This document shows, one piece after another, positions 1-64,000 of a DNA stretch of 64,000 nucleotides. The notes under the pieces were generated by a model, which saw nothing but the letters and a program-made list of their open reading frames with translations, had not been told where the DNA came from and searched no databases. The stretch lies in the NCBI GenBank assembly GCA_903904005.1, contig CAIVAR010000155.1, positions 1 through 64,000 of the forward strand, written 5' to 3'. A program made the position numbers and the translations under genes. The stretch comes from an uncultured Anaeromyxobacter sp. Lineage in GTDB: Bacteria > Myxococcota > Myxococcia > Myxococcales > Anaeromyxobacteraceae. Position 1 is the first letter of the stretch; each line of letters opens with the position of its first letter.

Positions 1-179
1 CCCGTCGTGGAGATGAAGCCGTGAAGCTCGAAGACGAACGCGGGCGGCTTGGGCGTCTCCTTCACGACCACGGTCACCGTCTCGGACTTCTTCTCCTCCA
101 CGACGACGTTCTGTGCCTGGGCGAGGGCCAGGCCTGCGTATCCGAGAACTGCCAGACTGAAGAGTGCCTTGATTCTCAC
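1..179 (-). CDS. Outer-membrane porin-like protein, N-terminal part only
   Basis: Partial gene entering from the left edge on the minus strand; only the first 59 codons are visible. The start is GTG at 179, preceded on the minus strand by a good GGAGG about 7 bases upstream. The product begins with a clear signal peptide (RIKALFSLAVLGYAGLALAQ). A charged linker rich in Glu, Lys and Val follows, then the segment FELHGFIST, which resembles the first beta strand of many proteobacterial porins. The signal peptide is directly visible. The porin assignment is inference from a few residues. It diverges from the liv operon across a 329-bp gap. Confidence 0.6.
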   Translation of the reverse strand, partial: MRIKALFSLAVLGYAGLALAQAQNVVVEEKKSETVTVVVKETPKPPAFVFELHGFISTT

Positions 180-508
180 GTGTGTCCTCCGGTTGAACCG
201 TGCGGGAACGGCGTCTGTCGCCTGGGCGGCGGCCTTGTCGGCGATTGTGCGCAATCTTGTCGCATGCGATTGGTCTCGCCGCAAGTTGCGGCGCGTCATG
301 CCCCCTGTAGGGTCGGACGGACTTGATCCGGCGCAATTTGTCGCGAAATACCGTGGATTCCGCTCGGGTGACGTCCCAGCCTCGCCCACCCCCGTCCGGG
401 ATTCCCGGGTCGGGAAAATGCGAGCACCCCGGAGCCGCCCCGTCCTCTTGTCCCGGCGTCGCGCCGGATGGTACGACCCTCGGTCCCACCTCGCCCAACG
501 GAGGTTTC
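180..508. promoter_or_regulatory. Divergent intergenic region between porin-like gene and livK
   Basis: No convincing gene lies in these 329 bases. The region must hold the promoters of both divergent neighbours. A perfect inverted repeat GATTG-TGCG-CAATC lies at 243-256, within a comparatively AT-rich patch at about 240-285, and could be an operator. A second AT-richer patch is at about 330-350. I see no clear sigma-70 or sigma-54 consensus. The livK ribosome-binding site (GGAGG at about 500-504) closes the region. Confidence 0.4.
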
Positions 509-1627
509 ATGATCCCTTCGGTTCGCTCCCTGGCCGCCACCGCGGTCGCATTGCTCGCCCTCCCCACCCTCTCCTCCGCCGAGAACGTGAAGATCGGCGC
601 CGCCTTCTCCCTCACCGGCAACGCCGCCGCCTACGGCGCGCAGCAGAAGGCCGGCGTCCAGCTGGCCATCGACGAGATCAACAAGAGCGGCAAGCTCAAG
701 GGGATCACCCTCGAGCTCGTCCTGGAGGACGACGGCACCTCGAAGGAGCAGGGCATCGCCGTGTTCCAGCGCTTCATCAACCGCGACAAGGTGAGCGCCA
801 TCATCGGGCCGACGCTCTCCACCACCGCCACCGCCGCCGACCCCATCGCGCAGCAGTCGAAGACCCCGGTCGTCCCGGTCTCCAACACCGCGCCGAAGGG
901 CATCACCGACATCGGCGACTACGTCTGGCGCGTCTCCCTCACCGAGGGGCAGGTGATCCCGTCGGCCCTCAAGGTCGCCCAGGCCAAGATCGGCTTCAAG
1001 AACGCCGCCATCCTCTACGGCAACGACGACGCGTTCACCAAGGGTGGATTCGACGTCATGAAGTCCTCGCTGGAGGCCGCCGGCATCCCCATCGTCGACA
1101 TCCAGACCTTCGCCACCAAGGACCGCGACTTCAACGCCCAGCTCACCGCGCTCAAGGCCAAGAACCCCGACTTCCTCATGGTCTCGGCGCTGGTCGAGCA
1201 GGCCGCCGCCATCGTCACCCAGGCCCGCCAGCTAGGCTGGAACGTCCCCATCATGGGCGGCAACGGCTTCAACTCGCCCAAGCTCATGGCCAACGCCGGC
1301 CCGGCCGCCGAGGGCGTCATGGTCGGCACGGCCTGGAACAAGGCCTCCACCGACCCGGTGAACGTGGCCTTCATCGCCGCCCAGAAGGCGCGCGGCAACG
1401 ACCCCGACCAGTTCTGCGCCCAGGCCTACACCGGCGTGCTCGTCATCGCCGACGCCATCGCCCAGGCCGGCATGAAGGGCGGCCGCGACGACATCAAGGC
1501 CGGCTTCGCCAAGGTGAAGGACCTGCCCACGCCGCTCGGCAAGTTCTCCTTCCTGCCCAGCCGCGACGGCAGCCACCCGGCCGCCGTCCAGATCGTGAAG
1601 AACGGGAAGTTCGAGATCCTGCAGTAG
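509..1627 (+). CDS. livK: Branched-chain amino acid ABC transporter, periplasmic binding protein
   Basis: Type I periplasmic binding protein of 372 aa that captures Leu/Ile/Val or a related amino acid for the LivHMGF permease. It starts at ATG 509, five bases after GGAGG; the longer open frame upstream lacks such a site. Residues 1-24 are a signal peptide (ending TLSSA). The mature protein begins with NVKIGAAFSLTGNAAAYG, the standard LivJ/LivK opening, followed by the AIDEIN motif and a mid-protein IIGPTLS segment typical of the family. Length matches the family (about 370 aa). It is the first gene of livKHMGF. The exact substrate cannot be read from sequence; aromatic acids and amides use the same family. 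Confidence 0.92.
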   Translation: MIPSVRSLAATAVALLALPTLSSAENVKIGAAFSLTGNAAAYGAQQKAGVQLAIDEINKSGKLKGITLELVLEDDGTSKEQGIAVFQRFINRDKVSAIIGPTLSTTATAADPIAQQSKTPVVPVSNTAPKGITDIGDYVWRVSLTEGQVIPSALKVAQAKIGFKNAAILYGNDDAFTKGGFDVMKSSLEAAGIPIVDIQTFATKDRDFNAQLTALKAKNPDFLMVSALVEQAAAIVTQARQLGWNVPIMGGNGFNSPKLMANAGPAAEGVMVGTAWNKASTDPVNVAFIAAQKARGNDPDQFCAQAYTGVLVIADAIAQAGMKGGRDDIKAGFAKVKDLPTPLGKFSFLPSRDGSHPAAVQIVKNGKFEILQ

Positions 1628-1644
1628 CCCCGGGGCCACGCCGC

Positions 1645-2523
1645 GTGGGGCAGCAGATCGTCAACGGCCTGTTCCTGGGGAGCATCTACGCGCTCTTCGC
1701 GCTGGGGTACACGCTCGTGTTCGGGGTGCTCGACATCCTGAACCTGGCGCACCAGGCCGTCTTCATGGTCTGCGCCTACGCGGCGCTGGTCCTCGTCGGA
1801 CACCTCCACCTGCCGATGTTCGCCGCCTTCCCGGTGGCGGTGCTCCTCGGCGGTTTCCTCGGGATGGCGGTCGACCGGATCGCCTTCCGGCCCCTGCGCG
1901 GCCGCAGCGACTCCAACATCGCCGGGCTCATCAGCTCGATCGCGCTCGCCACCATCCTGGAGGCGGCCGTGGTCCAGGTCTTCGGCCCGGACGTGGAGCG
2001 CTTCCCCTTCGGGGCGGTCCCCACCCGGAGCCTGAAGATCGGCGGGGCGGTGGTCTCGGAGCTGCAGATCGTCATCATCGCCATCGCCATCGCCATGCTC
2101 CTCGGCCTCACCTGGCTGCTCCGCCGGACGCGGCTGGGGCGGCGCATCCGGGCCGTCGCCGAGAGCCCCAAGGCGGCGCGGGTGCTGGGCGTCGACGTCG
2201 ACCGGATCATCTCGGCCTCCTTCTTCGTCTCCTCGGCGCTGGGAGCTGCGGCAGGGGTGCTCTTCGGCCTCGCCTTCAACAACGTCTCCCCCGACATGGG
2301 ACGTTCGGTGGAGCTGAAGGGGCTCGCCGTCATCGTGCTCGGCGGGATGGGCAGCATGCCCGGCGCGGCGCTGGCCGGCGTGGCCCTGGGCCTGCTCGAG
2401 GTCTTCACCGTCGCCTGGGTGGGCTCCTCCTACCGGGACGCGGTGGCCTTCGGCGTCCTCTTCCTCGTCCTCGTGCTCCGCCCCCGGGGGCTCCTCGGAT
2501 CCGCGGCGCTCCGCGAGGCCTGA
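1645..2523 (+). CDS. livH: Branched-chain amino acid ABC transporter permease LivH
   Basis: Inner-membrane permease of 292 aa with about eight hydrophobic segments. The start is GTG 1645, giving VGQQIVNGLFLGSIYALFAL, the usual LivH N-terminus, 17 bases after the livK stop. The segment near residue 25 (VFGVLDILNLAHQAVFM) is the conserved region where most homologues read NFAHG; here it is LAHQ. The C-terminal VIVLGGMGSMPGAALAG is the conserved EAA-like loop that docks with the ATPases. It pairs with LivM to form the translocation pore. Confidence 0.92.
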   Translation: MGQQIVNGLFLGSIYALFALGYTLVFGVLDILNLAHQAVFMVCAYAALVLVGHLHLPMFAAFPVAVLLGGFLGMAVDRIAFRPLRGRSDSNIAGLISSIALATILEAAVVQVFGPDVERFPFGAVPTRSLKIGGAVVSELQIVIIAIAIAMLLGLTWLLRRTRLGRRIRAVAESPKAARVLGVDVDRIISASFFVSSALGAAAGVLFGLAFNNVSPDMGRSVELKGLAVIVLGGMGSMPGAALAGVALGLLEVFTVAWVGSSYRDAVAFGVLFLVLVLRPRGLLGSAALREA

Positions 2524-2529
2524 CCGCGC

Positions 2530-3429
2530 GTGACCTCGTCGTCCCTCCAGGACCTCTGGCTCACCTACCAGTCGACCGTGGCCTTCATCGGGCTGAACGG
2601 GCTCCTTGCACTTTCGGTGTACACGACCCTTTCCTGCGGCCAGCTCTCGCTGGCCCAGGCCGCCTTCATGGCCATCGGCGCCTACGTCTCGGCCATCCTG
2701 ACCTTCCACTCCGGCGCCCCCTTCGCGGTGAACCTGGCGGTGGCGACGCTGCTCCCGGCGCTGGTGTCCGTGCCGCTCGGGCTGCCGGTGCTCCGGCTCA
2801 AGGGGGTCTTCCTGGCCATCGCCACCATCGGCTTCGGCGAGGTGGTGCGCATCTTCTTCGTGAACCTCGACTACACGAACGGCGCGCTCGGGCTGACCGC
2901 CGTCCCCCAGCGGACCTCGATCTGGATGATCTACGCCGCGCTCGGCACCGCCCTGTTCGTGCTCTGGCGCATCCGCGGGTCGCGCGCCGGCTACGCGCTC
3001 GAGGCCATCCGCGAGGACGAGCCCGCCGCCCGCACCATGGGCATCGACGCCGCACGCTACAAGCTCGCCATGCTGGCGCTGGGGGCCGCCTTCGCCGGCC
3101 TGGCCGGCGCGCTGGAGGCCCACTACACGTACATGGTCTCGCCCTCCACCTACTCCTTCACCCGCGTGGTCGACATGCTGGTCTACGCGGTGGTCGGGGG
3201 GACGTCGGTCTTCTACGGCCCGGTGGTGGGAGCGGCCTTCCTCACGGCACTGCCCGAGGTGCTGCGCGAGATCTCCGCCCGGGTGGGGCTCGCGCCCGGG
3301 CCGCTGCGCCTCTTCGTGAACGGGGCGGTCCTCCTCGCCGTCATCCTCTTCCTGCCGGAGGGCATCTCGTCGTTGCCCCGGCGGATCCGCGACCGGCTCC
3401 GGGCGCGCCGGGAGGCCCATGCTGCTTAG
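2530..3429 (+). CDS. livM: Branched-chain amino acid ABC transporter permease LivM
   Basis: Second permease subunit, 299 aa, beginning at GTG 2530 only six bases after livH stops. It has multiple hydrophobic helices, the LivM hallmark LSCGQLSLAQAAFMAIGAY near residues 34-52, and a central IGFGEVVRIFFVNLDYTNGALGL block. The C-terminal VVGGTSVFYGPVVGAAFL is the ATPase-contact loop. Its 3' end overlaps livG by 11 bases, which suggests translational coupling. It is shorter than enteric LivM (about 425 aa) but normal for the many homologues that lack the N-terminal extension. Confidence 0.92.
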   Translation: MTSSSLQDLWLTYQSTVAFIGLNGLLALSVYTTLSCGQLSLAQAAFMAIGAYVSAILTFHSGAPFAVNLAVATLLPALVSVPLGLPVLRLKGVFLAIATIGFGEVVRIFFVNLDYTNGALGLTAVPQRTSIWMIYAALGTALFVLWRIRGSRAGYALEAIREDEPAARTMGIDAARYKLAMLALGAAFAGLAGALEAHYTYMVSPSTYSFTRVVDMLVYAVVGGTSVFYGPVVGAAFLTALPEVLREISARVGLAPGPLRLFVNGAVLLAVILFLPEGISSLPRRIRDRLRARREAHAA

Positions 3430-4183
3430 CCTCCAGGGAGTCCGGCGGACCTTCGGGGGACTGGCCGCCGTCGACGGGGCCTCCCTCGCGGTGGGGACGG
3501 GCGAGGTGCACGGCCTCATCGGGCCGAACGGTGCCGGCAAGACCACGCTGCTCAACCTGGTCTCCGGACTCATCCCGCCCACCTCGGGGGCCATCGTCCT
3601 CGACGGGGAGCGCATCGACGGGCTCGCGAGCCACGTCATCGCGGCCCGCGGCATCACCCGGACCTACCAGAACATCCGGCTCTTCTCGGCCCTCACCGCC
3701 GCCGACAACGTGCTCGTGGGGGCGCACCTGAAGCGGAACGCGCCCCTCTGGCGCCGCATGGCCTTCCTGCCCTCGGCCGCCGCCGAGGAGCGGGCCGCGC
3801 GCGCGGCCGCCCTCGCCCTGCTCGCGCGGGTGGGGATGTCGGAGCGGGCCTTCGAGCGGGCCAGCAACCTCTCCTACGGCGAGCAGCGGCGCGTCGAGAT
3901 CGCCCGGGCGCTCGCCTCCTCCCCCCGGGTGATGCTCCTCGACGAGCCCACCGCCGGGATGAACCCGGGCGAGGTGACCGCCATCGCCGACCTCATCCGC
4001 GGGGTGGCCCGGGCCGGCCACTCGGTGCTCCTCGTCGAGCACAACGTGAAGCTCGTCATGGCCGTCTGCGACCGCATCACCGTCCTCGACTTCGGCAAGG
4101 TGATCGCCGACGGGACCCCGGCCGAGGTGGGGCGCGACCCGGCCGTCATCGCCGCCTACCTGGGCGGGGAGGCCGCGGCGTGA
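3419..4183 (+). CDS. livG: Branched-chain amino acid ABC transporter ATP-binding protein LivG
   Basis: ABC ATPase of 254 aa. Visible motifs are Walker A (GPNGAGKTT, about residue 38), signature LSYGEQRRVEIARAL (about residue 153), Walker B MLLDEPTAGMNP and switch His (LLVEHNVKLV). The family-specific ending DFGKVIADGTPAEV...AYLGGEAA marks it as LivG. It overlaps livM at the 5' end and livF at the 3' end, so the five genes read as one operon. Confidence 0.93.
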   Translation: MLLSLQGVRRTFGGLAAVDGASLAVGTGEVHGLIGPNGAGKTTLLNLVSGLIPPTSGAIVLDGERIDGLASHVIAARGITRTYQNIRLFSALTAADNVLVGAHLKRNAPLWRRMAFLPSAAAEERAARAAALALLARVGMSERAFERASNLSYGEQRRVEIARALASSPRVMLLDEPTAGMNPGEVTAIADLIRGVARAGHSVLLVEHNVKLVMAVCDRITVLDFGKVIADGTPAEVGRDPAVIAAYLGGEAAA

Positions 4184-4923
4184 CCGCGCCGGGCACACCG
4201 CTCCTCGAGATCCGGGACCTGCACGTCTCGTACGGGCACGTCCACGCCGTCCACGGCATCTCGCTGCGGGTGGACGCGGGGAAGGTGGTCACCCTCATCG
4301 GCCCGAACGGCGCCGGGAAGACGAGCACGCTCGCCGCGGTGGCCGGGCTCCTGCAGCCGCAGCGCGGCCAGGTGCTGCTCGAGGGTCGCGACGTGACGGG
4401 GCTGCCGGCCCACCGGGCCGTCGAGCAGGGCATCGTCCTCGTCCCCGAGGGGCGGAGCATCCTGGCCCGCATGAGCATCGAGGAGAACCTGGTGCTGGCC
4501 GCCGAGGCCCGCAAGCCGCGGCCGCCCGCCGCCGAGCAGCGGCGCCGCATCGACGCCCAGTACGCGCGCTTCCCGGTGCTGGGCGAGCGGCGCAAGCTGC
4601 CGGCCGGCTCGCTCTCCGGCGGCGAGCAGCAGATGCTCGCCTTCGCCCGGGCGCTCCTCATGTCGCCCCGGATCCTGCTCCTCGACGAGCCGTCGATGGG
4701 GCTCGCGCCGCTGCTCGTCCGGCGCGTCTTCGACCTGGTCGAGGAGATCCACCGGGAGGGGGCCACCGTGCTCCTCGTGGAGCAGAACGCCCGGCTCGCC
4801 CTCCAGGTCTCGGATACCGCCTACGTGCTCGAGCGGGGGCGCATCGTGCTCGAGGGGCCGTCGTCGGAACTGGCCGCCGATCCGCGCGTGCAGGCGGCCT
4901 ACCTCGGCGGCGAGGTGGCCTAG
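4180..4923 (+). CDS. livF: Branched-chain amino acid ABC transporter ATP-binding protein LivF
   Basis: Second ABC ATPase, 247 aa, starting at GTG 4180 with a 4-base GTGA overlap on livG. It carries Walker A GPNGAGKTS, the LivF-typical GIVLVPEGRSILARMSIEENL, signature SGGEQQMLAFARAL and Walker B LLLDEPSMGLAP. It ends AAYLGGEVA. It forms the heterodimeric motor with LivG. The TAG stop (4921-4923) abuts directly on the stop codon of the convergent ispG gene with no intervening base. Confidence 0.93.
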   Translation: MTAPGTPLLEIRDLHVSYGHVHAVHGISLRVDAGKVVTLIGPNGAGKTSTLAAVAGLLQPQRGQVLLEGRDVTGLPAHRAVEQGIVLVPEGRSILARMSIEENLVLAAEARKPRPPAAEQRRRIDAQYARFPVLGERRKLPAGSLSGGEQQMLAFARALLMSPRILLLDEPSMGLAPLLVRRVFDLVEEIHREGATVLLVEQNARLALQVSDTAYVLERGRIVLEGPSSELAADPRVQAAYLGGEVA

Positions 4924-6033
4924 CTACTTGGCCTCGCGCTCGGCGGAGATGCGCTCGGCCTCGGCCACCAGCGCCTCCTCGAGATCCTCGGCCTTCATCC
5001 GCTTCACGATCTTTCCGGCCTTGAAGAGCAGCCCCACCCCGCCGTGCCCGTAGGCCACGCCCACGTCGGCGGCGGCGGCCTCGCCCGGGCCGTTCACCTC
5101 GCAGCCCATGACCGCGACGTTCACCTCGCCCTTGAGCTTCGAGAGGCGCTGCTCCACCCGCTCGGCGATGGGGATCATGGCCACCGAGCACCGGCCGCAG
5201 GTGGGACAGGCGGTCAGCGTGGCCCCGCCGAACTTGAGGCCGAGCGACTTGAGCAGGCTGCGAGCGACCTTGACCTCCTCGACCGGGTCGGCGGCGAGCG
5301 ACACCCGCAGCGTGTCGCCGATGCCGGCGGCGAGCAGGATGCCGAGCCCCGCGGCGCTCTTGATGGTGCCGGTCATGAGGGTGCCGGCCTCGGTGATGCC
5401 GAGGTGGAGCGGGTAGTCGAAGCGGCGCGAGAAGAGCCGGTTCGCCGCCACGGTCATGCCGATGTCGTGGGCCTTCAGAGAGACCTTGATCTCCCGGTAG
5501 CCCTCCTCCTCGAGGAGCCGGATGTGGCGCTCGGCGCTCTCCACCATCCCCTCGGCGGTGGGCCACCCGTGCTTCGCGACGATGTCCTCCTCGAGCGAGC
5601 CGGCGTTCACGCCGATGCGGATGGGGACGTTGCGCTCGCGGGCCGCCTTCACCACCTCGCGGACGCGGTCCTGGCTCCCGATGTTGCCGGGGTTGAGCCG
5701 GACGCAGTGGATGCCGGCGGCGATGGCCTGGAGCGCCAGCCGGTAGTCGAAGTGGATGTCCGAGACGAGCGGGACCGGGGAGCCGCGGACGATGGCGGGG
5801 AGCGCCGCGGCGGCCTCGCCGTCGGGGACCGCCACGCGGACGATGTCGGCGCCCTCGGCGGCCAGCGCCCGGATCTGCGCCAGGGTGCCCTCGACGTCGG
5901 TCGTCTGGGTGGTGGTCATCGACTGGACCGCCACCGGCGCGCCGTCGCCGACGGGGACCGGCCCGACGCGGATGCCCCGCGTCTTCCGTCGCTCCGCGAT
6001 GGCGGAGATGTTTCCGTGGTCGTATGCGCCCAT
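4924..6033 (-). CDS. ispG: 4-hydroxy-3-methylbut-2-enyl diphosphate synthase (IspG/GcpE)
   Basis: Iron-sulfur enzyme of the MEP isoprenoid pathway converting MEcPP to HMBPP, 369 aa from ATG 6033. The N-terminal TIM-barrel part shows QSMTTTQTTDVEGTLAQI and the DIHFDYRLALQA motif. The C-terminal part has the cluster ligands in ACPTCGR and in MGCEVNGPGEA. Length fits the short bacterial form. It follows the DsbA-like gene on the same strand after a 65-base gap and may share its transcript. The start codon lacks a strong ribosome-binding site; no better start is evident upstream. Confidence 0.93.
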   Translation of the reverse strand: MGAYDHGNISAIAERRKTRGIRVGPVPVGDGAPVAVQSMTTTQTTDVEGTLAQIRALAAEGADIVRVAVPDGEAAAALPAIVRGSPVPLVSDIHFDYRLALQAIAAGIHCVRLNPGNIGSQDRVREVVKAARERNVPIRIGVNAGSLEEDIVAKHGWPTAEGMVESAERHIRLLEEEGYREIKVSLKAHDIGMTVAANRLFSRRFDYPLHLGITEAGTLMTGTIKSAAGLGILLAAGIGDTLRVSLAADPVEEVKVARSLLKSLGLKFGGATLTACPTCGRCSVAMIPIAERVEQRLSKLKGEVNVAVMGCEVNGPGEAAAADVGVAYGHGGVGLLFKAGKIVKRMKAEDLEEALVAEAERISAEREAK

Positions 6034-6098
6034 GAGGAAAGCCCGGCCCACCCCTGTCTTAGCGGGGCGGTGCCGGGCTCGCCAATCCGAGTCGTCGG

Positions 6099-7157
6099 CT
6101 ACTTCGACTGGGCCAGCTCGACGTCGATGACTTCCTTGAAGGCGTCGAAGGGCTGGGCGCCGGAGATGAGGATGCCGTTCACGAAGAAGGCGGGCGTGCC
6201 GTTCACGCCCGCCTCGTTGCCGACCTTGCGGCTCTCCTCGACGATGGCGGCGGTGGCGCCGGAGTCGAGGCACTTGTCGAACTTGGCCTGGTCGAGCTTC
6301 AAGTCCTTCGCGTAGCCCTTCAGGGCCGGGACCTCGAGGGCCCGCTGGTTGGCGAAGAGCTTGGCGTGCATCTCCCAGTACTTGCCCTGCTCGCCGGCGC
6401 AGTGCGCCGCCTCGGCGGCCTTGGGGGCGTTCTTGTGGTTGGGCAGCGGCAGGTCGCGGTAGACGACCCGGATCTTGTCGCCGTAGACGCGCATCACCTC
6501 GGAGACGGTCTCCTCGGCGCGGCTGCAGTACGGGCACTCGAAGTCGGAGAACTCGACGATGGTGATGGGGGCGGTGGCCGGGCCGCGCGACGGGCCCTTC
6601 GCCTCGACCTGCTGGCGCGGCGCCCGGTAGGGCGGGAGGAGGATCTCGACCTTGGCGTCGGCCTTCAGCTTGTCGTAGTAGGCCTGGGCCGAGGCCTGGG
6701 CCTTCTGCTGCTGCACGTAGCGGACGATGGTCTCCTTCACCTGGGCGATCGGGGGCAGGTCGCGCCCCTGGGCCTTGGCGGCGTCGTAGACCTGCTGGAC
6801 CTCGGCATCGGTGGTGGGCGGGACCCGCGCCATGACCTCGCCCTGGACGAACTCCTCGGGCGACTTGCCGGCCGCCTTGGCCTTGGCGTCGACGAGCCGC
6901 TTCATGATGATGGCGTCGAGGGCCTGACGCTTGGTCTGGTACAGCTGCTCCTGGTACTGGGCGTCGAGCTTCTTGAGATCGCCCTTGGCGAAGTCCTCGA
7001 GCTCCTTGGCCGAGATGACCTCGGTGCCGATCTTGGCGACCGGGGCGTTCGGGTCGGCGGCGGGCGCGGCCTTGGCCTGTGTGGTGGACGGAGACGTGCA
7101 GGCCAGCGCGCCGAGGGCGGCAGCGACCGCGAGGTAGGGGCGGGTCGAGAACTTCAT
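6099..7157 (-). CDS. Lipoprotein with SurA-N-like helical domain and DsbA-type thioredoxin domain
   Basis: 352-aa predicted lipoprotein: a basic start, hydrophobic run and lipobox LGALAC with Cys20. Residues about 45-170 are a charged helical region resembling the SurA/PpiC N-terminal domain (IGTEVISAKELEDFAK...LDAIIMKRLVDAKAK). Residues about 185-350 are a DsbA/thioredoxin_4 domain with active site C208-P-Y-C211 (FSDFECPYCSRAEE) and the cis-Pro loop GVNGTPAFFVNG. It probably acts on disulfides outside the cytoplasm; whether oxidase or isomerase cannot be read. No PPIase catalytic domain is present. It lies upstream of ispG and is divergent from the methyltransferase gene. Confidence 0.85.
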   Translation of the reverse strand: MKFSTRPYLAVAAALGALACTSPSTTQAKAAPAADPNAPVAKIGTEVISAKELEDFAKGDLKKLDAQYQEQLYQTKRQALDAIIMKRLVDAKAKAAGKSPEEFVQGEVMARVPPTTDAEVQQVYDAAKAQGRDLPPIAQVKETIVRYVQQQKAQASAQAYYDKLKADAKVEILLPPYRAPRQQVEAKGPSRGPATAPITIVEFSDFECPYCSRAEETVSEVMRVYGDKIRVVYRDLPLPNHKNAPKAAEAAHCAGEQGKYWEMHAKLFANQRALEVPALKGYAKDLKLDQAKFDKCLDSGATAAIVEESRKVGNEAGVNGTPAFFVNGILISGAQPFDAFKEVIDVELAQSK

Positions 7158-7292
7158 GGGACTCCTGGAAATTGGTGGAAGGAAGCGGGGGATTGTTCTC
7201 GACAACCCCCGGCCGGTCAATGCCATTCCCGGGGGGCAGGCCGGGCAGCCGGGCCGCCCGCGCGGGTGGTATCCTGCCCCGGAGGGAAGCCG
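7158..7292. promoter_or_regulatory. Divergent promoter gap between DsbA-like and methyltransferase genes
   Basis: This 135-base gap separates two divergent starts and should contain both promoters. There is an AT-richer patch at about 7163-7205. The methyltransferase ribosome-binding site GGAGGGAAG is at 7281-7289. No clear operator or sigma-factor consensus was recognised. Confidence 0.3.
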
Positions 7293-8078
7293 ATGGCCAC
7301 CGACGTCTGGAAACCGCAGCTTTACGCCCGCTTCCGCGCCGAGCGCTCGCGCCCCTTCTACGACCTCCTCGCCATGGTCCGGGAGCGGCCCGGGATGCGC
7401 GTCGTCGACCTGGGGTGCGGCACCGGCGAGCTGACCGCCGACGCCCACAAGCGGCTCCGGGCGCGCTCGACGCTGGGCATCGACTCCTCGCCGGCGATGC
7501 TCGAGAAGGCGGCGCCGCTCGCCGGGGACGGGCTCGCCTTCGCGCAGGGCGACATCGCCGTGTTCGAAGACCCCACCGGAGCGGGCTACGACCTCGTCCT
7601 GTCCAACGCCGCGCTCCACTGGCTCCCCGATCATCCGGCCCTGCTGGCGCGGCTCGTCCGGCTCCTCGCGCCGGGGGGGCAGCTCGCCGTCCAGGTCCCG
7701 GCCAACCAGACCCACGCCTCGCACCGGCTGGCCAACGAGCTCGCCCGCGAGGAGCCGTTCGCCTCGGCGCTCCAGGGCTACGTGCGCCACCGCTCGGTGC
7801 TGACCCCGGTCGAGTACGCGCTCCAGATGAAGCGGCTCGGCCTCGTGGACGAGGAGTCCCGGCTCCAGGTCTACGTGCACGAGCTCTCCGAACCGGCCGA
7901 CGTGGTGGAGTGGTGCCGCGGGACCCTGCTCACCGACTACGAGAGGCGGCTGCCGCCGGAGCTCTGGCAGCGCTATCTCGATGCCTACCGGAGCCGGGTC
8001 GGCGCCGCCCTCCCCGACGAACACCCCTACCTCTACACGTACCAGCGCATCCTCTTCTCGGGCCGGCGTCCGAGGTAG
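7293..8078 (+). CDS. Trans-aconitate 2-methyltransferase-like SAM methyltransferase
   Basis: Class I SAM-dependent methyltransferase, 261 aa, from ATG 7293 with GGAGG seven to twelve bases upstream. SAM-binding motif I is VVDLGCGTGELT (about residues 37-48). The order of features matches Tam from enterics: an LYARFRAERSRPFYDLLA opening, TLGIDSSPAML, then NAALHWLPDHPALLARLVRLLAPGGQLAVQVPAN. Tam detoxifies trans-aconitate, an inhibitor of aconitase. Family membership is well supported; the exact substrate is inference. Confidence 0.8.
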   Translation: MATDVWKPQLYARFRAERSRPFYDLLAMVRERPGMRVVDLGCGTGELTADAHKRLRARSTLGIDSSPAMLEKAAPLAGDGLAFAQGDIAVFEDPTGAGYDLVLSNAALHWLPDHPALLARLVRLLAPGGQLAVQVPANQTHASHRLANELAREEPFASALQGYVRHRSVLTPVEYALQMKRLGLVDEESRLQVYVHELSEPADVVEWCRGTLLTDYERRLPPELWQRYLDAYRSRVGAALPDEHPYLYTYQRILFSGRRPR

Positions 8079-8412
8079 GCTGAGGTAGCCTCCCTGACCC
8101 TGGGTCTCATAAAACCCGCACATGGCGGGCGGCGCGGTCCTGTAAATTCAAATACTTGAGGAATACATGCACTGGCATGCCTCGCGCAAATACGCCGGGC
8201 TGGTGCTGTAGCATGGCTCCTCCACGCCCGAGGCACGGCGGGTTCTCGTCCCCCCCGACGAACCCGAAGTGTCTCGGGCATTTCATTTTCCGGAGGAGCG
8301 AGGAGAGCGTCCGCATCTCGCCGAAGGCGCTCCCCGGCACCCCGAACCTCCCCGTGACTTCCGGTCCCGACCGGGCTAGATCGATCGAGCCCCCATTCCA
8401 CGCGGAGAAAAC
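8079..8412. other. 334-bp intergenic region before trxB
   Basis: No gene is convincing here; short frames on both strands have no family resemblance. The first half is unusually AT-rich for this chromosome. It contains an inverted repeat CATGC-ACTG-GCATG at 8166-8179 that overlaps a possible -24/-12 (sigma-54-type) element TGGCATG-CCTC-GCGC at 8173-8187 reading towards trxB. It also contains a minus-strand terminator-like hairpin at 8108-8129. The trxB ribosome-binding site is GGAGA just before 8413. All regulatory readings are tentative. Confidence 0.35.
8108..8129 (-). terminator. Terminator-like hairpin on minus strand
   Basis: Read on the minus strand, CCCGC-CATGT-GCGGG forms a 5-bp stem and 5-base loop followed directly by TTTTAT, the layout of an intrinsic terminator. 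No annotated minus-strand gene lies upstream of it, since trxB on the right is on the plus strand. It may be chance, a partly bidirectional terminator for the methyltransferase gene, or the end of a short antisense transcript. Confidence 0.35.
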
Positions 8413-9348
8413 ATGCCCCAGCACCAGAGGCTCGTCATCATCGGGTCCGGTCCGGCCGGCTACACGGCGGCGATCTACGCCGCACGCGCCAACCTGGCCC
8501 CGCTCCTCTTCGAGGGGATGCAGCCCGGCGGGCAGCTCACCATCACCACCGAGGTGGAGAACTACCCGGGGTTCGCCGAGGGCGTGATGGGGCCCGAGCT
8601 CATGGAGCGGATGAAGGGGCAGGCGGAGCGCTTCGGAACGAAGTTCGTGGCCGGAGAGGTCACCCGGATCGACCTCTCCTCCCGGCCGTTCCAGCTCTGG
8701 AGCGAGGGCGACGCGTACACCGCCGACGCGGTCATCGTGGCCACCGGCGCCTCGGCCAAGTGGCTGGGCATCCCGTCCGAGAAGGCCTACCAGGGCAAGG
8801 GCGTTTCGGCCTGCGCCACCTGCGACGGCTTCTTCTTCCGCGGCGTGGACGTCGCGGTGGTGGGCGGAGGCGACACCGCGCTCGAGGAGGCCACCTTCCT
8901 CACCAAGTACGCGAACAAGGTCTACCTCGTGCACCGGCGCGGGGAGCTGCGCGCCTCCAAGGTGATGCAGGAGCGGGCCCGCAAGACCCCCAAGATCGAG
9001 TTCGTGTGGAACGCCGGGGTCGACGAGGTGCTCGGCGACGGAAAGGCCATGACCGGGCTCCGGCTGAAGAGCACGAAGGACGGGAGCACGTCGGAGCTCA
9101 AGGTCCAGGGGTTCTTCCTCGCCATCGGCCACGAGCCCAACACCGGCATCTTCAAGGGCCAGCTCGACATGAACGAGGTCGGTTACCTGAACGTGAAGGC
9201 GCCCTCGACGCGCACCAGCCGGGAGGGGGTCTTCGCCGCCGGGGACGTGGCCGACCCGCACTACCGGCAGGCGGTCACCGCGGCGGGTTCGGGCTGCGCC
9301 GCGGCCATCGACGCCGAGCGCTGGCTGGGCGAGCAGGGCATCCACTGA
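8413..9348 (+). CDS. trxB: Thioredoxin-disulfide reductase
   Basis: Flavoprotein of 311 aa that reduces thioredoxin with NADPH. The N-terminal FAD-binding motif is IIGSGPAGYTAAIYAARA (about residues 9-26). The redox-active pair is C134-A-T-C137-D-G. The NADPH site is VVGGGDTALEEATFLTKYA, and the C-terminal FAD motif is GVFAAGDVADPHYRQAVTAAGSGCAAA. Length and motif order match low-molecular-weight TrxB. The ATG at 8413 has GGAGA seven bases upstream. moaC follows after 13 bases, so the two may be cotranscribed. Confidence 0.95.
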   Translation: MPQHQRLVIIGSGPAGYTAAIYAARANLAPLLFEGMQPGGQLTITTEVENYPGFAEGVMGPELMERMKGQAERFGTKFVAGEVTRIDLSSRPFQLWSEGDAYTADAVIVATGASAKWLGIPSEKAYQGKGVSACATCDGFFFRGVDVAVVGGGDTALEEATFLTKYANKVYLVHRRGELRASKVMQERARKTPKIEFVWNAGVDEVLGDGKAMTGLRLKSTKDGSTSELKVQGFFLAIGHEPNTGIFKGQLDMNEVGYLNVKAPSTRTSREGVFAAGDVADPHYRQAVTAAGSGCAAAIDAERWLGEQGIH

Positions 9349-9361
9349 CCCGGGGGTCGTC

Positions 9362-9862
<501 letters not shown>

Positions 9863-10613
9863 CGGCGTCGGACAGGCCGAGCCGGGCCATCCGGTCGGCC
9901 GCGCGCGGCAGCGCGAGCAGGTCTCCCAGCCCGTCCCCGGCGTGCGACGCGAGGGCGATCCCCTCCGGACCGAGCGCGCGGACGAGCCGCGCCACCTCGA
10001 CCAGGGAGGCCGCGCCCCGGGTCGGGGAGAGCACGGCGCAGCAACCCACCGCGCGGAGCAGCCGCACGCCGGCGGCGTCGACGCCGTCCACGAGCACGGT
10101 GCCGGGGGGCACGCCGCTCTCGCGCAGGACGGCGATCGTCCTCCGGACCGCCCGCGCCGTCTCCCCGGCGGGCACGGTCACGAGCACCGGCCTCCGCAGC
10201 TCCCGCGCCAGCTCCAGCTGACGGGAGAGGAGCTCCTCCTCCCGCGGCGTCCCGGACCCCGGGCCGATCGGCCCGATGGCGGCCACGCCCCGCCGGGAAA
10301 GCCACTCGGGAAGCTCGACGAGGAGCGCCTCGGTCCCGCGCGCCGGGATCCGGCCCGGAGGGATGGAGAGCGCCCCGTAGGCGGCGAGCCCGCCCCGGCG
10401 CAGCCGCCCCACCGCCAGGGCGAGCGCCTCCCAGTCCCGCCGGAGCGCCGCGGCGGTGACGGGCGTGCCCCGCCCGGCGAGCGGGAGCAGCGCCCCCCGC
10501 ACGCCGAAGAAGCGCACGTCGGCGACGTCCCGGGCGGTGAGCGCCGCCCCGTGGAGGTGCGCGTCGAAGAACACGGGCCGAGCCTAGCACCGGCGGCGCC
10601 GGCCCACGCGCCG

Positions 10614-12266
10614 TCAGGGAACGGCGGCCCGCCCGTCGAGCCGCGGCTCGCTTGCCCCCTCGCGCCAGCCGGTGGCCGGGTCGACCCGCACCGCCTGCGG
10701 GTTCCCGAAGGGCTCGGCCCGATCCTGGATCCGGTGCCCGCGCGCCTCCAGGGCCTTCCGGGTGGCTTCCTGGAGGGCGCCCGGTTCGGCGAGGATCACG
10801 TCCGGCCTCCACTGGTGGTGAATGCGGGGCGTGCCGAGCGCCTGGTCGAGCGCCATCCTTCCGTCGATGGCGCGCAGGATCGCCCAGGCCACGGTGGACG
10901 GGATCGTGCTGCCCCCGGGCGACCCCACGGCGAGGAGGATCTTCCCGTCCAGGCCGAAGACCAGGGTCGGCGACATCGAGGAGAGGGGCCGCTTGCCCGG
11001 GACCGGCAGGTTCAGGTCCCCACCCTCGAGCCCGAAGGCGTTGCGCGCGCCCGGGGCGGCGTCGAAGTCGTCCATCTCGTCGTTGAGCAGGATGCCGGTC
11101 CCCGGGACCACCACGCCCGACCCGAACCACAGGTTCTCGGTGGTGGTGAGCGCGACCGCGTTCCCCTCCGCGTCCACCACCGACACGTGCGAGGTGTGCC
11201 CGTCCCGGATCTCGCCAGGGGGCCCCGACGGAGTCGCGCGCTCGCCCATGGCCGCGCGCGACCGGGTCGCGAAGGCCTGCGAACTCATCTCCCGGGCCAC
11301 CTCGTCGGCGCCCGGCGCGAAGTCCGGGTCGGCCAGCGCGTCGCCCCTCCTCTCGAAAAGCCGCTTCTCGGCCTCGACGAAGACGTGGAGGTACCGCTCC
11401 GGGAGCCGGGCCGCATCCTCCGGCCGCTCCCCCTCCATCGCCCGGAGCAGGCCGAGGACGACGGCGCCGCCGGCCGAGGGCGGCGGGAAGGTGGCCACCC
11501 GGTGCCCCCGGAACTCGCCCCACAGCACCTCGCGGCTCCGGGTGCGGTAGGCGGCCAGGTCGCGGGCGGTCAGCAGGCCGCCGCGGGCCCGGACGGCCGC
11601 CGCGATCCGCTCGGCGAGCGGACCGCGATAGAAGGCCTCCGGGTCCCTTCCCAGGAGCCGAAGGGTCGCCGCCAGCTCCTTCTGGACCAGCAGGCTGCCG
11701 GGCACGGGCGGTTCGCCCCGGACCAGGAAGGTGGAAGCCCCGGTGGGATCCTGGAGGAGGCAGGACCGCTCGGCGCTCGCCGCGCGCGCGGTGAGGCGCC
11801 CGACCGGGACCCCTTCCCGCGCCAGCTTCACCGCCGGCGCGACCAGCTCCGGGAGCGGCTTCCGTCCGAAGCGGCGCGCGATCTCCGCGTAGCCCTTCAT
11901 CGCGCCGGGAACGGCCACCGCGAGCCCGCCGCAGCGGGAACGCAGCGGGTCGGGCTTGCCGTCCACGAGGAACATGTCCTTCGTGGCGGCCGCGGGGGCG
12001 GTCTCGCGGAAGTCCACGGCGTACACCCGGTCCTCCCGGGCCACGTAGACGAGCGCCAGGCCGCCCCCCCCGATCCCGGAACTCTGCGGCTCGGCCACCG
12101 AGAGGGCGAAGGCGGCGGCCACCGCCGCGTCGGCAGCGTTCCCCCCCGCCCGCAGGACCGCCGCCCCGGCCTCGCTCGCCGCCGGGTGGGCGGTGGCCAC
12201 GGCGCCGCGTGGCGAGACGGCCACGTGGGCGAGGAGGAGCGATGCCAGGAGGGGTACGGCGGGCAT
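10614..12266 (-). CDS. ggt: Gamma-glutamyltranspeptidase
   Basis: Ntn-hydrolase of about 550 aa that cleaves gamma-glutamyl bonds such as glutathione and self-processes into two chains. The start chosen is ATG 12266, giving a signal-like MPAVPLLASLLLAHVAVS. Early motifs are ATAHPAASEAGAAVLRAGGNAADAAVAAAFAL. The processing/nucleophile site is DGHTSHVSVVD with Thr358. Substrate-binding segments are TTTENLWFGSGVVVPGTGILLNDEMDDF and LSSMSPTLVF, plus the glycine pair in AVGSPGGSTI. It likely acts outside the cytoplasm. It is divergent from glmU across 85 bases. Confidence 0.92.
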   Translation of the reverse strand: MPAVPLLASLLLAHVAVSPRGAVATAHPAASEAGAAVLRAGGNAADAAVAAAFALSVAEPQSSGIGGGGLALVYVAREDRVYAVDFRETAPAAATKDMFLVDGKPDPLRSRCGGLAVAVPGAMKGYAEIARRFGRKPLPELVAPAVKLAREGVPVGRLTARAASAERSCLLQDPTGASTFLVRGEPPVPGSLLVQKELAATLRLLGRDPEAFYRGPLAERIAAAVRARGGLLTARDLAAYRTRSREVLWGEFRGHRVATFPPPSAGGAVVLGLLRAMEGERPEDAARLPERYLHVFVEAEKRLFERRGDALADPDFAPGADEVAREMSSQAFATRSRAAMGERATPSGPPGEIRDGHTSHVSVVDAEGNAVALTTTENLWFGSGVVVPGTGILLNDEMDDFDAAPGARNAFGLEGGDLNLPVPGKRPLSSMSPTLVFGLDGKILLAVGSPGGSTIPSTVAWAILRAIDGRMALDQALGTPRIHHQWRPDVILAEPGALQEATRKALEARGHRIQDRAEPFGNPQAVRVDPATGWREGASEPRLDGRAAVP

Positions 12267-12351
12267 GCCCCCATGGGTAGCACGGCCCGGCGGGACGGGT
12301 ACCTGGGGGCGGTTCTTGATTCCCGCCCCGCGTGGCCCTAGCCTCGGCGCC

Positions 12352-13782
12352 ATGCCGACCAAGTCGAAGAAGCGCAAGGGAAGCGCCCCGCTCGCCGCCA
12401 TCGTCCTCGCCGCCGGGAAGGGCACGCGCATGAAGACGCGCCGCGCCAAGGTCCTGCACAGGGTCTGCGGCCGGCCCATGGTGTACTTCCCGGTGAAGCG
12501 GGCCCTCGAGGCCGGCGCCGACCCCGTGGTGGTGGTGGTCGGGCACCAGGCCGACGAGGTGGAGGCGGAGCTCCGGGCCGCGTTGCCCGACGCGCCGTTG
12601 CGCTTCGCCCGCCAGGAACGGCAGCTCGGGACCGCCCACGCGGTGCTCGCCGCCAAGGGGTGCCTGCGCGGCCACACCGGCCCGGTGATGATCCTCTCCG
12701 GCGACACGCCGCTCCTCACCACCCACACGCTGGCGTCGGTGGTGGACGCGCGCACCTCCCCCCAGTCGCTCGCCTTCGCCACCATGGACCTCGAGAACCC
12801 GGAGGGCTACGGACGCGTGGTCCACGCCCCGGGCAAGGGACCGGCCCTCATCGTCGAGGAGAAGGACGCCACCCCCGAGGAGCGGCAGATCCGGGAGGTG
12901 AACGCCGGCCTCTACGTCGCCGACTCGGGCTTCCTCTGGTCCACGCTGGCCCGCGTCGACGCCAAGAACGCCCAGCGGGAGTTCTACCTGACCGACCTCG
13001 TGGCGCTCGCGGCCGACGGCCCGGGCGCCGTGGCGGTGCGGGTCTCCCCGGTGGAGGCCCAGGGCGTCAACGACCAGGAGGACCTCTCCCTCGCGGTGCG
13101 CGCCATGACCCGGCGCATCGCCGCCTCGCTCATGGAGTCCGGCGTGACGCTCGAGGATCCGGAGCGCTTCGACGCCGACGAGGGGGTGGTGGTGGGTCCG
13201 GACACGATCATCGAGCCCTGCGTGCGGCTGCGCGGGGCGACCCGGATCGGCTCGGGCTGCGTCATCGGCCAGGGCGCCATCCTCTCCGACACCACGGTGG
13301 GGGACGGCGTCGAGATCCTCCCCTACTGCCACTTCGACCGGGCCCGCATCGGCGACCGCTGCCGCGTGGGTCCGTTCTCCCGGCTCCGCCCCGAGGCCTC
13401 GCTCGCCGAGGAGGTCCACGTCGGCAACTTCGTGGAGCTGAAGAAGACCTCGATGGGCAAGCGCTCCAAGGCGGGCCACCTCACCTACCTGGGGGACGCC
13501 ACCGTCGGCGCCGACGTGAACGTGGGCTGCGGCACCATCACCTGCAACTACGACGGCGAGCGCAAGCACCCGACCGTCATCGGCGACGGGGTCTTCGTGG
13601 GCTCGGACTCGATCCTCGTGGCCCCCATCTCCATCGGCAAGGGGGCCTACGTGGCCGCCGGCTCGACGCTCACCGAGAGCGTCCCGGCCGGCGCGCTGGC
13701 CCTCGGCCGTTCACGACAGGTGAACAAGGCCGGATGGGCCCGGAAGCGGGCGTCTTCGAAGATCTCCGGGAAGGGGCACTAG
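12352..13782 (+). CDS. glmU: Bifunctional GlmU: GlcN-1-P acetyltransferase / GlcNAc-1-P uridyltransferase
   Basis: 476 aa from ATG 12352. The N-terminal uridyltransferase half has the nucleotide-sugar signature LAAIVLAAGKGTRMKTRRAKVLH (about residues 13-35), RQLGTAHAV and ILSGDTPLL. The C-terminal half is a left-handed beta helix of hexapeptide repeats with the GlmU motifs NFVELKKTSMGKRSKAGHLTYLGDA and GTITCNYDGERKH. The product is UDP-GlcNAc for peptidoglycan, lipid A and probably the exopolysaccharide locus downstream. glmS starts three bases after its stop. A basic KSKKRK tail precedes the first motif. Confidence 0.96.
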   Translation: MPTKSKKRKGSAPLAAIVLAAGKGTRMKTRRAKVLHRVCGRPMVYFPVKRALEAGADPVVVVVGHQADEVEAELRAALPDAPLRFARQERQLGTAHAVLAAKGCLRGHTGPVMILSGDTPLLTTHTLASVVDARTSPQSLAFATMDLENPEGYGRVVHAPGKGPALIVEEKDATPEERQIREVNAGLYVADSGFLWSTLARVDAKNAQREFYLTDLVALAADGPGAVAVRVSPVEAQGVNDQEDLSLAVRAMTRRIAASLMESGVTLEDPERFDADEGVVVGPDTIIEPCVRLRGATRIGSGCVIGQGAILSDTTVGDGVEILPYCHFDRARIGDRCRVGPFSRLRPEASLAEEVHVGNFVELKKTSMGKRSKAGHLTYLGDATVGADVNVGCGTITCNYDGERKHPTVIGDGVFVGSDSILVAPISIGKGAYVAAGSTLTESVPAGALALGRSRQVNKAGWARKRASSKISGKGH

Positions 13783-13785
13783 CCG

Positions 13786-15621
<1,836 letters not shown>

Positions 15622-15788
15622 AACTGCGCCAGGAGCGGGAACCCACGGACGCTGCGGGGGGGGATGCGTCCGGAGGCTCCGCTCCTGGCGACCGACGCCC
15701 GATTCCGGGCGCGCGGATCTTCGAGGGTTGCCCCTCTATCGGGTGAGACACCTGGGGTGGGCTTCCCGTGCCACCCCGATCCCTGTTT

Positions 15789-17171
15789 TCACCTGGCGCG
15801 TGTGAGCCGGAGGACGGCGCCGGACGCGGTCGTGTTCACGGTGACGCCCGAGCGGTTGGCGAGGAGGTAGATCTCCCCCTCGGCGTCCTCGCCGAAGCCC
15901 AGGACCGCCCATCCGAGCGTGGGGCTGCCGGCCACGCCGAGCTCGGTCACGCACTGCCGCGTCCCGGCACAGGGGGTGTCGGAGAGCACGAAGAGCCTCC
16001 CCTGGGGCGTCGCGAAGACGCGCGAGTAGTCGCCGAAGACGTACCGGCCCCGGAGCTCGTGGATGGCCTTGCCCCGGTAGACGAAGCCGCCGACGGAGGC
16101 GGTTCCCTCCCTCACGCCCGCCACGGCGGTGGTGTGGTCGTACTGGGCCACCGGGTCCACCATGCCGGCCGGCGCCCCGGGGCTGTCGGCCGTCACGAAC
16201 CCCGCGCTGTCGAAGAGGAAGGTCCCCTCCTTGACGGGCCAGCCGTGGTTCCTCCCCGGCCGGACCACGTCGACCTCCTCGACGTCGTTCTGGCCGACGT
16301 CGGCGGCCCAGAGCCGGCCGGTCTTGCGGTCGAAGGACATCCGGAACGGATTGCGGAAGCCCCAGGCCCAGACCTCGTCGACGCCGCCGCCGAGGATGGG
16401 GTTCTCCTCCGGGATGCCGTACCTGCCGTTCCGGGAGTCCCTTCCGAGGGGATCGATCCGCAGGATCTTGCCGAGCAGGTTGCCGGGGGCGAGGCTCTGC
16501 CCGTTTCCGCCCGGGGCGTGGCCCGGGCCGACGTCGTTGGCGGCGCCGCCGTCGCCGACCGACACGTAGAGCATCTCGTCCCGCCCGAACACCAGGGTTC
16601 CGCCGTTGTGGTTGAACTGCGGCTTGTCGATGCGGAGCACCTCCCGGGCGCTTCCCGGGTCGAGGACCAGGTCCCGCGCCTCGGGGTCGAGGACCGCCCA
16701 CTCGATGACGACGCTCTGGCAGTTCGCGACCACGCCCGCCGGTTGGGTCGTGAAGTCGGCCGGACCGGCCACCGGCTCGGAGGTGAAGGTGTAGAGGAGG
16801 CCGTTCTCCTCGAAGTCCGGGTGGAAGGCGAGGCCGAGGAGACCGCGCTCGTCGTAGCCGCGGAAGATGCCGAGCCGGACCAGGCGGGAGGAGAGGTCGG
16901 CGAAGAGCCGCTTCCCGCCGCGCCCCAGGTCGATGTCCCAGATCTGGCCGTTCTGATCGGCGACGAAGAGGTGGCGTCGGTGGCCCGGCGCCACGGCCGC
17001 GGCGGTGGGCGCGAGGAGGCCGTCGGCCACCTGCTCGAGCCCGATGGTGACACCGCTCGCTGGAATGGGAGCCGGGATCGGGTCCACGAGCTTCGTCCCC
17101 TGGGCGCTTGCAGGCCCGGCGAGGAGGAGCGCGGAGAGGACCCAGAGCGGGTAAGTCTCGTGCTTCTTCAT
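15789..17171 (-). CDS. Secreted PQQ-type sugar dehydrogenase family protein
   Basis: 460-aa beta-propeller protein with signal peptide (LWVLSALLLAGPASAQ, cleavage near residue 23). Family motifs are GLLGLAFHPDFEENGLLYTF, FNHNGGTLVFGRDEMLYVSVGDGG, GNLLGKILRIDPLG, VWAWGFRNPFRMSFD and ADVGQNDVEEVDVV. These are the signature blocks of soluble glucose/sorbosone dehydrogenases, the same propeller fold as human HHIP. It probably oxidises sugars or aldoses in the periplasm with PQQ. No PQQ biosynthesis genes are in the window. It is convergent with glmS and divergent from the exopolysaccharide locus. Confidence 0.85.
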   Translation of the reverse strand: MKKHETYPLWVLSALLLAGPASAQGTKLVDPIPAPIPASGVTIGLEQVADGLLAPTAAAVAPGHRRHLFVADQNGQIWDIDLGRGGKRLFADLSSRLVRLGIFRGYDERGLLGLAFHPDFEENGLLYTFTSEPVAGPADFTTQPAGVVANCQSVVIEWAVLDPEARDLVLDPGSAREVLRIDKPQFNHNGGTLVFGRDEMLYVSVGDGGAANDVGPGHAPGGNGQSLAPGNLLGKILRIDPLGRDSRNGRYGIPEENPILGGGVDEVWAWGFRNPFRMSFDRKTGRLWAADVGQNDVEEVDVVRPGRNHGWPVKEGTFLFDSAGFVTADSPGAPAGMVDPVAQYDHTTAVAGVREGTASVGGFVYRGKAIHELRGRYVFGDYSRVFATPQGRLFVLSDTPCAGTRQCVTELGVAGSPTLGWAVLGFGEDAEGEIYLLANRSGVTVNTTASGAVLRLTRAR

Positions 17172-17386
17172 GTTTTGCCTCGTTCGGTTGGTTGTGACCG
17201 CCCGGACCGGGGCATCCCGGCCGGGTCCCCTGTTCCCACACTTCGGACCGGGCCAAGGCGCCAGGAATTTCGTGGACCGATCGAGGAAAAGTTCTTTGTG
17301 TACGAATAGTTACGTTTACTTTCCTCCCTCGCAGGGCGCCGTGGCCCCCGTTCACGTGACACGGATTGTTGACCGTCCCGGGCTTG
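17172..17386. promoter_or_regulatory. Control region of exopolysaccharide locus
   Basis: This 215-base gap separates the divergent sugar dehydrogenase gene from the first exopolysaccharide gene. A pronounced low-GC island covers about 17265-17330 (GGAATTT, AAAAGTTCTTTGTG, GAATAGTTACGTTTACTTT). It is the best candidate for the promoter or operator of the locus. No -35/-10 pair or known operator can be defined with confidence. Confidence 0.4.
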
Positions 17387-19648
17387 ATGGGTGTCAAGCC
17401 CGACATGGAGACAGCCAGGCGCCCGGTCGCGAGGAAGCGCACCCCCAAGCTGGTCGACCCCCCGCGGATCGACCTCGTCGACACCGTCGCATCCGAAGAT
17501 CCCGACGACTCGGCCCTCCGGGAGTGGGCGCAGCTCGTCTCGAGCTCGCGCTGGCTCATCGCCGGGGTGGTGCTGGCCTGCCTGGCGGTGACGGGGGCCT
17601 GGGTGCTCGTCGCGACGCCGATCTTCCGCTCCGACGCGGTGGTGCAGGTGGAGGAGCGGGCCAAGGGGATCGCCGGACTGGAGGAGTTGACCGCCGCCTT
17701 CTCGAGCACGACGCCGGCGGAGACCGAGATCGAGGTCATCCGCTCCCGCGCGCTGCTCGGGGGCGTGGTGGAACGGCTCGGCCTCGACGTCATCGCGGTC
17801 CCGCGCCACTTCCCGGTCGTGGGGGCCGCCGTGGCCCGGCGCCGGGACGGGTCGGGGCCCGCCTCCGCGCCGCCGATGCTCGAGGGCTTCGGCTGGGGCG
17901 GCGAGCGGATCGGGGTCGGGCGGCTCGACGTGCCGGAGCCGCTGCTCGGCAAGACCCTCGCTCTCACCGCCGGTGAGAACGGCCGCTACACCCTGGCCGA
18001 CGCCGACGGACGCCCGGTCCTCGAGGGAACGGTGGGCGCCCCGGCCTCGGCGGGCGGCGTCGAGCTCTTCGTCTCCCGCCTGGAGGCGAGGCCCGGGACC
18101 CGCTTCCGACTGACCCGTCTTCCGCTCGAGGAGGCGGTCGAGCGGCTGCAGGCCCGGCTCGCCGTGGGCGAGCGGGGGCGCAAGACCGGCATCCTCCAGA
18201 TCGCGCTCGAGGGTCCGGACCGCGACGTCGTGGCCCGCACGGTCGACGCCGTGGCCCAGGACTACCAGCGCCAGAACGTCGACCGGCGCAGCGCCGAGGC
18301 GGAGAAGACGCTCGCATTCCTGAGCGGCCAGCTCCCCACGCTGCGCGACAACCTCGACACGGCCGAGGCCGCGCTCGAGAAGTACCGGCGCACGCACGGC
18401 CGGGTCGACGTGGGGCTGGAGACCAAGGGGGTCCTCGACCGGTCCGCCGAGACCGAGCGCCGTCTCTCCGAGCTCCTCCTGCAGCGCACCGAGCTGCGCC
18501 AGCGCTTCACCGACAGCCACCCGACGGCGCTCGCGCTCGAGGACAAGATCGGCAAGCTGCGCGGCGAGCGGGATGCCTCCCTGGCCCGGCTCCGCGACCT
18601 TCCCGAGGCCGAGATGCGCTCCGCCTCGCTCCTGCGCGACGTGAAGGTGGCCAACGAGCTCTACCTGCTCGTCGTGAACAAGGTGCAGGAGCTCAAGGTG
18701 GTGAAGTCGGGGACGGTCGGCAACGTCCGGGTCCTCGACACCGCCGTGCGGGCCCGCCGACCCATCCGCCCCGATCCCCTGCCGGCGCTCGCCGCGGCGC
18801 TCGCCGTCGGCCTCGCCCTCGGCATCGGGCTGGCCTTCCTCCGCCGGGCGCTGGCGCGCGGGATCGAGGACCCGGAGGCCGTCGAGCGGGTCACCGGCCT
18901 CTCCGTTTACGCCTCCGTGCCCCACAGCGACGCCCAGGCCGCGCTGGCCCGTTCCCAGCGGCGCGGCGGCTCGCTCGAGAACCCGCTGCTCGCACGGCAC
19001 GACCCGAACGACCTCGCCGTCGAGGCGCTCCGGGCGCTGCGCACCAGCGTCGCCTTCGCGCTCGCCGAAGGGGACGGAAACGTCGTGGCGCTCGGCGGTC
19101 CGAGCCCGGGCGTCGGCAAGTCCTTCGTGGCCGCCAACCTGGCCCAGGTGCTCGCCGAGTCGGGCAGCCGCGTGCTGCTCGTCGACGCCGACCTCCGCAA
19201 GGGGCGGCTCCACGAGCTGCTGGGCGGCGGCGGGGAGACCGGGCTCGCCGAGATGATCGCCGCCGGGGAACCGCTGCCGGGCGCGGTGCGCCCCACCGCC
19301 CAGGCCGGCCTCGACTTCCTCCCCCGGGGACGGATCGCCCCCAACCCGTCGGAGCTGCTCGCCAGCGACCGCTTCCGCAAGGTGATGGAGTGGGCGTCGC
19401 GCAGCTACGACGTCGTGGTGGTCGACACCGCGCCCATCCTGGCGGTGACCGACGGCGTGCTGGTGAGCCGCCACTGCGCCGTCAACCTGCTGGTCCTCCG
19501 GGCCGGGCGCCACCCCGTGCGGGAGATCGGCGCGGCGGTGAAGGCCTACGCCCAGGGCGGCGTGGAACTCCACGCGGTGGTGCTGAACGGGGCTCGTCCC
19601 TCCCGCGCCGGCGGCCACGGATACCACTACCAGTACTCGTACCGGTGA
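17387..19648 (+). CDS. Wzc-type polysaccharide co-polymerase and BY-kinase
   Basis: About 753 aa. The N-terminal Wzz part has a membrane segment at about residues 52-75, a periplasmic coiled-coil region (about 270-430, with EKTLAFLSGQLPTLRDNLDTAE) and a second membrane helix (about 460-485). The C-terminal cytoplasmic bacterial tyrosine kinase has Walker A GGPSPGVGKS, Walker A' LLVDADLRKG and Walker B VVVDTAP, ending in a tyrosine cluster YHYQYSYR. It controls chain length and export of the polysaccharide. The start is uncertain: ATG 17387 is used, but ATG 17405 is also possible and neither has a strong ribosome-binding site. Confidence 0.9.
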   Translation: MGVKPDMETARRPVARKRTPKLVDPPRIDLVDTVASEDPDDSALREWAQLVSSSRWLIAGVVLACLAVTGAWVLVATPIFRSDAVVQVEERAKGIAGLEELTAAFSSTTPAETEIEVIRSRALLGGVVERLGLDVIAVPRHFPVVGAAVARRRDGSGPASAPPMLEGFGWGGERIGVGRLDVPEPLLGKTLALTAGENGRYTLADADGRPVLEGTVGAPASAGGVELFVSRLEARPGTRFRLTRLPLEEAVERLQARLAVGERGRKTGILQIALEGPDRDVVARTVDAVAQDYQRQNVDRRSAEAEKTLAFLSGQLPTLRDNLDTAEAALEKYRRTHGRVDVGLETKGVLDRSAETERRLSELLLQRTELRQRFTDSHPTALALEDKIGKLRGERDASLARLRDLPEAEMRSASLLRDVKVANELYLLVVNKVQELKVVKSGTVGNVRVLDTAVRARRPIRPDPLPALAAALAVGLALGIGLAFLRRALARGIEDPEAVERVTGLSVYASVPHSDAQAALARSQRRGGSLENPLLARHDPNDLAVEALRALRTSVAFALAEGDGNVVALGGPSPGVGKSFVAANLAQVLAESGSRVLLVDADLRKGRLHELLGGGGETGLAEMIAAGEPLPGAVRPTAQAGLDFLPRGRIAPNPSELLASDRFRKVMEWASRSYDVVVVDTAPILAVTDGVLVSRHCAVNLLVLRAGRHPVREIGAAVKAYAQGGVELHAVVLNGARPSRAGGHGYHYQYSYR

Positions 19649-21030
19649 GACTTTCCGTGAATACGATCCCCGGCGCCGGCCCCGCGGCCGCCACCCCGGA
19701 GGCGGGGACCGCGCTCGCGGGGCTCGTGGCGTCGCTGCTGCCCGCCGGCTCCCTGCGCCGGCGGGTGGCCTCGGGCGCCGCCTGGTCGGTGCTCGGGTCG
19801 GGGGTCTCCCAGGGGATGGCGCTCGTCGCCGCCGCCCTGGCCGCGCGTGCGCTCGGCGCGGGGGACTACGGCTCGCTCGTCGTGGCGGTCGGAACCTGCA
19901 CCCTCCTCGCCGAGGTCGCGGGGGCCGGTCTCGCGGTGGCGGCGACGCGCCACGTGGCCGAGGCCCGCGCCTCCGATCCGGATCGGGCCGGACGCCTGGC
20001 CGGCGGGGCCGTGACGCTCGCCGCCGCGGCGGGACTCCTGCTCGCCGCCCTCCAGTTCGTCCTCGCCCCCTGGGTGGCGGGGAGCCTGCTCGCCGCCCCC
20101 GCGCTCGCCCCGCTGCTGCGGGCCGGCGCCCCGCTCACCTTCGCCGCCTCGGTCTGCGCCGCGCAGGCGGGGGCGCTCTCCGGGCTGGAGGCGTTCCGCG
20201 GACTTGCCGGCGCGGCCGCGATCCGCGGGGCGATCACGCTCGTCGCCGTGGTCCCGGGCGCCCTCCTGGCCGGACCCCGGGGCGCGCTGGCCGGCACGGT
20301 CGCGGCGGCGGTCGCCTGCGCCGTGGCCCAGCACCGCGCCCTCCGGAGCGAGGCCGCCCGCCGGTCCGTCGCCCTCGCCTTCGCGCCGCGCTCGGCCGAC
20401 CTCCGGGAACTCGCCCACGTGGGGGTGCCCGCGGTGGCGGCGAGCCTCGCCCTCACCTTCGCCACCTGGGCGTCGACCGCACTGCTCGCCCGGACGAGCC
20501 TCGCCGAGGCCGGCGTGCTCGGGGTGGCCCGCCAGTGGCAGGCGGTGGTGCTCTTCCTGGCGAGCGCGGTCTCCGGGCTCGGGCTGCCGCTGGTGGCGAG
20601 CGCGCTTCCCACCCGGAACCTCCGCTCCCTCCGGCGGGCCCTCGGCGCCAGCTTCGCCGCCTCCACCGGCCTCGCGTTGCTGGTCGCGATCCCGGTCGCG
20701 GCGCTCGCCCCCTGGCTGCTCGCCGCCAGCGGGCCGGCCTTCGCCGGACGCGGATCGGTGCTCGTCCTCTGCTGCGGCGCCGCGGTGCTCCTCGCCGCCA
20801 ACATGTCCGTCGGGCAGGCCATCTGGGCGCTCGGCGCCCACCGGGCGGGCGTTGCCCTCGCGGTCCTCCGCGGCGGGCTGCTCGTGCTCCTCACCGCCGT
20901 CCTCGCGCCGCGCGGGGCTGGCGGCGTGGCGCTCGCCTGGTTCCTCACCGCGGCCCTCCTGACGGCCGTCCAGGCCCCGTTCATCGCCTGGGTGCTCTCG
21001 CGCAAGCGCGCCGAGTGGGGTTGCCCGTGA
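19645..21030 (+). CDS. Wzx-like polysaccharide flippase
   Basis: Very hydrophobic 461-aa protein with about 12-14 membrane helices. It is of the polysaccharide biosynthesis/MATE-like type: opening RRVASGAAWSVLGSGVSQGMALVAAALAARALGAGDYGSLVV, then repeated helix pairs. It would flip lipid-linked repeat units across the inner membrane. GTG 19645 gives a 4-base GTGA overlap with the kinase gene; GTG 19657 is an alternative. Function is inferred from the N-terminal signature, topology and locus. Confidence 0.8.
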   Translation: MRLSVNTIPGAGPAAATPEAGTALAGLVASLLPAGSLRRRVASGAAWSVLGSGVSQGMALVAAALAARALGAGDYGSLVVAVGTCTLLAEVAGAGLAVAATRHVAEARASDPDRAGRLAGGAVTLAAAAGLLLAALQFVLAPWVAGSLLAAPALAPLLRAGAPLTFAASVCAAQAGALSGLEAFRGLAGAAAIRGAITLVAVVPGALLAGPRGALAGTVAAAVACAVAQHRALRSEAARRSVALAFAPRSADLRELAHVGVPAVAASLALTFATWASTALLARTSLAEAGVLGVARQWQAVVLFLASAVSGLGLPLVASALPTRNLRSLRRALGASFAASTGLALLVAIPVAALAPWLLAASGPAFAGRGSVLVLCCGAAVLLAANMSVGQAIWALGAHRAGVALAVLRGGLLVLLTAVLAPRGAGGVALAWFLTAALLTAVQAPFIAWVLSRKRAEWGCP

Positions 21031-22331
21031 TCGGTACCCTCCCCGCCGGCGCCGCCATCGCCCCCGGCCTCTCCCGGGGTCGCCCCCTCGTGCCTGCCCT
21101 CGTCTCGGGGCTCGTCGCCGTCGGGCTCGCCGCCTCCCTCCTCGCCACCGTCTCGCTCCAGGGTTCGCGGGTCGCGCAGGCGACGACGGGGGTCTGGGAG
21201 GACGTGGCCGAGGCCCCTCGGCCGGCCCTCTACTACGCCGCACACGCGCTGCGCCTCGCGGCGCTGACCGCAGCGGGCGCCCTCGCCTTCGCGGTCCGGG
21301 GGCGGCGGATGTCGCCGACGCTCGTGGCCTGGTTCGGCGTTTTCCTCGCCGCCGGGATGCTCTGCGCGGTTCGCGGCATGGACACGGCCGACTTCCTCTC
21401 CTCGCGAATCTTCGGGACCACCGGCCCCTGGCTGGCGCTCGTCTCGCTGCTCCTCTTCACCTCGGCCCGCGCCGACGCCCTTCCCCCCGTCGGACGGGCC
21501 CTCGACCTGCTCGCCTGGGCCCTCACCGGGCTCGTGGCCTGGGAGACCGTGCACCTTCGCTCCTTCCTCCGCCAGGAGACGGTGGCCGCCCTCTCCGGAT
21601 ACCTGAACGCGCTCTACTTCCCGGCGGCGTGGCTCGTCTTGCGTCCCCACCGCGGAACCTCGGCCGCGCGCCACCTGCGCTGGGTGCCGGCGCTCGCCTA
21701 CGCGGCCGGCTCGATCCTCGTCCAGACCCGGCTGAATCTGGTGATGCTGGCGCTCCTCGTCCTCGCCGATGCCTGGATCTCGGCGCGCCGCGCCGGGCGC
21801 CCGGTGGCCCGCGTCCTCGAGGCCGCCGCCGCCGCGGCAGTGGTCGCCGGCCTCGCCTCCTGGCTGGCGAGCGGGACCGGGATGGCGCGGGTCTTCGAGC
21901 TGTCGTTCCTGGGTCTCGCAGAGCGGATCGGCGAGGACTCCCGCACCGGGCAGATCGCCGCCTTCCTCGCCGATGTCCCGCTCTCCGACCTCGTGCTCGG
22001 GCGTGGCGCGCGGGCCACCTGGAACTGGCCGGGCATGAGCCCTCGCTGGGCCGGCGGTACCGACGTCGGTTACCTCTCCCTGCTCTTCTTCGGCGGCGTG
22101 CCGCTGCTCGTCGGCTGGTGCGCGGTCCACCTGGGCCCGCCGCTGCGCGTGTTCCGCTCCCCCGAGACCGGGGCCCGCCTCGCCTTCGCGACCGTCGCCC
22201 TCCTCTGGGGGGCCCGGATGCTCTCCTCCTCGTTCCCGAGCGCCGCGCTCGACTACGAGGTCGTCCTCCTCTGCGTCGGGGCCTGCGCCGCCCCCGCAGG
22301 TCGGGCCCCCGGCGCGCCCGCGAGCCGATGA
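21027..22331 (+). CDS. Putative polysaccharide polymerase / O-antigen ligase-like membrane protein
   Basis: 434-aa polytopic membrane protein with about ten hydrophobic segments and a larger soluble loop at about residues 285-345 (RIGEDSRTGQIAAFLADVPLSD). That arrangement, with a periplasmic loop late in the protein, resembles Wzy/WaaL. Sequence conservation in this group is low and I do not see a diagnostic motif. The assignment rests on topology and position between the flippase and a glycosyltransferase. It overlaps both neighbours by 4 bases. Confidence 0.6.
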   Translation: MIGTLPAGAAIAPGLSRGRPLVPALVSGLVAVGLAASLLATVSLQGSRVAQATTGVWEDVAEAPRPALYYAAHALRLAALTAAGALAFAVRGRRMSPTLVAWFGVFLAAGMLCAVRGMDTADFLSSRIFGTTGPWLALVSLLLFTSARADALPPVGRALDLLAWALTGLVAWETVHLRSFLRQETVAALSGYLNALYFPAAWLVLRPHRGTSAARHLRWVPALAYAAGSILVQTRLNLVMLALLVLADAWISARRAGRPVARVLEAAAAAAVVAGLASWLASGTGMARVFELSFLGLAERIGEDSRTGQIAAFLADVPLSDLVLGRGARATWNWPGMSPRWAGGTDVGYLSLLFFGGVPLLVGWCAVHLGPPLRVFRSPETGARLAFATVALLWGARMLSSSFPSAALDYEVVLLCVGACAAPAGRAPGAPASR

Positions 22332-23611
22332 TGCGCGTCCTCTGGTTCACCAACATCCCCCTGCCCGCGGTCGACCGGAGGACCGGGCGCCCCACGGCCG
22401 GTTCCGGCCACTGGATGGCCCAGCTGCTGCTCGCCCTGCGCGAGGTCCCGGGGATCGAGCTCGGCGTCGCCACCTCCTACCCGTCGCTGCCCGACATGCA
22501 GTTCGACGAGGACGGCGTGGAGTACTTCGTGGTCGGACAGGGGCGCTTCGCCTCCCACTTCGGGGCCTCCCGCTCCGACCTGCTCGCCTGCCGGAACGTC
22601 GTCCACCGGTTCGACCCGGACCTCGTCCACGTGCACGGCAGCGAGCGCTTCTTCGGGCTCCTGCGGGCCCGCGGTCTCGTCGACCGCCCCACCGTGGTCT
22701 CCATCCAGGGGCTCCTCGCCGCGAACGCGCGGGACTTCTACGGCGCGCTTCCGGCGGCCGACCGGCTGGCGGCCCAGCGGGTCTCGGAGCTCCTCACCGG
22801 TCGCGGCCTCTTCTGGGAGCGGCAGGCCTTCCGGCGCGGCGCCCGGCGCGAGGCAGAGGTGCTGCGCGGCGTCGACGCGGTGCTGGGGCGCACGGACTGG
22901 GACCGGGAGCAGGCGGCGGCCATCGCGCCCGCCACCCCGTGGCACCGGGTGGGCGAGCTCCTCCGGCCCGAGTTCGCGGCGGCGCAGTGGAGCCTGTCGC
23001 GCTGCCGCCGCGGTCGGGTGGTGGTCACGAACGCCGGCCAGCCCCGGCGCGGCCTGGAGACCCTGCTCGAGGCCGCCTCGGCCATCGCGCGCCACCACCC
23101 GGGGCTCGAGATCGACGTCGCGGGCGGGATCTCGGAGCGCTCCGGCTACGGTCGCCTCCTCCGGGAGCGCATCGACCGGATGACCTTCTCCGGGCGGGTG
23201 CGCCTGCTCGGCTTCCTCGACGCGCCGTCGCTCGCCCGGCTCCTCGCCGGCGCGCACGCCTACGTCATGCCCTCGTTCGCCGAGAACAGCTCCAACAGCC
23301 TGTGCGAGGCCCAGACCGTCGGCGTGCCCTGCGTGGCCGCCGCCGCCGGCGGGACCCCCAGCCTCGTCGAAGACGGGCGCACCGGGCTCCTCTACCCGGC
23401 CGGGGACGCGGCAGCGCTGGCCGACCGGGTCGGTAGCATCCTCGGCAACGACCTCCTCGCGACCCGCCTCGGAGGCGCCGGGCGGGGCGAGGCGCTCGTC
23501 CGGCACGGCCGCCGGCGGGTGGTCGGGGAGCTCCTCGGCGCGTACCGGTCGATTCTGGGTCTCACGGCGGACGGCGACGGTGTCAGGGAAGGCATGGAGA
23601 TGCCGGCATGA
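22328..23611 (+). CDS. GT4-family glycosyltransferase
   Basis: 427-aa GT-B glycosyltransferase of the polysaccharide locus. The N-terminal acceptor domain contains the FDPDLVHVHGSERFFGL segment. The C-terminal nucleotide-sugar domain has FLDAPSLARLLAGAHAYVMPSFAENSSNSLCEAQTVGVPCVAAAAGGTPSLVEDG, the GT4 donor-site region with the E-x7-E pattern. The ATG overlaps the upstream stop (ATGA). Sugar specificity cannot be read. Confidence 0.85.
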   Translation: MMRVLWFTNIPLPAVDRRTGRPTAGSGHWMAQLLLALREVPGIELGVATSYPSLPDMQFDEDGVEYFVVGQGRFASHFGASRSDLLACRNVVHRFDPDLVHVHGSERFFGLLRARGLVDRPTVVSIQGLLAANARDFYGALPAADRLAAQRVSELLTGRGLFWERQAFRRGARREAEVLRGVDAVLGRTDWDREQAAAIAPATPWHRVGELLRPEFAAAQWSLSRCRRGRVVVTNAGQPRRGLETLLEAASAIARHHPGLEIDVAGGISERSGYGRLLRERIDRMTFSGRVRLLGFLDAPSLARLLAGAHAYVMPSFAENSSNSLCEAQTVGVPCVAAAAGGTPSLVEDGRTGLLYPAGDAAALADRVGSILGNDLLATRLGGAGRGEALVRHGRRRVVGELLGAYRSILGLTADGDGVREGMEMPA

Positions 23612-24243
23612 GACCCGTCACCCGGGACAGCCTCCCGCACCTCGTCGCCGTGGCCCGGGACGGGCTCCGGCAGCGCCGGGACACCCTCGCGGCCCGGCTG
23701 CTCGCCCGCTGGTGGGGGATCGAGCTCGAGGACGGGGTCCGGTTCCTCGGGCTGCCGCTGTTGCGCCGCCTTCCCGGGACGCGGATCCGGATCGGCGCCG
23801 GAAGCGAGTTCCGCTCGGCCCGCTGGTCGAACCAGGTCGGGCTCGACCGTCCCTGCATGCTCTCCACGCTCGCCCCGGGCGCCGAGATCTCGATCGGGCG
23901 AGGCGTCGGCATGTCCGGGACCGTCCTCGGCGCCGCGCTTCGCATCTCCATCGGCGACGGGGTGCTGTGCGGCGCGAACTGCACCATCACCGACACCGAC
24001 TGGCACGCCATCGACGCAGCAGACCGCGCCGCCGAGGTCCCGGCCCGCGCGGCCGCCGTGGTGATCGAGCCGGGGGTCTGGCTCTCGATGAACGTGACGG
24101 TCCTGAAGGGCGTCACCATCGGCGCCGGGACGGTGGTCGCCGCCGGCAGCGTGGTGTCGCGTTCGCTCCCTGGCGGGGTGATCGCCGCCGGGTCGCCAGC
24201 CGCACCGGTCCGCGACATCCGCCCGCTGCGCCGCCTGGCCTGA
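23608..24243 (+). CDS. Left-handed beta-helix (hexapeptide) acyltransferase
   Basis: 211-aa protein. From about residue 70 it shows hexapeptide repeats (EISIGRGVGMSGTVLGAALRISIGDGVLCGANCTITD). The usual xenobiotic/serine acetyltransferase-like tail follows: VVIEPGVWLSMNVTVLKGVTIGAGTVVAAGSVV. The DTDWHAID segment holds the probable catalytic His. It probably O- or N-acetylates a sugar of the repeat unit. It is translationally coupled to the GT4 gene before it (ATGA). Confidence 0.82.
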   Translation: MRPVTRDSLPHLVAVARDGLRQRRDTLAARLLARWWGIELEDGVRFLGLPLLRRLPGTRIRIGAGSEFRSARWSNQVGLDRPCMLSTLAPGAEISIGRGVGMSGTVLGAALRISIGDGVLCGANCTITDTDWHAIDAADRAAEVPARAAAVVIEPGVWLSMNVTVLKGVTIGAGTVVAAGSVVSRSLPGGVIAAGSPAAPVRDIRPLRRLA

Positions 24244-24252
24244 GGAACGACC

Positions 24253-25410
24253 GTGACCCCTGCCGCCCCACTTCGCGTCGTGATGGCCTCGACCCGGCTG
24301 CCGCCGCCGGGCACGAACGCCACCGGGACGCCGGCCCACATCCGCAAGGTCGCGGCCGCGGTGCGTGCGCTGGGGGTCGAGGCATCGATGCTGGAGGTCG
24401 ATCCCGGCGGCGCGCCCCAGCCGCTCGGCGTGCTCGGCGCCGCGGCCCGCGCCCTCTCCGCCCTGCGGTCGGCTCGGGCCGACGTGGTCCACGTCCACGG
24501 CCACCTGGCGGCGCTCGCCGTGCTGCCGGCGGCCCGCATCCTCGGGGTGCCGGTCGTCGTCGAGCTTCACGGAACGTACGTGCCATCCCGGCCCGGCCAG
24601 CCCGGTGCACGCCCGCTCCTCTCTCGCCTCGGCGCGGCCGCCGAGTTCCCGGTCCTCCGCCATGCCGACCACGTCATCGCCCAGGCCCGCGCCCAGCGGG
24701 ACCGCGTCGTCGACGGAGGCGTCGACCCGGAGAAGGTGACCGTCCTCTACCCCGGGCTGCGCACCTCCGAGTTCTCCGACCCGGCCACCGTGCCGGCCGT
24801 GATCCCCGGCATCCCGCCGGGAAGGCCCGTCGCCATGTACGTCGGGTCGACCCACGCCTACCAGGGGCTCGACCTGCTCGCGGCCGCGCAGCGCCGGCTG
24901 GGGCACACGTTCACCTTCGTCCTCGTCCTCTCGCGCGATGCCGGGGAGCCGGAGGACGCCATCGTCCGCTTCGGCTTCGACCCGGCGTGCACCGTGGTCC
25001 TCCACCCGGGCGACCCGGGTCAGCTGCCCTCGCTGCTCGCCGCGGCCTCCGTGCTCGTGCACGCCCGGCCCGACTGCCCGGACAACCTGAACGTGCAGAG
25101 CAAGCTCGGCCTCTACCTCGCCTCGGGGCGACCCATCGCCGCCACCGACGTGGGGGACTACGGACCGCTCCTCGCGCCCAGCCGCGGCTGCCGGCTCGCC
25201 CGGCCCGACCCGGTCCGCCTGGCCTCCGCGATCGCCGCCGCCGGCGGGGACCCTTCGGTCGCCGAGGCGGCCCGGCGGGAGAACCCCGTCATCGCCCGGC
25301 GCCACTTCGAGTCATCGGAGAACGCCGCCCACCTCCTCCGCATCTACGGCCGGCTCCACCGGAGCCGCCGCGGAGCCGAGCCCTCCATCCATCCCCGGAG
25401 CGCACCATGA
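24253..25410 (+). CDS. GT4-family glycosyltransferase
   Basis: 385-aa GT-B transferase from GTG 24253, nine bases after the acyltransferase stop. It has an N-terminal ADVVHVHGHLAALAVLPA segment, a linker KVTVLYPGLRTSEF, and a C-terminal domain with AMYVGSTHAYQGLDLLAAA and NLNVQSKLGLYLASGRPIAATDVGDYG. The second Glu of the classical E-x7-E is replaced by the N-V-Q-S-K-L pattern seen in many GT4 enzymes. Donor and acceptor are unknown. Confidence 0.82.
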   Translation: MTPAAPLRVVMASTRLPPPGTNATGTPAHIRKVAAAVRALGVEASMLEVDPGGAPQPLGVLGAAARALSALRSARADVVHVHGHLAALAVLPAARILGVPVVVELHGTYVPSRPGQPGARPLLSRLGAAAEFPVLRHADHVIAQARAQRDRVVDGGVDPEKVTVLYPGLRTSEFSDPATVPAVIPGIPPGRPVAMYVGSTHAYQGLDLLAAAQRRLGHTFTFVLVLSRDAGEPEDAIVRFGFDPACTVVLHPGDPGQLPSLLAAASVLVHARPDCPDNLNVQSKLGLYLASGRPIAATDVGDYGPLLAPSRGCRLARPDPVRLASAIAAAGGDPSVAEAARRENPVIARRHFESSENAAHLLRIYGRLHRSRRGAEPSIHPRSAP

Positions 25411-26228
25411 GCCCCGCCGCCATCCTCCTCGGAGTCCCGGTCTGGGGCCTTTCCCGGGACGCCTTCGTGGACCTCGCCGTGGCCCGGATCGCCGCTCGCG
25501 AGAAGACCCTCTTCACCACGGCGAACGCCCACTCCATCGTGGTGGCCCAGCACGTCCCGGCCTTCCGGGCCCACTTCCGCGAGGCCAACGCCGTGCTCCC
25601 CGACGGCACGCTGGCGGTCTGGGGCGCGCGCCGGCGGCGTGGCCCCGTGGCCGAGCGGGTGGCCGGCCCCGACTTCGCCGAGGCCTTCCTCGCGCGGGCC
25701 GAGCGGGAGGGTCTGTCGGTCTTCTTCCTGGGCGCCTCCGAGTCCACGCTGCGCCGCATCCGCGAGACCTGCGCCGCCCGCTGGCCCGGCCTCGTCGTGG
25801 CCGGGACCCTGTCCCCGCCCTTCGGCGAGTGGGACGAAGAGACCGATCGGGCCATCGTCGACGCGGTGAACGCCGCCCGCCCCGACGCCCTCTTCGTGGG
25901 GATGACCGCGCCCAAGCAGGAGCTCTGGCTCTCGCGGAACCACGGGTATCTTCAAGTACCGTTCGCCATGGGCGTGGGCGCGGCCTTCGACTTCCTCGCC
26001 GGAACCCGGGTTCGCGCGCCCGAATGGGCGGGACGGCACGGGCTGGAGTGGCTCTACCGGCTCGCCCAGGAGCCGCGCCGGATGTGGCGGCGGAACCTCG
26101 ACAGCGCGATCTTCCTCTGGAAGGTTCTCACCGAGCGGACGCTCCGGCCGGCGACGCGCCCGGTCCGACCGGCGCGACCCGCCGCCCGCCTTCAGACCGC
26201 GGTCCGCTGGCCGCGGGCTGCCGCGTAG
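25407..26228 (+). CDS. WecG/TagA/CpsF-family glycosyltransferase
   Basis: 273-aa GT26 enzyme. Motifs are FTTANAHSIVVAQ (about residue 38), the catalytic-Asp region AVLPDGTLAVWGARRR, FFLGASESTLRRI and VGMTAPKQELWL with GVGAAFDFLAGTRVRAPEWAGRHGLEWLYRL. Relatives add ManNAcA or ManNAc to GlcNAc-PP-undecaprenol, so it may catalyse the second sugar step after the WecA-type enzyme of this locus. It overlaps the previous gene by 4 bases (ATGA). Its last 37 bases overlap the convergent glycosyltransferase gene, encoding a basic, Pro-rich tail. Confidence 0.88.
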   Translation: MSPAAILLGVPVWGLSRDAFVDLAVARIAAREKTLFTTANAHSIVVAQHVPAFRAHFREANAVLPDGTLAVWGARRRRGPVAERVAGPDFAEAFLARAEREGLSVFFLGASESTLRRIRETCAARWPGLVVAGTLSPPFGEWDEETDRAIVDAVNAARPDALFVGMTAPKQELWLSRNHGYLQVPFAMGVGAAFDFLAGTRVRAPEWAGRHGLEWLYRLAQEPRRMWRRNLDSAIFLWKVLTERTLRPATRPVRPARPAARLQTAVRWPRAAA

Positions 26229-27433
26229 ATCGCGAGGAGCGCCTGGTAACTCCGGTCGGCGGTGTAGCGGACCTCGAAGGTGGCCCGAGCGGCCGCGCCC
26301 ATCGACGCGAGCCGCGCCGGATCTCCCCAGGCCGCCTCCAGCCGGCGGCGAAGGTCTGCCGCGTCGCCCGGCGAGAAGAGGATGCCGGTCGTCCCGTCTT
26401 CCACGATCCGCTCCAGCGCGCCGATCCGCGACGCCGCCACCGGGACCCCGGCCGCGAAGGCGTCCCGGATCACGAGGGGAAAGCCCTCGAAGCAGAGGGA
26501 GGGGACGGCGAGCAGGCTGGCTCCGGCCATCCACCGCTCCACCTCCTCGGGTGGCAGCTGTCCGAGGAACCGGACGCGGTCGAGGATCCCGTGCGCGCGG
26601 GCCCGCGCCTCGAGCGATGCGCGCTCCGGTCCGTCGCCGGCGATGTCGAGCCGCGGCGCGCCGGTCCATCCCGCCCAGGCGTCGAGCAGGACCCGGACGC
26701 CCTTCTCCGGCCCGAGCCGGCCGGCGAAGAGGACGCGCGGCTCCCGCTCCTTCCAGGGCACCACCGGGGGCGGCGCCTCGCGGAAGTTGGGCTTCACGTG
26801 GACACGGCCGGCGGGAAGTCCGGCCCGGACCACCATCTCGCGCTGGAAGTCGGTGAGCACGACGAAGGCGTCCACCTCGCGGGCGAGCGTCCCGTTGTGC
26901 CGGAGCAGCCCGATCATGGCGGCGAGCGGCAAGGTGGCCAGGCGGCTGTCGCGGTAGCAGCCGTGCAGGAGCCCGGGCAGCGGGCTCGCCCGGTCGATGC
27001 ACGCGGTGCAGGGCGATCCGTTCCGCATCAGGGTCGCGGCGGCGCAGAACGGGCGGTAGTTGTGGAGCGTCCAGACCGTCGCGACCGGCAGCCCGCGCGC
27101 CGCGTGGAACACGGCCGGCGAGAGGAGCGGGAAGGGGTTGTGGACGTGGAGCACGTCGGGGCGCTCCCGCTCGAGGAGGGCGCGGACCTGGCGGGCCGCG
27201 AAGGGGTTCCAGGGGGTGGCGAGCGCCCCCTCGGCGAGCCCGCGGATCCCCCGCGCGCGGATCCCGTCGCTGTGGCGCTCGAAGGAGAGCACCTCGTGGC
27301 CGCGCTCCCGGAGCAGCCGGCGCTCGGCCTCGAAGACCGCGTTCTCGCCGCTGGGCGCCGCGGAACCGTAGTGGTTGTGGGCGAGGGCGACGCGGAGCTT
27401 CCGCTCCTCCCCGGCCGGCGGCGCGCCGGTCAC
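26192..27433 (-). CDS. GT4-family glycosyltransferase (minus strand)
   Basis: 413-aa GT-B glycosyltransferase from GTG 27433. N-terminal features are ALAHNHYGSAAPSGENAVFEAE and RPDVLHVHNPFPLLSPAVF. A cysteine-containing insert (NYRPFCAAATLMRNGSPCTAC) is typical of a subset of GT4 enzymes. The C-terminal donor domain has VLFAGRLGPEKGVRVLLDAW and SLLAVPSLCFEGFPLVIRDAFAAGVPVAASRIGALERIV. It overlaps the upstream minus-strand transferase gene by 4 bases (GTGA). Confidence 0.86.
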   Translation of the reverse strand: MTGAPPAGEERKLRVALAHNHYGSAAPSGENAVFEAERRLLRERGHEVLSFERHSDGIRARGIRGLAEGALATPWNPFAARQVRALLERERPDVLHVHNPFPLLSPAVFHAARGLPVATVWTLHNYRPFCAAATLMRNGSPCTACIDRASPLPGLLHGCYRDSRLATLPLAAMIGLLRHNGTLAREVDAFVVLTDFQREMVVRAGLPAGRVHVKPNFREAPPPVVPWKEREPRVLFAGRLGPEKGVRVLLDAWAGWTGAPRLDIAGDGPERASLEARARAHGILDRVRFLGQLPPEEVERWMAGASLLAVPSLCFEGFPLVIRDAFAAGVPVAASRIGALERIVEDGTTGILFSPGDAADLRRRLEAAWGDPARLASMGAAARATFEVRYTADRSYQALLAIYAAARGQRTAV

Positions 27434-28614
27434 GCGAGCCCCGGCCAGGCGGTGGCGAGACGTCCGGGAAGCTCGGCGAGTGCGTAGCGGCGGGCCACCT
27501 CGAGACTCTCCCTCGCCGCCGCGGCCGGGTCGAGGGAGAGCGCCCGGCCGAGGGCCCGGGCCAGCTCGGCGGGGTCCCGTCCGTCGACGACGAAGCCGTT
27601 CCTCCCGGGGCGCACCAGCGCACGGGCGCCGCTCACCGCGGTGGTCACGAGCGGCTTGCCGCATCCGAGCGCCTCGAGCATGGCCACCGACCAGCCCTCG
27701 CGGTGGGACCCGACGACCACGACGTCGGCGGCGTTCACGTTCAGTGCGACGGCGGACGGGGTGAGGAACCCGGTGACCGAGACCCGGTCCGCGACGCCGA
27801 GGTCGCGGGCCGCCGCCTCGACCTCCGGCCGGTCCTCCCCGTCGCCGACGAAGCGGAGGCGGGCGCCGGGACGATCGGCGCGGAGCCGTGCGAAGGCGGC
27901 CAGCACGAGGTCCCATCCCTTCACCCGGTTGAGCCGCCCCACCGAGACGACGAGGGGGCTTCCGGCCTCGCCGCCGATCCGCTCCCGGGCCTCGGCGCAC
28001 GGGATCGGGAAGAAGACCCGCTCGTCGTAGTGGCTCGGCAGGCTGTGGACGCGGGAGCGGGGGAGCTTGCCGCCGGTGCGGGCCACCAGCGCGTCGACCG
28101 CCTCGTCATCGGCGCTGGCGAGGACGGCGTCGGCGCGCCGCAGCGCCCGGAGGAGCAACCGGTCGTGGACCGCGGCGAGCGGCCGGGCCCAGGCGTAGCG
28201 CGCCGAGGCGAGCGGGTTCTCGGTGCCGGGGAAGCAGTAGCAGAGCCGCTCGAACCCCCAGCCAGCGACGGCGAGGAGGTCCTCGGGCGCCTGCGTGAAG
28301 GCGGCGCGGACGCCCAGCGAGAGGATGGCCTCGCGGTGGCGAAGGAGCCCCAGGTGGCGGGAGAGCCGGGCCGGCACCCTCGGCTTCCCCGCGCCGACCG
28401 CGCGCCGACCGGTGGCGAAGAAGCGGAAGCGCCGGCCGTCGATCTCCCGCTCCACCCACCGCCCCACCGGCGTGCCGTCCGTCGAGATCCCCACGAGCGC
28501 GAGCCTCGGCCCGAACGCCGCCATGAGCTGGCGCGCCACGGCGAGCTGGCCGCCCGCCGGGAACCGGTCGAAGTCGCACCCCTCGAGGAGGAGGCAGTCT
28601 GGTGGCGTGGACAT
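27430..28614 (-). CDS. GT4-family glycosyltransferase (minus strand)
   Basis: About 394 aa from ATG 28614; a start 13 codons upstream (28653) is possible but the added residues look unconserved. N-terminal [21 protein letters not shown] corresponds to the glycine-rich acceptor loop. The C-terminal part has [23 protein letters not shown] and a donor site [36 protein letters not shown]. It is first of a two-gene minus-strand unit lying inside the otherwise plus-strand locus. Confidence 0.86.
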
Positions 28615-28710
28615 GGAGACCCGCAAGCAGGTCACACCCTCGCGCCCCGGCATGCGACATCACGCCCCATCCGGGCTGTCCCGGGGGAACCGGTGGAGTG
28701 TCATGGAGGC

Positions 28711-30090
28711 ATGTTCGCCACGACCATCGCGCTCGCCGCCTCCTTCGCACTGGCGCTCGCCCTCACCCCCCTGGCCGGCCGCCTCGCGCGCCGGGTCGGG
28801 GCCCTCGACCACCCGCTCACCGGCCGGAAGTCACACGCCACGGCGGTTCCGCGCATCGGCGGGCTGGCCATCGCCGCCGCCTTCCTCGGGGGGACCTCCC
28901 TGGCCGCCCTGGCGGCGGGCCCCGCGATCCAGGGACAGCGGCTCGTCGCCATCGCCCTCGCCGGCATCTTCATCGTCGCGGTCGGCGCCGTCGACGACAT
29001 GCGCGGAATGGCACCGCGCCTGAAGCTCCTGGCCCAGGTGGCCGCCGCGGCGCTCGTCTGGGCAGGGGGGCTGCGCATCGAGGCCATCGCCAGCCCCTTC
29101 GGCGACCCGCTGCCGCTCGGAGGGCTGGCCCTGCCGTTCACCCTGCTCTTCCTGGTCGGCGCCATGAACGCCATGAACCTCATCGACGGCCTCGACGGCC
29201 TGGCGGGCGGGATCGCCGCGGTCGCGGCGGCGGCGGCGGTCGCGGTCGGGGTCCGCCGGGGCGATCCGGTCCTCGCGGTCACCGGCGCGGCGGTGGCGGG
29301 GGCCTGCCTGGGATTCCTCCGCCACAACCTGCGCCCCTCGAGCATCTTCATGGGGGACAGTGGCAGCCTCTTCCTCGGCCTCGTCCTGGCGGCGAGTTCC
29401 ATCCCGGTGGCCGGGCAGGCCGCGCAGGGCACCGAGCTGCTCGCCCCCGTGGTGGCACTCGGGGTCCCGGTGCTCGACACGGCGATGGCGCTCTTCCGCC
29501 GCGCCGCCCGCGGGGCGCCGATCTTCTGGGGCGACCGGGAGCACCTCCACCACCGGCTCGTGTCGATCGGCCTCTCCCCGCGCCGCGCCATGGCCGCCCT
29601 CGTCGCCGCCGGCGCGGTGCACGCCGGGTTCGCCGTGGCGATCGCCGGGGCCACCGGGGCGCAGGTGGCCCTCCTCCTCGCCGCGATCGCGCTCCTCGAC
29701 CTCGCCGGGTTGCGCGCCATCGGCTACCTCCGCCCGGGCGTCATCGACCGGCTCATCGCCGAGCGTCGGCGCTACGCCGTTCTCCGCTTCGCGGTCCGCG
29801 TCGCCGCGACCCGCCTGAAGGACGCCCGGAGCCTGGAGGAGGTCCAGGCCGTCCTCGACGGCGCCGCGCCCGCCATCGGCGCCAGCCGGGCCCGGATCCT
29901 TTCGTCGAACGGCCCGCGGGTCGGCCGCGGCGGATCCCTCACACGCCACGGCCTTCGCGGCGAGCGTCCGGGCGGCGGCTCGCTCGAGTTCCGCTGGAAC
30001 CGGTCGCGCGCCGGCCTGGATCGCCCCACGGAGATGGCGGCGGAGATGCTCAGCGCGCGGGTCGCGGTGGCGGTCCGGCGGCTTTCCTAG
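28711..30090 (+). CDS. WecA/TagO-type polyprenyl-phosphate GlcNAc-1-phosphate transferase
   Basis: 459-aa membrane enzyme that starts the polysaccharide by moving a HexNAc-1-phosphate onto undecaprenyl phosphate. ATG 28711 has GGAGG just upstream. Catalytic motifs are AVDDMRGM (DDxxD region), [27 protein letters not shown] and a His-rich loop [12 protein letters not shown]. About ten helices occupy residues 1-350. The last 110 residues are a soluble extension absent from E. coli WecA (367 aa), with helical [21 protein letters not shown] then a basic Gly/Arg stretch. Its TAG overlaps the convergent beta-helix gene within CTAG. Confidence 0.9.
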
Positions 30091-32120
30091 TCCAGCCGGG
30101 GCAGCGGCTTCCACTCGCCGGGCGCGCCGGCGAGGGTGCAGACCCATCCGATGGGCAGCCCCTTCCCCGGGCTCGAGTTCCAGACGATCGAGCCGACCGA
30201 CCAGGGTGCGTTGCAGTCGGCCGGGGGCCCGCCGCCACCTGCGATGGCGATCCCGGCGCCCGCCCCGGGGCCGCCGGCGCGCGCCACCACCCGGCCGCGA
30301 TCCCAGACGTCCCCGCTCGCATCGTAGGCGGAGATCCGCCCCCGGTACTGGTCGAGGGTGGCGCCGGTCACCCTGGGTGGATTGGCGCCCGGAAGGTCGA
30401 GGCCGAGGACGGAGAAGTTCCAGCCGTTCTGGGTGAGCCGGATGGTCTCGAGCGGCGGATCGTAGCCCGTGGCGTAGCCGCCGATGACCCCGCCGCTGCG
30501 CACGCGATCCACCCGGATGGCACCGTATCCGATCTGCTTCGTCCAGGTGGCGCGGTAGCTCCCGCCCACGATGGTGGCCGAGGCGGCGTGGAGCGGATCG
30601 AGCCCGATCTCGACGTCCCAGCCGTGGTTCCCCTCGAAGTACGGGTGCAGCAGCGTCACCTCGGTCGTCGCGCCCGTGGTGGGGGTGCCGATGACGATCC
30701 CCTGCGAGGTGGCCGGGCTCTGGATGCTGCCGCAGGACTCGGAGGTGAGCTGGTCGAAGAGCACGCCGTAGGCCTTCTCCACGATCACGCCCGGGCCGGT
30801 GGAGAGCGTGGTGGCGAACTGCTCGACGTGGACGGTGGTGGCCTCGATGCCGGCAGCCGTGGCGCCGATCCAGAGCCCGGTCCCGGCGTGCCGGGCCCGG
30901 AGGTGGGAGAGGCGGGCGTGGAGCGTCCCGCGGATCCGGAAGGCGTAGCGGCTGGCGTAGGACACCGTGATGTTCTGGAGCGTCGGCCAGGTGGCGCCGT
31001 GCACGACCACCCCGTCGCGGAACTTGTTCACACCGGAGCCGTAGACCGTGAAGTCGGTCAGGAACACGTTTCGACCCGCGCCGCTTCCGTCACCGACGGT
31101 GAGGACGTCGGAGGAGGTGTCCATGTCGGCCCGCAGCGCCGTGGTGTGCGCGCCGTGCCCCTCGATGCGGACCGCGTCGCCGCGGACGGTGAGGGGCGAG
31201 GCGACCCGGTAGACGCCGCGTGGCAAGGAGACCGTCCCGCCCACCCCCTGGTTCCACTCGAAGGAGTCGATGGCGGCGTGCGACGCGGCATCGATGGCGG
31301 CCTGGATGGCGGGGGCGTCGTCGGTCACGCCGTCGCCCCGGGCGCCCCACCACTGTGGGTACACCCGCGCGTTCGGCACCCGGACGTCGAGGGTGCCGCC
31401 GTTCAGGTGGAAGATGCGCGACCAGGTGCCGAGGAGCGGGCCGCGCAGCGCGAGCGAGGCGCCGGGCCGGAGGTCGAAGCTCCCCGACCCGACGAGCTGC
31501 ACCGTGCCGTTCACCACGGCCGCGCCCGACGCGAGCCGGAGCTTGCAGGGGACGATGATCGTGTCGCCGGACTTCCCGGCCGCCTCCGCAGCGGCGAGGA
31601 GGGCCGGCGCGTCGTCGGCGATGCCGTCGCATCGGGCCCCGAAGGAGGTCGGGTCCACCACGCCGGCAGGCGGCTGCCCGGCTCCCCCCAGCGCGGTGAA
31701 GACGGCGGTGATGCTGGCCGCACCCGCCATGGTGACGTCGCAGGCCCCGGCGCCGGCGCAGCTGCCGCCCCAGCCGGAGAAGCGCGCGTCGGGCCCCCCG
31801 GGGACGGCGGTGAGCCGGACCACGCGCGGCGGGCTCGTCGTCGGCACCAGCGCCCAGCAGAGCCGGGCGGCGGACGAGACGTCCCCCTGGAGGACGGAGC
31901 AGGTGAGCGGGACACCCGACGCGGTGATGGTCCCGGACGCGTCGCCGAGCAGCTGCACCGAGAGCAGCACGGTGCCCGTGGAGGCGCCCGGCTGGCCCGA
32001 GGCCCCTGCCGCGGTCCCCGTCGAGGTGCCGGACGTCGCGCTCGTGCACCCGGACAGGGCGACGAAAAGAAGCAGCAACAGGGCCGGGGCCCTGACGGGA
32101 CGGCGCTTCTGGTTATCCAA
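30087..32120 (-). CDS. Beta-helix lipoprotein resembling pectate-lyase/phage tail-spike proteins
   Basis: 677-aa predicted lipoprotein (lipobox ALSGC, Cys25). The start is TTG 32120, chosen because AAGGAG lies eight bases upstream and no ATG is nearby. After a Thr/Ser/Gly linker and a small beta domain there are two copies of the pectate-lyase-3 entry motif: [16 protein letters not shown] (about 160) and [20 protein letters not shown] (about 258). A long right-handed beta-helix follows to about 620. Residues about 640-675 ([20 protein letters not shown]) resemble the small C-terminal modules of phage tail-spike and capsule-depolymerase proteins. It may trim or bind the exopolysaccharide; no catalytic residues can be assigned. 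Confidence 0.75.
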
Positions 32121-32192
32121 GTTGGAGGCTCCTTCTTTCCTGACACCATCCTCCTCCAGGGCGTGCCCTCCCGCATGGGTCGTGTCATCCGC

Positions 32193-32220
32193 TTGCGTTC
32201 GAACGGATGTTCAGTATTCT
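32193..32220 (+). promoter_or_regulatory. Candidate recA promoter with LexA-like operator
   Basis: TTGCGT (32193-32198) and TATTCT (32215-32220), 16 bases apart, form a plausible -35/-10 pair reading towards recA. The spacer holds CGAACGGATGTTCA (32200-32213), a GAAC-N4-GTTC palindrome matching the classical Gram-positive SOS (DinR/LexA) box in all but its last base. A second GTTCAG motif follows at 32224-32229. LexA bound here would block polymerase, giving DNA-damage induction of recA. The palindrome is directly visible; the LexA reading is inference. Confidence 0.6.
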
Positions 32221-32291
32221 TCCGTTCAGGTAGGTTGTCGGACCCCCCTGCTATGAGGCGGGGCGTCGGAACGAACGAACGGATGAACGAG

Positions 32292-32308
32292 GGGGCGCAA
32301 CGCGCCCC
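32292..32308 (+). promoter_or_regulatory. recA: Hairpin in recA 5' leader
   Basis: GGGGCGC-AAC-GCGCCCC is a perfect 7-bp GC stem with a 3-base loop. It ends three bases before the recA ribosome-binding site AAGGAG (32312-32317). It is not followed by a T run, so it does not look like an intrinsic terminator. It could modulate ribosome access or protect the 5' end. No known RNA family is claimed. Confidence 0.4.
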
Positions 32309-32325
32309 GACAAGGAGCGGTGAAG

Positions 32326-33399
<1,074 letters not shown>

Positions 33400-33400
33400 C

Positions 33401-33415
33401 TCCCTCCCCGAGGGA
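33401..33415 (+). terminator. Hairpin directly after recA stop
   Basis: TCCCTC-CCC-GAGGGA forms a 6-bp stem immediately after the recA stop codon. No T run follows, so it is only a weak candidate for a transcript end or for 3'-end protection of recA mRNA. Confidence 0.25.
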
Positions 33416-33455
33416 AGTCCCGCTGCGCTCCGGCACACGGTACACTCGCCCTTTC

Positions 33456-34838
33456 ATGGGCGGCCCCCTCGACTCGAAGGACTGGCTCTCGGCGACCATC
33501 GCGTCCCGGCTCGACGGGCACGAGCCGGCCGCGGTGCGCGCCCGCCTCCCGCGGGAGTTCCGCGACGCCGACCCGGAGGGTCCCGACCTCGAGGCCCGGG
33601 CCCGCATGCTCGTGGCCCGTTCCCTGCGCCACCGCGTGCTCGACCGGCAGGCCCAGGACGACGAGACCACCGTCGGCACCGTCGCCGGCCACCTCGACAT
33701 GATCCTCGACGTGGCCGCGCTGCTCGAGGTCCCGTTCGAGGCCGCGGCCTGCCGGGCCGAGCTCGCCGCCATCCTCGCCGCCGGCACCGGTGACGTCGCC
33801 GGTGCGCTGAAGGTGGTGCCCCGCAAGGGCGTGGCCCCGCCCGCCGCGCTGGTCGGCCGCACGCTCGCGAAGGCCGGGCAGCGGCTGCTCCGGGTGCACT
33901 TCCCACCCGGCGATCCCGAGCACGGCCTGCCACTCTACGCGGGCACCATCGCCATCCAGCGCCGCCTGCTGGCGCGGCTCGCGCTCGACTATTTCCGCGC
34001 CGGGGAGCTCGAGCCGGACGACGCCGTCGTCGACCTCGAGCAGGCGCGGGACGAGGAGCTCCTGCTCGTGGAGGCGCTCGCCGGGCTCTCGAAGGCCGAC
34101 CCGCTCGCGCCGCGCCCCGACCGCCGGGTGGTCTCCCGCCAGCTGGAGCGGATCGGGCTCGACCGCGACCGGGTCCAGGACGCCCGCGCGGCCTCCTCGG
34201 ATCCCCGCGAGCCCGAGGAGATCGTCGCCGAGACCCCCCCGCGGCTGCGGAACTTCCTCGTCGAGCAGCTCCTGCTCGCCGCGCTGGGGATGCCCTCCGG
34301 CTCCACGCCCCGCGCGGAGTACCTGGCCCGCTTCGCCAGCGCCGCCGAGATCTCCCCCGACCGGCTCGCCGCCATGCAGGTGGAGGCCGCGGCCTTCCAC
34401 GCCGACCACCAGGCCTGGTTCCGCGCCTTCGGCCTGCCGGAGGAGGCTGGCTGGAGCGAGCTGACCGACGAGTGGAACGACTTCGGCGAGCGCATGGTCG
34501 ACAGGGTGGCCACGGTCGTGAACGAGAACCTCGACGCCATCGCGGTCGAGTTCCGGCAGACCGGTGAGCTCGGGACGCTTCTCGCCAAGGCGGCGGCCGG
34601 CCAGCCGCTCGACGCCGTCGAGCGGCGCAAGGTGAAGGAGCAGCTCATCGACCTCGCCAAGGCCGTGCCGGCGCTCGCCATCTTCGCCGCCCCGGGCGGG
34701 ATGGTGCTCCTCCCGCTGCTCGCCAAGCTCCTCCCCTTCGACATGCTGCCCTCGGCCTTCCACCCGAGCAGCAAGGAGGCGGCCCGCAAGGAGCGGGAGG
34801 CGGAGCGCGGCCGGAAGGGGCGAAGCGGCAAGGCCTGA
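33456..34838 (+). CDS. TerB-like / LETM1-like domain protein, function unknown
   Basis: 460-aa, apparently soluble, helical protein without a signal peptide. The middle (about 265-320, [16 protein letters not shown]...[18 protein letters not shown]) resembles TerB-type helical domains. The C-terminus (about 385-436) has [27 protein letters not shown] followed by [20 protein letters not shown], which closely follows the ribosome-binding-like domain of mitochondrial LETM1 proteins (P-F-x-LP-S-x-F ending). It ends in a Lys/Arg tail. Domain resemblance is by eye. It lies between recA and fmt on the same strand, with 57 bases after recA and 32 before fmt. Role unknown; ribosome or membrane association would be a guess. 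Confidence 0.7.
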
Positions 34839-34870
34839 ACCGCCTCCGCTTCCGTTGTATACCTCCGCCC

Positions 34871-35797
34871 ATGCGCATCGCCTTCCTCGGCACGCCGGCG
34901 TTCGCCGTCCCGGCCCTCGACGCGCTCTCCTCGGCCGGCCACGAGGTGGCCGTGGTGGTGGCGCAGCCCGACCGGCCCGCGGGTCGCGGGCAGGAGCTGC
35001 GGGAGCCGGCCACGAAGGGCTGGGCGCGCGCCCGGGGCGTGCCGGTGCTCCAGCCCGCGAAGGTGCGCGACGGCGTGCTGGCCGGGCAGCTCGCCGCCCT
35101 CTCCCCCGACCTTCTCGTCGTGGTGGCCTACGGGCGCATCCTCGGCGACGACCTCCTCCGGCTCGCGCCCCAGGGCGCGGTGAACGTGCACGCCTCGATC
35201 CTCCCCCGGTGGCGCGGCGCCGCTCCCATCCAGTGGGCCATCGCCGAGGGGGAGCGGGAGACCGGCGTCACCATCATGCAGATGGACGCGGGGCTCGACA
35301 CCGGCGACATCCTCCTGCAGCGCACGCTCCCCGTCGGCGACGACGACGCCGGCGCACTCTCCCCGCGGCTCGCCGCGCTCGGGGGAGTGGCGCTCGTCCA
35401 GGCCCTCGCCCTCCTCGAGGCGGGCGCCGTCGTCCCGGTGGCGCAGGACGGCGCGAAGGCCACGCTCGCCCCCGTGCTCGAGAAGGAGCACGGCCGGCTC
35501 GACTTCCGGATGCCGGCGGCGCGGCTCGCCGCACGCATCCGCGGCTTCAGCCCCTGGCCCGGCGCCTTCACCGCGCTCGGCGGCCGCACCCTCAAGGTGC
35601 ACGCCGCCCGGGCCGGCGGGGATGGGGGCCTCCCCCCCGGCGCGGCGCGGGGCAATCCGGAGGGGCTGCTCGTCGGCTGCGGCGAGGGATCGACGCTGCT
35701 CGTGACCGAGGTCCAGCTGGAGGGGAAGCGGCGCGTCCCGGCCGCCGAGTTCCTCCGCGGGCATGCGATCCCGGAAGGCACGGTTCTCGGACCGTGA
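34871..35797 (+). CDS. fmt: Methionyl-tRNA formyltransferase
   Basis: 308-aa enzyme that formylates initiator Met-tRNA. The opening is MRIAFLGTPAFAVPALDAL. The folate site and catalytic region are NVHASILPRWRGAAPIQWAI (Asn/His) with the downstream Asp in MDAGLDTGDIL. The C-terminal OB-like domain has RIRGFSPWPGAFT. Its stop overlaps the GTG of rsmB by 4 bases. No def (deformylase) gene, its frequent partner, is in the window. Confidence 0.96.
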   Translation: MRIAFLGTPAFAVPALDALSSAGHEVAVVVAQPDRPAGRGQELREPATKGWARARGVPVLQPAKVRDGVLAGQLAALSPDLLVVVAYGRILGDDLLRLAPQGAVNVHASILPRWRGAAPIQWAIAEGERETGVTIMQMDAGLDTGDILLQRTLPVGDDDAGALSPRLAALGGVALVQALALLEAGAVVPVAQDGAKATLAPVLEKEHGRLDFRMPAARLAARIRGFSPWPGAFTALGGRTLKVHAARAGGDGGLPPGAARGNPEGLLVGCGEGSTLLVTEVQLEGKRRVPAAEFLRGHAIPEGTVLGP

Positions 35798-37113
35798 ACG
35801 CCCGCGAGATCGCCTTCGAGGTCCTGCGCCGGGTCGAGGAGGGCGGCGCCTACGCCTCCCGCGCCCTCGACGCCGCGCTCGACCAGGCCGGCGCCATCGA
35901 CCCCCGCGAGTCGGCGCTGGCCACCGAGCTCGTCTACGGCACGCTGCGCCGGGCGCTCCAGCTCGACGCCGCGCTCGCTCCCCATTCCCGGCGGGCCGTG
36001 GACCGCGTGGACCCGGCGGCCCGGGTCGCGCTCCGGCTCGGCGCCTACCAGCTCCTCTTCCTGCGCACCCCGGCCCACGCGGCGGTGGGCGCGACCGTCG
36101 ACCTCGTGAAGGGGGTCGACCACGGGCGGGCCGCCGGATTCGTGAACGCCGTGCTGCGCTCCCTCTCGCGGGCACCCTCCCCGCCCTCGCCGCCGCCCGC
36201 CGACCTCGATCCGGTCGCCAACCTGGCGGTCTCCGAGTCGCTGCCCGGCTGGCTCGCCGCCGAGTGGATCGCCTGGCTCGGCGAGCCGCGGGCACGGACG
36301 CTGGCCGCCGCGATGAACCGGCCGGCGCCGCTGGTGCTTCGTTCGCCCCGGCGCGACGAGCTCGTGGCCCGCCTCGTCGCGGCCGGCGTCGAGGCACGGC
36401 CCGCCGACCGGTCGCCGCACGGGGTCGTCGTGGGCGGGGGCGCGGTGGAGCTCGTCTCCCGCGCCGCCCGGGGAATCCCGTTCCAGGTGCAGGACGAGTC
36501 GGCGCAGCTCGTCACCCTCTTCGCGGCCGGCGGGCTCCCCGACCGCGCCCTGCGGGTCCTCGATCTCTGCGCCGCGCCCGGCGGCAAGGCCTTCCACCTG
36601 GCCGAGATCCTGCCGGCGGGGTCGGAGGTGGTGGCGGTGGAGATCCACCCGCGCAAGGCCGACGCGCTCCGGCGAGAGGCCGCGCAGCGGGGGCTCACGG
36701 GCGTCCACGTCGTCTGCGCCGACGGCTCGAAGCCCATCCCGGGGATCGAGCCGGCCAGCTTCGACGCGGTGCTCGTCGACGCCCCCTGCTCCGGGCTGGG
36801 CACCCTGCGGCGCCATCCGGAGCTGAAGCTCCGGCGCCAGGCCGCCGATCTGCCGCGCTTCGCCGACCTCCAGGAGGGAATCCTCCGCAACGCGCTCGCC
36901 TACGCGAAGCCGGGGGCGCCGGTGACCTACTCGGTCTGCTCGCTCTCGCGCGCCGAGGGGCCGGAGGTCGTGGCCCGCCTGGCCGGCGTGGCCCACCGGA
37001 TCCCGCCACCCCCGGGGTTTCCCCCCGACGCGCTCACCGCCGAGGGGGACCTCCTCACCCTCCCCGACCTCCACGGCGGAGACGGCTTCTACGCCGCGCG
37101 CCTCGTGGTCTAG
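35794..37113 (+). CDS. rsmB: 16S rRNA (cytosine-967-C5)-methyltransferase RsmB
   Basis: 439 aa. The N-terminal NusB-like RNA-binding domain has AREIAFEVLRRVEEGGAYASRALDAAL and LATELVYGTLRR. The C-terminal Rossmann methyltransferase has SAM motif LDLCAAPGGKAFHLAE and the two catalytic cysteines in VDAPCSGLGTLRRHPE and TYSVCSLSRAEGPEVV; the second motif reads S-V-C-S instead of the common S-T-C-S. GTG 35794 overlaps fmt. fmt-rsmB is a widespread bacterial gene pair. Confidence 0.95.
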   Translation: MNAREIAFEVLRRVEEGGAYASRALDAALDQAGAIDPRESALATELVYGTLRRALQLDAALAPHSRRAVDRVDPAARVALRLGAYQLLFLRTPAHAAVGATVDLVKGVDHGRAAGFVNAVLRSLSRAPSPPSPPPADLDPVANLAVSESLPGWLAAEWIAWLGEPRARTLAAAMNRPAPLVLRSPRRDELVARLVAAGVEARPADRSPHGVVVGGGAVELVSRAARGIPFQVQDESAQLVTLFAAGGLPDRALRVLDLCAAPGGKAFHLAEILPAGSEVVAVEIHPRKADALRREAAQRGLTGVHVVCADGSKPIPGIEPASFDAVLVDAPCSGLGTLRRHPELKLRRQAADLPRFADLQEGILRNALAYAKPGAPVTYSVCSLSRAEGPEVVARLAGVAHRIPPPPGFPPDALTAEGDLLTLPDLHGGDGFYAARLVV

Positions 37114-37122
37114 ACTCCACCC

Positions 37123-37797
37123 ATGAAGATGCCCATCCGCATCGCCCCCTCCATCCTCTCCGCCGACTTCGGGCGGCTCGCCGAGGAGGTCCGGGCCGTC
37201 GAGGCGGCCGGCGCCGACTGGATCCACGTCGACGTGATGGACGGCCGGTTCGTCCCCAACATCACCATCGGCCCGCTGGTGGTGGAGGCGGTGCGCAGGG
37301 CCACCCGGCTGCCCATCGACACCCACCTCATGATCGTGGAGCCGGAGCGCTACGTGGAGGCCTTCGCCCGGGCCGGCTCCGACACCGTCACGGTGCACGC
37401 CGAGGTCTCCCCCCACCTGCACCGCACGCTGCAGGCCATCCGGGGCGCGGGGGCCCGGCCGGGCGTGGTCCTCAATCCCTCCACCCCGCTCGATTGCCTC
37501 GAGTACGTGCTCGGCGACGTCGCCCTGGTGCTGCTCATGTCGGTGAACCCGGGATTCGGGGGGCAGAGCTACATCCCGGCGGTCACCGAGAAGGTCCGCC
37601 GGCTCCGCCGCATGGCCGACGAGCGGGGGCTCGAGCTCGACATCGAGGTCGACGGCGGGATCAAGGGCTCCACCGTGGGCGCCGCCGCCGCGGCCGGGGC
37701 CAACGTCTTCGTCGCCGGCACGGCGGTCTTCGGCGCGCCCGACTACGGGGCGGCGATCGCGGGGATCCGCGACGCGGCCTCGAAGGCGCGCGGTTAA
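37123..37797 (+). CDS. rpe: Ribulose-phosphate 3-epimerase
   Basis: 224-aa TIM-barrel enzyme interconverting ribulose-5-P and xylulose-5-P. Motifs are [37 protein letters not shown] (metal-binding His/Asp), [32 protein letters not shown] and [11 protein letters not shown] with catalytic Asp. It starts ten bases after rsmB. Its TAA overlaps the stop of the convergent glycosylase-like gene within TTAA. Confidence 0.97.
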
Positions 37798-38429
37798 CGC
37801 TCCGGGAAGGTGGTGCGGATCTCGGGGTGGCGCGCCAGGCGGCGCAATGCCGCCTCGAGCAGCGTCCGTCCCGGCTCGACCTTGTACCAGGTCGAGGCGC
37901 CGCTGGGATGGGGGAGCGCGATCACGTCGACCTCGGCCCCGTGATACTCCTGGTGAATGACGCCGCCGACCACCTCGTCGAGCCGGGCGCCGCGCCCCAG
38001 CACCTGCTCGATGGCGAGCCGCCCCACCGGGATCACCAGGCGGGGGCGCAGGATCGCCACCTCCCGCGCCAGGAAACCGCGGCTCGCCTCGATCTCCTCC
38101 GGCGACGGGACGCGGTCGCCGCCACCGCGGGTCTTGCCGGGGAAGGCGCGCACCACCGCCGCCATGTAGACCCGGGCCCGGAACGCCTCCTCGGTGGCGC
38201 CGAAGGACCGGGCCATCCAGGCGAAGAGGGTCTTGCCCGCGGTCCAGGCGAAGGGGCGCCCGAACTTCGCCTCGTGGGGGCCGGGGGCCTGGCCGACCAG
38301 GAAGACGCTCGAGAGCACCGGCGGACCGTGAACGGGCGGACCGGCGAAGCCGGGCATCCGGAGCGCCCGGATGTCCCGCTGCACCTCCTCGAGCGCGGCC
38401 ACCCGCGCGGCCTGGCTCACCTTCGCCAT
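37794..38429 (-). CDS. Uracil-DNA glycosylase-superfamily protein lacking Fe-S cysteines
   Basis: 211-aa protein with the UDG fold signature: [31 protein letters not shown] (motif 1, family 4/5 style G-x-x-P-G...G-x-P-F), [17 protein letters not shown] (beta strand) and the motif 2 region [13 protein letters not shown]. Family 4/5 enzymes bind a 4Fe-4S cluster through four cysteines, but this protein contains no cysteine at all. It is therefore either a cluster-free branch or a repurposed member. It lies downstream of, and overlaps by 13 bases, a DUF429-like gene. Confidence 0.78.
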
Positions 38430-39340
38430 GGCTCGTCGGGGATCGAGTAGATCCACCCCTCGCTGCGGGGCACGTCGTGGGGGACCTGGTGGAAGTTCCC
38501 CTGCGCCGCCGCGGCGGCGGCGACGGCGGCGAGCACGGCATCGAGGAAGGCGCCGGAGCCATCCCCCACGATCTCGGCCGCCTCCTCCATCTCGAAGCGG
38601 AGGCGCGCCGCGCTGCGCACCGTCCGGAGGATGGCGGCGCGGAGGGCCGGCCGCCCCTTTCCGTCCCCGTCGCGGTAGCCGCAGATCCCGGCCAGCGCGC
38701 GCGGGAGGTGGGGCGGGTAGACCTCGACGACGGAGGGGACCCCGGCCTCGGGCTCGTCCCAGGGGAGGAAGGCCGCAGCGGCGCGGGAGAGGGCGACGAT
38801 CCCGAAGAGGGCGCGGCGCAGCGTCGCGGCGCGGCCGGGGATCGGGACGACGGCGCGGTAGCAGTCGGTGGAGCGGGGCTGGTCGCGCCCCAGCTCGGCC
38901 CGCACCGCCTCCGCGGCTGCCCCCACGTCGGCTCCGGCGGGGAGGTAGCGCTCGGAGAGCGCCTTGCCCAGCGCGGCCGGCCCGGAGATGGCCTGCCGGA
39001 GCACGCCCAGCTGCCGGAGATGGGTCTCGGCGAGGCTCAGGGGGAAGTCCACGCCCACGGTGAGGCGCCCGTCGGCGAGCCGGGTCTCCTCCTCGAGCCA
39101 GGCGGGCATCCGATCGATGACGTTCCGCCGCGTGGGGGTCTCCTGGAAGGGGTGCCACAGCTCGGCCAGCCGGACCCGCTCGGGGTCGCAGTGGAGCCGC
39201 GCGGCCACGATCTGGCTCCCGGCCCCCTGGGCGGCGCTCCAGGCGACGCCGAGGAAGGTCCCGCGCTCGGGCATCCGGAGCTTGGGCGCCGGGCAGCGAC
39301 CGGTGGCGGCGTCTCGGGTGGGCTCGGAGGTGCGTGGCAT
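38417..39340 (-). CDS. DUF429-like protein (predicted RNase-H-fold)
   Basis: 307-aa cytoplasmic protein from ATG 39340. GTFLGVAWSAAQGAGSQIVAARL followed by LTVGVDFPLSLAE matches the two-strand pattern with acidic residue seen in DUF429 proteins, which are predicted RNase-H-like nucleases. SVVEVYPPHLPRALAG (the E-V-Y/H-P block) and a C-terminal [16 protein letters not shown] helix with D-A-x-x-A fit the same family. Assignment is by eye and moderate. It overlaps the glycosylase-like gene, suggesting a joint role in nucleic-acid metabolism. Confidence 0.6.
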   Translation of the reverse strand: MPRTSEPTRDAATGRCPAPKLRMPERGTFLGVAWSAAQGAGSQIVAARLHCDPERVRLAELWHPFQETPTRRNVIDRMPAWLEEETRLADGRLTVGVDFPLSLAETHLRQLGVLRQAISGPAALGKALSERYLPAGADVGAAAEAVRAELGRDQPRSTDCYRAVVPIPGRAATLRRALFGIVALSRAAAAFLPWDEPEAGVPSVVEVYPPHLPRALAGICGYRDGDGKGRPALRAAILRTVRSAARLRFEMEEAAEIVGDGSGAFLDAVLAAVAAAAAAQGNFHQVPHDVPRSEGWIYSIPDEPWRR

Positions 39341-39441
39341 CGTCGCCTTCGTGTAGCCGCGGGCGGGCCCCGCGGCAAACTCCACGCGGGTCGCCCCGGT
39401 CGGGCCTCGTCTCCCTCGCCGGGGCGGCGTAGCATCGCCCC

Positions 39442-40359
39442 GTGGGCGACGGGCCAGGAACGCGGGATCGCGGGGGGGCCGTCCACCGGCTGCTGGATCG
39501 GCTCGCCATGTCGGTCGAGGACCTGGCGGCGCGCCCGCCGGTCCCCTGGCGGCCGGGCCCGGACCTCCCCTTCGACCCATCGGGGCCGCTCCCGGCGCTC
39601 CCTCCCATCCGGACCACCCGGGCCCTGGGGGAGCGGCGCGGGACGGTCGTTCTCGTCCCACCCTGGAAGATCCGCTCCACCGCGATCCTCGCGGGCTGGA
39701 CCCGGTCGCTCGCCGCGGAGGGGCTCGAGGTCCGGATCCCGGTGCCCCCCTTTCACCTGGAGCGAACACCCCCGGGGGAGCGGCCCGGCGAGGGGTCGCT
39801 CGGCCCGGACCTGGTACGCACACGGGAGGTGCTCTCCACGGCCGTCCTGGAGGTGCGCGCCTGCCTGGAGCAGGCGTGCCGGGAGCGGACCGGGGGCGCG
39901 GGTGGAACGGTGGCCCTCGTCGGGCTCTCGCTGGGCGCGCTCACCGCCGCCTGGGCGGCCACCGGCCCGGAGCGGATCGACGCGGCCGTGCTCGTGGCTC
40001 CGCCGGCGGACCTGGGGGCGGTATTCCGCGCCACCGCGATCGGGCGTCGTTACGCCCGGCTCGCCGAGCGGGCGGGGGCGCCCCTGCCCGGCGGGGACGA
40101 GGTGGAGCGGCGCCTCGCCTGGCTCTCCCCGGTCGGCCGGATCCCGACGGCCGCGCGGGTCCTCGTCGCCGGGGGGCGGCACGACCTCATCGCGGTGGGC
40201 GGGGCGTCCGCCCTGGCGAGCGCCTGGAACCTCCCCCTGCGCACGTTCCCGCGGGGGCACCTGACCCTGCTCCTCGCCTGCCCGGCCCTGCGACAGGAGG
40301 TGGCGGCCTTCGCCGCCGGCCGTCCGGCTACTTCTTCGCGGCCCGCTGGGCGTCCCTGA
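39442..40359 (+). CDS. Alpha/beta-hydrolase fold protein
   Basis: 305-aa probable cytoplasmic hydrolase from GTG 39442. The nucleophile elbow is VALVGLSLGALTA with Ser163. The late Asp is probably in VLVAGGRHDLIAV and the His in RTFPRGHLTLLL, giving a complete Ser-Asp-His set. Substrate is unknown; esterase or thioesterase is most likely. The first 22 codons may be untranslated if ATG 39508 is the real start. The last 32 bases overlap the convergent TRAP receptor gene and encode a low-complexity Pro/Arg/Ser tail. Confidence 0.7.
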   Translation: MGDGPGTRDRGGAVHRLLDRLAMSVEDLAARPPVPWRPGPDLPFDPSGPLPALPPIRTTRALGERRGTVVLVPPWKIRSTAILAGWTRSLAAEGLEVRIPVPPFHLERTPPGERPGEGSLGPDLVRTREVLSTAVLEVRACLEQACRERTGGAGGTVALVGLSLGALTAAWAATGPERIDAAVLVAPPADLGAVFRATAIGRRYARLAERAGAPLPGGDEVERRLAWLSPVGRIPTAARVLVAGGRHDLIAVGGASALASAWNLPLRTFPRGHLTLLLACPALRQEVAAFAAGRPATSSRPAGRP

Positions 40360-41314
40360 CGGCCTTCACCTCGTCGAAGAAGGCGGCCGGGACCACCTCG
40401 CCGCGGACCACCGGCCAGGACTTCTCGGCGGTGGCCCTCCAGGCGGCGGCGTCGACCTTCACCACCTTGAGCCCCTGCTTCTCCATGGCGATGACCGCGT
40501 CGGTGTTGAGCTTGGCCACCTCGTCGTCGACCTTCTTGCCGAGCTCCTTGGCGATGGCGAGCAGCTTGGGGCGAAGGTCGGCCGGGATCTTCTCCCAGGC
40601 GTCCTTGCGGATCACGGTGGCGCCCACCAGCCAGCCCCAGTTCACGTCGATCATGTACGGCACCTTCTCGAAGAGGCGCGCCGTGAGCACGTAGAGCGGG
40701 ACGTTGGCGATGCACTCGATCATCCCCGTCTGCAGCGACGTGATGACGTCCGTGGAGGAGAGCACCACCGGGTTGAAGCCGGTGGCCTTCCAGGCCTTGA
40801 CGCTCGCCGGGTCGCCCTCCCAGGCGAAGATCTTGGCGCCGGCGGCCTCGGCCGGCGTCCGGAAGGGCTTCGTGCAGAAGAGCTTGAGCGCCCCGATGGC
40901 GCCCCAGGTGAGCGGCACGTAGCCCTTCCTGTCGAGGATGGCATCGAGCTTGGGCTCGAGCACCGGCAGCGCGCGCTGGAGCTCGGCGGCCGAGTCGAAC
41001 ATGAGCGGGACGGCGAGGGCCTGCGGCTCCGAGGCGATGTCGTGGAGCCCCACGGTAGTGACGGCGGCGCCCTGCAGCTGCCCCACCGCCATCTTGCGGA
41101 TCATCTCCCCCTCGTTGCCCTGCGTCCCCCCGGCGTAGATGCGCAGCTTGACGTTGCCGCCCGAGGCCTGGCCCCAGCGCTCCGACATCTCCTTCAGCAG
41201 CTCGTGCCAGGTGGAGCCGTTGGGGGCGAGCGTGCCCAGCTTGATCTGCACCTGCTGGGCGAGGGCAGGCGGGGCGACGGCGAGCAGCAGCGCGGCGAGG
41301 AGGGTCTTCTTCAC
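40328..41314 (-). CDS. dctP: TRAP transporter solute-binding protein (DctP family)
   Basis: 328-aa periplasmic receptor with signal peptide (KKTLLAALLLAVAPPALAQ). It starts at GTG 41314. Mature motifs are IKLGTLAPNGSTWHELLKEMSERW, KLRIYAGGTQGNEGEMIRKM, the ALAVPLMFDSAAEL segment and the ligand-Arg region KPFRTPAEAAGAKIFAW. It delivers an organic anion to the DctQM permease encoded divergently nearby. It is downstream of the T-component gene on the same strand, 16 bases after it. The substrate is not identifiable. Confidence 0.92.
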   Translation of the reverse strand: MKKTLLAALLLAVAPPALAQQVQIKLGTLAPNGSTWHELLKEMSERWGQASGGNVKLRIYAGGTQGNEGEMIRKMAVGQLQGAAVTTVGLHDIASEPQALAVPLMFDSAAELQRALPVLEPKLDAILDRKGYVPLTWGAIGALKLFCTKPFRTPAEAAGAKIFAWEGDPASVKAWKATGFNPVVLSSTDVITSLQTGMIECIANVPLYVLTARLFEKVPYMIDVNWGWLVGATVIRKDAWEKIPADLRPKLLAIAKELGKKVDDEVAKLNTDAVIAMEKQGLKVVKVDAAAWRATAEKSWPVVRGEVVPAAFFDEVKAVRDAQRAAKK

Positions 41315-41330
41315 GGGTGGCTCTCCGGGT

Positions 41331-42245
41331 TCAGGCGAACAGGTCGTCGAGGTGGGCGAGCAGCGCCCGGGCGCGCCGCTGGGCGATCAGGTTCGCGAGC
41401 CGGTACTCCGGCGCCGAGTCGACGTCGAAGGCGAGGACCCTGCGGAGCTCGGCCTCGAAGGCGGCCCGGTCCTGCCCCTGGACGAGCACGGTCTCCGCCC
41501 AGGCCACGCGCACACCGAGCTTCTTGCCGCCGGAGAGGGCCAGCGCCCGCTCCATGTGCGCGCGCGCGACGGCCGGCCCGCCGCCGTCGGCGACGCTGCG
41601 CCCGCCCTCGTAGGTCACGAAGAACTCGTCGAAGGCGCCGTGCTCGAAGGTGGGATCGAGGGCCAGCCCGCGGCGCATCATCGCGACCGGTGCGGGGAGC
41701 TCGGAGACGAGTTGCATGTCCGACTTCCCGTCGGCGATGGCGAGTGCCCAGGCCGCCGCCGTCCAGTAGAGCAGGTCGGCGTCCTTCTCCTTCACCCGGG
41801 CCAGGGCCGGACCGAGGTCCCGCGCGGCGCGCAGCCTCGCGGAGATCCCCGGGTAGAGCTCGTCGAGGCCGCGCAGACCGTAGTCGCGCGCGCGCAGGAA
41901 GAGCTTGCGGGCCCGCTCGTGGCCGGCCCGGGCCTCGGCCGACTTCCCGTCCAGCTCGGCCAGGTCGGCGTCCTGGTCGACGAAGGCGTAGCCGTACTGG
42001 GTGAAGTTGGCGGCGAGCGCGCGGAGGAGGTCGACGTCGTCCGGGATGGTCGCCAGCAGCGACTCCATCGTCTTCAGCGCGAAGGGCACCGCGTCGCGGA
42101 CGAGCTCCGGGTCCTCGTCGCGGGCGAAGGTGTCGCCGGAACCGGTGAAGGCGCTGGCGGCGATCTTGGCCCCGGTCGTCCTGCAGCCGAGCAGGAGGAG
42201 GGGCGCGGTCACCGCGACGAGCAGCCTATTTTTCCAGGGTTTCAC
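41331..42245 (-). CDS. tatT: TRAP transporter-associated lipoprotein TatT (T component)
   Basis: 304-aa lipoprotein from GTG 42245 with lipobox LLLLGC (Cys21). The rest is an all-helical TPR-like repeat protein (RDAVPFALKTMESLLATIPDDVDLLRALAANFTQYGYAFV...). This layout matches TatT, which in Treponema forms a water-soluble trimer that binds the TRAP receptor TatP. Adjacency to dctP and dctQM strongly supports this. It would supply hydrophobic or other ligands to the receptor. Its start is divergent from dctQM across 69 bases, a shared promoter gap. Confidence 0.88.
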   Translation of the reverse strand: MKPWKNRLLVAVTAPLLLLGCRTTGAKIAASAFTGSGDTFARDEDPELVRDAVPFALKTMESLLATIPDDVDLLRALAANFTQYGYAFVDQDADLAELDGKSAEARAGHERARKLFLRARDYGLRGLDELYPGISARLRAARDLGPALARVKEKDADLLYWTAAAWALAIADGKSDMQLVSELPAPVAMMRRGLALDPTFEHGAFDEFFVTYEGGRSVADGGGPAVARAHMERALALSGGKKLGVRVAWAETVLVQGQDRAAFEAELRRVLAFDVDSAPEYRLANLIAQRRARALLAHLDDLFA

Positions 42246-42314
42246 TGGGCTTCGCGTGGTAGTCCTACGTTCCAGTCCGCTCGGGATCGACGCCCCTCCT
42301 CTTATGACGCATTC

Positions 42315-44309
42315 ATGACCGGATCAGCCAATTCGCCGGACCACACACCCCCACCGGGGGTGACGCCGACCGGCCCGGTCGGGCCCTGGGCCCGGGTTCG
42401 CGGGCTCTCGAAGCGGGGGGCCACCAGCCTCGCCAACCTCTTCGTGGTCGTGGTGCTGCTCTCCATGGTCGCGCTGCCGGTCGTCTCCTCGCTCTGGAGG
42501 CGCTTCACCGGGCAGTCGATCACGAGCGCCACCGTGCTCGTCCAGCACCTGACCCTCTGGGTGGGGTTCCTGGGGGCGCTCCTCGCCACCCGGTACGGCA
42601 AGCACCTCCACCTGACTACCCTCGACCTCTTCCCGGATGGCGCCGGCCGGCAGGCCGTCCAGGTCTTCACCCGATGGGTCGCGGCGGCGGTGACCGCCGT
42701 GCTGGCCTATGCGTCGGCCCGGCTCGTCCACGTCGAGAGCGAGGCGCGGATGGTGGTGGGGGGCATCCCCTTCTGGTGGAGCATGATGGTCATGCCGGTC
42801 ACGCTCGCCGCCATGTCGCTCACCTTCGCGTGGAAGGTCGAGCCAGGGCCGCGGCGGAGGCTGCTCCAGATGGCCGGCCTCGCCGTCGTCTTCCTCACCT
42901 TCCTCTGGAGCGAGGCCGCCCTGCCCGACCCCGGGAGCTGGCCGCTCGATTCGCTGGGCGCCCCCGGCCGGGCCTTCGCCGGGATGGCCGCCGGGTTCGG
43001 CAAGCTGCTCGGCCCGCTCGCCACCCCGTCCGCCCTGGTCTGGACCTTCGGCGCGGCGGTGGCCCTCGCCTTCCTGCTCGGCGCGCCGGTCTTCGTGGGC
43101 ATGGCCGGCATCGCCATGGTGCTCTTCGTGAAGGATGCCACCCCGGTGGCGGCCGTCCCCACCCAGACCTTCACGCTGGTCTCCTCCCCCACGCTCGCCG
43201 CCATCCCCCTGCTCACCGTGGCCGGGTACGTGCTGGCCGAGGGGGGCGCTGCTCAGCGGCTGGTGCGCGCCTACCGCGGCCTCTTCGGCTGGATGCCGGG
43301 CGGGCTCGCGGTGATGACGGTGGTGGTGGCGGCCATCTTCACCACCTTCACCGGCGCATCGGGGGTCACCATCCTGGCGCTGGGTGGGCTCCTGCTCCCC
43401 ACGCTCCTCGAGGACGGCTACCCGGAGGGCTTCTCGGTGGGGCTGGTCACGGCCGCCGGGTCGCTGGGGCTGCTCTTCCCCCCTTCACTGCCCGTTATTC
43501 TGTACGGCGTGGTGGCGGGGACGGCCATCGAGGACCTCTTCATCGGCGGGCTGGTGCCCGGCATCCTGATGATCGTGCTGGTGGCCGCCTACGGCGTCTG
43601 GATGGGGGTCCGCTTCAAGGCGCCGCGCCAGAAGTTCCTGCCCGGCGAGGCGTTCCGCTCCCTGTGGGGGGCCAAGTGGGACCTGGGGCTCCCCACCCTG
43701 GTGGTCGTGGTGGTCCTCACCGGCTTCGCCACCATCGTGGAGGCCTCGGCCATCGCCGCCGCCTACGCGCTCCTCGTGGAGCTCGTGATCTTCCGGGACC
43801 TCAAGCCCTTCGGCCGGCTGCCGGGCGTGCTCCTCGACGCCGGGACGCTGGTGGGCAGCGTGCTCATCCTGCTCGGGGTGGCGCTCGGCCTCACCAGCTG
43901 GTTCGTCGATGCCGAGATCCCCACGCAGCTCGTGAACTGGATGACCGCCCACGTGAAGAGCCCCGCGCTCTTCCTCCTCATGCTCAACGTGGTGCTGCTC
44001 GTCCTCGGCAGCGTGCTCGAGATCTACTCGGCCATCGTGGTGGTTGCGCCGCTGGTGGCGCCGCTCGGGGTGGCCTACGGCATCGACCCCATCCACCTCG
44101 GCGTGGTCTTCCTCGCCAACCTCGAGCTGGGCTTCCTGCTCCCGCCCATGGGCCTGAACCTCTTCCTCTCGGCCCAGCGGTTCGGCAAGCCCCTGCCCTT
44201 CGTCTACCGGAAGGCCTTCCCCTTCCTGGTGATCATGTCGGCGGGCGTGCTGCTCGTGACCTACCTGGAGCCCATCACCACCGGCGTGGTCCGGCTGGTG
44301 AAGGGTTAG
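42315..44309 (+). CDS. dctQM: TRAP transporter fused small and large permease (DctQM)
   Basis: 664-aa integral membrane protein from ATG 42315. The N-terminal ~220 residues (after a Pro/Gly-rich cytoplasmic lead) form the DctQ-like part with four helices, including LTLWVGFLGALLATRYGKHLHL. The remaining ~440 residues are DctM with about 12 helices: LAFLLGAPVFVGMAGIAMVLF, IFTTFTGASGVTILALGGLLLP, AAGSLGLLFPPSLPVILYG and the GFLLPPMGLNLF block. It drives sodium- or proton-coupled uptake of the DctP ligand. Its stop is shared within TTAG with the convergent PAP2-like gene. Confidence 0.92.
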   Translation: MTGSANSPDHTPPPGVTPTGPVGPWARVRGLSKRGATSLANLFVVVVLLSMVALPVVSSLWRRFTGQSITSATVLVQHLTLWVGFLGALLATRYGKHLHLTTLDLFPDGAGRQAVQVFTRWVAAAVTAVLAYASARLVHVESEARMVVGGIPFWWSMMVMPVTLAAMSLTFAWKVEPGPRRRLLQMAGLAVVFLTFLWSEAALPDPGSWPLDSLGAPGRAFAGMAAGFGKLLGPLATPSALVWTFGAAVALAFLLGAPVFVGMAGIAMVLFVKDATPVAAVPTQTFTLVSSPTLAAIPLLTVAGYVLAEGGAAQRLVRAYRGLFGWMPGGLAVMTVVVAAIFTTFTGASGVTILALGGLLLPTLLEDGYPEGFSVGLVTAAGSLGLLFPPSLPVILYGVVAGTAIEDLFIGGLVPGILMIVLVAAYGVWMGVRFKAPRQKFLPGEAFRSLWGAKWDLGLPTLVVVVVLTGFATIVEASAIAAAYALLVELVIFRDLKPFGRLPGVLLDAGTLVGSVLILLGVALGLTSWFVDAEIPTQLVNWMTAHVKSPALFLLMLNVVLLVLGSVLEIYSAIVVVAPLVAPLGVAYGIDPIHLGVVFLANLELGFLLPPMGLNLFLSAQRFGKPLPFVYRKAFPFLVIMSAGVLLVTYLEPITTGVVRLVKG

Positions 44310-44998
44310 CGGGGACGCGGCCACCCCTCCCGCAGCACGAAGATGGCGAAGGTGATGGCCCAGGCCCCCACCACGTCGATCGAGTAGTGCAGGTGGGCGA
44401 GGAGCACCGACGCGGTCACCGCCAGGCTCGCGAGGAGCGCCACCGGCGCGAGCACCGGGCGCCCCCGCAGATAGAGCCAGAGCAGGAACGTGGTCGCCAC
44501 GTGGCCGGAGAAGAAGAGGTCCTTGGTGAGGTAGGCGGCGATGGCGCCCCGGTCGAAGACGCCGAGCGGCGAGAGGAGCTCGGCGAAGGCCGTCCCAAAG
44601 TCTCGGCTGCCGATCCCGGGCCCGGCGTGGGCCGGGTCGGGGGCGCCGAGCCCGGTGAGCGCGATGGTGACACCGCGGGCGAGGGAGACGAGGCCGCCCG
44701 TGACCATGTAGCGGACCCAGCGGCGCGGCTCGGTCCAGAGCAGGACGGCGGCGAGCGGCAGGTAGACCGCGAGCCACACCCAGTAGTTGGCCCGGTCGAT
44801 CCAGGGGACGTAGGGCAGCCGCTCCAGCAGCGCGTCGGGCAGCGTGGGGGCGGCCCGGAGCTCGCCCCACAGGGCCAGCGCCGTCATCCCGGCGTAGGCG
44901 GCGTAGCGGAAGGTGAGCGCGCCCAGGATCGCCGGCCACGCCGCCAGGACCGCGCGCAGACCGCCACGCCCGGGGAGCGCGCCCCCCCCGCCGGTCAC
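44306..44998 (-). CDS. PAP2/sphingomyelin-synthase-like membrane phosphatase-fold protein
   Basis: 230-aa protein with about six membrane helices. The active-site motifs are DLFFSGHVATTFLLWLYL and ahead of the last helix LLAHLHYSIDVVGAW. The S-G-H...H-Y-S-x-D-V pattern is that of the PAP2_C/sphingomyelin-synthase family (catalytic His-His-Asp), not the usual K-x6-RP/SGH/SRxxxxxHxxxD acid-phosphatase pattern. It might transfer or remove a lipid phosphate head group. It starts at GTG 44998 overlapping the TolC-like gene stop (GTGA), so it is the last gene of the RND operon. Confidence 0.75.
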   Translation of the reverse strand: MTGGGGALPGRGGLRAVLAAWPAILGALTFRYAAYAGMTALALWGELRAAPTLPDALLERLPYVPWIDRANYWVWLAVYLPLAAVLLWTEPRRWVRYMVTGGLVSLARGVTIALTGLGAPDPAHAGPGIGSRDFGTAFAELLSPLGVFDRGAIAAYLTKDLFFSGHVATTFLLWLYLRGRPVLAPVALLASLAVTASVLLAHLHYSIDVVGAWAITFAIFVLREGWPRPR

Positions 44999-46341
44999 GG
45001 GAACCGGCCGGCCGCCGAGAGCAGGTCGAGGTTCGCCTGCCGGACGGCGTCCTCGGCGATGACGGCGGTGGTGCCCGCGTCGCGGGCCCGCCGCTCGGCG
45101 TCGATGACCTCGAGGTTGCTCGTGGCCCCGGCCCGGTAGGCCTGGTTGGCGAGGTCGAGCGCGGCGACGGCGGTCTCGGCGCCGCTGCGGGCGGCGTCGT
45201 AGCCGGCGTAGGCGTACTTCATGGTCTCGAAGGAGAGGCGCACCTCGGAGCGGGCCTGCCGCACCAACCCCTGGAGCGACTCCTCGGCCTCCTGGAAGAG
45301 GGCGCCCCGCTCCTTCGCCTGGGCCGGACGCAGCCCGCCCTGGAAGATGGGGAAGGTGAGGAGGAACTGGGCCACCCAGCCCGAGGGCGGCGTGGGGTCG
45401 GTCGCGTTGGTCTGGACGTAGCCCTGGATCCCGCCGGTGATGACGGGGAGATAGTCGGACCAGCTGTCCTTCCAGACCGCGCGGGCGAGCTCCGCCTTCC
45501 CCGCCGACGCCTTCACGTCCTGCCGGTCCTTCACGGCCTGCTCGGCCTGCTCGAGGTCCGGGTAGAACTTCACCGGCGGCACACCGGTGGTGTCGAGCGG
45601 CACCTTCGCGCCGCAGATGACCCCGAGCGCTTCACGCCCCCGGGCGAGCAGCCCGTAGGCGGCCTGGAGCTGCACCTCGGCCGCCCAGCGCTCCTGCTCG
45701 GCCCGCTTCACGTCGAGCTCGTTGCCGACCCCGCCCTTGCGGCGGGCCACCGCGTAGTCCTGGTGGGCGCGGCCGACCTTCACCGCGCTCTCGCTGACGT
45801 CGATGGCGCGGTGGGCGGCCACGACGGTCAGGTAGGCTCGGGCGGCGGTGATGGCGACGGTGCGATTCACGTCGGCCTCGGAGAGATTCGCGACGTCGAC
45901 CCCCTCGACCCCGTGGGCCCAGCCGTACCAGCGCGACGCCGCGACGAGCGGCATGGTGGCGTTGACGGTCCCCTGCATCGACTGGCCGGGCGTCACCAGG
46001 CGGCCGTTCAGGATCCGGTCGTGGTCGAGGATGGTCCAGGAGCCGCCCAGCACCACCAGCGGGAGCGCGGCGGCGCGGGCCTGCCCCATGAGTCCCTCGG
46101 CCCGGACGATCTCCTGGGCGGCGATGAGCGCGCTCGTGTTGAACGCGATGGCACGCTTCACCGCGTCCGCGAAGGTGACCGGCTCGGCCGGGGTGACCCG
46201 GGCGCGCAGGACCACGTCGGGGGCCGGGGCGAGCGCCACGGGGAGCTCGCCGGCGGCGAGCGAGGCCGTGGACGGGGACTGGGCCGCCGCGGCGAGCGGC
46301 AGCGCTGCGAAGGCGAGGAAGAGGAAGAGGAGCGGTCTCAC
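44995..46341 (-). CDS. TolC-family outer-membrane efflux protein
   Basis: 448-aa outer-membrane channel subunit with signal peptide (LLFLFLAFAALPLAAAAQ). It has two halves of long amphipathic helices with the usual OEP pattern: FADAVKRAIAFNTSALIAAQEIVRAEG, RTVAITAARAYLTVVAAHRAIDVSES, and the second-repeat region ALDLANQAYRAGATSNLEVIDAERRARDAG. It starts at GTG 46341, overlapping the RND pump stop. It would complete the tripartite efflux pump encoded by the two upstream genes. Confidence 0.9.
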   Translation of the reverse strand: MRPLLFLFLAFAALPLAAAAQSPSTASLAAGELPVALAPAPDVVLRARVTPAEPVTFADAVKRAIAFNTSALIAAQEIVRAEGLMGQARAAALPLVVLGGSWTILDHDRILNGRLVTPGQSMQGTVNATMPLVAASRWYGWAHGVEGVDVANLSEADVNRTVAITAARAYLTVVAAHRAIDVSESAVKVGRAHQDYAVARRKGGVGNELDVKRAEQERWAAEVQLQAAYGLLARGREALGVICGAKVPLDTTGVPPVKFYPDLEQAEQAVKDRQDVKASAGKAELARAVWKDSWSDYLPVITGGIQGYVQTNATDPTPPSGWVAQFLLTFPIFQGGLRPAQAKERGALFQEAEESLQGLVRQARSEVRLSFETMKYAYAGYDAARSGAETAVAALDLANQAYRAGATSNLEVIDAERRARDAGTTAVIAEDAVRQANLDLLSAAGRFP

Positions 46342-49300
46342 GTGGCGGCCTCCGGGGAGCCCTCGTCGGGGTCGATCCCGTCGGCGCCGGTCGCCGGCTT
46401 CTCGAAGCGGGCGAGCAGCGTGTAGAGCGCCGGGATGAGGAAGAGGGTGAAGAAGGTCGAGACGGTCAGCCCGCCGATGACGGCGCGTGCCAGCGGCATG
46501 TTGGTCTCGCTGCCCTCGCCGATGCCCATGGCCATGGGCATGAGCCCGGCGATGGTGGCGATGGTGGTCATGAGGATGGGGCGGAGCCGGGTCTTGCCGG
46601 CCTGGATGGTGGCCTCGACGAGCGGGCTGCCGCGCTCGCGCAGGACGCGGGCGAAGTCGACGAGGAGCACGCCGTTCGACACCACGATGCCCACCATCAT
46701 GATGATGCCCATGAAGCTGTTCACGTTGAGCGTGGTGCCGGTCATCCAGAGGGCGATGAACACGCCGCTCACCCCGAGGGGAACGGAGAACATGATGACG
46801 AGCGGGTCGAGCAGCGATTTGAACTGCGAGGCGAGGATCATGTAGACGAGCGCGAGCGCCATGAGGGCCGCGAAGCGCAGGCTCCCGAAGGCCTCGCGCT
46901 GCGCCTGGGTCTGTCCGGAGAGCTGAACCGAGAAGCCCTCGGGTGGCGGGACCTCGTCCAGCACCCGCTCCACCGCTGCGCTGGCCGCGCCCAGGTCCAC
47001 CCCGGGGCCGGTGTTGGCGGTGAGGTCGACGACGCGCTGCAGGTACTTCCGGTTCACCTGGACCGGGCCGGCCGAGCGCTTCACCTGGGCCACGTTGGCG
47101 AGCGGGAGCACCGTGCCGTCGGAGGCCTTCACGAGCACGTCCTTCAGGTCGGCCACCTCGTTGCGCCCGTCGTCGGAGAGCCGGACGTTGATGAAGTACT
47201 GGTTTCCCGTCTTCGGATCGGTGAAGGGCACCGGGGCGAACTGGGTGTTGCCCACCAGGCTGGCGAGCACGGTCTGGGCCACCTGCTGCTCGCTGACGCC
47301 GAGCATTCCGGCCTTCTCGCGGTCCACCACCACGTCGAGCTGGGGGTAGTTCTCCTCGCGGGAGACCTGGAGGTCGGTGAGCAGGGTTCGCCCGTCCGGG
47401 GTGGCCAGCGCGCGCAGCCGGGGCAGGAGCCGCTTCGCGTAGGCGCTCCCCGCCTCGAGGTCGTAGCCGACGATCTCGATGTCGATGGGGGCCGCGGCGC
47501 CGAAGTTGAGGATCCGCTTCACGATGCCGCCCACGAAGAAGTAGGACTGCACGCCCGGGATGGCGTCGCGCAGCGCGACGCGAACCTTGTCGGCGGCCTC
47601 CTCGTCGGTCACGGAGCGACGGGTGTGGGGAACGAGGTAGGTCTGCACCTGGCCAGCGTGCGGGCCGGTGTTGCCGCTGAAGAGCGCGCCGCGCCCCTGC
47701 GGCAGCCCCACCGTGGAGATGACCGTGCTGGCGATCGGGCCGCCGTCGTCGGCCTTCAGCGACGCGAGCGCGTCCCGGATGGTCTGCTCGATGCGCTTGG
47801 TCACGTCCTCGGTGCGCTCCACCCGGGTCCCCACCGGCCCCTTGAAGTTGATCCGGATCTGGCTCTCGTCGCTGGGCGGGAAGAACTCGGTCCCGACCCG
47901 GGTCACCAGCGCCATCGAGGCCACGAAGAAGACCAGGATGGAGACGATGACCTTGCCCCGGTTCCGCAGCACCCAGCCGAGCGAGCGGGCGTAGGCCTCG
48001 TCCATCCGGTTGAGCTGGCGGGTGATGCGGCGGGCGAACCCCTCCTCGCCCATGCGGTGGCCGCCCCGGTCCAGGTACTTGAGGCAGAGAATGGGGGTCA
48101 CCGTCCGGGAGACGAAGAAGCTCATCATGAGCGCGAAGGCGATGGTGAGCGCGAGCGGGATGAAGAGGTTGCGGGCCACGCCGGTGAGGAAGACCACCGG
48201 GAAGAAGACCACGATGGTGGTGATGGTGGAGACGAAGATGGGCATCGCCACCTCCTGGGCGGCGGCCAGCACGGCGCTCCTCCGGTCTCCCCCCATCTCG
48301 AGGTGGCGGTGGATGTTCTCCAGCTCCACGATCGAGTCGTCGACGAGCCGCCCCACGCCCAGGGCCAGCCCACCCAGGGTGAAGACGTTGAGGGTCTGCC
48401 CGGAGAAGTAGAGGAGCACGAAGGTGGCCACGATGGAGACCGGGATGGCCACCGCGATGATCCCGGTGGCCGACCAGCTGGCCAGGAAGACCAGGATGAC
48501 CAGGATGGCGAGTCCGCTCCCCCACAGCGCCTCGTGCTCGAGCGAGGAGATGGCGGCCCGGATGTAGGCCGACTGGTCGAATGAGACCGTCAGCTTCACG
48601 CTGGGCGGGATGCCGCGCAGGGTGGGAAGGGTCTTGCGGAGCTGGTCGACCACGTCGACCGTGTTGGCGCCGGGCTGCTTCTGCACGCGGAAGTAGACGC
48701 CCCGCGCCCCGTTCACGCGCGCGATCTCGGTCTGGTCGGACGTGCCGTCGATCACCTGGGCCACGTCGGAGATGCGCACCGGGGCCACCCGGTCGTTGCC
48801 GGCCCCCCGTCCGGCCGGACGGACGACCACGTCGCGCAGCGGCCGGGCCGAGCCGATCTGGGTGTTGGAGAAGACGTTGTAGTCCCGGTCCCCGGCCCGG
48901 AGCGTCCCGCTGGGGAGCAGCAGGTTCGAGGCCCGCACCGTGTTCACCACGTCGAGCACGGTGAGCCCGCGGGAGCGCAGCGCGTCGTTGGCAAGCAGCA
49001 CCTGGATCTCGCGAATCTTGCCGCCGCCGATGGGGGCGCTGGCCACCCCCTTGATGCGTTCGAGCTGGGGCTCCACGACGTTGTAGCCGAGGTCGTAGAG
49101 CTCCCGCTCGTCGAGCCCCTCTGCGCTCATGGAGACGAAGGCCACCGGGATGTTGGAGACGTCGAACTTGACGATGAAGGGCTGGTCGATGCCGGGGGGG
49201 AGCGTGTTCAGGATCTGCGCCACCCGCTGCTGGACCTCGAACTGCGCGTTGTCGAGGTTGACGCCGTACTGGAACCACACCGTGACCGCGGAGAACCCCT

Positions 49301-49556
49301 GCTTGGAGACGCTCTCCACCCGGTCCACGCCGGGTGCAGCCGAGACGGCGCGCTCGATGGGGACGGTGATGGACTTCTCCACGTCGCCCGGGCCGGCCCC
49401 CGTGTAGAAGGTGGCCACCTGGATCTGCGGGATGTCGATGTTGGGGAAGAGGTCGACCGGGAGCCGCGTCAGCGCCACCCACCCGAGGGCGAGCGTCATG
49501 AGCGACATCATCAGGATGAAGATGGGGTTGCGGAGCGCGAGCCGTGTCAGCCACAT
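46338..49556 (-). CDS. RND multidrug-type efflux pump inner-membrane transporter
   Basis: 1072-aa transporter of the AcrB/MexB-like (HAE1) class with 12 membrane helices and two large periplasmic loops. The opening is LTRLALRNPIFILMMSLMTLALGWVALTRLPVDLFPNIDIPQI. The central proton-relay helix region reads LALGVGRLVDDSIVELENI, where the usual paired acidic residues are present (V-D-D). The C-terminal half has SRTVTPILCLKYL and GVPLGVSGVFIALW-like features. It is more like AcrB/MdtBC than metal pumps. Drug or lipid export is likely; substrate unknown. Confidence 0.92.
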   Translation of the reverse strand: MWLTRLALRNPIFILMMSLMTLALGWVALTRLPVDLFPNIDIPQIQVATFYTGAGPGDVEKSITVPIERAVSAAPGVDRVESVSKQGFSAVTVWFQYGVNLDNAQFEVQQRVAQILNTLPPGIDQPFIVKFDVSNIPVAFVSMSAEGLDERELYDLGYNVVEPQLERIKGVASAPIGGGKIREIQVLLANDALRSRGLTVLDVVNTVRASNLLLPSGTLRAGDRDYNVFSNTQIGSARPLRDVVVRPAGRGAGNDRVAPVRISDVAQVIDGTSDQTEIARVNGARGVYFRVQKQPGANTVDVVDQLRKTLPTLRGIPPSVKLTVSFDQSAYIRAAISSLEHEALWGSGLAILVILVFLASWSATGIIAVAIPVSIVATFVLLYFSGQTLNVFTLGGLALGVGRLVDDSIVELENIHRHLEMGGDRRSAVLAAAQEVAMPIFVSTITTIVVFFPVVFLTGVARNLFIPLALTIAFALMMSFFVSRTVTPILCLKYLDRGGHRMGEEGFARRITRQLNRMDEAYARSLGWVLRNRGKVIVSILVFFVASMALVTRVGTEFFPPSDESQIRINFKGPVGTRVERTEDVTKRIEQTIRDALASLKADDGGPIASTVISTVGLPQGRGALFSGNTGPHAGQVQTYLVPHTRRSVTDEEAADKVRVALRDAIPGVQSYFFVGGIVKRILNFGAAAPIDIEIVGYDLEAGSAYAKRLLPRLRALATPDGRTLLTDLQVSREENYPQLDVVVDREKAGMLGVSEQQVAQTVLASLVGNTQFAPVPFTDPKTGNQYFINVRLSDDGRNEVADLKDVLVKASDGTVLPLANVAQVKRSAGPVQVNRKYLQRVVDLTANTGPGVDLGAASAAVERVLDEVPPPEGFSVQLSGQTQAQREAFGSLRFAALMALALVYMILASQFKSLLDPLVIMFSVPLGVSGVFIALWMTGTTLNVNSFMGIIMMVGIVVSNGVLLVDFARVLRERGSPLVEATIQAGKTRLRPILMTTIATIAGLMPMAMGIGEGSETNMPLARAVIGGLTVSTFFTLFLIPALYTLLARFEKPATGADGIDPDEGSPEAAT

Positions 49557-49560
49557 GGCT

Positions 49561-50652
49561 TCACTTCCCCGCGCCGGCGGCCGGCACCGGCTTGCCGGTG
49601 AAGGGGTCGGTGCCGCGAACCGGGCGGACGGCCGCGCCGTCGGCGAGGGTGTCGGTTCCGGCGGTGACGACCTCGTCCCCCGCCTTCAGCCCACCCGTGA
49701 TCTCGAACCAGTTCCCGCCGTCGACGCCGATCTTCACCTCGACCCGCTTCACCTTCTCGCCGTCGACGAGGAAGGTGTAGTAGCGGCCGTCGGAGATCTG
49801 GACCGCGCCGACCGGGACCACCACCGCCGCGGGATGCACCGAGGTCACCAGCGTGCCGCGCCCGTACATGCCGGGCCGCAGCTCCCCGGGGTTCACGAGG
49901 TGGACCTCGGCGTCGACGGTGCGGGCCACCGGGTCGTAGGCCGGTGAGAGGCGCACCACCTGGCCGGTGTAGCGCTTGCCGGGAAGCGCGTCGAACTCGG
50001 CGCTGGCGGCCTGCCCCAGCCGGACGGTGGGCGCGTCCCGCTCGTTGACGGGCACGAACACCCGCAGCACGTCGCTGCGCTGCACGGTGAGGATGGTGCC
50101 GTTCCCGGCGTTGGGGCCGACCAGCACGCCCGGGTCGAGGCGGCGCTGGGAGACCACCCCGTCGATGGGCGACTCGATCTTGGTCTCGCCCAGCCGGGTG
50201 GACACGGCCTGCAGGTTGGCCTGGGCCGCGGCGAAGGCGCTCTGGTTGTTCTGCAGCTCCTGCTGCGAGACCACGCCGGAGGGGGCGAGCAGCTCGGCCC
50301 GCGCCTTGTTGGCCTTGGCGTTCTCGAAGGCCACCCGCGCCGACTCCATCAGGTCGGGGAGGTCGGAGGGCCGGACGACGGCGAGCAGCTGCCCCTTCTT
50401 CACCACGTCGCCGCGGTCGACCAGCACGGCGTCGAGGTAGCCGAGCGTCTTCGCCCCCACGTCGGCCTGGAAGAGCGGCCGGAGATCGACCGGGGCGCGG
50501 ATCTCCACCTGGACGTCCCGGACGTCGACGGGGGCCACGGTGACCGCGGGCGGCGGCCGCTGCCGAGGGGCCGAGGATCCACCCTTGCAGGCGGCGACAG
50601 AGAGGAGCAGCGCGACCGCAAGGGGTCGCGCCACCCGATGCGGGAGGGGCAT
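49561..50652 (-). CDS. RND efflux periplasmic adaptor (MFP) lipoprotein
   Basis: About 363 aa from ATG 50652, which places a lipoprotein signal at the N-terminus (AVALLLSVAAC). It has the membrane-fusion architecture: the lipoyl half-motif AKTLGYLDAVLVDRGDVVKKGQLLAVV, an alpha-hairpin (ARVAFENAKANKARAELL...FAAAQANLQAV), the second lipoyl half ETKIESPIDGVVSQRRLDPG, a beta-barrel and a membrane-proximal domain ending DGAAVRPV. It links the RND pump to the TolC-like protein. It is four bases upstream of the pump gene. Confidence 0.92.
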   Translation of the reverse strand: MPLPHRVARPLAVALLLSVAACKGGSSAPRQRPPPAVTVAPVDVRDVQVEIRAPVDLRPLFQADVGAKTLGYLDAVLVDRGDVVKKGQLLAVVRPSDLPDLMESARVAFENAKANKARAELLAPSGVVSQQELQNNQSAFAAAQANLQAVSTRLGETKIESPIDGVVSQRRLDPGVLVGPNAGNGTILTVQRSDVLRVFVPVNERDAPTVRLGQAASAEFDALPGKRYTGQVVRLSPAYDPVARTVDAEVHLVNPGELRPGMYGRGTLVTSVHPAAVVVPVGAVQISDGRYYTFLVDGEKVKRVEVKIGVDGGNWFEITGGLKAGDEVVTAGTDTLADGAAVRPVRGTDPFTGKPVPAAGAGK

Positions 50653-50715
50653 GCGGGCAGGAATAGCCGCCCACCCGGGGAAAGACAAGGATGGCCCGGG
50701 CAGGGCAACGCTTCT

Positions 50716-51606
50716 TCACACGGTGGCGGGTGGGTCCTCCGGCGCCACGTCGGCCGCCACGTCGGCCAGCCCCTCCGGCGCCGCTCCCCAGAGCTCGCGC
50801 ACCAGCTTCGGACGCACCCCCGCCGCGGCGAGCAGGGCCTCGAGCCGCCCCCGGGCCCCGCGGGATTCGCCGTGGATCTTCCGGCCCAGGATGAGCTCGT
50901 TCTTGAGGGAGTGCTCCCACCCGGCGAGCTCGGTCACGGTGACCTGGTAGCCGAGCGCCTCGAGCGCCAGCGCGCGGATCACGTTGGTGAGGTGGGAGCC
51001 CAGCTCGCGCCGGTGCCAGGGGTGGCGGTGCATCTCGCCGAGGGCCGGGTCGGTGCCGCTGCCGGCGGCGAGCTGCCGGGCCACCTCGGCCTGGCAGCAG
51101 GGGACCAGGGCCACGTGGTCGGCGCCGTGGCGCGCGGCCAGCACGATGGCGTCGTCGGTGGCGGTGTCGCAGGCGTGGAGGGCGGTGACGAGATTCACCC
51201 TCGGTGGAACGGGCGCACCGGACACGTCGGTGGCGAGGAAGCGCATGCGATCGTAGCCCAGCCGGGAGGCCCGCTCCGCGGCGGCCTTCGCCAGCTCGGG
51301 GCGCGACTCGATGCCGAGGAGGGTGCCCTTCCCGGCCGGGCCCACGCAGAGCTCGTAGAGGATGAACCCCAGGTAGCCCTTGCCCGAGCCGCAGTCGACG
51401 ACCACCGGGTCGCCGAAGCGGCCGAGGACGTCGTCGAGGGCGGGCGCGAGCAGCCGCACCAGGTGGTTCACCTGCTTCAGCTTGCGCAGGCTGTCGGCGT
51501 TGAGGTTCCCCTCGCGGGTGAGGAGGTGCAGCTCCTGGAGGAGGGCCTTCGAGCTTCCGGGGAGGAGCTCGCGGGCGACCTGATCGCCCTTCACGTTGCG
51601 GCGCAT
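50716..51606 (-). CDS. SAM-dependent methyltransferase (Methyltransf_32/GSTCD-like)
   Basis: 296-aa cytoplasmic protein. SAM motif I is VVVDCGSGKGYLGFILYEL (about residue 68). The later VTALHACDTATDDAI and HVALVPCCQAEVARQL blocks are typical of the Methyltransf_32 group, which includes human GSTCD and METTL25-like proteins. Targets of this group are often RNA, but none can be assigned here. It is first in a same-strand run with the RND adaptor, 63 bases upstream of it. Confidence 0.75.
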   Translation of the reverse strand: MRRNVKGDQVARELLPGSSKALLQELHLLTREGNLNADSLRKLKQVNHLVRLLAPALDDVLGRFGDPVVVDCGSGKGYLGFILYELCVGPAGKGTLLGIESRPELAKAAAERASRLGYDRMRFLATDVSGAPVPPRVNLVTALHACDTATDDAIVLAARHGADHVALVPCCQAEVARQLAAGSGTDPALGEMHRHPWHRRELGSHLTNVIRALALEALGYQVTVTELAGWEHSLKNELILGRKIHGESRGARGRLEALLAAAGVRPKLVRELWGAAPEGLADVAADVAPEDPPATV

Positions 51607-51775
51607 GCGGGGAGTCTAGCAGCGCCCCCTGCCCAGCAGGGGGCCGGGACGACGCGTGACCGGGACTCCGGTTCGAGTGAAATCAACGACTTCGCCGGTT
51701 CATCCGGTGAACTGGAGGTGGCCGTCGGCGCGGACACGTCGCCGCGCAGGACGACCTGCGGACGCCTTGCGCCGC
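51607..51775. other. Gap between methyltransferase and CusA-like genes
   Basis: 169 bases between two minus-strand genes. It should hold the promoter of the methyltransferase/RND unit and the 3' end of the cus transcript. No clear hairpin with T run, promoter consensus or short gene was recognised. Confidence 0.3.
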
Positions 51776-54700
51776 CTACCTCGCATCCGGCGCGGTCACG
51801 GCCCCCTCCGGCAACCCCCTCCCCTTCCAGAGCAGGTAGACCGCCGGGTAGACGAGCAGCTCCAGCGCGAAGGAGGTCACGAGCCCCCCCACCATGGGGG
51901 CGGCGATGCGCTTCATGACGTCGGCGCCGGTCCCGGTGGACCACATGATGGGGAGCAGCCCCATGAAGGCCGCCGCCACCGTCATGGCCTTGGGACGGAG
52001 TCGCTTCACCGCCCCGTGCACGATGGCCTCGGTGAGGTCGCCGCGGGTGTTGAGCATCCCCCGCTTCCTGGCCTCCTCGTGCGACAGGTCGAGGAAGAGG
52101 AGCATGAACACGCCGGTCTCGGCGTCGAGCCCCATGAGCGCGATCATCCCGACCCAGGCGGCGATCGAAACGTTGTAGCCGAGCGCGTACATGAGCCACA
52201 CGGCGCCGATGGCGGAGAAGGGCACGGCCAGCATGACGATGCCCGCCTTGGTCGCCGACCGGGTGTTCATGTAGAGCAGCCCGAAGATGAGGACGATGGT
52301 GATGGGGAGCACGAGCTTGAGCCGCTCCCGCACCCGGAGCATGTTCTCGTACTGGCCGCTCCAGGAGAGCGAGTAGCCGGTGGGGACCTTCACCGCCGCG
52401 GCCACCACCCGCTTGGCCTCGTCGACGTATCCGCCGATGTCGATCTTCGAGGTGTCGAAGTCGACGTACACGTAGCCGGCCAGCATCCCGTTCTCGTTGC
52501 GGATCATCGACGGCCCGGAGACGAGCAGCACGTCGGCGATCTCCTGCATGGGGATCTGCCCTCCCTGCGGCAGCGGCAGCAGCACCCGCTTCAGGGCGTC
52601 GAGGTCGTCGCGGTAGTCGCGCGCGTAGCGGACGTTGATCGAGTAGCGCTCCCGCCCCTCCACGGTCACGCCCTGCTCGTCGCCCCCCACGGCGGTCATC
52701 ACCATGATGTTGGCGTCGTCGATGGAGAGGCCGTAGCGCGCCAGCTGGTCGCGCTTGAGCACGAAGTCGAGGAAGAAGCCCCCGGCCACCCGCTCCGCGA
52801 AGACGCTCCGGGTACCGGGAAGCGTGCGGAGCGCAGCCTCGGTCTCGAGGGCGATGCGCTCGATCTCGGGCAGCTTGGCCCCGGAGATCTTGATCCCGAC
52901 CGGCGTGCGGATGCCGGTGGAGAGCATGTCGAGGCGCCCCTTGATGGGCATGGTCCAGGCGTTGGAGATGCCGGGGAGCTGCAGCGCCGCGTCCATCTCG
53001 GTCTTGAGATCCTCCTCGGTGATCCGGTCCCGCCAGAAGGATCGGAGCGGCGCCTTCAGCCACTCCGGGGCCCAGGACGAGTACCAGCGCGTCCGCTCCC
53101 GCCACTCCGCCTCGGGCTTCAGCACCACCGTCGTCTCCATCATCGAGAAGGGGGCCGGATCGGTGGAGGTGTTGGCGCGCCCGGCCTTGCCGAAGACGCT
53201 CTTCACCTCCGGGAAGGTGCGCAGGATCTTGTCCTGGACCTGCAGCGCGGCCTGCGCCTCGGCCACCGACATGCCGGGCTGCACCGCGGACGGCATGTAG
53301 AGGATGGTCCCCTCGTTGAGCGGCGGCATGAACTCGGACCCGAGCCGGAGGTAGACCGGCACGGTGGCGGCGACCAGGAGCAGGCTCGCCGCGATGACGG
53401 CGCGGGGATGGCGGAGCACGAAGCGGCAGGGGCGCTCGTAGAGCCGGTGGAGCACCCGGCTGATGGGGTGGCTCTCCTCCGAATGGTACCGGCCCACCAC
53501 CGCCTGGGTGGCCAGCCAGGCGAGCGCCCTGGGCTTGAACCGGAAGGGCTCGATGCGGGCGAAGAGCATGCGCATGGCCGGGTCGAGCGTCACCGCCAGC
53601 AGCGCGGCGATGGCCATGGCCAGGTTCTTGGAGATGGCGAGCGGGCGGAAGAGGCGCCCCTCCTGATCGACCAGCGTGAAGACCGGCATGAAGGCGACGG
53701 CGATGACGAGCAGCGAGAAGAAGACCGACGGCCCCACCTCGAGCAGCGCCTCGAGCCGCACCTCGTGGAAGCTCCCCTTCGAGCCCGCCTTCTGCCAGAG
53801 GTGGATCTTGTTGTAGGCGTTCTCCACCTCGACGATGGCGCCGTCGACCAGCACGCCGATGGAGATGGCGATGCCGGCCAGGGACATGAGATTCGCCCCC
53901 ATGCCCATGGCGTACATGGGGAGGAAGGCCAGCGCGACCGACACCGGGATGGTGACGATGGGGACGATGGCCGAGGGGATGTGCCAGAGGAAGATCAGGA
54001 TCACGATCGACACGATCACGATCTCCTCGACGAGCTTGTTCCTCACGGTTCCGATGGCCTGGCCGATGAGCTCGGAGCGGTCGTAGGTGGTGACCACCTC
54101 GACCCCCTCGGGCAGCGACGGCCGGAGTTCCTCGAGCTTCGCCTTCACCCGCTCGATGACGTTGAGGGCGTTCTCCCCCTGGCGCATCACCACGATCCCG
54201 CCCACCACGTCGCCCTGCCCGTCCATGTCGGCGACGCCGCGCCGCATCTCGGGGCCGAGCGCCACCTTGGCCACGTCCTTCACCTGGATGGGCGTGCCCC
54301 CCTCGGACTTGAGGACGATCTTCTCGAGATCGGCGATCGACTTCACGTAGCCGCGCCCGCGGACCATGTACTCGCGCCCCGAGAGCTCGACGAGCCGCCC
54401 GCCCACGTCGTTGTTGCCGCGGCGGACGGCGCCGATCACCGCCTCCAGCGGGAGCTTGTAGGCGGCGAGCTGGGTGGGGTTGACCGTGATCTGGTACTGG
54501 CGGACCTGCCCGCCCACCGTGGCCACCTCGGAGACGCCGGGGACGGACTGGATGGCGTAGCGGAGGAACCAGTCCTGGTAGGAGCGCAGCTCGTCCGAGC
54601 TCTGCTTGCCGCTCCGGTCCACCAGCGCGTACTGGAAGACCCATCCGACGCTGGTGGCGTCCGGCCCCAGCTCGGTCTTCACACCGGCCGGCAGCGTCCC

Positions 54701-55051
54701 GGTGATCTTGGAGAGGTACTCGAGCACCCGGGTCCGGGCCCAGTACGGGTCGGTCCCGTCCTCGAAGATCACGTAGACGTAGCTGAAGCCGAAGTCGGAG
54801 AAGCCGCGGATGGCCTTCACCTTCGGCGCGCCGAGGAGCGCGGTCGTGATGGGGTAGGTGACCTGGTCCTCGATGATGTCCGGGCTGCGATCCCAGCGGG
54901 AGTAGACGATGACCTGGGTGTCGGAGAGGTCGGGCAGCGCGTCGAGCGGGATGTTCCGCATCGCGTGGACGCTGAGCGCCAGCAGCACCAGCGTGCCGGC
55001 GATGACGAGCAGCCGGTTCTCGGCCGAGAAGCGGATGATCCGGCGGATCAT
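51776..55051 (-). CDS. cusA: Heavy-metal efflux RND transporter, CusA type
   Basis: 1091-aa inner-membrane pump of the HME class. The opening is MIRRIIRFSAENRLLVIAGTLVLLALSVHAMRNIPLDALPDLSDTQVIVYS, the CusA/CzcA signature. Methionines stand at positions equivalent, as I recall the CusA structure, to its Cu/Ag-binding triad: Met586 (ILYMPSA), Met637/638 (FSMMETT) and Met709 (RLDMLSTGI). This favours Cu(I)/Ag(I) over Zn/Co/Cd. The proton-relay helix includes GVLVDGAIVEVENA. The gene overlaps the upstream adaptor by 4 bases (ATGA). Confidence 0.93.
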   Translation of the reverse strand: MIRRIIRFSAENRLLVIAGTLVLLALSVHAMRNIPLDALPDLSDTQVIVYSRWDRSPDIIEDQVTYPITTALLGAPKVKAIRGFSDFGFSYVYVIFEDGTDPYWARTRVLEYLSKITGTLPAGVKTELGPDATSVGWVFQYALVDRSGKQSSDELRSYQDWFLRYAIQSVPGVSEVATVGGQVRQYQITVNPTQLAAYKLPLEAVIGAVRRGNNDVGGRLVELSGREYMVRGRGYVKSIADLEKIVLKSEGGTPIQVKDVAKVALGPEMRRGVADMDGQGDVVGGIVVMRQGENALNVIERVKAKLEELRPSLPEGVEVVTTYDRSELIGQAIGTVRNKLVEEIVIVSIVILIFLWHIPSAIVPIVTIPVSVALAFLPMYAMGMGANLMSLAGIAISIGVLVDGAIVEVENAYNKIHLWQKAGSKGSFHEVRLEALLEVGPSVFFSLLVIAVAFMPVFTLVDQEGRLFRPLAISKNLAMAIAALLAVTLDPAMRMLFARIEPFRFKPRALAWLATQAVVGRYHSEESHPISRVLHRLYERPCRFVLRHPRAVIAASLLLVAATVPVYLRLGSEFMPPLNEGTILYMPSAVQPGMSVAEAQAALQVQDKILRTFPEVKSVFGKAGRANTSTDPAPFSMMETTVVLKPEAEWRERTRWYSSWAPEWLKAPLRSFWRDRITEEDLKTEMDAALQLPGISNAWTMPIKGRLDMLSTGIRTPVGIKISGAKLPEIERIALETEAALRTLPGTRSVFAERVAGGFFLDFVLKRDQLARYGLSIDDANIMVMTAVGGDEQGVTVEGRERYSINVRYARDYRDDLDALKRVLLPLPQGGQIPMQEIADVLLVSGPSMIRNENGMLAGYVYVDFDTSKIDIGGYVDEAKRVVAAAVKVPTGYSLSWSGQYENMLRVRERLKLVLPITIVLIFGLLYMNTRSATKAGIVMLAVPFSAIGAVWLMYALGYNVSIAAWVGMIALMGLDAETGVFMLLFLDLSHEEARKRGMLNTRGDLTEAIVHGAVKRLRPKAMTVAAAFMGLLPIMWSTGTGADVMKRIAAPMVGGLVTSFALELLVYPAVYLLWKGRGLPEGAVTAPDAR

Positions 55052-56355
55052 CTCTCCTTCCCCCCCATGGCCGCGAGCGAGGCGCGCAGGCGCGACTCCG
55101 AGTCGACGAGGAAGTTGGCCCGGGTGACCACCCGCTCCCCGGCCTCGAGGCCCGACAGCACCTCGACGGCGTCGCCGGTCACGGGCCCCACCTGGACCTC
55201 GCGCGGCTGCAGCTTCCCCTCCCCGAGCGCCACGAAGACGACCTTCTTCGACCCGGAGTCGATGATGGCGTCGGCGGGGATGCGCAGCCCCTCCCGCTTC
55301 TCGGACCGGAGCGTCACCTCGCCGAACATCTCGGGACGGAGCTCGCCGCGGGGGTTCGCGAACTCGAGCCGCACCTTGGCGGTGCGGGTCTTGGCGTCGA
55401 GGATGGGGTCGATGAAGATGACCTTCCCGTGGAAGGCCTGGTTGGGGAAGGCCTGCAGCGAGAGCGTGGCCGGCATCCCCAGCCGGATGCGGGAGAGATC
55501 GGTCTCGTAGGCGTCGGCGAGCACCCAGACCCGGGAGAGGTCGGTGATCTCGTAGGGCATGTCGCCCTCGTTGAGCCGGTGCCCCATGACGATCTCCTTC
55601 TTCGTCACCACCCCGGTCATGGGGGAGTACAGGGTCAGGTTCTTGGTGGGCTTGCCGGACTTCTCGAGACGCTCCACCTCGCTCTCGGGGATGTCCCAGA
55701 GGCGCAGCCGCTCGCGCGCGGCGTCGACCAGGTCGTCCCCGGCGCCGGTGGCCACCCCCCCCTCGGCCAGCGCCTTCCGCGTCCGCAGCGCGAGCAGGTA
55801 CTCCTGCTGCACGGAGAGGAGGTCCGGGCTGTAGATGGTGAAGAGCCGCTCGCCGCGCTTCACGGGGCGCCCCACGTAGTCCACGTAGACGGTGTCGACG
55901 AACCCGCCCACCTTGACGTTCACGTGGTGCACGTTGGTCTCGTCGACCGCCACCTTCCCCACGGTGCGCCAGCTGTCGCCGACCGGGCCCCGGGTGACCT
56001 CGACGGTGCGCAGCCCGATGAGCTGCTGCCGCTGCGGGTCGATGGTGACGGTCGCCAGCCCCTCCACCCCGGCGCCGTCGTGCCCGTGGCCGCCGTCCGC
56101 CCCGGATCCGGCCTTCACCAGGGCCATGCCGCAGATGGGACAGTCGCCCGGGTGCTCCGACACGATGGTCGGGTGCATGGGGCAGGTGTAGCGGGTGGGC
56201 GCCGCGGCCTCCGGCGCTGCGCCCCCGGAGGGTGGGGCCGGGGCACGCAGGAACCAGGCGGCTCCCGCGCCGCCGGCGAGCCCCAGCGCCAGGACCAGGA
56301 GGAGCGCCCCCGTGCCGAAGCGGCGGGACGGGGCGGGTGCGTTGTGTTCACTCAT
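55048..56355 (-). CDS. cusB: Heavy-metal efflux adaptor, CusB type with metal-binding N-domain
   Basis: 435-aa periplasmic adaptor from ATG 56355, which has AGGAG seven bases upstream; ATG 56361 is too close to it. A membrane anchor (FGTGALLLVLALGLAGGAGAAWFL) precedes a small domain TRYTCPMHPTIVSEHPGDCPICGMALV (about 56-82). That domain carries Cys/Met/His ligands and is known from CusB-like proteins and copper chaperones. A His-rich GGHGHDG linker and the MFP hairpin/lipoyl/barrel parts follow. It likely binds and hands Cu/Ag to CusA. Confidence 0.92.
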   Translation of the reverse strand: MSEHNAPAPSRRFGTGALLLVLALGLAGGAGAAWFLRAPAPPSGGAAPEAAAPTRYTCPMHPTIVSEHPGDCPICGMALVKAGSGADGGHGHDGAGVEGLATVTIDPQRQQLIGLRTVEVTRGPVGDSWRTVGKVAVDETNVHHVNVKVGGFVDTVYVDYVGRPVKRGERLFTIYSPDLLSVQQEYLLALRTRKALAEGGVATGAGDDLVDAARERLRLWDIPESEVERLEKSGKPTKNLTLYSPMTGVVTKKEIVMGHRLNEGDMPYEITDLSRVWVLADAYETDLSRIRLGMPATLSLQAFPNQAFHGKVIFIDPILDAKTRTAKVRLEFANPRGELRPEMFGEVTLRSEKREGLRIPADAIIDSGSKKVVFVALGEGKLQPREVQVGPVTGDAVEVLSGLEAGERVVTRANFLVDSESRLRASLAAMGGKER

Positions 56356-56372
56356 CGTCATTCTCCTGGGAG

Positions 56373-57755
56373 TCACATGCCGGAAGGGGTGCCGGTGGCG
56401 GCGGGGACGGCGGCGGGCTGGGACGAGCTCCCCGCCCCCCCGGGGCGGCCACCGGTGGACATGGCCGCGACGCCGGGCATCGAGCCGCCCGAGCCCCCGC
56501 CGGAGAGGCCGTCGGGCGGGGCCAGGCTCACCTCGCGGTCGGCGATGGCGAGCCGCTGCACCGCCGCCAGCGCATCCAGGTACCCGCCCTCGTCGACCAC
56601 GAGCCCGCGCAGCACCTCGAGCACCGAGGGGAACGTCACCTTGCCGACCTGGTACTGGGTGAGCGTGGAGCGGACCGCCGCGTCCGACTGGACGAGGATG
56701 CCGCCCCGGTAGATCTCGAGGGTCTGCAGCGCGGCGCCGAGCACCGTCCGGCGCTCCTGGGCGCGCAGCTGGACGAGCTGGCGGACCGCCTCCTCCCCGC
56801 GCAGGTCGGCCTCGCGCCGGCTCCGGCTCTCCTCCACCCCGCGGGCCTGCTTGGTGGCGCCCCAGACCGGGAGCGTGATGCCCAGCTGGACCGTCCACAT
56901 CGGCTCGATCGCGCCCCGCGGCATCACACCGGCGGTGACGGCGAAGTCGGGGAACCACTCCCGGCGGGCCGAGTCGAGTCGCCGGTCGGCGGCCTCCACG
57001 GCCAGCGTGGCGATGGCGAGGTCGGGGCTGCGCCGCTCGGCGTCGGCGACCGCCTCGGCGGCCGGCCGCAGGACCGGATCGGAGAACGCGGCGAGCGGGC
57101 TCTGCGTGGGCAGCGGCTCGTCGAGCGGCCGGACGCGGAGCCGGTTGAGCGCCTGCACCCGTGTCCGCTCCTCCCCCTCGAGCGCCACGCGCCGCTGCCG
57201 GAGCCGGGTCCGCTCGAGCTGGGCACGCAGGAGGTCGGACTGTGTTCCCTGCCCGACCTCGTAGCGGGTGCGGGCCATCGCCTCGGCCTCGCCCCAGAGC
57301 GCCTCGAGCTTCCCGAGCAGCCCGAGCTGCCCCCGGGCGACGAGAAGGTCCACGTAGGCCCGCTCCACCTCGGCGGCCGTGGTGAGCCGGAGCCGCGCCG
57401 CCTCGGCGCCGACGACGCCGGCCTGGGCCCGGGCGGCGGCCTCGCGGGCCGAGAGCTTTCCGGGCCACGGCACCGGCTGGGTGAGCATCACCTGCCAGTA
57501 CGAGGTCTCCATCGTGCCGATCTGGATCCCGTTGAAGCCGTCGTTCTGGATGCCGAGGGTCAGCGTGGGGTCGGGAAGGGAGGAGACCTGCGGCGCACGC
57601 TCGCCCTCGGCACGGGCGCTGGCGTCGGCCCGGCCGATCTCGGGACTGTTCCGCAGGGCCTCGCCGACGAGCGCCACGACCGCGGGGTCGTCGGGGAGCG
57701 GGACCTTCGGCTGGGCGACCGCGGCGACCGCCAGGGAGAGGAGGAGGGAGAGCAT
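56373..57755 (-). CDS. cusC: TolC-family outer-membrane protein of the metal efflux system
   Basis: 460 aa from ATG 57755, chosen because it opens a signal peptide (MLSLLLSLAVAAVAQ); codons further upstream look non-coding. It has OEP repeats (LVGEALRNSPEIGRADASARAEGERAPQVSSLPDPTLTLG; LLGKLEALWGEAEAMARTRYEVGQGTQSDLLRAQLERTRL). The C-terminal ~40 residues are Gly/Ser-rich with scattered Met (SMPGVAAMSTGG...SGM), not usual for TolC proteins. It is first gene of the efflux operon, 17 bases before cusB. Confidence 0.88.
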   Translation of the reverse strand: MLSLLLSLAVAAVAQPKVPLPDDPAVVALVGEALRNSPEIGRADASARAEGERAPQVSSLPDPTLTLGIQNDGFNGIQIGTMETSYWQVMLTQPVPWPGKLSAREAAARAQAGVVGAEAARLRLTTAAEVERAYVDLLVARGQLGLLGKLEALWGEAEAMARTRYEVGQGTQSDLLRAQLERTRLRQRRVALEGEERTRVQALNRLRVRPLDEPLPTQSPLAAFSDPVLRPAAEAVADAERRSPDLAIATLAVEAADRRLDSARREWFPDFAVTAGVMPRGAIEPMWTVQLGITLPVWGATKQARGVEESRSRREADLRGEEAVRQLVQLRAQERRTVLGAALQTLEIYRGGILVQSDAAVRSTLTQYQVGKVTFPSVLEVLRGLVVDEGGYLDALAAVQRLAIADREVSLAPPDGLSGGGSGGSMPGVAAMSTGGRPGGAGSSSQPAAVPAATGTPSGM

Positions 57756-57915
57756 GGGTACCCGGCACGAGAGCAGCAAGCATGCCGGGGATGGCCCGAC
57801 CCGAGATGGATCGTGAGGCGAGGAATTCCGGGAACTTGGCATCCAGGCGCGTTGCCGGAAAGGGGACAGCGGGTCACCGATTGGATTACACTGTGACCTC
57901 CAGGGTTACCCACCG
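57756..57915. promoter_or_regulatory. Divergent control region of metal-efflux operon and two-component genes
   Basis: 160 bases between the divergent cusC and histidine kinase starts. Because the regulator is NtrC-like, a sigma-54 promoter with upstream activator sites would be expected for the efflux operon. A TTGGCATCC...TTGCC stretch lies at about 57835-57860, but its spacing does not fit -24/-12. An AT-richer GATTGGATTACACTGTG at about 57879-57895 could serve the kinase gene. Nothing is firm. Confidence 0.35.
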
Positions 57916-59367
57916 ATGATCTCCACATGGTCCGGCACCGCGCGCAGGCTCCTCCTCGGCTTCGGGGCGATGGTCGCCATCTTCGGCCTCGCCTCCTGGG
58001 TCGCCCTCACCGGTCTCCAGCGGACGCAGGACGCCGTGGCGCGGATGAAGGTCGCCGAGGAGGACGTCCGGGTGGCCCTGCAGCTCGCGAGCGCGGTGCG
58101 GGACCAGTACGCGCACCAGGCCCACACCATCATCATCGGGGACGAGAGCCACCTCGGCTTCTACTCCGAGGCGGAGGCGCGGGTGCTCGAGCTGACCCGG
58201 CGGCTGCGGGAGAGCTCGAGCTCCCCGGAGGCGCTCGCCTCGGTCGACGCCATCGAGCGCGCCAGCCGCGAGCTCGACGGCATCTTCCGCCAGGGCATCG
58301 TCCCGGCGGTGGTGCGGGGAGACCGGGCCTTCGTGCAGGAGGAGCACGCCCGCGCCCAGCTCGTCGTCACCCGCATCCAGGACCTGGCCGAGGCGCTCGT
58401 GGCCCGGTCGGAGGGATCGATCGCCGCGGCCCGGGCCGAGGTCGAGGGGGTCGAGCGGCGCACCAAGGCCTGGATCGTGGTGCTCCTGCTCGGCGCGCCG
58501 CTGGTGGCCGGGGCGGTGAGCCTCTACATCGGGCGCTCCATCGCCCGTCCCATCGCGCGGCTCCAGGAGGGGGCCGCCCGGCTCGCCGCCGGACGGCTCG
58601 ACACCCGCATCGACGTGGACACGCCCGACGAGTTCGGCGCGCTGGCCCGGCAGTTCAACGCCATGACCGCCTCGCTCACCGAGCACCAGGACCGGCTCGT
58701 CCAGAGCGAGAAGCTGGCCGGCATCGGGCGGCTCGCCGCCGGCGTGGCGCACGAGATCAACAACCCGCTCGCGGTGATCCTGGGCTACGCGCGCCTGCTC
58801 AAGAAGAAGGCCGAGAGCCCCCTCAGGGAAGAGCTCGGGATCATCGAGGACGAGGCCCTCCGCGCGCGCGACATCGTGGAGGGGCTGCTCGACCTCTCCC
58901 GTCCGCTCCCGGCCGGCCTGGCCCGGGTCGACCTCCGCGAGCTCTGCGACGACGTGGCGGCCCGCCACTGCGAGGCCACCGCCATCGACGCCGCCACGGT
59001 CCGCGTGGAGGGCGCCGGCGCGGCCCCGGGCGTCCCCGCCAAGCTCCGCCAGGTCCTCGCCAACCTGGTGCGCAACGCCACCGAGGCGGCCGGCCCGGGC
59101 GGCCGGGTGATCGTGCGCGTGGTCCAGGATCCCGCGCAGGTCCGGGTCGAGGTCGAGGACACCGGCCCGGGGATCGACGGCGCCGCGGCGGCCCGCCTCT
59201 TCGAGCCCTTCTTCACCACCAAGGACCGCGGGACCGGGCTCGGGCTCGCGGTCTCGCGGGCCATCGCCCGCGCCCACGGCGGCGACGTGACCGGGGAGTC
59301 GCGGCCGGGCGCCGGGGCCCTGTTCACGCTCCGTCTTCCGCGCGACCCGGCCGGGGAGGCCCCATGA
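57916..59367 (+). CDS. Membrane sensor histidine kinase
   Basis: 483 aa. It has a membrane helix at about 12-34, a periplasmic helical sensor (about 35-183), a second helix at about 184-205 and HAMP to about 258. The HisKA dimerisation domain holds phospho-acceptor His279 in GVAHEINNPLAVILGYA. The HATPase domain has N-box LVRNATEAA, G1 DTGPGIDG, F-box FEPFFTTK and G2 GTGLGLAVSRAI. The sensor holds a close histidine set (H67, H70, H79, in QYAHQAHTIIIGDESH) that might bind metal or haem. It is translationally coupled to the NtrC-like regulator (ATGA). Confidence 0.93.
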   Translation: MISTWSGTARRLLLGFGAMVAIFGLASWVALTGLQRTQDAVARMKVAEEDVRVALQLASAVRDQYAHQAHTIIIGDESHLGFYSEAEARVLELTRRLRESSSSPEALASVDAIERASRELDGIFRQGIVPAVVRGDRAFVQEEHARAQLVVTRIQDLAEALVARSEGSIAAARAEVEGVERRTKAWIVVLLLGAPLVAGAVSLYIGRSIARPIARLQEGAARLAAGRLDTRIDVDTPDEFGALARQFNAMTASLTEHQDRLVQSEKLAGIGRLAAGVAHEINNPLAVILGYARLLKKKAESPLREELGIIEDEALRARDIVEGLLDLSRPLPAGLARVDLRELCDDVAARHCEATAIDAATVRVEGAGAAPGVPAKLRQVLANLVRNATEAAGPGGRVIVRVVQDPAQVRVEVEDTGPGIDGAAAARLFEPFFTTKDRGTGLGLAVSRAIARAHGGDVTGESRPGAGALFTLRLPRDPAGEAP

Positions 59368-60761
59368 AGAGCCCCGTTCGCGTGCTGGTGGTGGACGACA
59401 AGGAGAACATCCTCAAGCTGTTCGAGAAGATCCTGGCCGACGGCTACGAGGTCACCACCGCCCTCGACGGCGCCCGGGCCCTCGCGCTCGTCGCCAGCGG
59501 CGACTTCGACGTGGTGGTCACCGACATCCGCATGCCCGGCGCGGGCGGCTTCGAGGTCCTCGACGCCGTGAAGGCCCGCTCGCCCTCCACCGAGGTGGTG
59601 ATGATGACCGGCTACGGGACGGTGGGGGACGCGGTCCGGGCCATGAAGCTCGGCGCCTACGACTACCTCGAGAAGCCGTTCGACCCCGACGCCGCCGCGC
59701 TCGCGGTGGCGCGCGCGGCCGAGCGGAGGCGCCTGCGGGACGAGGCGGCCAGCCTCCGCCGGGAACTCGCGGGGATCCACGCCTTCCACAACCTGGTGGG
59801 GAAGAGCGGCCGGATGCGGGACGTCTTCCGGCTCCTCGAGCAGGCGGCGGGGCTCGACATCACGGTGCTGCTCGGCGGCGAGACCGGGACCGGAAAGGAG
59901 CTCGCCGCCCGCGCCATCCACCACCACTCCTCCCGCAGGGCGCGTCGCTTCGTGCCGGTGAACTGCGGGGCGCTGCCGCCCGACCTGGTGGAGAGCGAGC
60001 TCTTCGGCCACGCGCGGGGCGCCTTCACGGGCGCCACCACCGCGAAGGGTGGCCTCTTCGAGGAGGCCGACGGCGGGACGATCTTCCTCGACGAGATCGG
60101 GGAGCTGCCCCTGCAGACGCAGGTGAAGCTGAACCGGGTGATCCAGGAGCGGGAGGTGCGGCGCGTCGGAGAAGCCTCGCCCGTGAAGGTGGACGTCCGC
60201 GTGGTGGCCGCCACCCACCGAGATCTGAAGGCCGAGGCCGCCGCCGGGCGCTTCCGCGAGGACCTCTTCTACCGGCTGAACGTCTTCCCCGTCCGGCTCC
60301 CCCCGCTGCGCGAGCGGGCCGAGGACGTCCCGCTGCTCGCCGCCCACCTCCTCGCCAAGCACGCCCGGGCCATGCGGCGCGAGGTGACCGGGCTCGACCC
60401 GGAGGCGCTGCGGCTCCTCACCTCCTGGGCCTGGCCGGGCAACGTGCGCGAGCTCGAGAACGCCATCGAGCGGGCGGTGGCCATCGCATCCGGGACGGTC
60501 CTCCTCCCGCGCGACCTCCCGCCGGAACTGGCCCTGCCGGCACCCGTGCTCCCACCGGGCCCGGTGCTCGCTACCATGCCCTACCGGGAGGTGCTGGAGC
60601 AGGCGCAGGATCGGGTCTCGCGCGAGTACCTGGTCGCGCTGCTCTCCGAGTTCCAGGGCAACGTGACCCGTGCCTCGGCCCGCGCCGGGGTCGAGCGGGA
60701 GAGCCTGCACCGGCTCCTCAAGAAGCACGGCCTGCGATCGGACGACTTCAAGCGGGGCTGA
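59364..60761 (+). CDS. NtrC-family sigma-54-dependent response regulator
   Basis: 465 aa. The receiver domain has acidic pair D11/D12, phosphorylation site D54 ([10 protein letters not shown]), and K104. The AAA+ domain has Walker [10 protein letters not shown] (171-179), the sigma-54 contact loop GAFTGA (219-224), Walker [12 protein letters not shown] and an Arg-finger region. The C-terminal HTH of Fis type ends [22 protein letters not shown]. It should activate sigma-54 promoters, most likely the divergent metal-efflux operon (inference from adjacency, comparable to ZraSR-type metal systems). Confidence 0.94.
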
Positions 60762-60785
60762 GCGCCAGCGCCTAGATCCCCGGGC

Positions 60786-61183
60786 ATGGCCAGTTCCAGG
60801 ACATCCTCCACCGCTCCCTCGAGCGACGTGGCCTTCACCGACGGGGTCAAGGCGGTCCAGTCCCGCCTCGGTTCCCGATCCTCCTACGCCAGGATGGAGC
60901 GCGAGGGAGGCTTCGAGACCGAGATCACCGGGGACGTGGCAGCGTTCGTCGCCGAGCAGCGCAGCTTCTTCCTGGCCACCGCCAGTACATCAGCCTGGGC
61001 AACCTCACCGAGAACCCCCGGGTCCACGTCTTCCTCATCGACTACGCCCACCAGCGCCGTGTGAAGATCTGGGGCGAGGCCGGGATCGTGGAGGAGGCCC
61101 TCGCGACGCGCGACCGCCGGATCGCGGCTCTCGAGGCCGAACTGGCGGCGCTCCGGGATCGGAAGGCCCGTCCCTCGCGCTAG
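60786..61183 (+). pseudogene. Pyridoxamine-phosphate-oxidase-like flavin protein, internally deleted
   Basis: The first frame from ATG 60786 gives an opening typical of PNPOx-like FMN proteins: DVAFTDGVKAVQSRLGSR...FVAEQRSFFLATA. At about 60980 homology jumps frame to RQYISLGNLTENPRVHVFLIDYAHQRRVKIWGEA and ends at the TAG 61181. In intact relatives roughly 35-40 residues lie between ATA and RQYIS (the block around QHRGGPPGF and the loop before AGN). Here that block is missing and the frame shifts, leaving an inactive gene. The remains are undecayed and contain no other stops, suggesting a recent deletion. A sequencing or assembly error cannot be excluded. Confidence 0.75.
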
Positions 61184-61218
61184 ACCGCGCGGGCGCCGGG
61201 GACGGCGGGTCGGGTCGC

Positions 61219-61641
61219 CTACCGCCCGGAGCCGAGCCCCTGGGCCCAGTTCGCGAGCAGCGCCTTCTCGTCGCTGGTGAGCTTCGTCCCGGGGTGGGCG
61301 ACCACGTAGAGGAAGGGCGGCATGTCCCCCTTCCCGACCTCCTTGGGGACCTCCTTGGCCGCCTTCTGCTCCGCCTTCGGACCCCACTCGGAGAAGTTGA
61401 GCTCCTCCCTCCCCTCCTTGACGTCGTGGGCGACGAGCCAGGAGAGGGGCGCCACGTAGGCCTGCACCGGCCAGACGGTCTCGTTGGAATGGCAGTCGAA
61501 GCAGGCCCGCCGCAGGATGCCCGCCACCTCGGGCGGCGCCGGGACCATCGACCGCACCGGCGGGTTGGTACGGGCGACGGGGACGAGCTGGATGGCGACG
61601 ACCAGGGCGCCGAGGCCAAGGGCTATCCGGGAAAATTTCAT
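61219..61641 (-). CDS. Small haem-binding c-type cytochrome-like protein
   Basis: 140 aa with an N-terminal membrane/signal helix (IALGLGALVVAIQLVPVA) and a single haem c motif C47-F-D-C50-H51. The sequence around it (ACFDCHSNETVWPVQAYVAPLSWLVAHDVKEGREELNFSEW) is the signature of the small Haem_bd domain family. GDMPPFLYVVAHPGTKLTSDEKALLANWAQG matches its C-terminus and may provide the Met ligand (MPP). It is probably a periplasmic or membrane-anchored electron carrier. It is divergent from the isocitrate lyase gene. Confidence 0.85.
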   Translation of the reverse strand: MKFSRIALGLGALVVAIQLVPVARTNPPVRSMVPAPPEVAGILRRACFDCHSNETVWPVQAYVAPLSWLVAHDVKEGREELNFSEWGPKAEQKAAKEVPKEVGKGDMPPFLYVVAHPGTKLTSDEKALLANWAQGLGSGR

Positions 61642-61842
61642 CCCCCGAGGTAATCACGGTCCGGGCCAGAGGGCCACCCGGCCGCGCCGATGGCCGCCCG
61701 TTTTACAGGATTTACTCGAAATGCCCCGCCGCGGCCGGATCGACCCTGGACCCTTTTCAAATGCTTGGCCGGAAGATCCCGTCGGGGGCGGGACAACGGG
61801 CCGATCGCCCCTTACAACGTTGACCCCACCCAGGAGATCAGC
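61642..61842. promoter_or_regulatory. Divergent region upstream of isocitrate lyase
   Basis: 201 bases between divergent genes. AT-rich patches lie at about 61690-61720 (GTTTTACAGGATTTACTCGAAATG) and 61752-61765 (CCCTTTTCAAATGCTTGG), either of which could hold the isocitrate lyase promoter. AGGAGA at about 61832-61837 is its ribosome-binding site. No operator was recognised. Confidence 0.35.
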
Positions 61843-64000
61843 ATGGACTTCGAAAAGGAAATCGCGCAGCTGAGGGAGTGGTTTGCGAGCCCCCGCTTCG
61901 CCGGAATCAAGAGGGTCCACACCGCGCGCGAGGTGATCGAGCAGCGCGGGACGATCCGCCCCGACTACGCCGTGGCGCGAGACGCGGCCGACGCCTTCCA
62001 CCTCCGCCTCCGCCAGCTCTTCGCCGAGCGGAAGAGCATCACCACCTTCGGGCCGTACTCCCCGGGCCAGGCCGTGGCCATGAAGCGGATGGGGATCGAG
62101 GGCATCTACCTGGGCGGCTGGGCCACCTCCGCCAAGGGATCCGACCAGGAGGACCCCGGCCCCGACCTGGCGAGCTACCCGCTCTCCCAGGTGCCCGACG
62201 AGGCCGCACCCATCGTCCGCGCGCTCCTCACCGCCGACCGCAACCAGGCCTTCGCCCGCGCCCGCATGACCGAGGAGCAGCGCAGGGCCACCCCCGAGGT
62301 GGACTTCCGCCCCTTCATCATCGCCGACGCCGACACCGGTCACGGCGGCGACGCCCACGTGCGCAACCTCGTCCGCCGCTTCGTCGAGGTGGGCGTCCCG
62401 GGCTACCACATCGAGGACCAGAAGCCGGGCGTCAAGAAGTGCGGCCACCAGGGGGGCAAGGTGCTCGTCTCCGAGGACGAGCAGGTGAAGCGGCTCTCCG
62501 CGACCCGCTTCCAGCTCGACATCATGGGCGTGGCGGGCATCATCGTGGCCCGCACCGACGCCGAGTCGGCCACCCTCCTCGACGGGCGCAGCGACGACCG
62601 GGACCAGCCCTTCATCCTGGGCGCCGTGAACGTCGCCATCCCCACCTTCAAGGCGGCCTTCCTCGCCATGCTCCGGCAGTTCCACCGGGCCGGCGTCGAG
62701 GAGCTTTCCGGCCACCTCCTCTACGCCCTCTGCGACGAGGAGTACGCCGCGGCCGACGCCTGGCTGACGACCAGCGGCTTCACCAGGGCCGTCGACGCCG
62801 CCGCGGCCGAGTGCAAGGCCGGCAAGATCACCGTCGACGCCGCGCTCGACAAGGTCTTCGACAAGTTCGTCGACGCCTGGCAGCTGGAGGCGGGGATCTG
62901 CACCTACGCCGAGGCGGTGGGCAACGCCATCGCCTTCCGCCACAACGAGGGCGATCCGCCGCCCGTGACCAAGGAGCAGTGGCTGGCCTACGCCGGGAGC
63001 ATGCCCTTCTTCAAGGCCCGCGAGAAGGCCCGCCAGATCGGCGTGAACATCATCTGGGACTGCGAGCACGCCAAGACGCCGGACGGCTACTACCAGGTTC
63101 GCGGCGGCATCGACTACGCCATCGCCAAGTCGCTGGCGGCGGCCCCCTTCGCCGACATCCTCTGGATGGAGACCAAGACCGCCGACCTGCACGACGCGAA
63201 GAGGTTCGCCGACGCCATCCACGCCGTCTTCCCGGACAAGATGATGGCCTACAACCTGTCGCCGTCCTTCAACTGGGACACCACCGGGATGAACGACGAG
63301 CAGATGCGCGCCTTCCCCATCGAGCTCGGGAAGATGGGTTTCGTCTTCAACTTCATCACGTACGGTGGCCACCAGATCGATGGCCTCGCCTCCGAGGAAT
63401 TCGCCACCGCGCTCCGCCAGGACGGAATGCTGGCGCTGGCCCGGCTGCAGCGGAAGTTCCGGCTCCTCGAGTCGGGCTACCGCACGCCGCAAACGCTGGT
63501 GGGCGGCCCCCGCGCCGACGCCGGCCTCATGTCCATCTCCGGCCGCACCTCCACGACCAAGGCCATGGGGCAGGGCTCCACCCAGCACCAGCACCTCGTG
63601 CAGACCGAGGTCCCGGTCAAGGTCCTCGAGGACTGGATCGACGCCTGGCGGACGCACCACGGGCTGTCCGAGAAGCTCAAGGTCTCGCTCAAGCCGCGCA
63701 GCGCCGGCTCCGACCTGCTCGAGCTCGGGCTCCTCGGCCCCGATGGCAAGGTGCGGGCCAACGTGGTGTTCGCGGTGATCCAGGACCGGAAGGGGCGCAA
63801 CATCCTCTCGGTGCGCGACCAGAACAACTTCGACCTCGCGCTCCGCAAGAAGCGGCTCATGACGCTGCTCCAGCTCTTCCTCATGCACCGGTACAAGATC
63901 CACTCGGTGCACTACGTGACCCCGACCGAGGACAACCAGCGTCAGGCCGAGGGCATGAAGCGCCAGGGGCTCTTCAACGTGGTCAACGAGGAGGTCGGCG
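61843..64000 (+). CDS. aceA: Isocitrate lyase, long (ICL2-like) form, 3' end outside window
   Basis: Glyoxylate-cycle enzyme splitting isocitrate to succinate and glyoxylate. The visible part is 719 codons and still open. Motifs are [27 protein letters not shown], the catalytic loop KKCGHQGGK with Cys200, [34 protein letters not shown] and [13 protein letters not shown]. Usual bacterial forms are about 430-530 aa. This one continues after the barrel with a long C-terminal domain ([25 protein letters not shown]...) as in mycobacterial ICL2 (about 766 aa), where that domain mediates acetyl-CoA activation. ATG 61843 has AGGAGA five bases upstream. Confidence 0.93.

Follow-up and report, generated by a model that had tools for sequence, protein, structure and literature searches.

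Genes and features at the locus

The window, the whole 64,000-nucleotide stretch of Anaeromyxobacter DNA analysed here, contains a 460-codon open reading frame on its plus strand, between recA and fmt (Table 1). The gene is present as the original prediction had it and the sequences quoted there were found, but [20 protein letters not shown], taken as the end of the protein, is followed by a further 25, mostly charged, residues.

Table 1 Features of the gene and its surroundings in the window
Feature	Position	Strand	Evidence
recA, upstream neighbour, 56-bp gap	32320-33399	+	TIGR02012, E 5e-169
-10-like element TACACT, 9 nt before ATG	33441-33446	+	Conserved TANNNT; spacer 33400-33455
Gene for a 460-residue protein, predicted to be C-terminally membrane-anchored	33456-34838	+	Open reading frame; 55/60 relatives; dN/dS 0.21-0.24
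N-terminal helical region, residues 1-165, conserved W10 near start	33456-33950	+	AlphaFold2 model; conservation
TerB/DUF533-like helical region, about residues 168-307, degraded here	33957-34376	+	Pfam hits of relatives, mapped via alignment A3
Helices leading into the membrane, residues 357-403; conserved N358, E365, L372, L375, E389, Q396, D399	34524-34664	+	
LETM1-like stretch, residues 388-449	34617-34802	+	PF07766 model positions 4-64 of 229
Predicted transmembrane segment, residues 404-425, [22 protein letters not shown]	34665-34730	+	Hydropathy; highest conservation in the protein
LP..LPSAF motif and short basic tail, residues 426-460	34731-34835	+	Sequence; conservation
fmt, downstream neighbour	34871-35797	+	TIGR00460, E 7.7e-79
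rsmB-like open reading frame, after fmt	start GTG 35794		

This is a genuine, conserved, single-copy gene. Homologues turned up in 55 of 60 related genomes, one in each, and those of congeners are 80-82% identical to the window protein. Substitutions with respect to three congeners fall mostly at third codon positions, and the corresponding dN/dS of about 0.2 (0.21-0.24) shows that purifying selection acts on the gene. The closest named relatives are records titled uncultured Anaeromyxobacter and Anaeromyxobacteraceae, with which the protein also groups in the tree, and a profile search of the source genome with PF07766 (LETM1_RBD) matched this protein only. A 2078-residue open frame (28602-34838, plus strand) crosses the recA region in another frame and merges into the frame of the gene; it reflects the high G+C content, and open length does not help to tell genes apart here. 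Also near recA, on the minus strand (30087-32120), there is a 677-residue lipoprotein-like open reading frame with pectate-lyase-like sequence as judged by eye.

A TANNNT element is found within 40 nt upstream of the start in 19 of 20 Anaeromyxobacteraceae loci, against 1.65 expected from shuffles, an excess that is only indicative because related loci are not independent. In Anaeromyxobacter it takes the form TACACT. A generic sigma-70 scan upstream of the gene found nothing. The conserved element suggests that the gene has its own promoter, from which a leaderless mRNA is possibly made.

A LETM1-like membrane module without the ribosome-binding domain

Although the protein had been described as soluble-looking, residues 404-422 are hydrophobic (mean Kyte-Doolittle 2.0) and constitute the sole strong transmembrane candidate, and the same peak appears in all eight relatives tested. 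PF07766 matches the protein above its cut-off (E 3.7e-7, 30.4 bits; cut-off 25.3), covering the first ~64 of the 229 model positions. Nakamura and colleagues point out that this Pfam entry takes in the transmembrane segment (PMC7058069). In human LETM1 there is a single transmembrane domain, at residues 209-229 (PMC6358941). Because the hydrophobic stretch falls there, the match corresponds to the membrane core and the helix preceding it, a kinship with LETM1 that rests on the Pfam model rather than on direct alignment to eukaryotic LETM1 sequences.

The truncated match is a property of the family. Of 117 Myxococcota genomes, 38 have a PF07766 hit over the cut-off and 74 have one at E <= 0.001, and in 74/74 the match ends by model position 67. 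For other loci, 11 genomes were covered, among them Bacteroidota, SAR324, one Fibrobacterota and one Planctomycetota MAG, and in all of these it ends at positions 51-94; the longest of these spans outside Myxococcota, which are flavobacterial, extend beyond the stop codon. The LETM/14-3-3-like, ribosome-binding domain after the membrane segment is thus absent from the window protein, which stops 35 residues past that segment, and from every relative tested (74 + 11 genomes). In LETM1, residues D358/D359 and R382/G383/M384, which are needed for function (PMC7058069, PMC9502063), are located more than 120 residues past the transmembrane domain, and their counterparts are absent from the window protein. 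Since these functionally important residues sit in the missing domain, LETM1-like activity may not carry over. Mitochondrial LETM1 and Mdm38 therefore resemble the bacterial proteins, at the Pfam threshold, in the transmembrane segment and the preceding helix; they differ in having the LETM/14-3-3-like domain and a long C-terminal region with an EF hand, and their membrane segment lies ahead of a large matrix domain, whereas in the bacterial family it is at the C-terminal end.

Regarding conservation, the invariance of the IPALAIFA motif in alignments A3-A5 is partly by construction, as their members were selected on it, and conservation was therefore recomputed in an independent set, 26 relatives gathered by searching with the whole protein or with NF040639 and not by the motif. 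The values were 3.5 bits per position for the membrane segment, 2.8 for the helices before it and about 2.2 for the N-terminal half. Along with this peak in the membrane segment, E365, E389, D399 and prolines are conserved, a pattern that is unusual for a mere anchor. The tail of the window protein is strongly basic, which leaves the membrane topology uncertain.

The AlphaFold2 model of the window protein, built with 74 homologues, is all-helical (mean pLDDT 82, pTM 0.77) and confident throughout most of the body. Residues 1-165 are mostly at pLDDT 75-98, with the exception of 60-70 and 150-160, and confidence is low in the membrane stretch (pLDDT 53-59 at residues 411-440). The model of the Myxococcus xanthus protein agrees with it (mean pLDDT 80). 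In both, the membrane helix is broken at a conserved PGG, which would fit either a kinked helix or a re-entrant hairpin. Sequence searches of the PDB with the window protein and two profiles returned nothing significant. Foldseek searches of the PDB with either whole model gave no match at E <= 0.001, the helical array dominating the whole-model comparison.

A TerB-like body that is degraded in this lineage

TerB (PF05099) does not match the window protein up to E 1. It does match the relatives L083 and L078, at 37.0 and 36.3 bits (cut-off 24.4; E 4.5e-9 and 7.6e-9), and six of the eight members of another set of relatives (best E 2.4e-8); the related DUF533 model matches seven of these eight. 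The TerB-like region of the relatives carries ADG...E and DG...E motifs. Of these, the window copy retains "AD" near residue 213 and has lost the second, in which M279 and R286 replace D and E. As the relatives score and carry the motifs while this copy keeps "AD" alone, the guess of a TerB-like domain is correct for the family, whereas in the window protein it describes the past only. The combination of LETM1-like and TerB-like parts in the original prediction is supported for the family, with LETM1_RBD over the cut-off here and TerB in relatives; this copy lacks the ribosome-binding domain and a TerB score.

The helical domain with its two motifs, as seen in relatives, is shared with TerB, the YebE-type DUF533 and the TerB-like domain of DjlA, and weak DjlA matches were obtained at the TerB part. 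DjlA has its membrane segment at the opposite end of the protein, and the present family, in contrast to DjlA, has no J domain and shows a decayed TerB motif in the window copy. Other TerB-domain open reading frames exist in the same genome (G000:C116:78595-80972 and C174:31194-31505), one of them an 877-residue open frame with two TerB matches.

Distribution and module-only relatives

Relatives occur across Myxococcota and in Flavobacteriaceae, SAR324, Fibrobacterota and Planctomycetota, and the members group broadly by phylum in the tree, on long branches. The NCBI family NF040639 ("LETM1-related biofilm-associated protein", Flavobacteriaceae) finds them in 146/193 Myxococcota genomes, none of which reaches the 250-bit cut-off, in 23/198 Bacteroidota genomes, 16 of them over it, and in SAR324 at up to 145 bits. 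Its match to the window protein covers residues 341-436 at 81.2 bits, under that curated full-length cut-off. Members of both groups are of similar length, start alike with a GW motif and carry the same membrane module at the C terminus, and their homology is clear; the flavobacterial members scanned differ in having no recognisable TerB match and in their gene neighbourhoods. With its TerB-like body, the family takes NF040639-like proteins into other phyla, and the membrane core is all that it has in common with LETM1. The literature search found neither the origin of the "biofilm-associated" label nor a dedicated study of the bacterial family. The description of the protein as uncharacterised is therefore nearly accurate, except that its C-terminal part matches PF07766 above the cut-off and NF040639 well below it.

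Several relatives are reduced to the module. In L047, which belongs to a genus of the Myxococcaceae-like family f4, a clean open reading frame (L047:5198-5558) encodes 120 residues comprising the module only. The first residues of this protein, MKLG, recall the MxLGKxGWL with which full-length relatives start, and it looks like the product of a loss of about 330 internal residues; three further genomes of the genus have short frames or short matches. An Hsp90-like gene lies upstream of it on the opposite strand, as in relatives. Module-only proteins of 143 and 139 residues were found in a Fibrobacterales MAG (L064) and in L046, and a 254-residue protein in a Planctomycetota MAG (L124) lacks the TerB part; several of these short forms come from MAG contigs. 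The C-terminal ~95-residue membrane module thus survives alone in several lineages. Being the most conserved part and occurring without the body, it is what selection keeps, the TerB-like body being accessory.

Proposed function

We tentatively favour a plausible, if somewhat less than probable, arrangement in which a cytoplasmic helical body of ~400 residues, including the TerB/DUF533-like domain, is joined to a single C-terminal transmembrane segment homologous to the LETM1 core and serves cation or osmotic homeostasis. The module would insert in the inner membrane, self-associate into an oligomer and, by analogy with LETM1, affect cation (K+/H+ or Ca2+/H+) or osmotic balance, while the TerB-like body would act as a regulatory or docking domain that senses or docks a partner. 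LETM1 participates in K+ and volume homeostasis (PMC9502063), and its ion transport has been reported to be independent of ribosome binding (PMC6358941). Several observations count against the proposed function: the low AlphaFold2 confidence in the membrane stretch, the failure of both models to find a significant fold match in the PDB, the fact that no ion-transport gene recurs as a neighbour, and the location of the functionally important LETM1 residues in the missing domain. That the ~95-residue module is itself equivalent, in bacteria, to the ion-exchanging core of LETM1, working without the ribosome-binding domain, we consider rather unlikely.

The main competing explanation, possible although somewhat doubtful, is a membrane-tethered adaptor or co-chaperone scaffold, in which the TerB-like body would be the working part, in the manner of DjlA or YebE-type proteins, with the LETM1-like segment merely anchoring and oligomerising it during envelope or biofilm-related stress. 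The TerB/DUF533 matches of relatives, the weak DjlA matches at the TerB part and the word "biofilm-associated" in the name of the flavobacterial family are consistent with such a role; the decay of the TerB motif in the window lineage, and the loss of the body in several lineages that retain the more conserved membrane module, argue against it.

The gene neighbourhood bears on two further alternatives. Among Anaeromyxobacteraceae, all 20 loci with sequence there have recA immediately upstream in the same orientation. Several other Myxococcia families also have it upstream, with a spacing that is similar or larger. A recA-linked accessory protein of DNA repair or the SOS response, located at the membrane, would fit this linkage but is quite improbable, given that the locus lacks recA in Myxococcus, Corallococcus, Polyangia-type families, SAR324 and Flavobacteriaceae, that a conserved -10-like element of its own precedes the gene and that Pfam scans of the window protein and relatives found no DNA-related domain. 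Within Myxococcia the recA neighbourhood is old, reflecting inherited position and not function. The downstream gene is fmt in some loci only, and neither neighbour was seen in other phyla. Of the recA-gene-fmt order, the recA side is kept through much of Myxococcia and the fmt side in part, and the run from recA through the gene and fmt to rsmB does not form a functional unit, also in view of the -10-like element.

Outside Myxococcia, clustering of neighbours revealed no consistent functional partner, and none of the loci compared pointed to an ion-transport gene as a consistent neighbour. In SAR324 loci, including L100, the start of a downstream KdtA-like (lipid A Kdo transferase) open reading frame adjoins or overlaps the homologue's stop codon, and the two may therefore be translationally coupled. 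A few Polyangia-type loci have a membrane pyrophosphatase gene close to the homologue (L041 and L038, upstream, other strand). These two neighbours have no common function.

Finally, a ribosome- or translation-associated membrane factor, comparable to Mdm38/LETM1 as mitoribosome receptor, is highly improbable: fmt adjoins the gene in part of the family and the Pfam name is LETM1_RBD, but the domain behind that name is missing in all members tested, the fmt neighbour is not widely retained and the PDB profile searches did not recover the Mdm38 domain. The action on ribosomes suggested earlier is unsupported, the LETM1 match being the membrane segment with an early stop throughout, and a ribosome role is unlikely because the domain responsible for it in LETM1 is missing.

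Significance of the family

A long-standing debate concerns whether LETM1 exchanges ions itself or, acting at the ribosome, has only a regulatory part in the exchange. A bacterial family with the membrane core alone, sometimes as a free protein of ~120 residues, is a natural separation of these two activities. Within the literature searched, Mdm38 has been described as a mitochondrial innovation (PMC8321541), and bacterial LETM1 homologues are mentioned in passing in one review (PMC6358941). If the ~95-residue module should nevertheless correspond to the ion-exchanging core of LETM1, the membrane core of this supposed innovation exists in bacteria, and the module-only proteins of 120-143 residues would be the smallest systems for testing cation movement by the core itself. 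The family bears on the origin of the LETM1 core and could be studied in culturable myxobacteria and flavobacteria, a simple setting for the role of that core.
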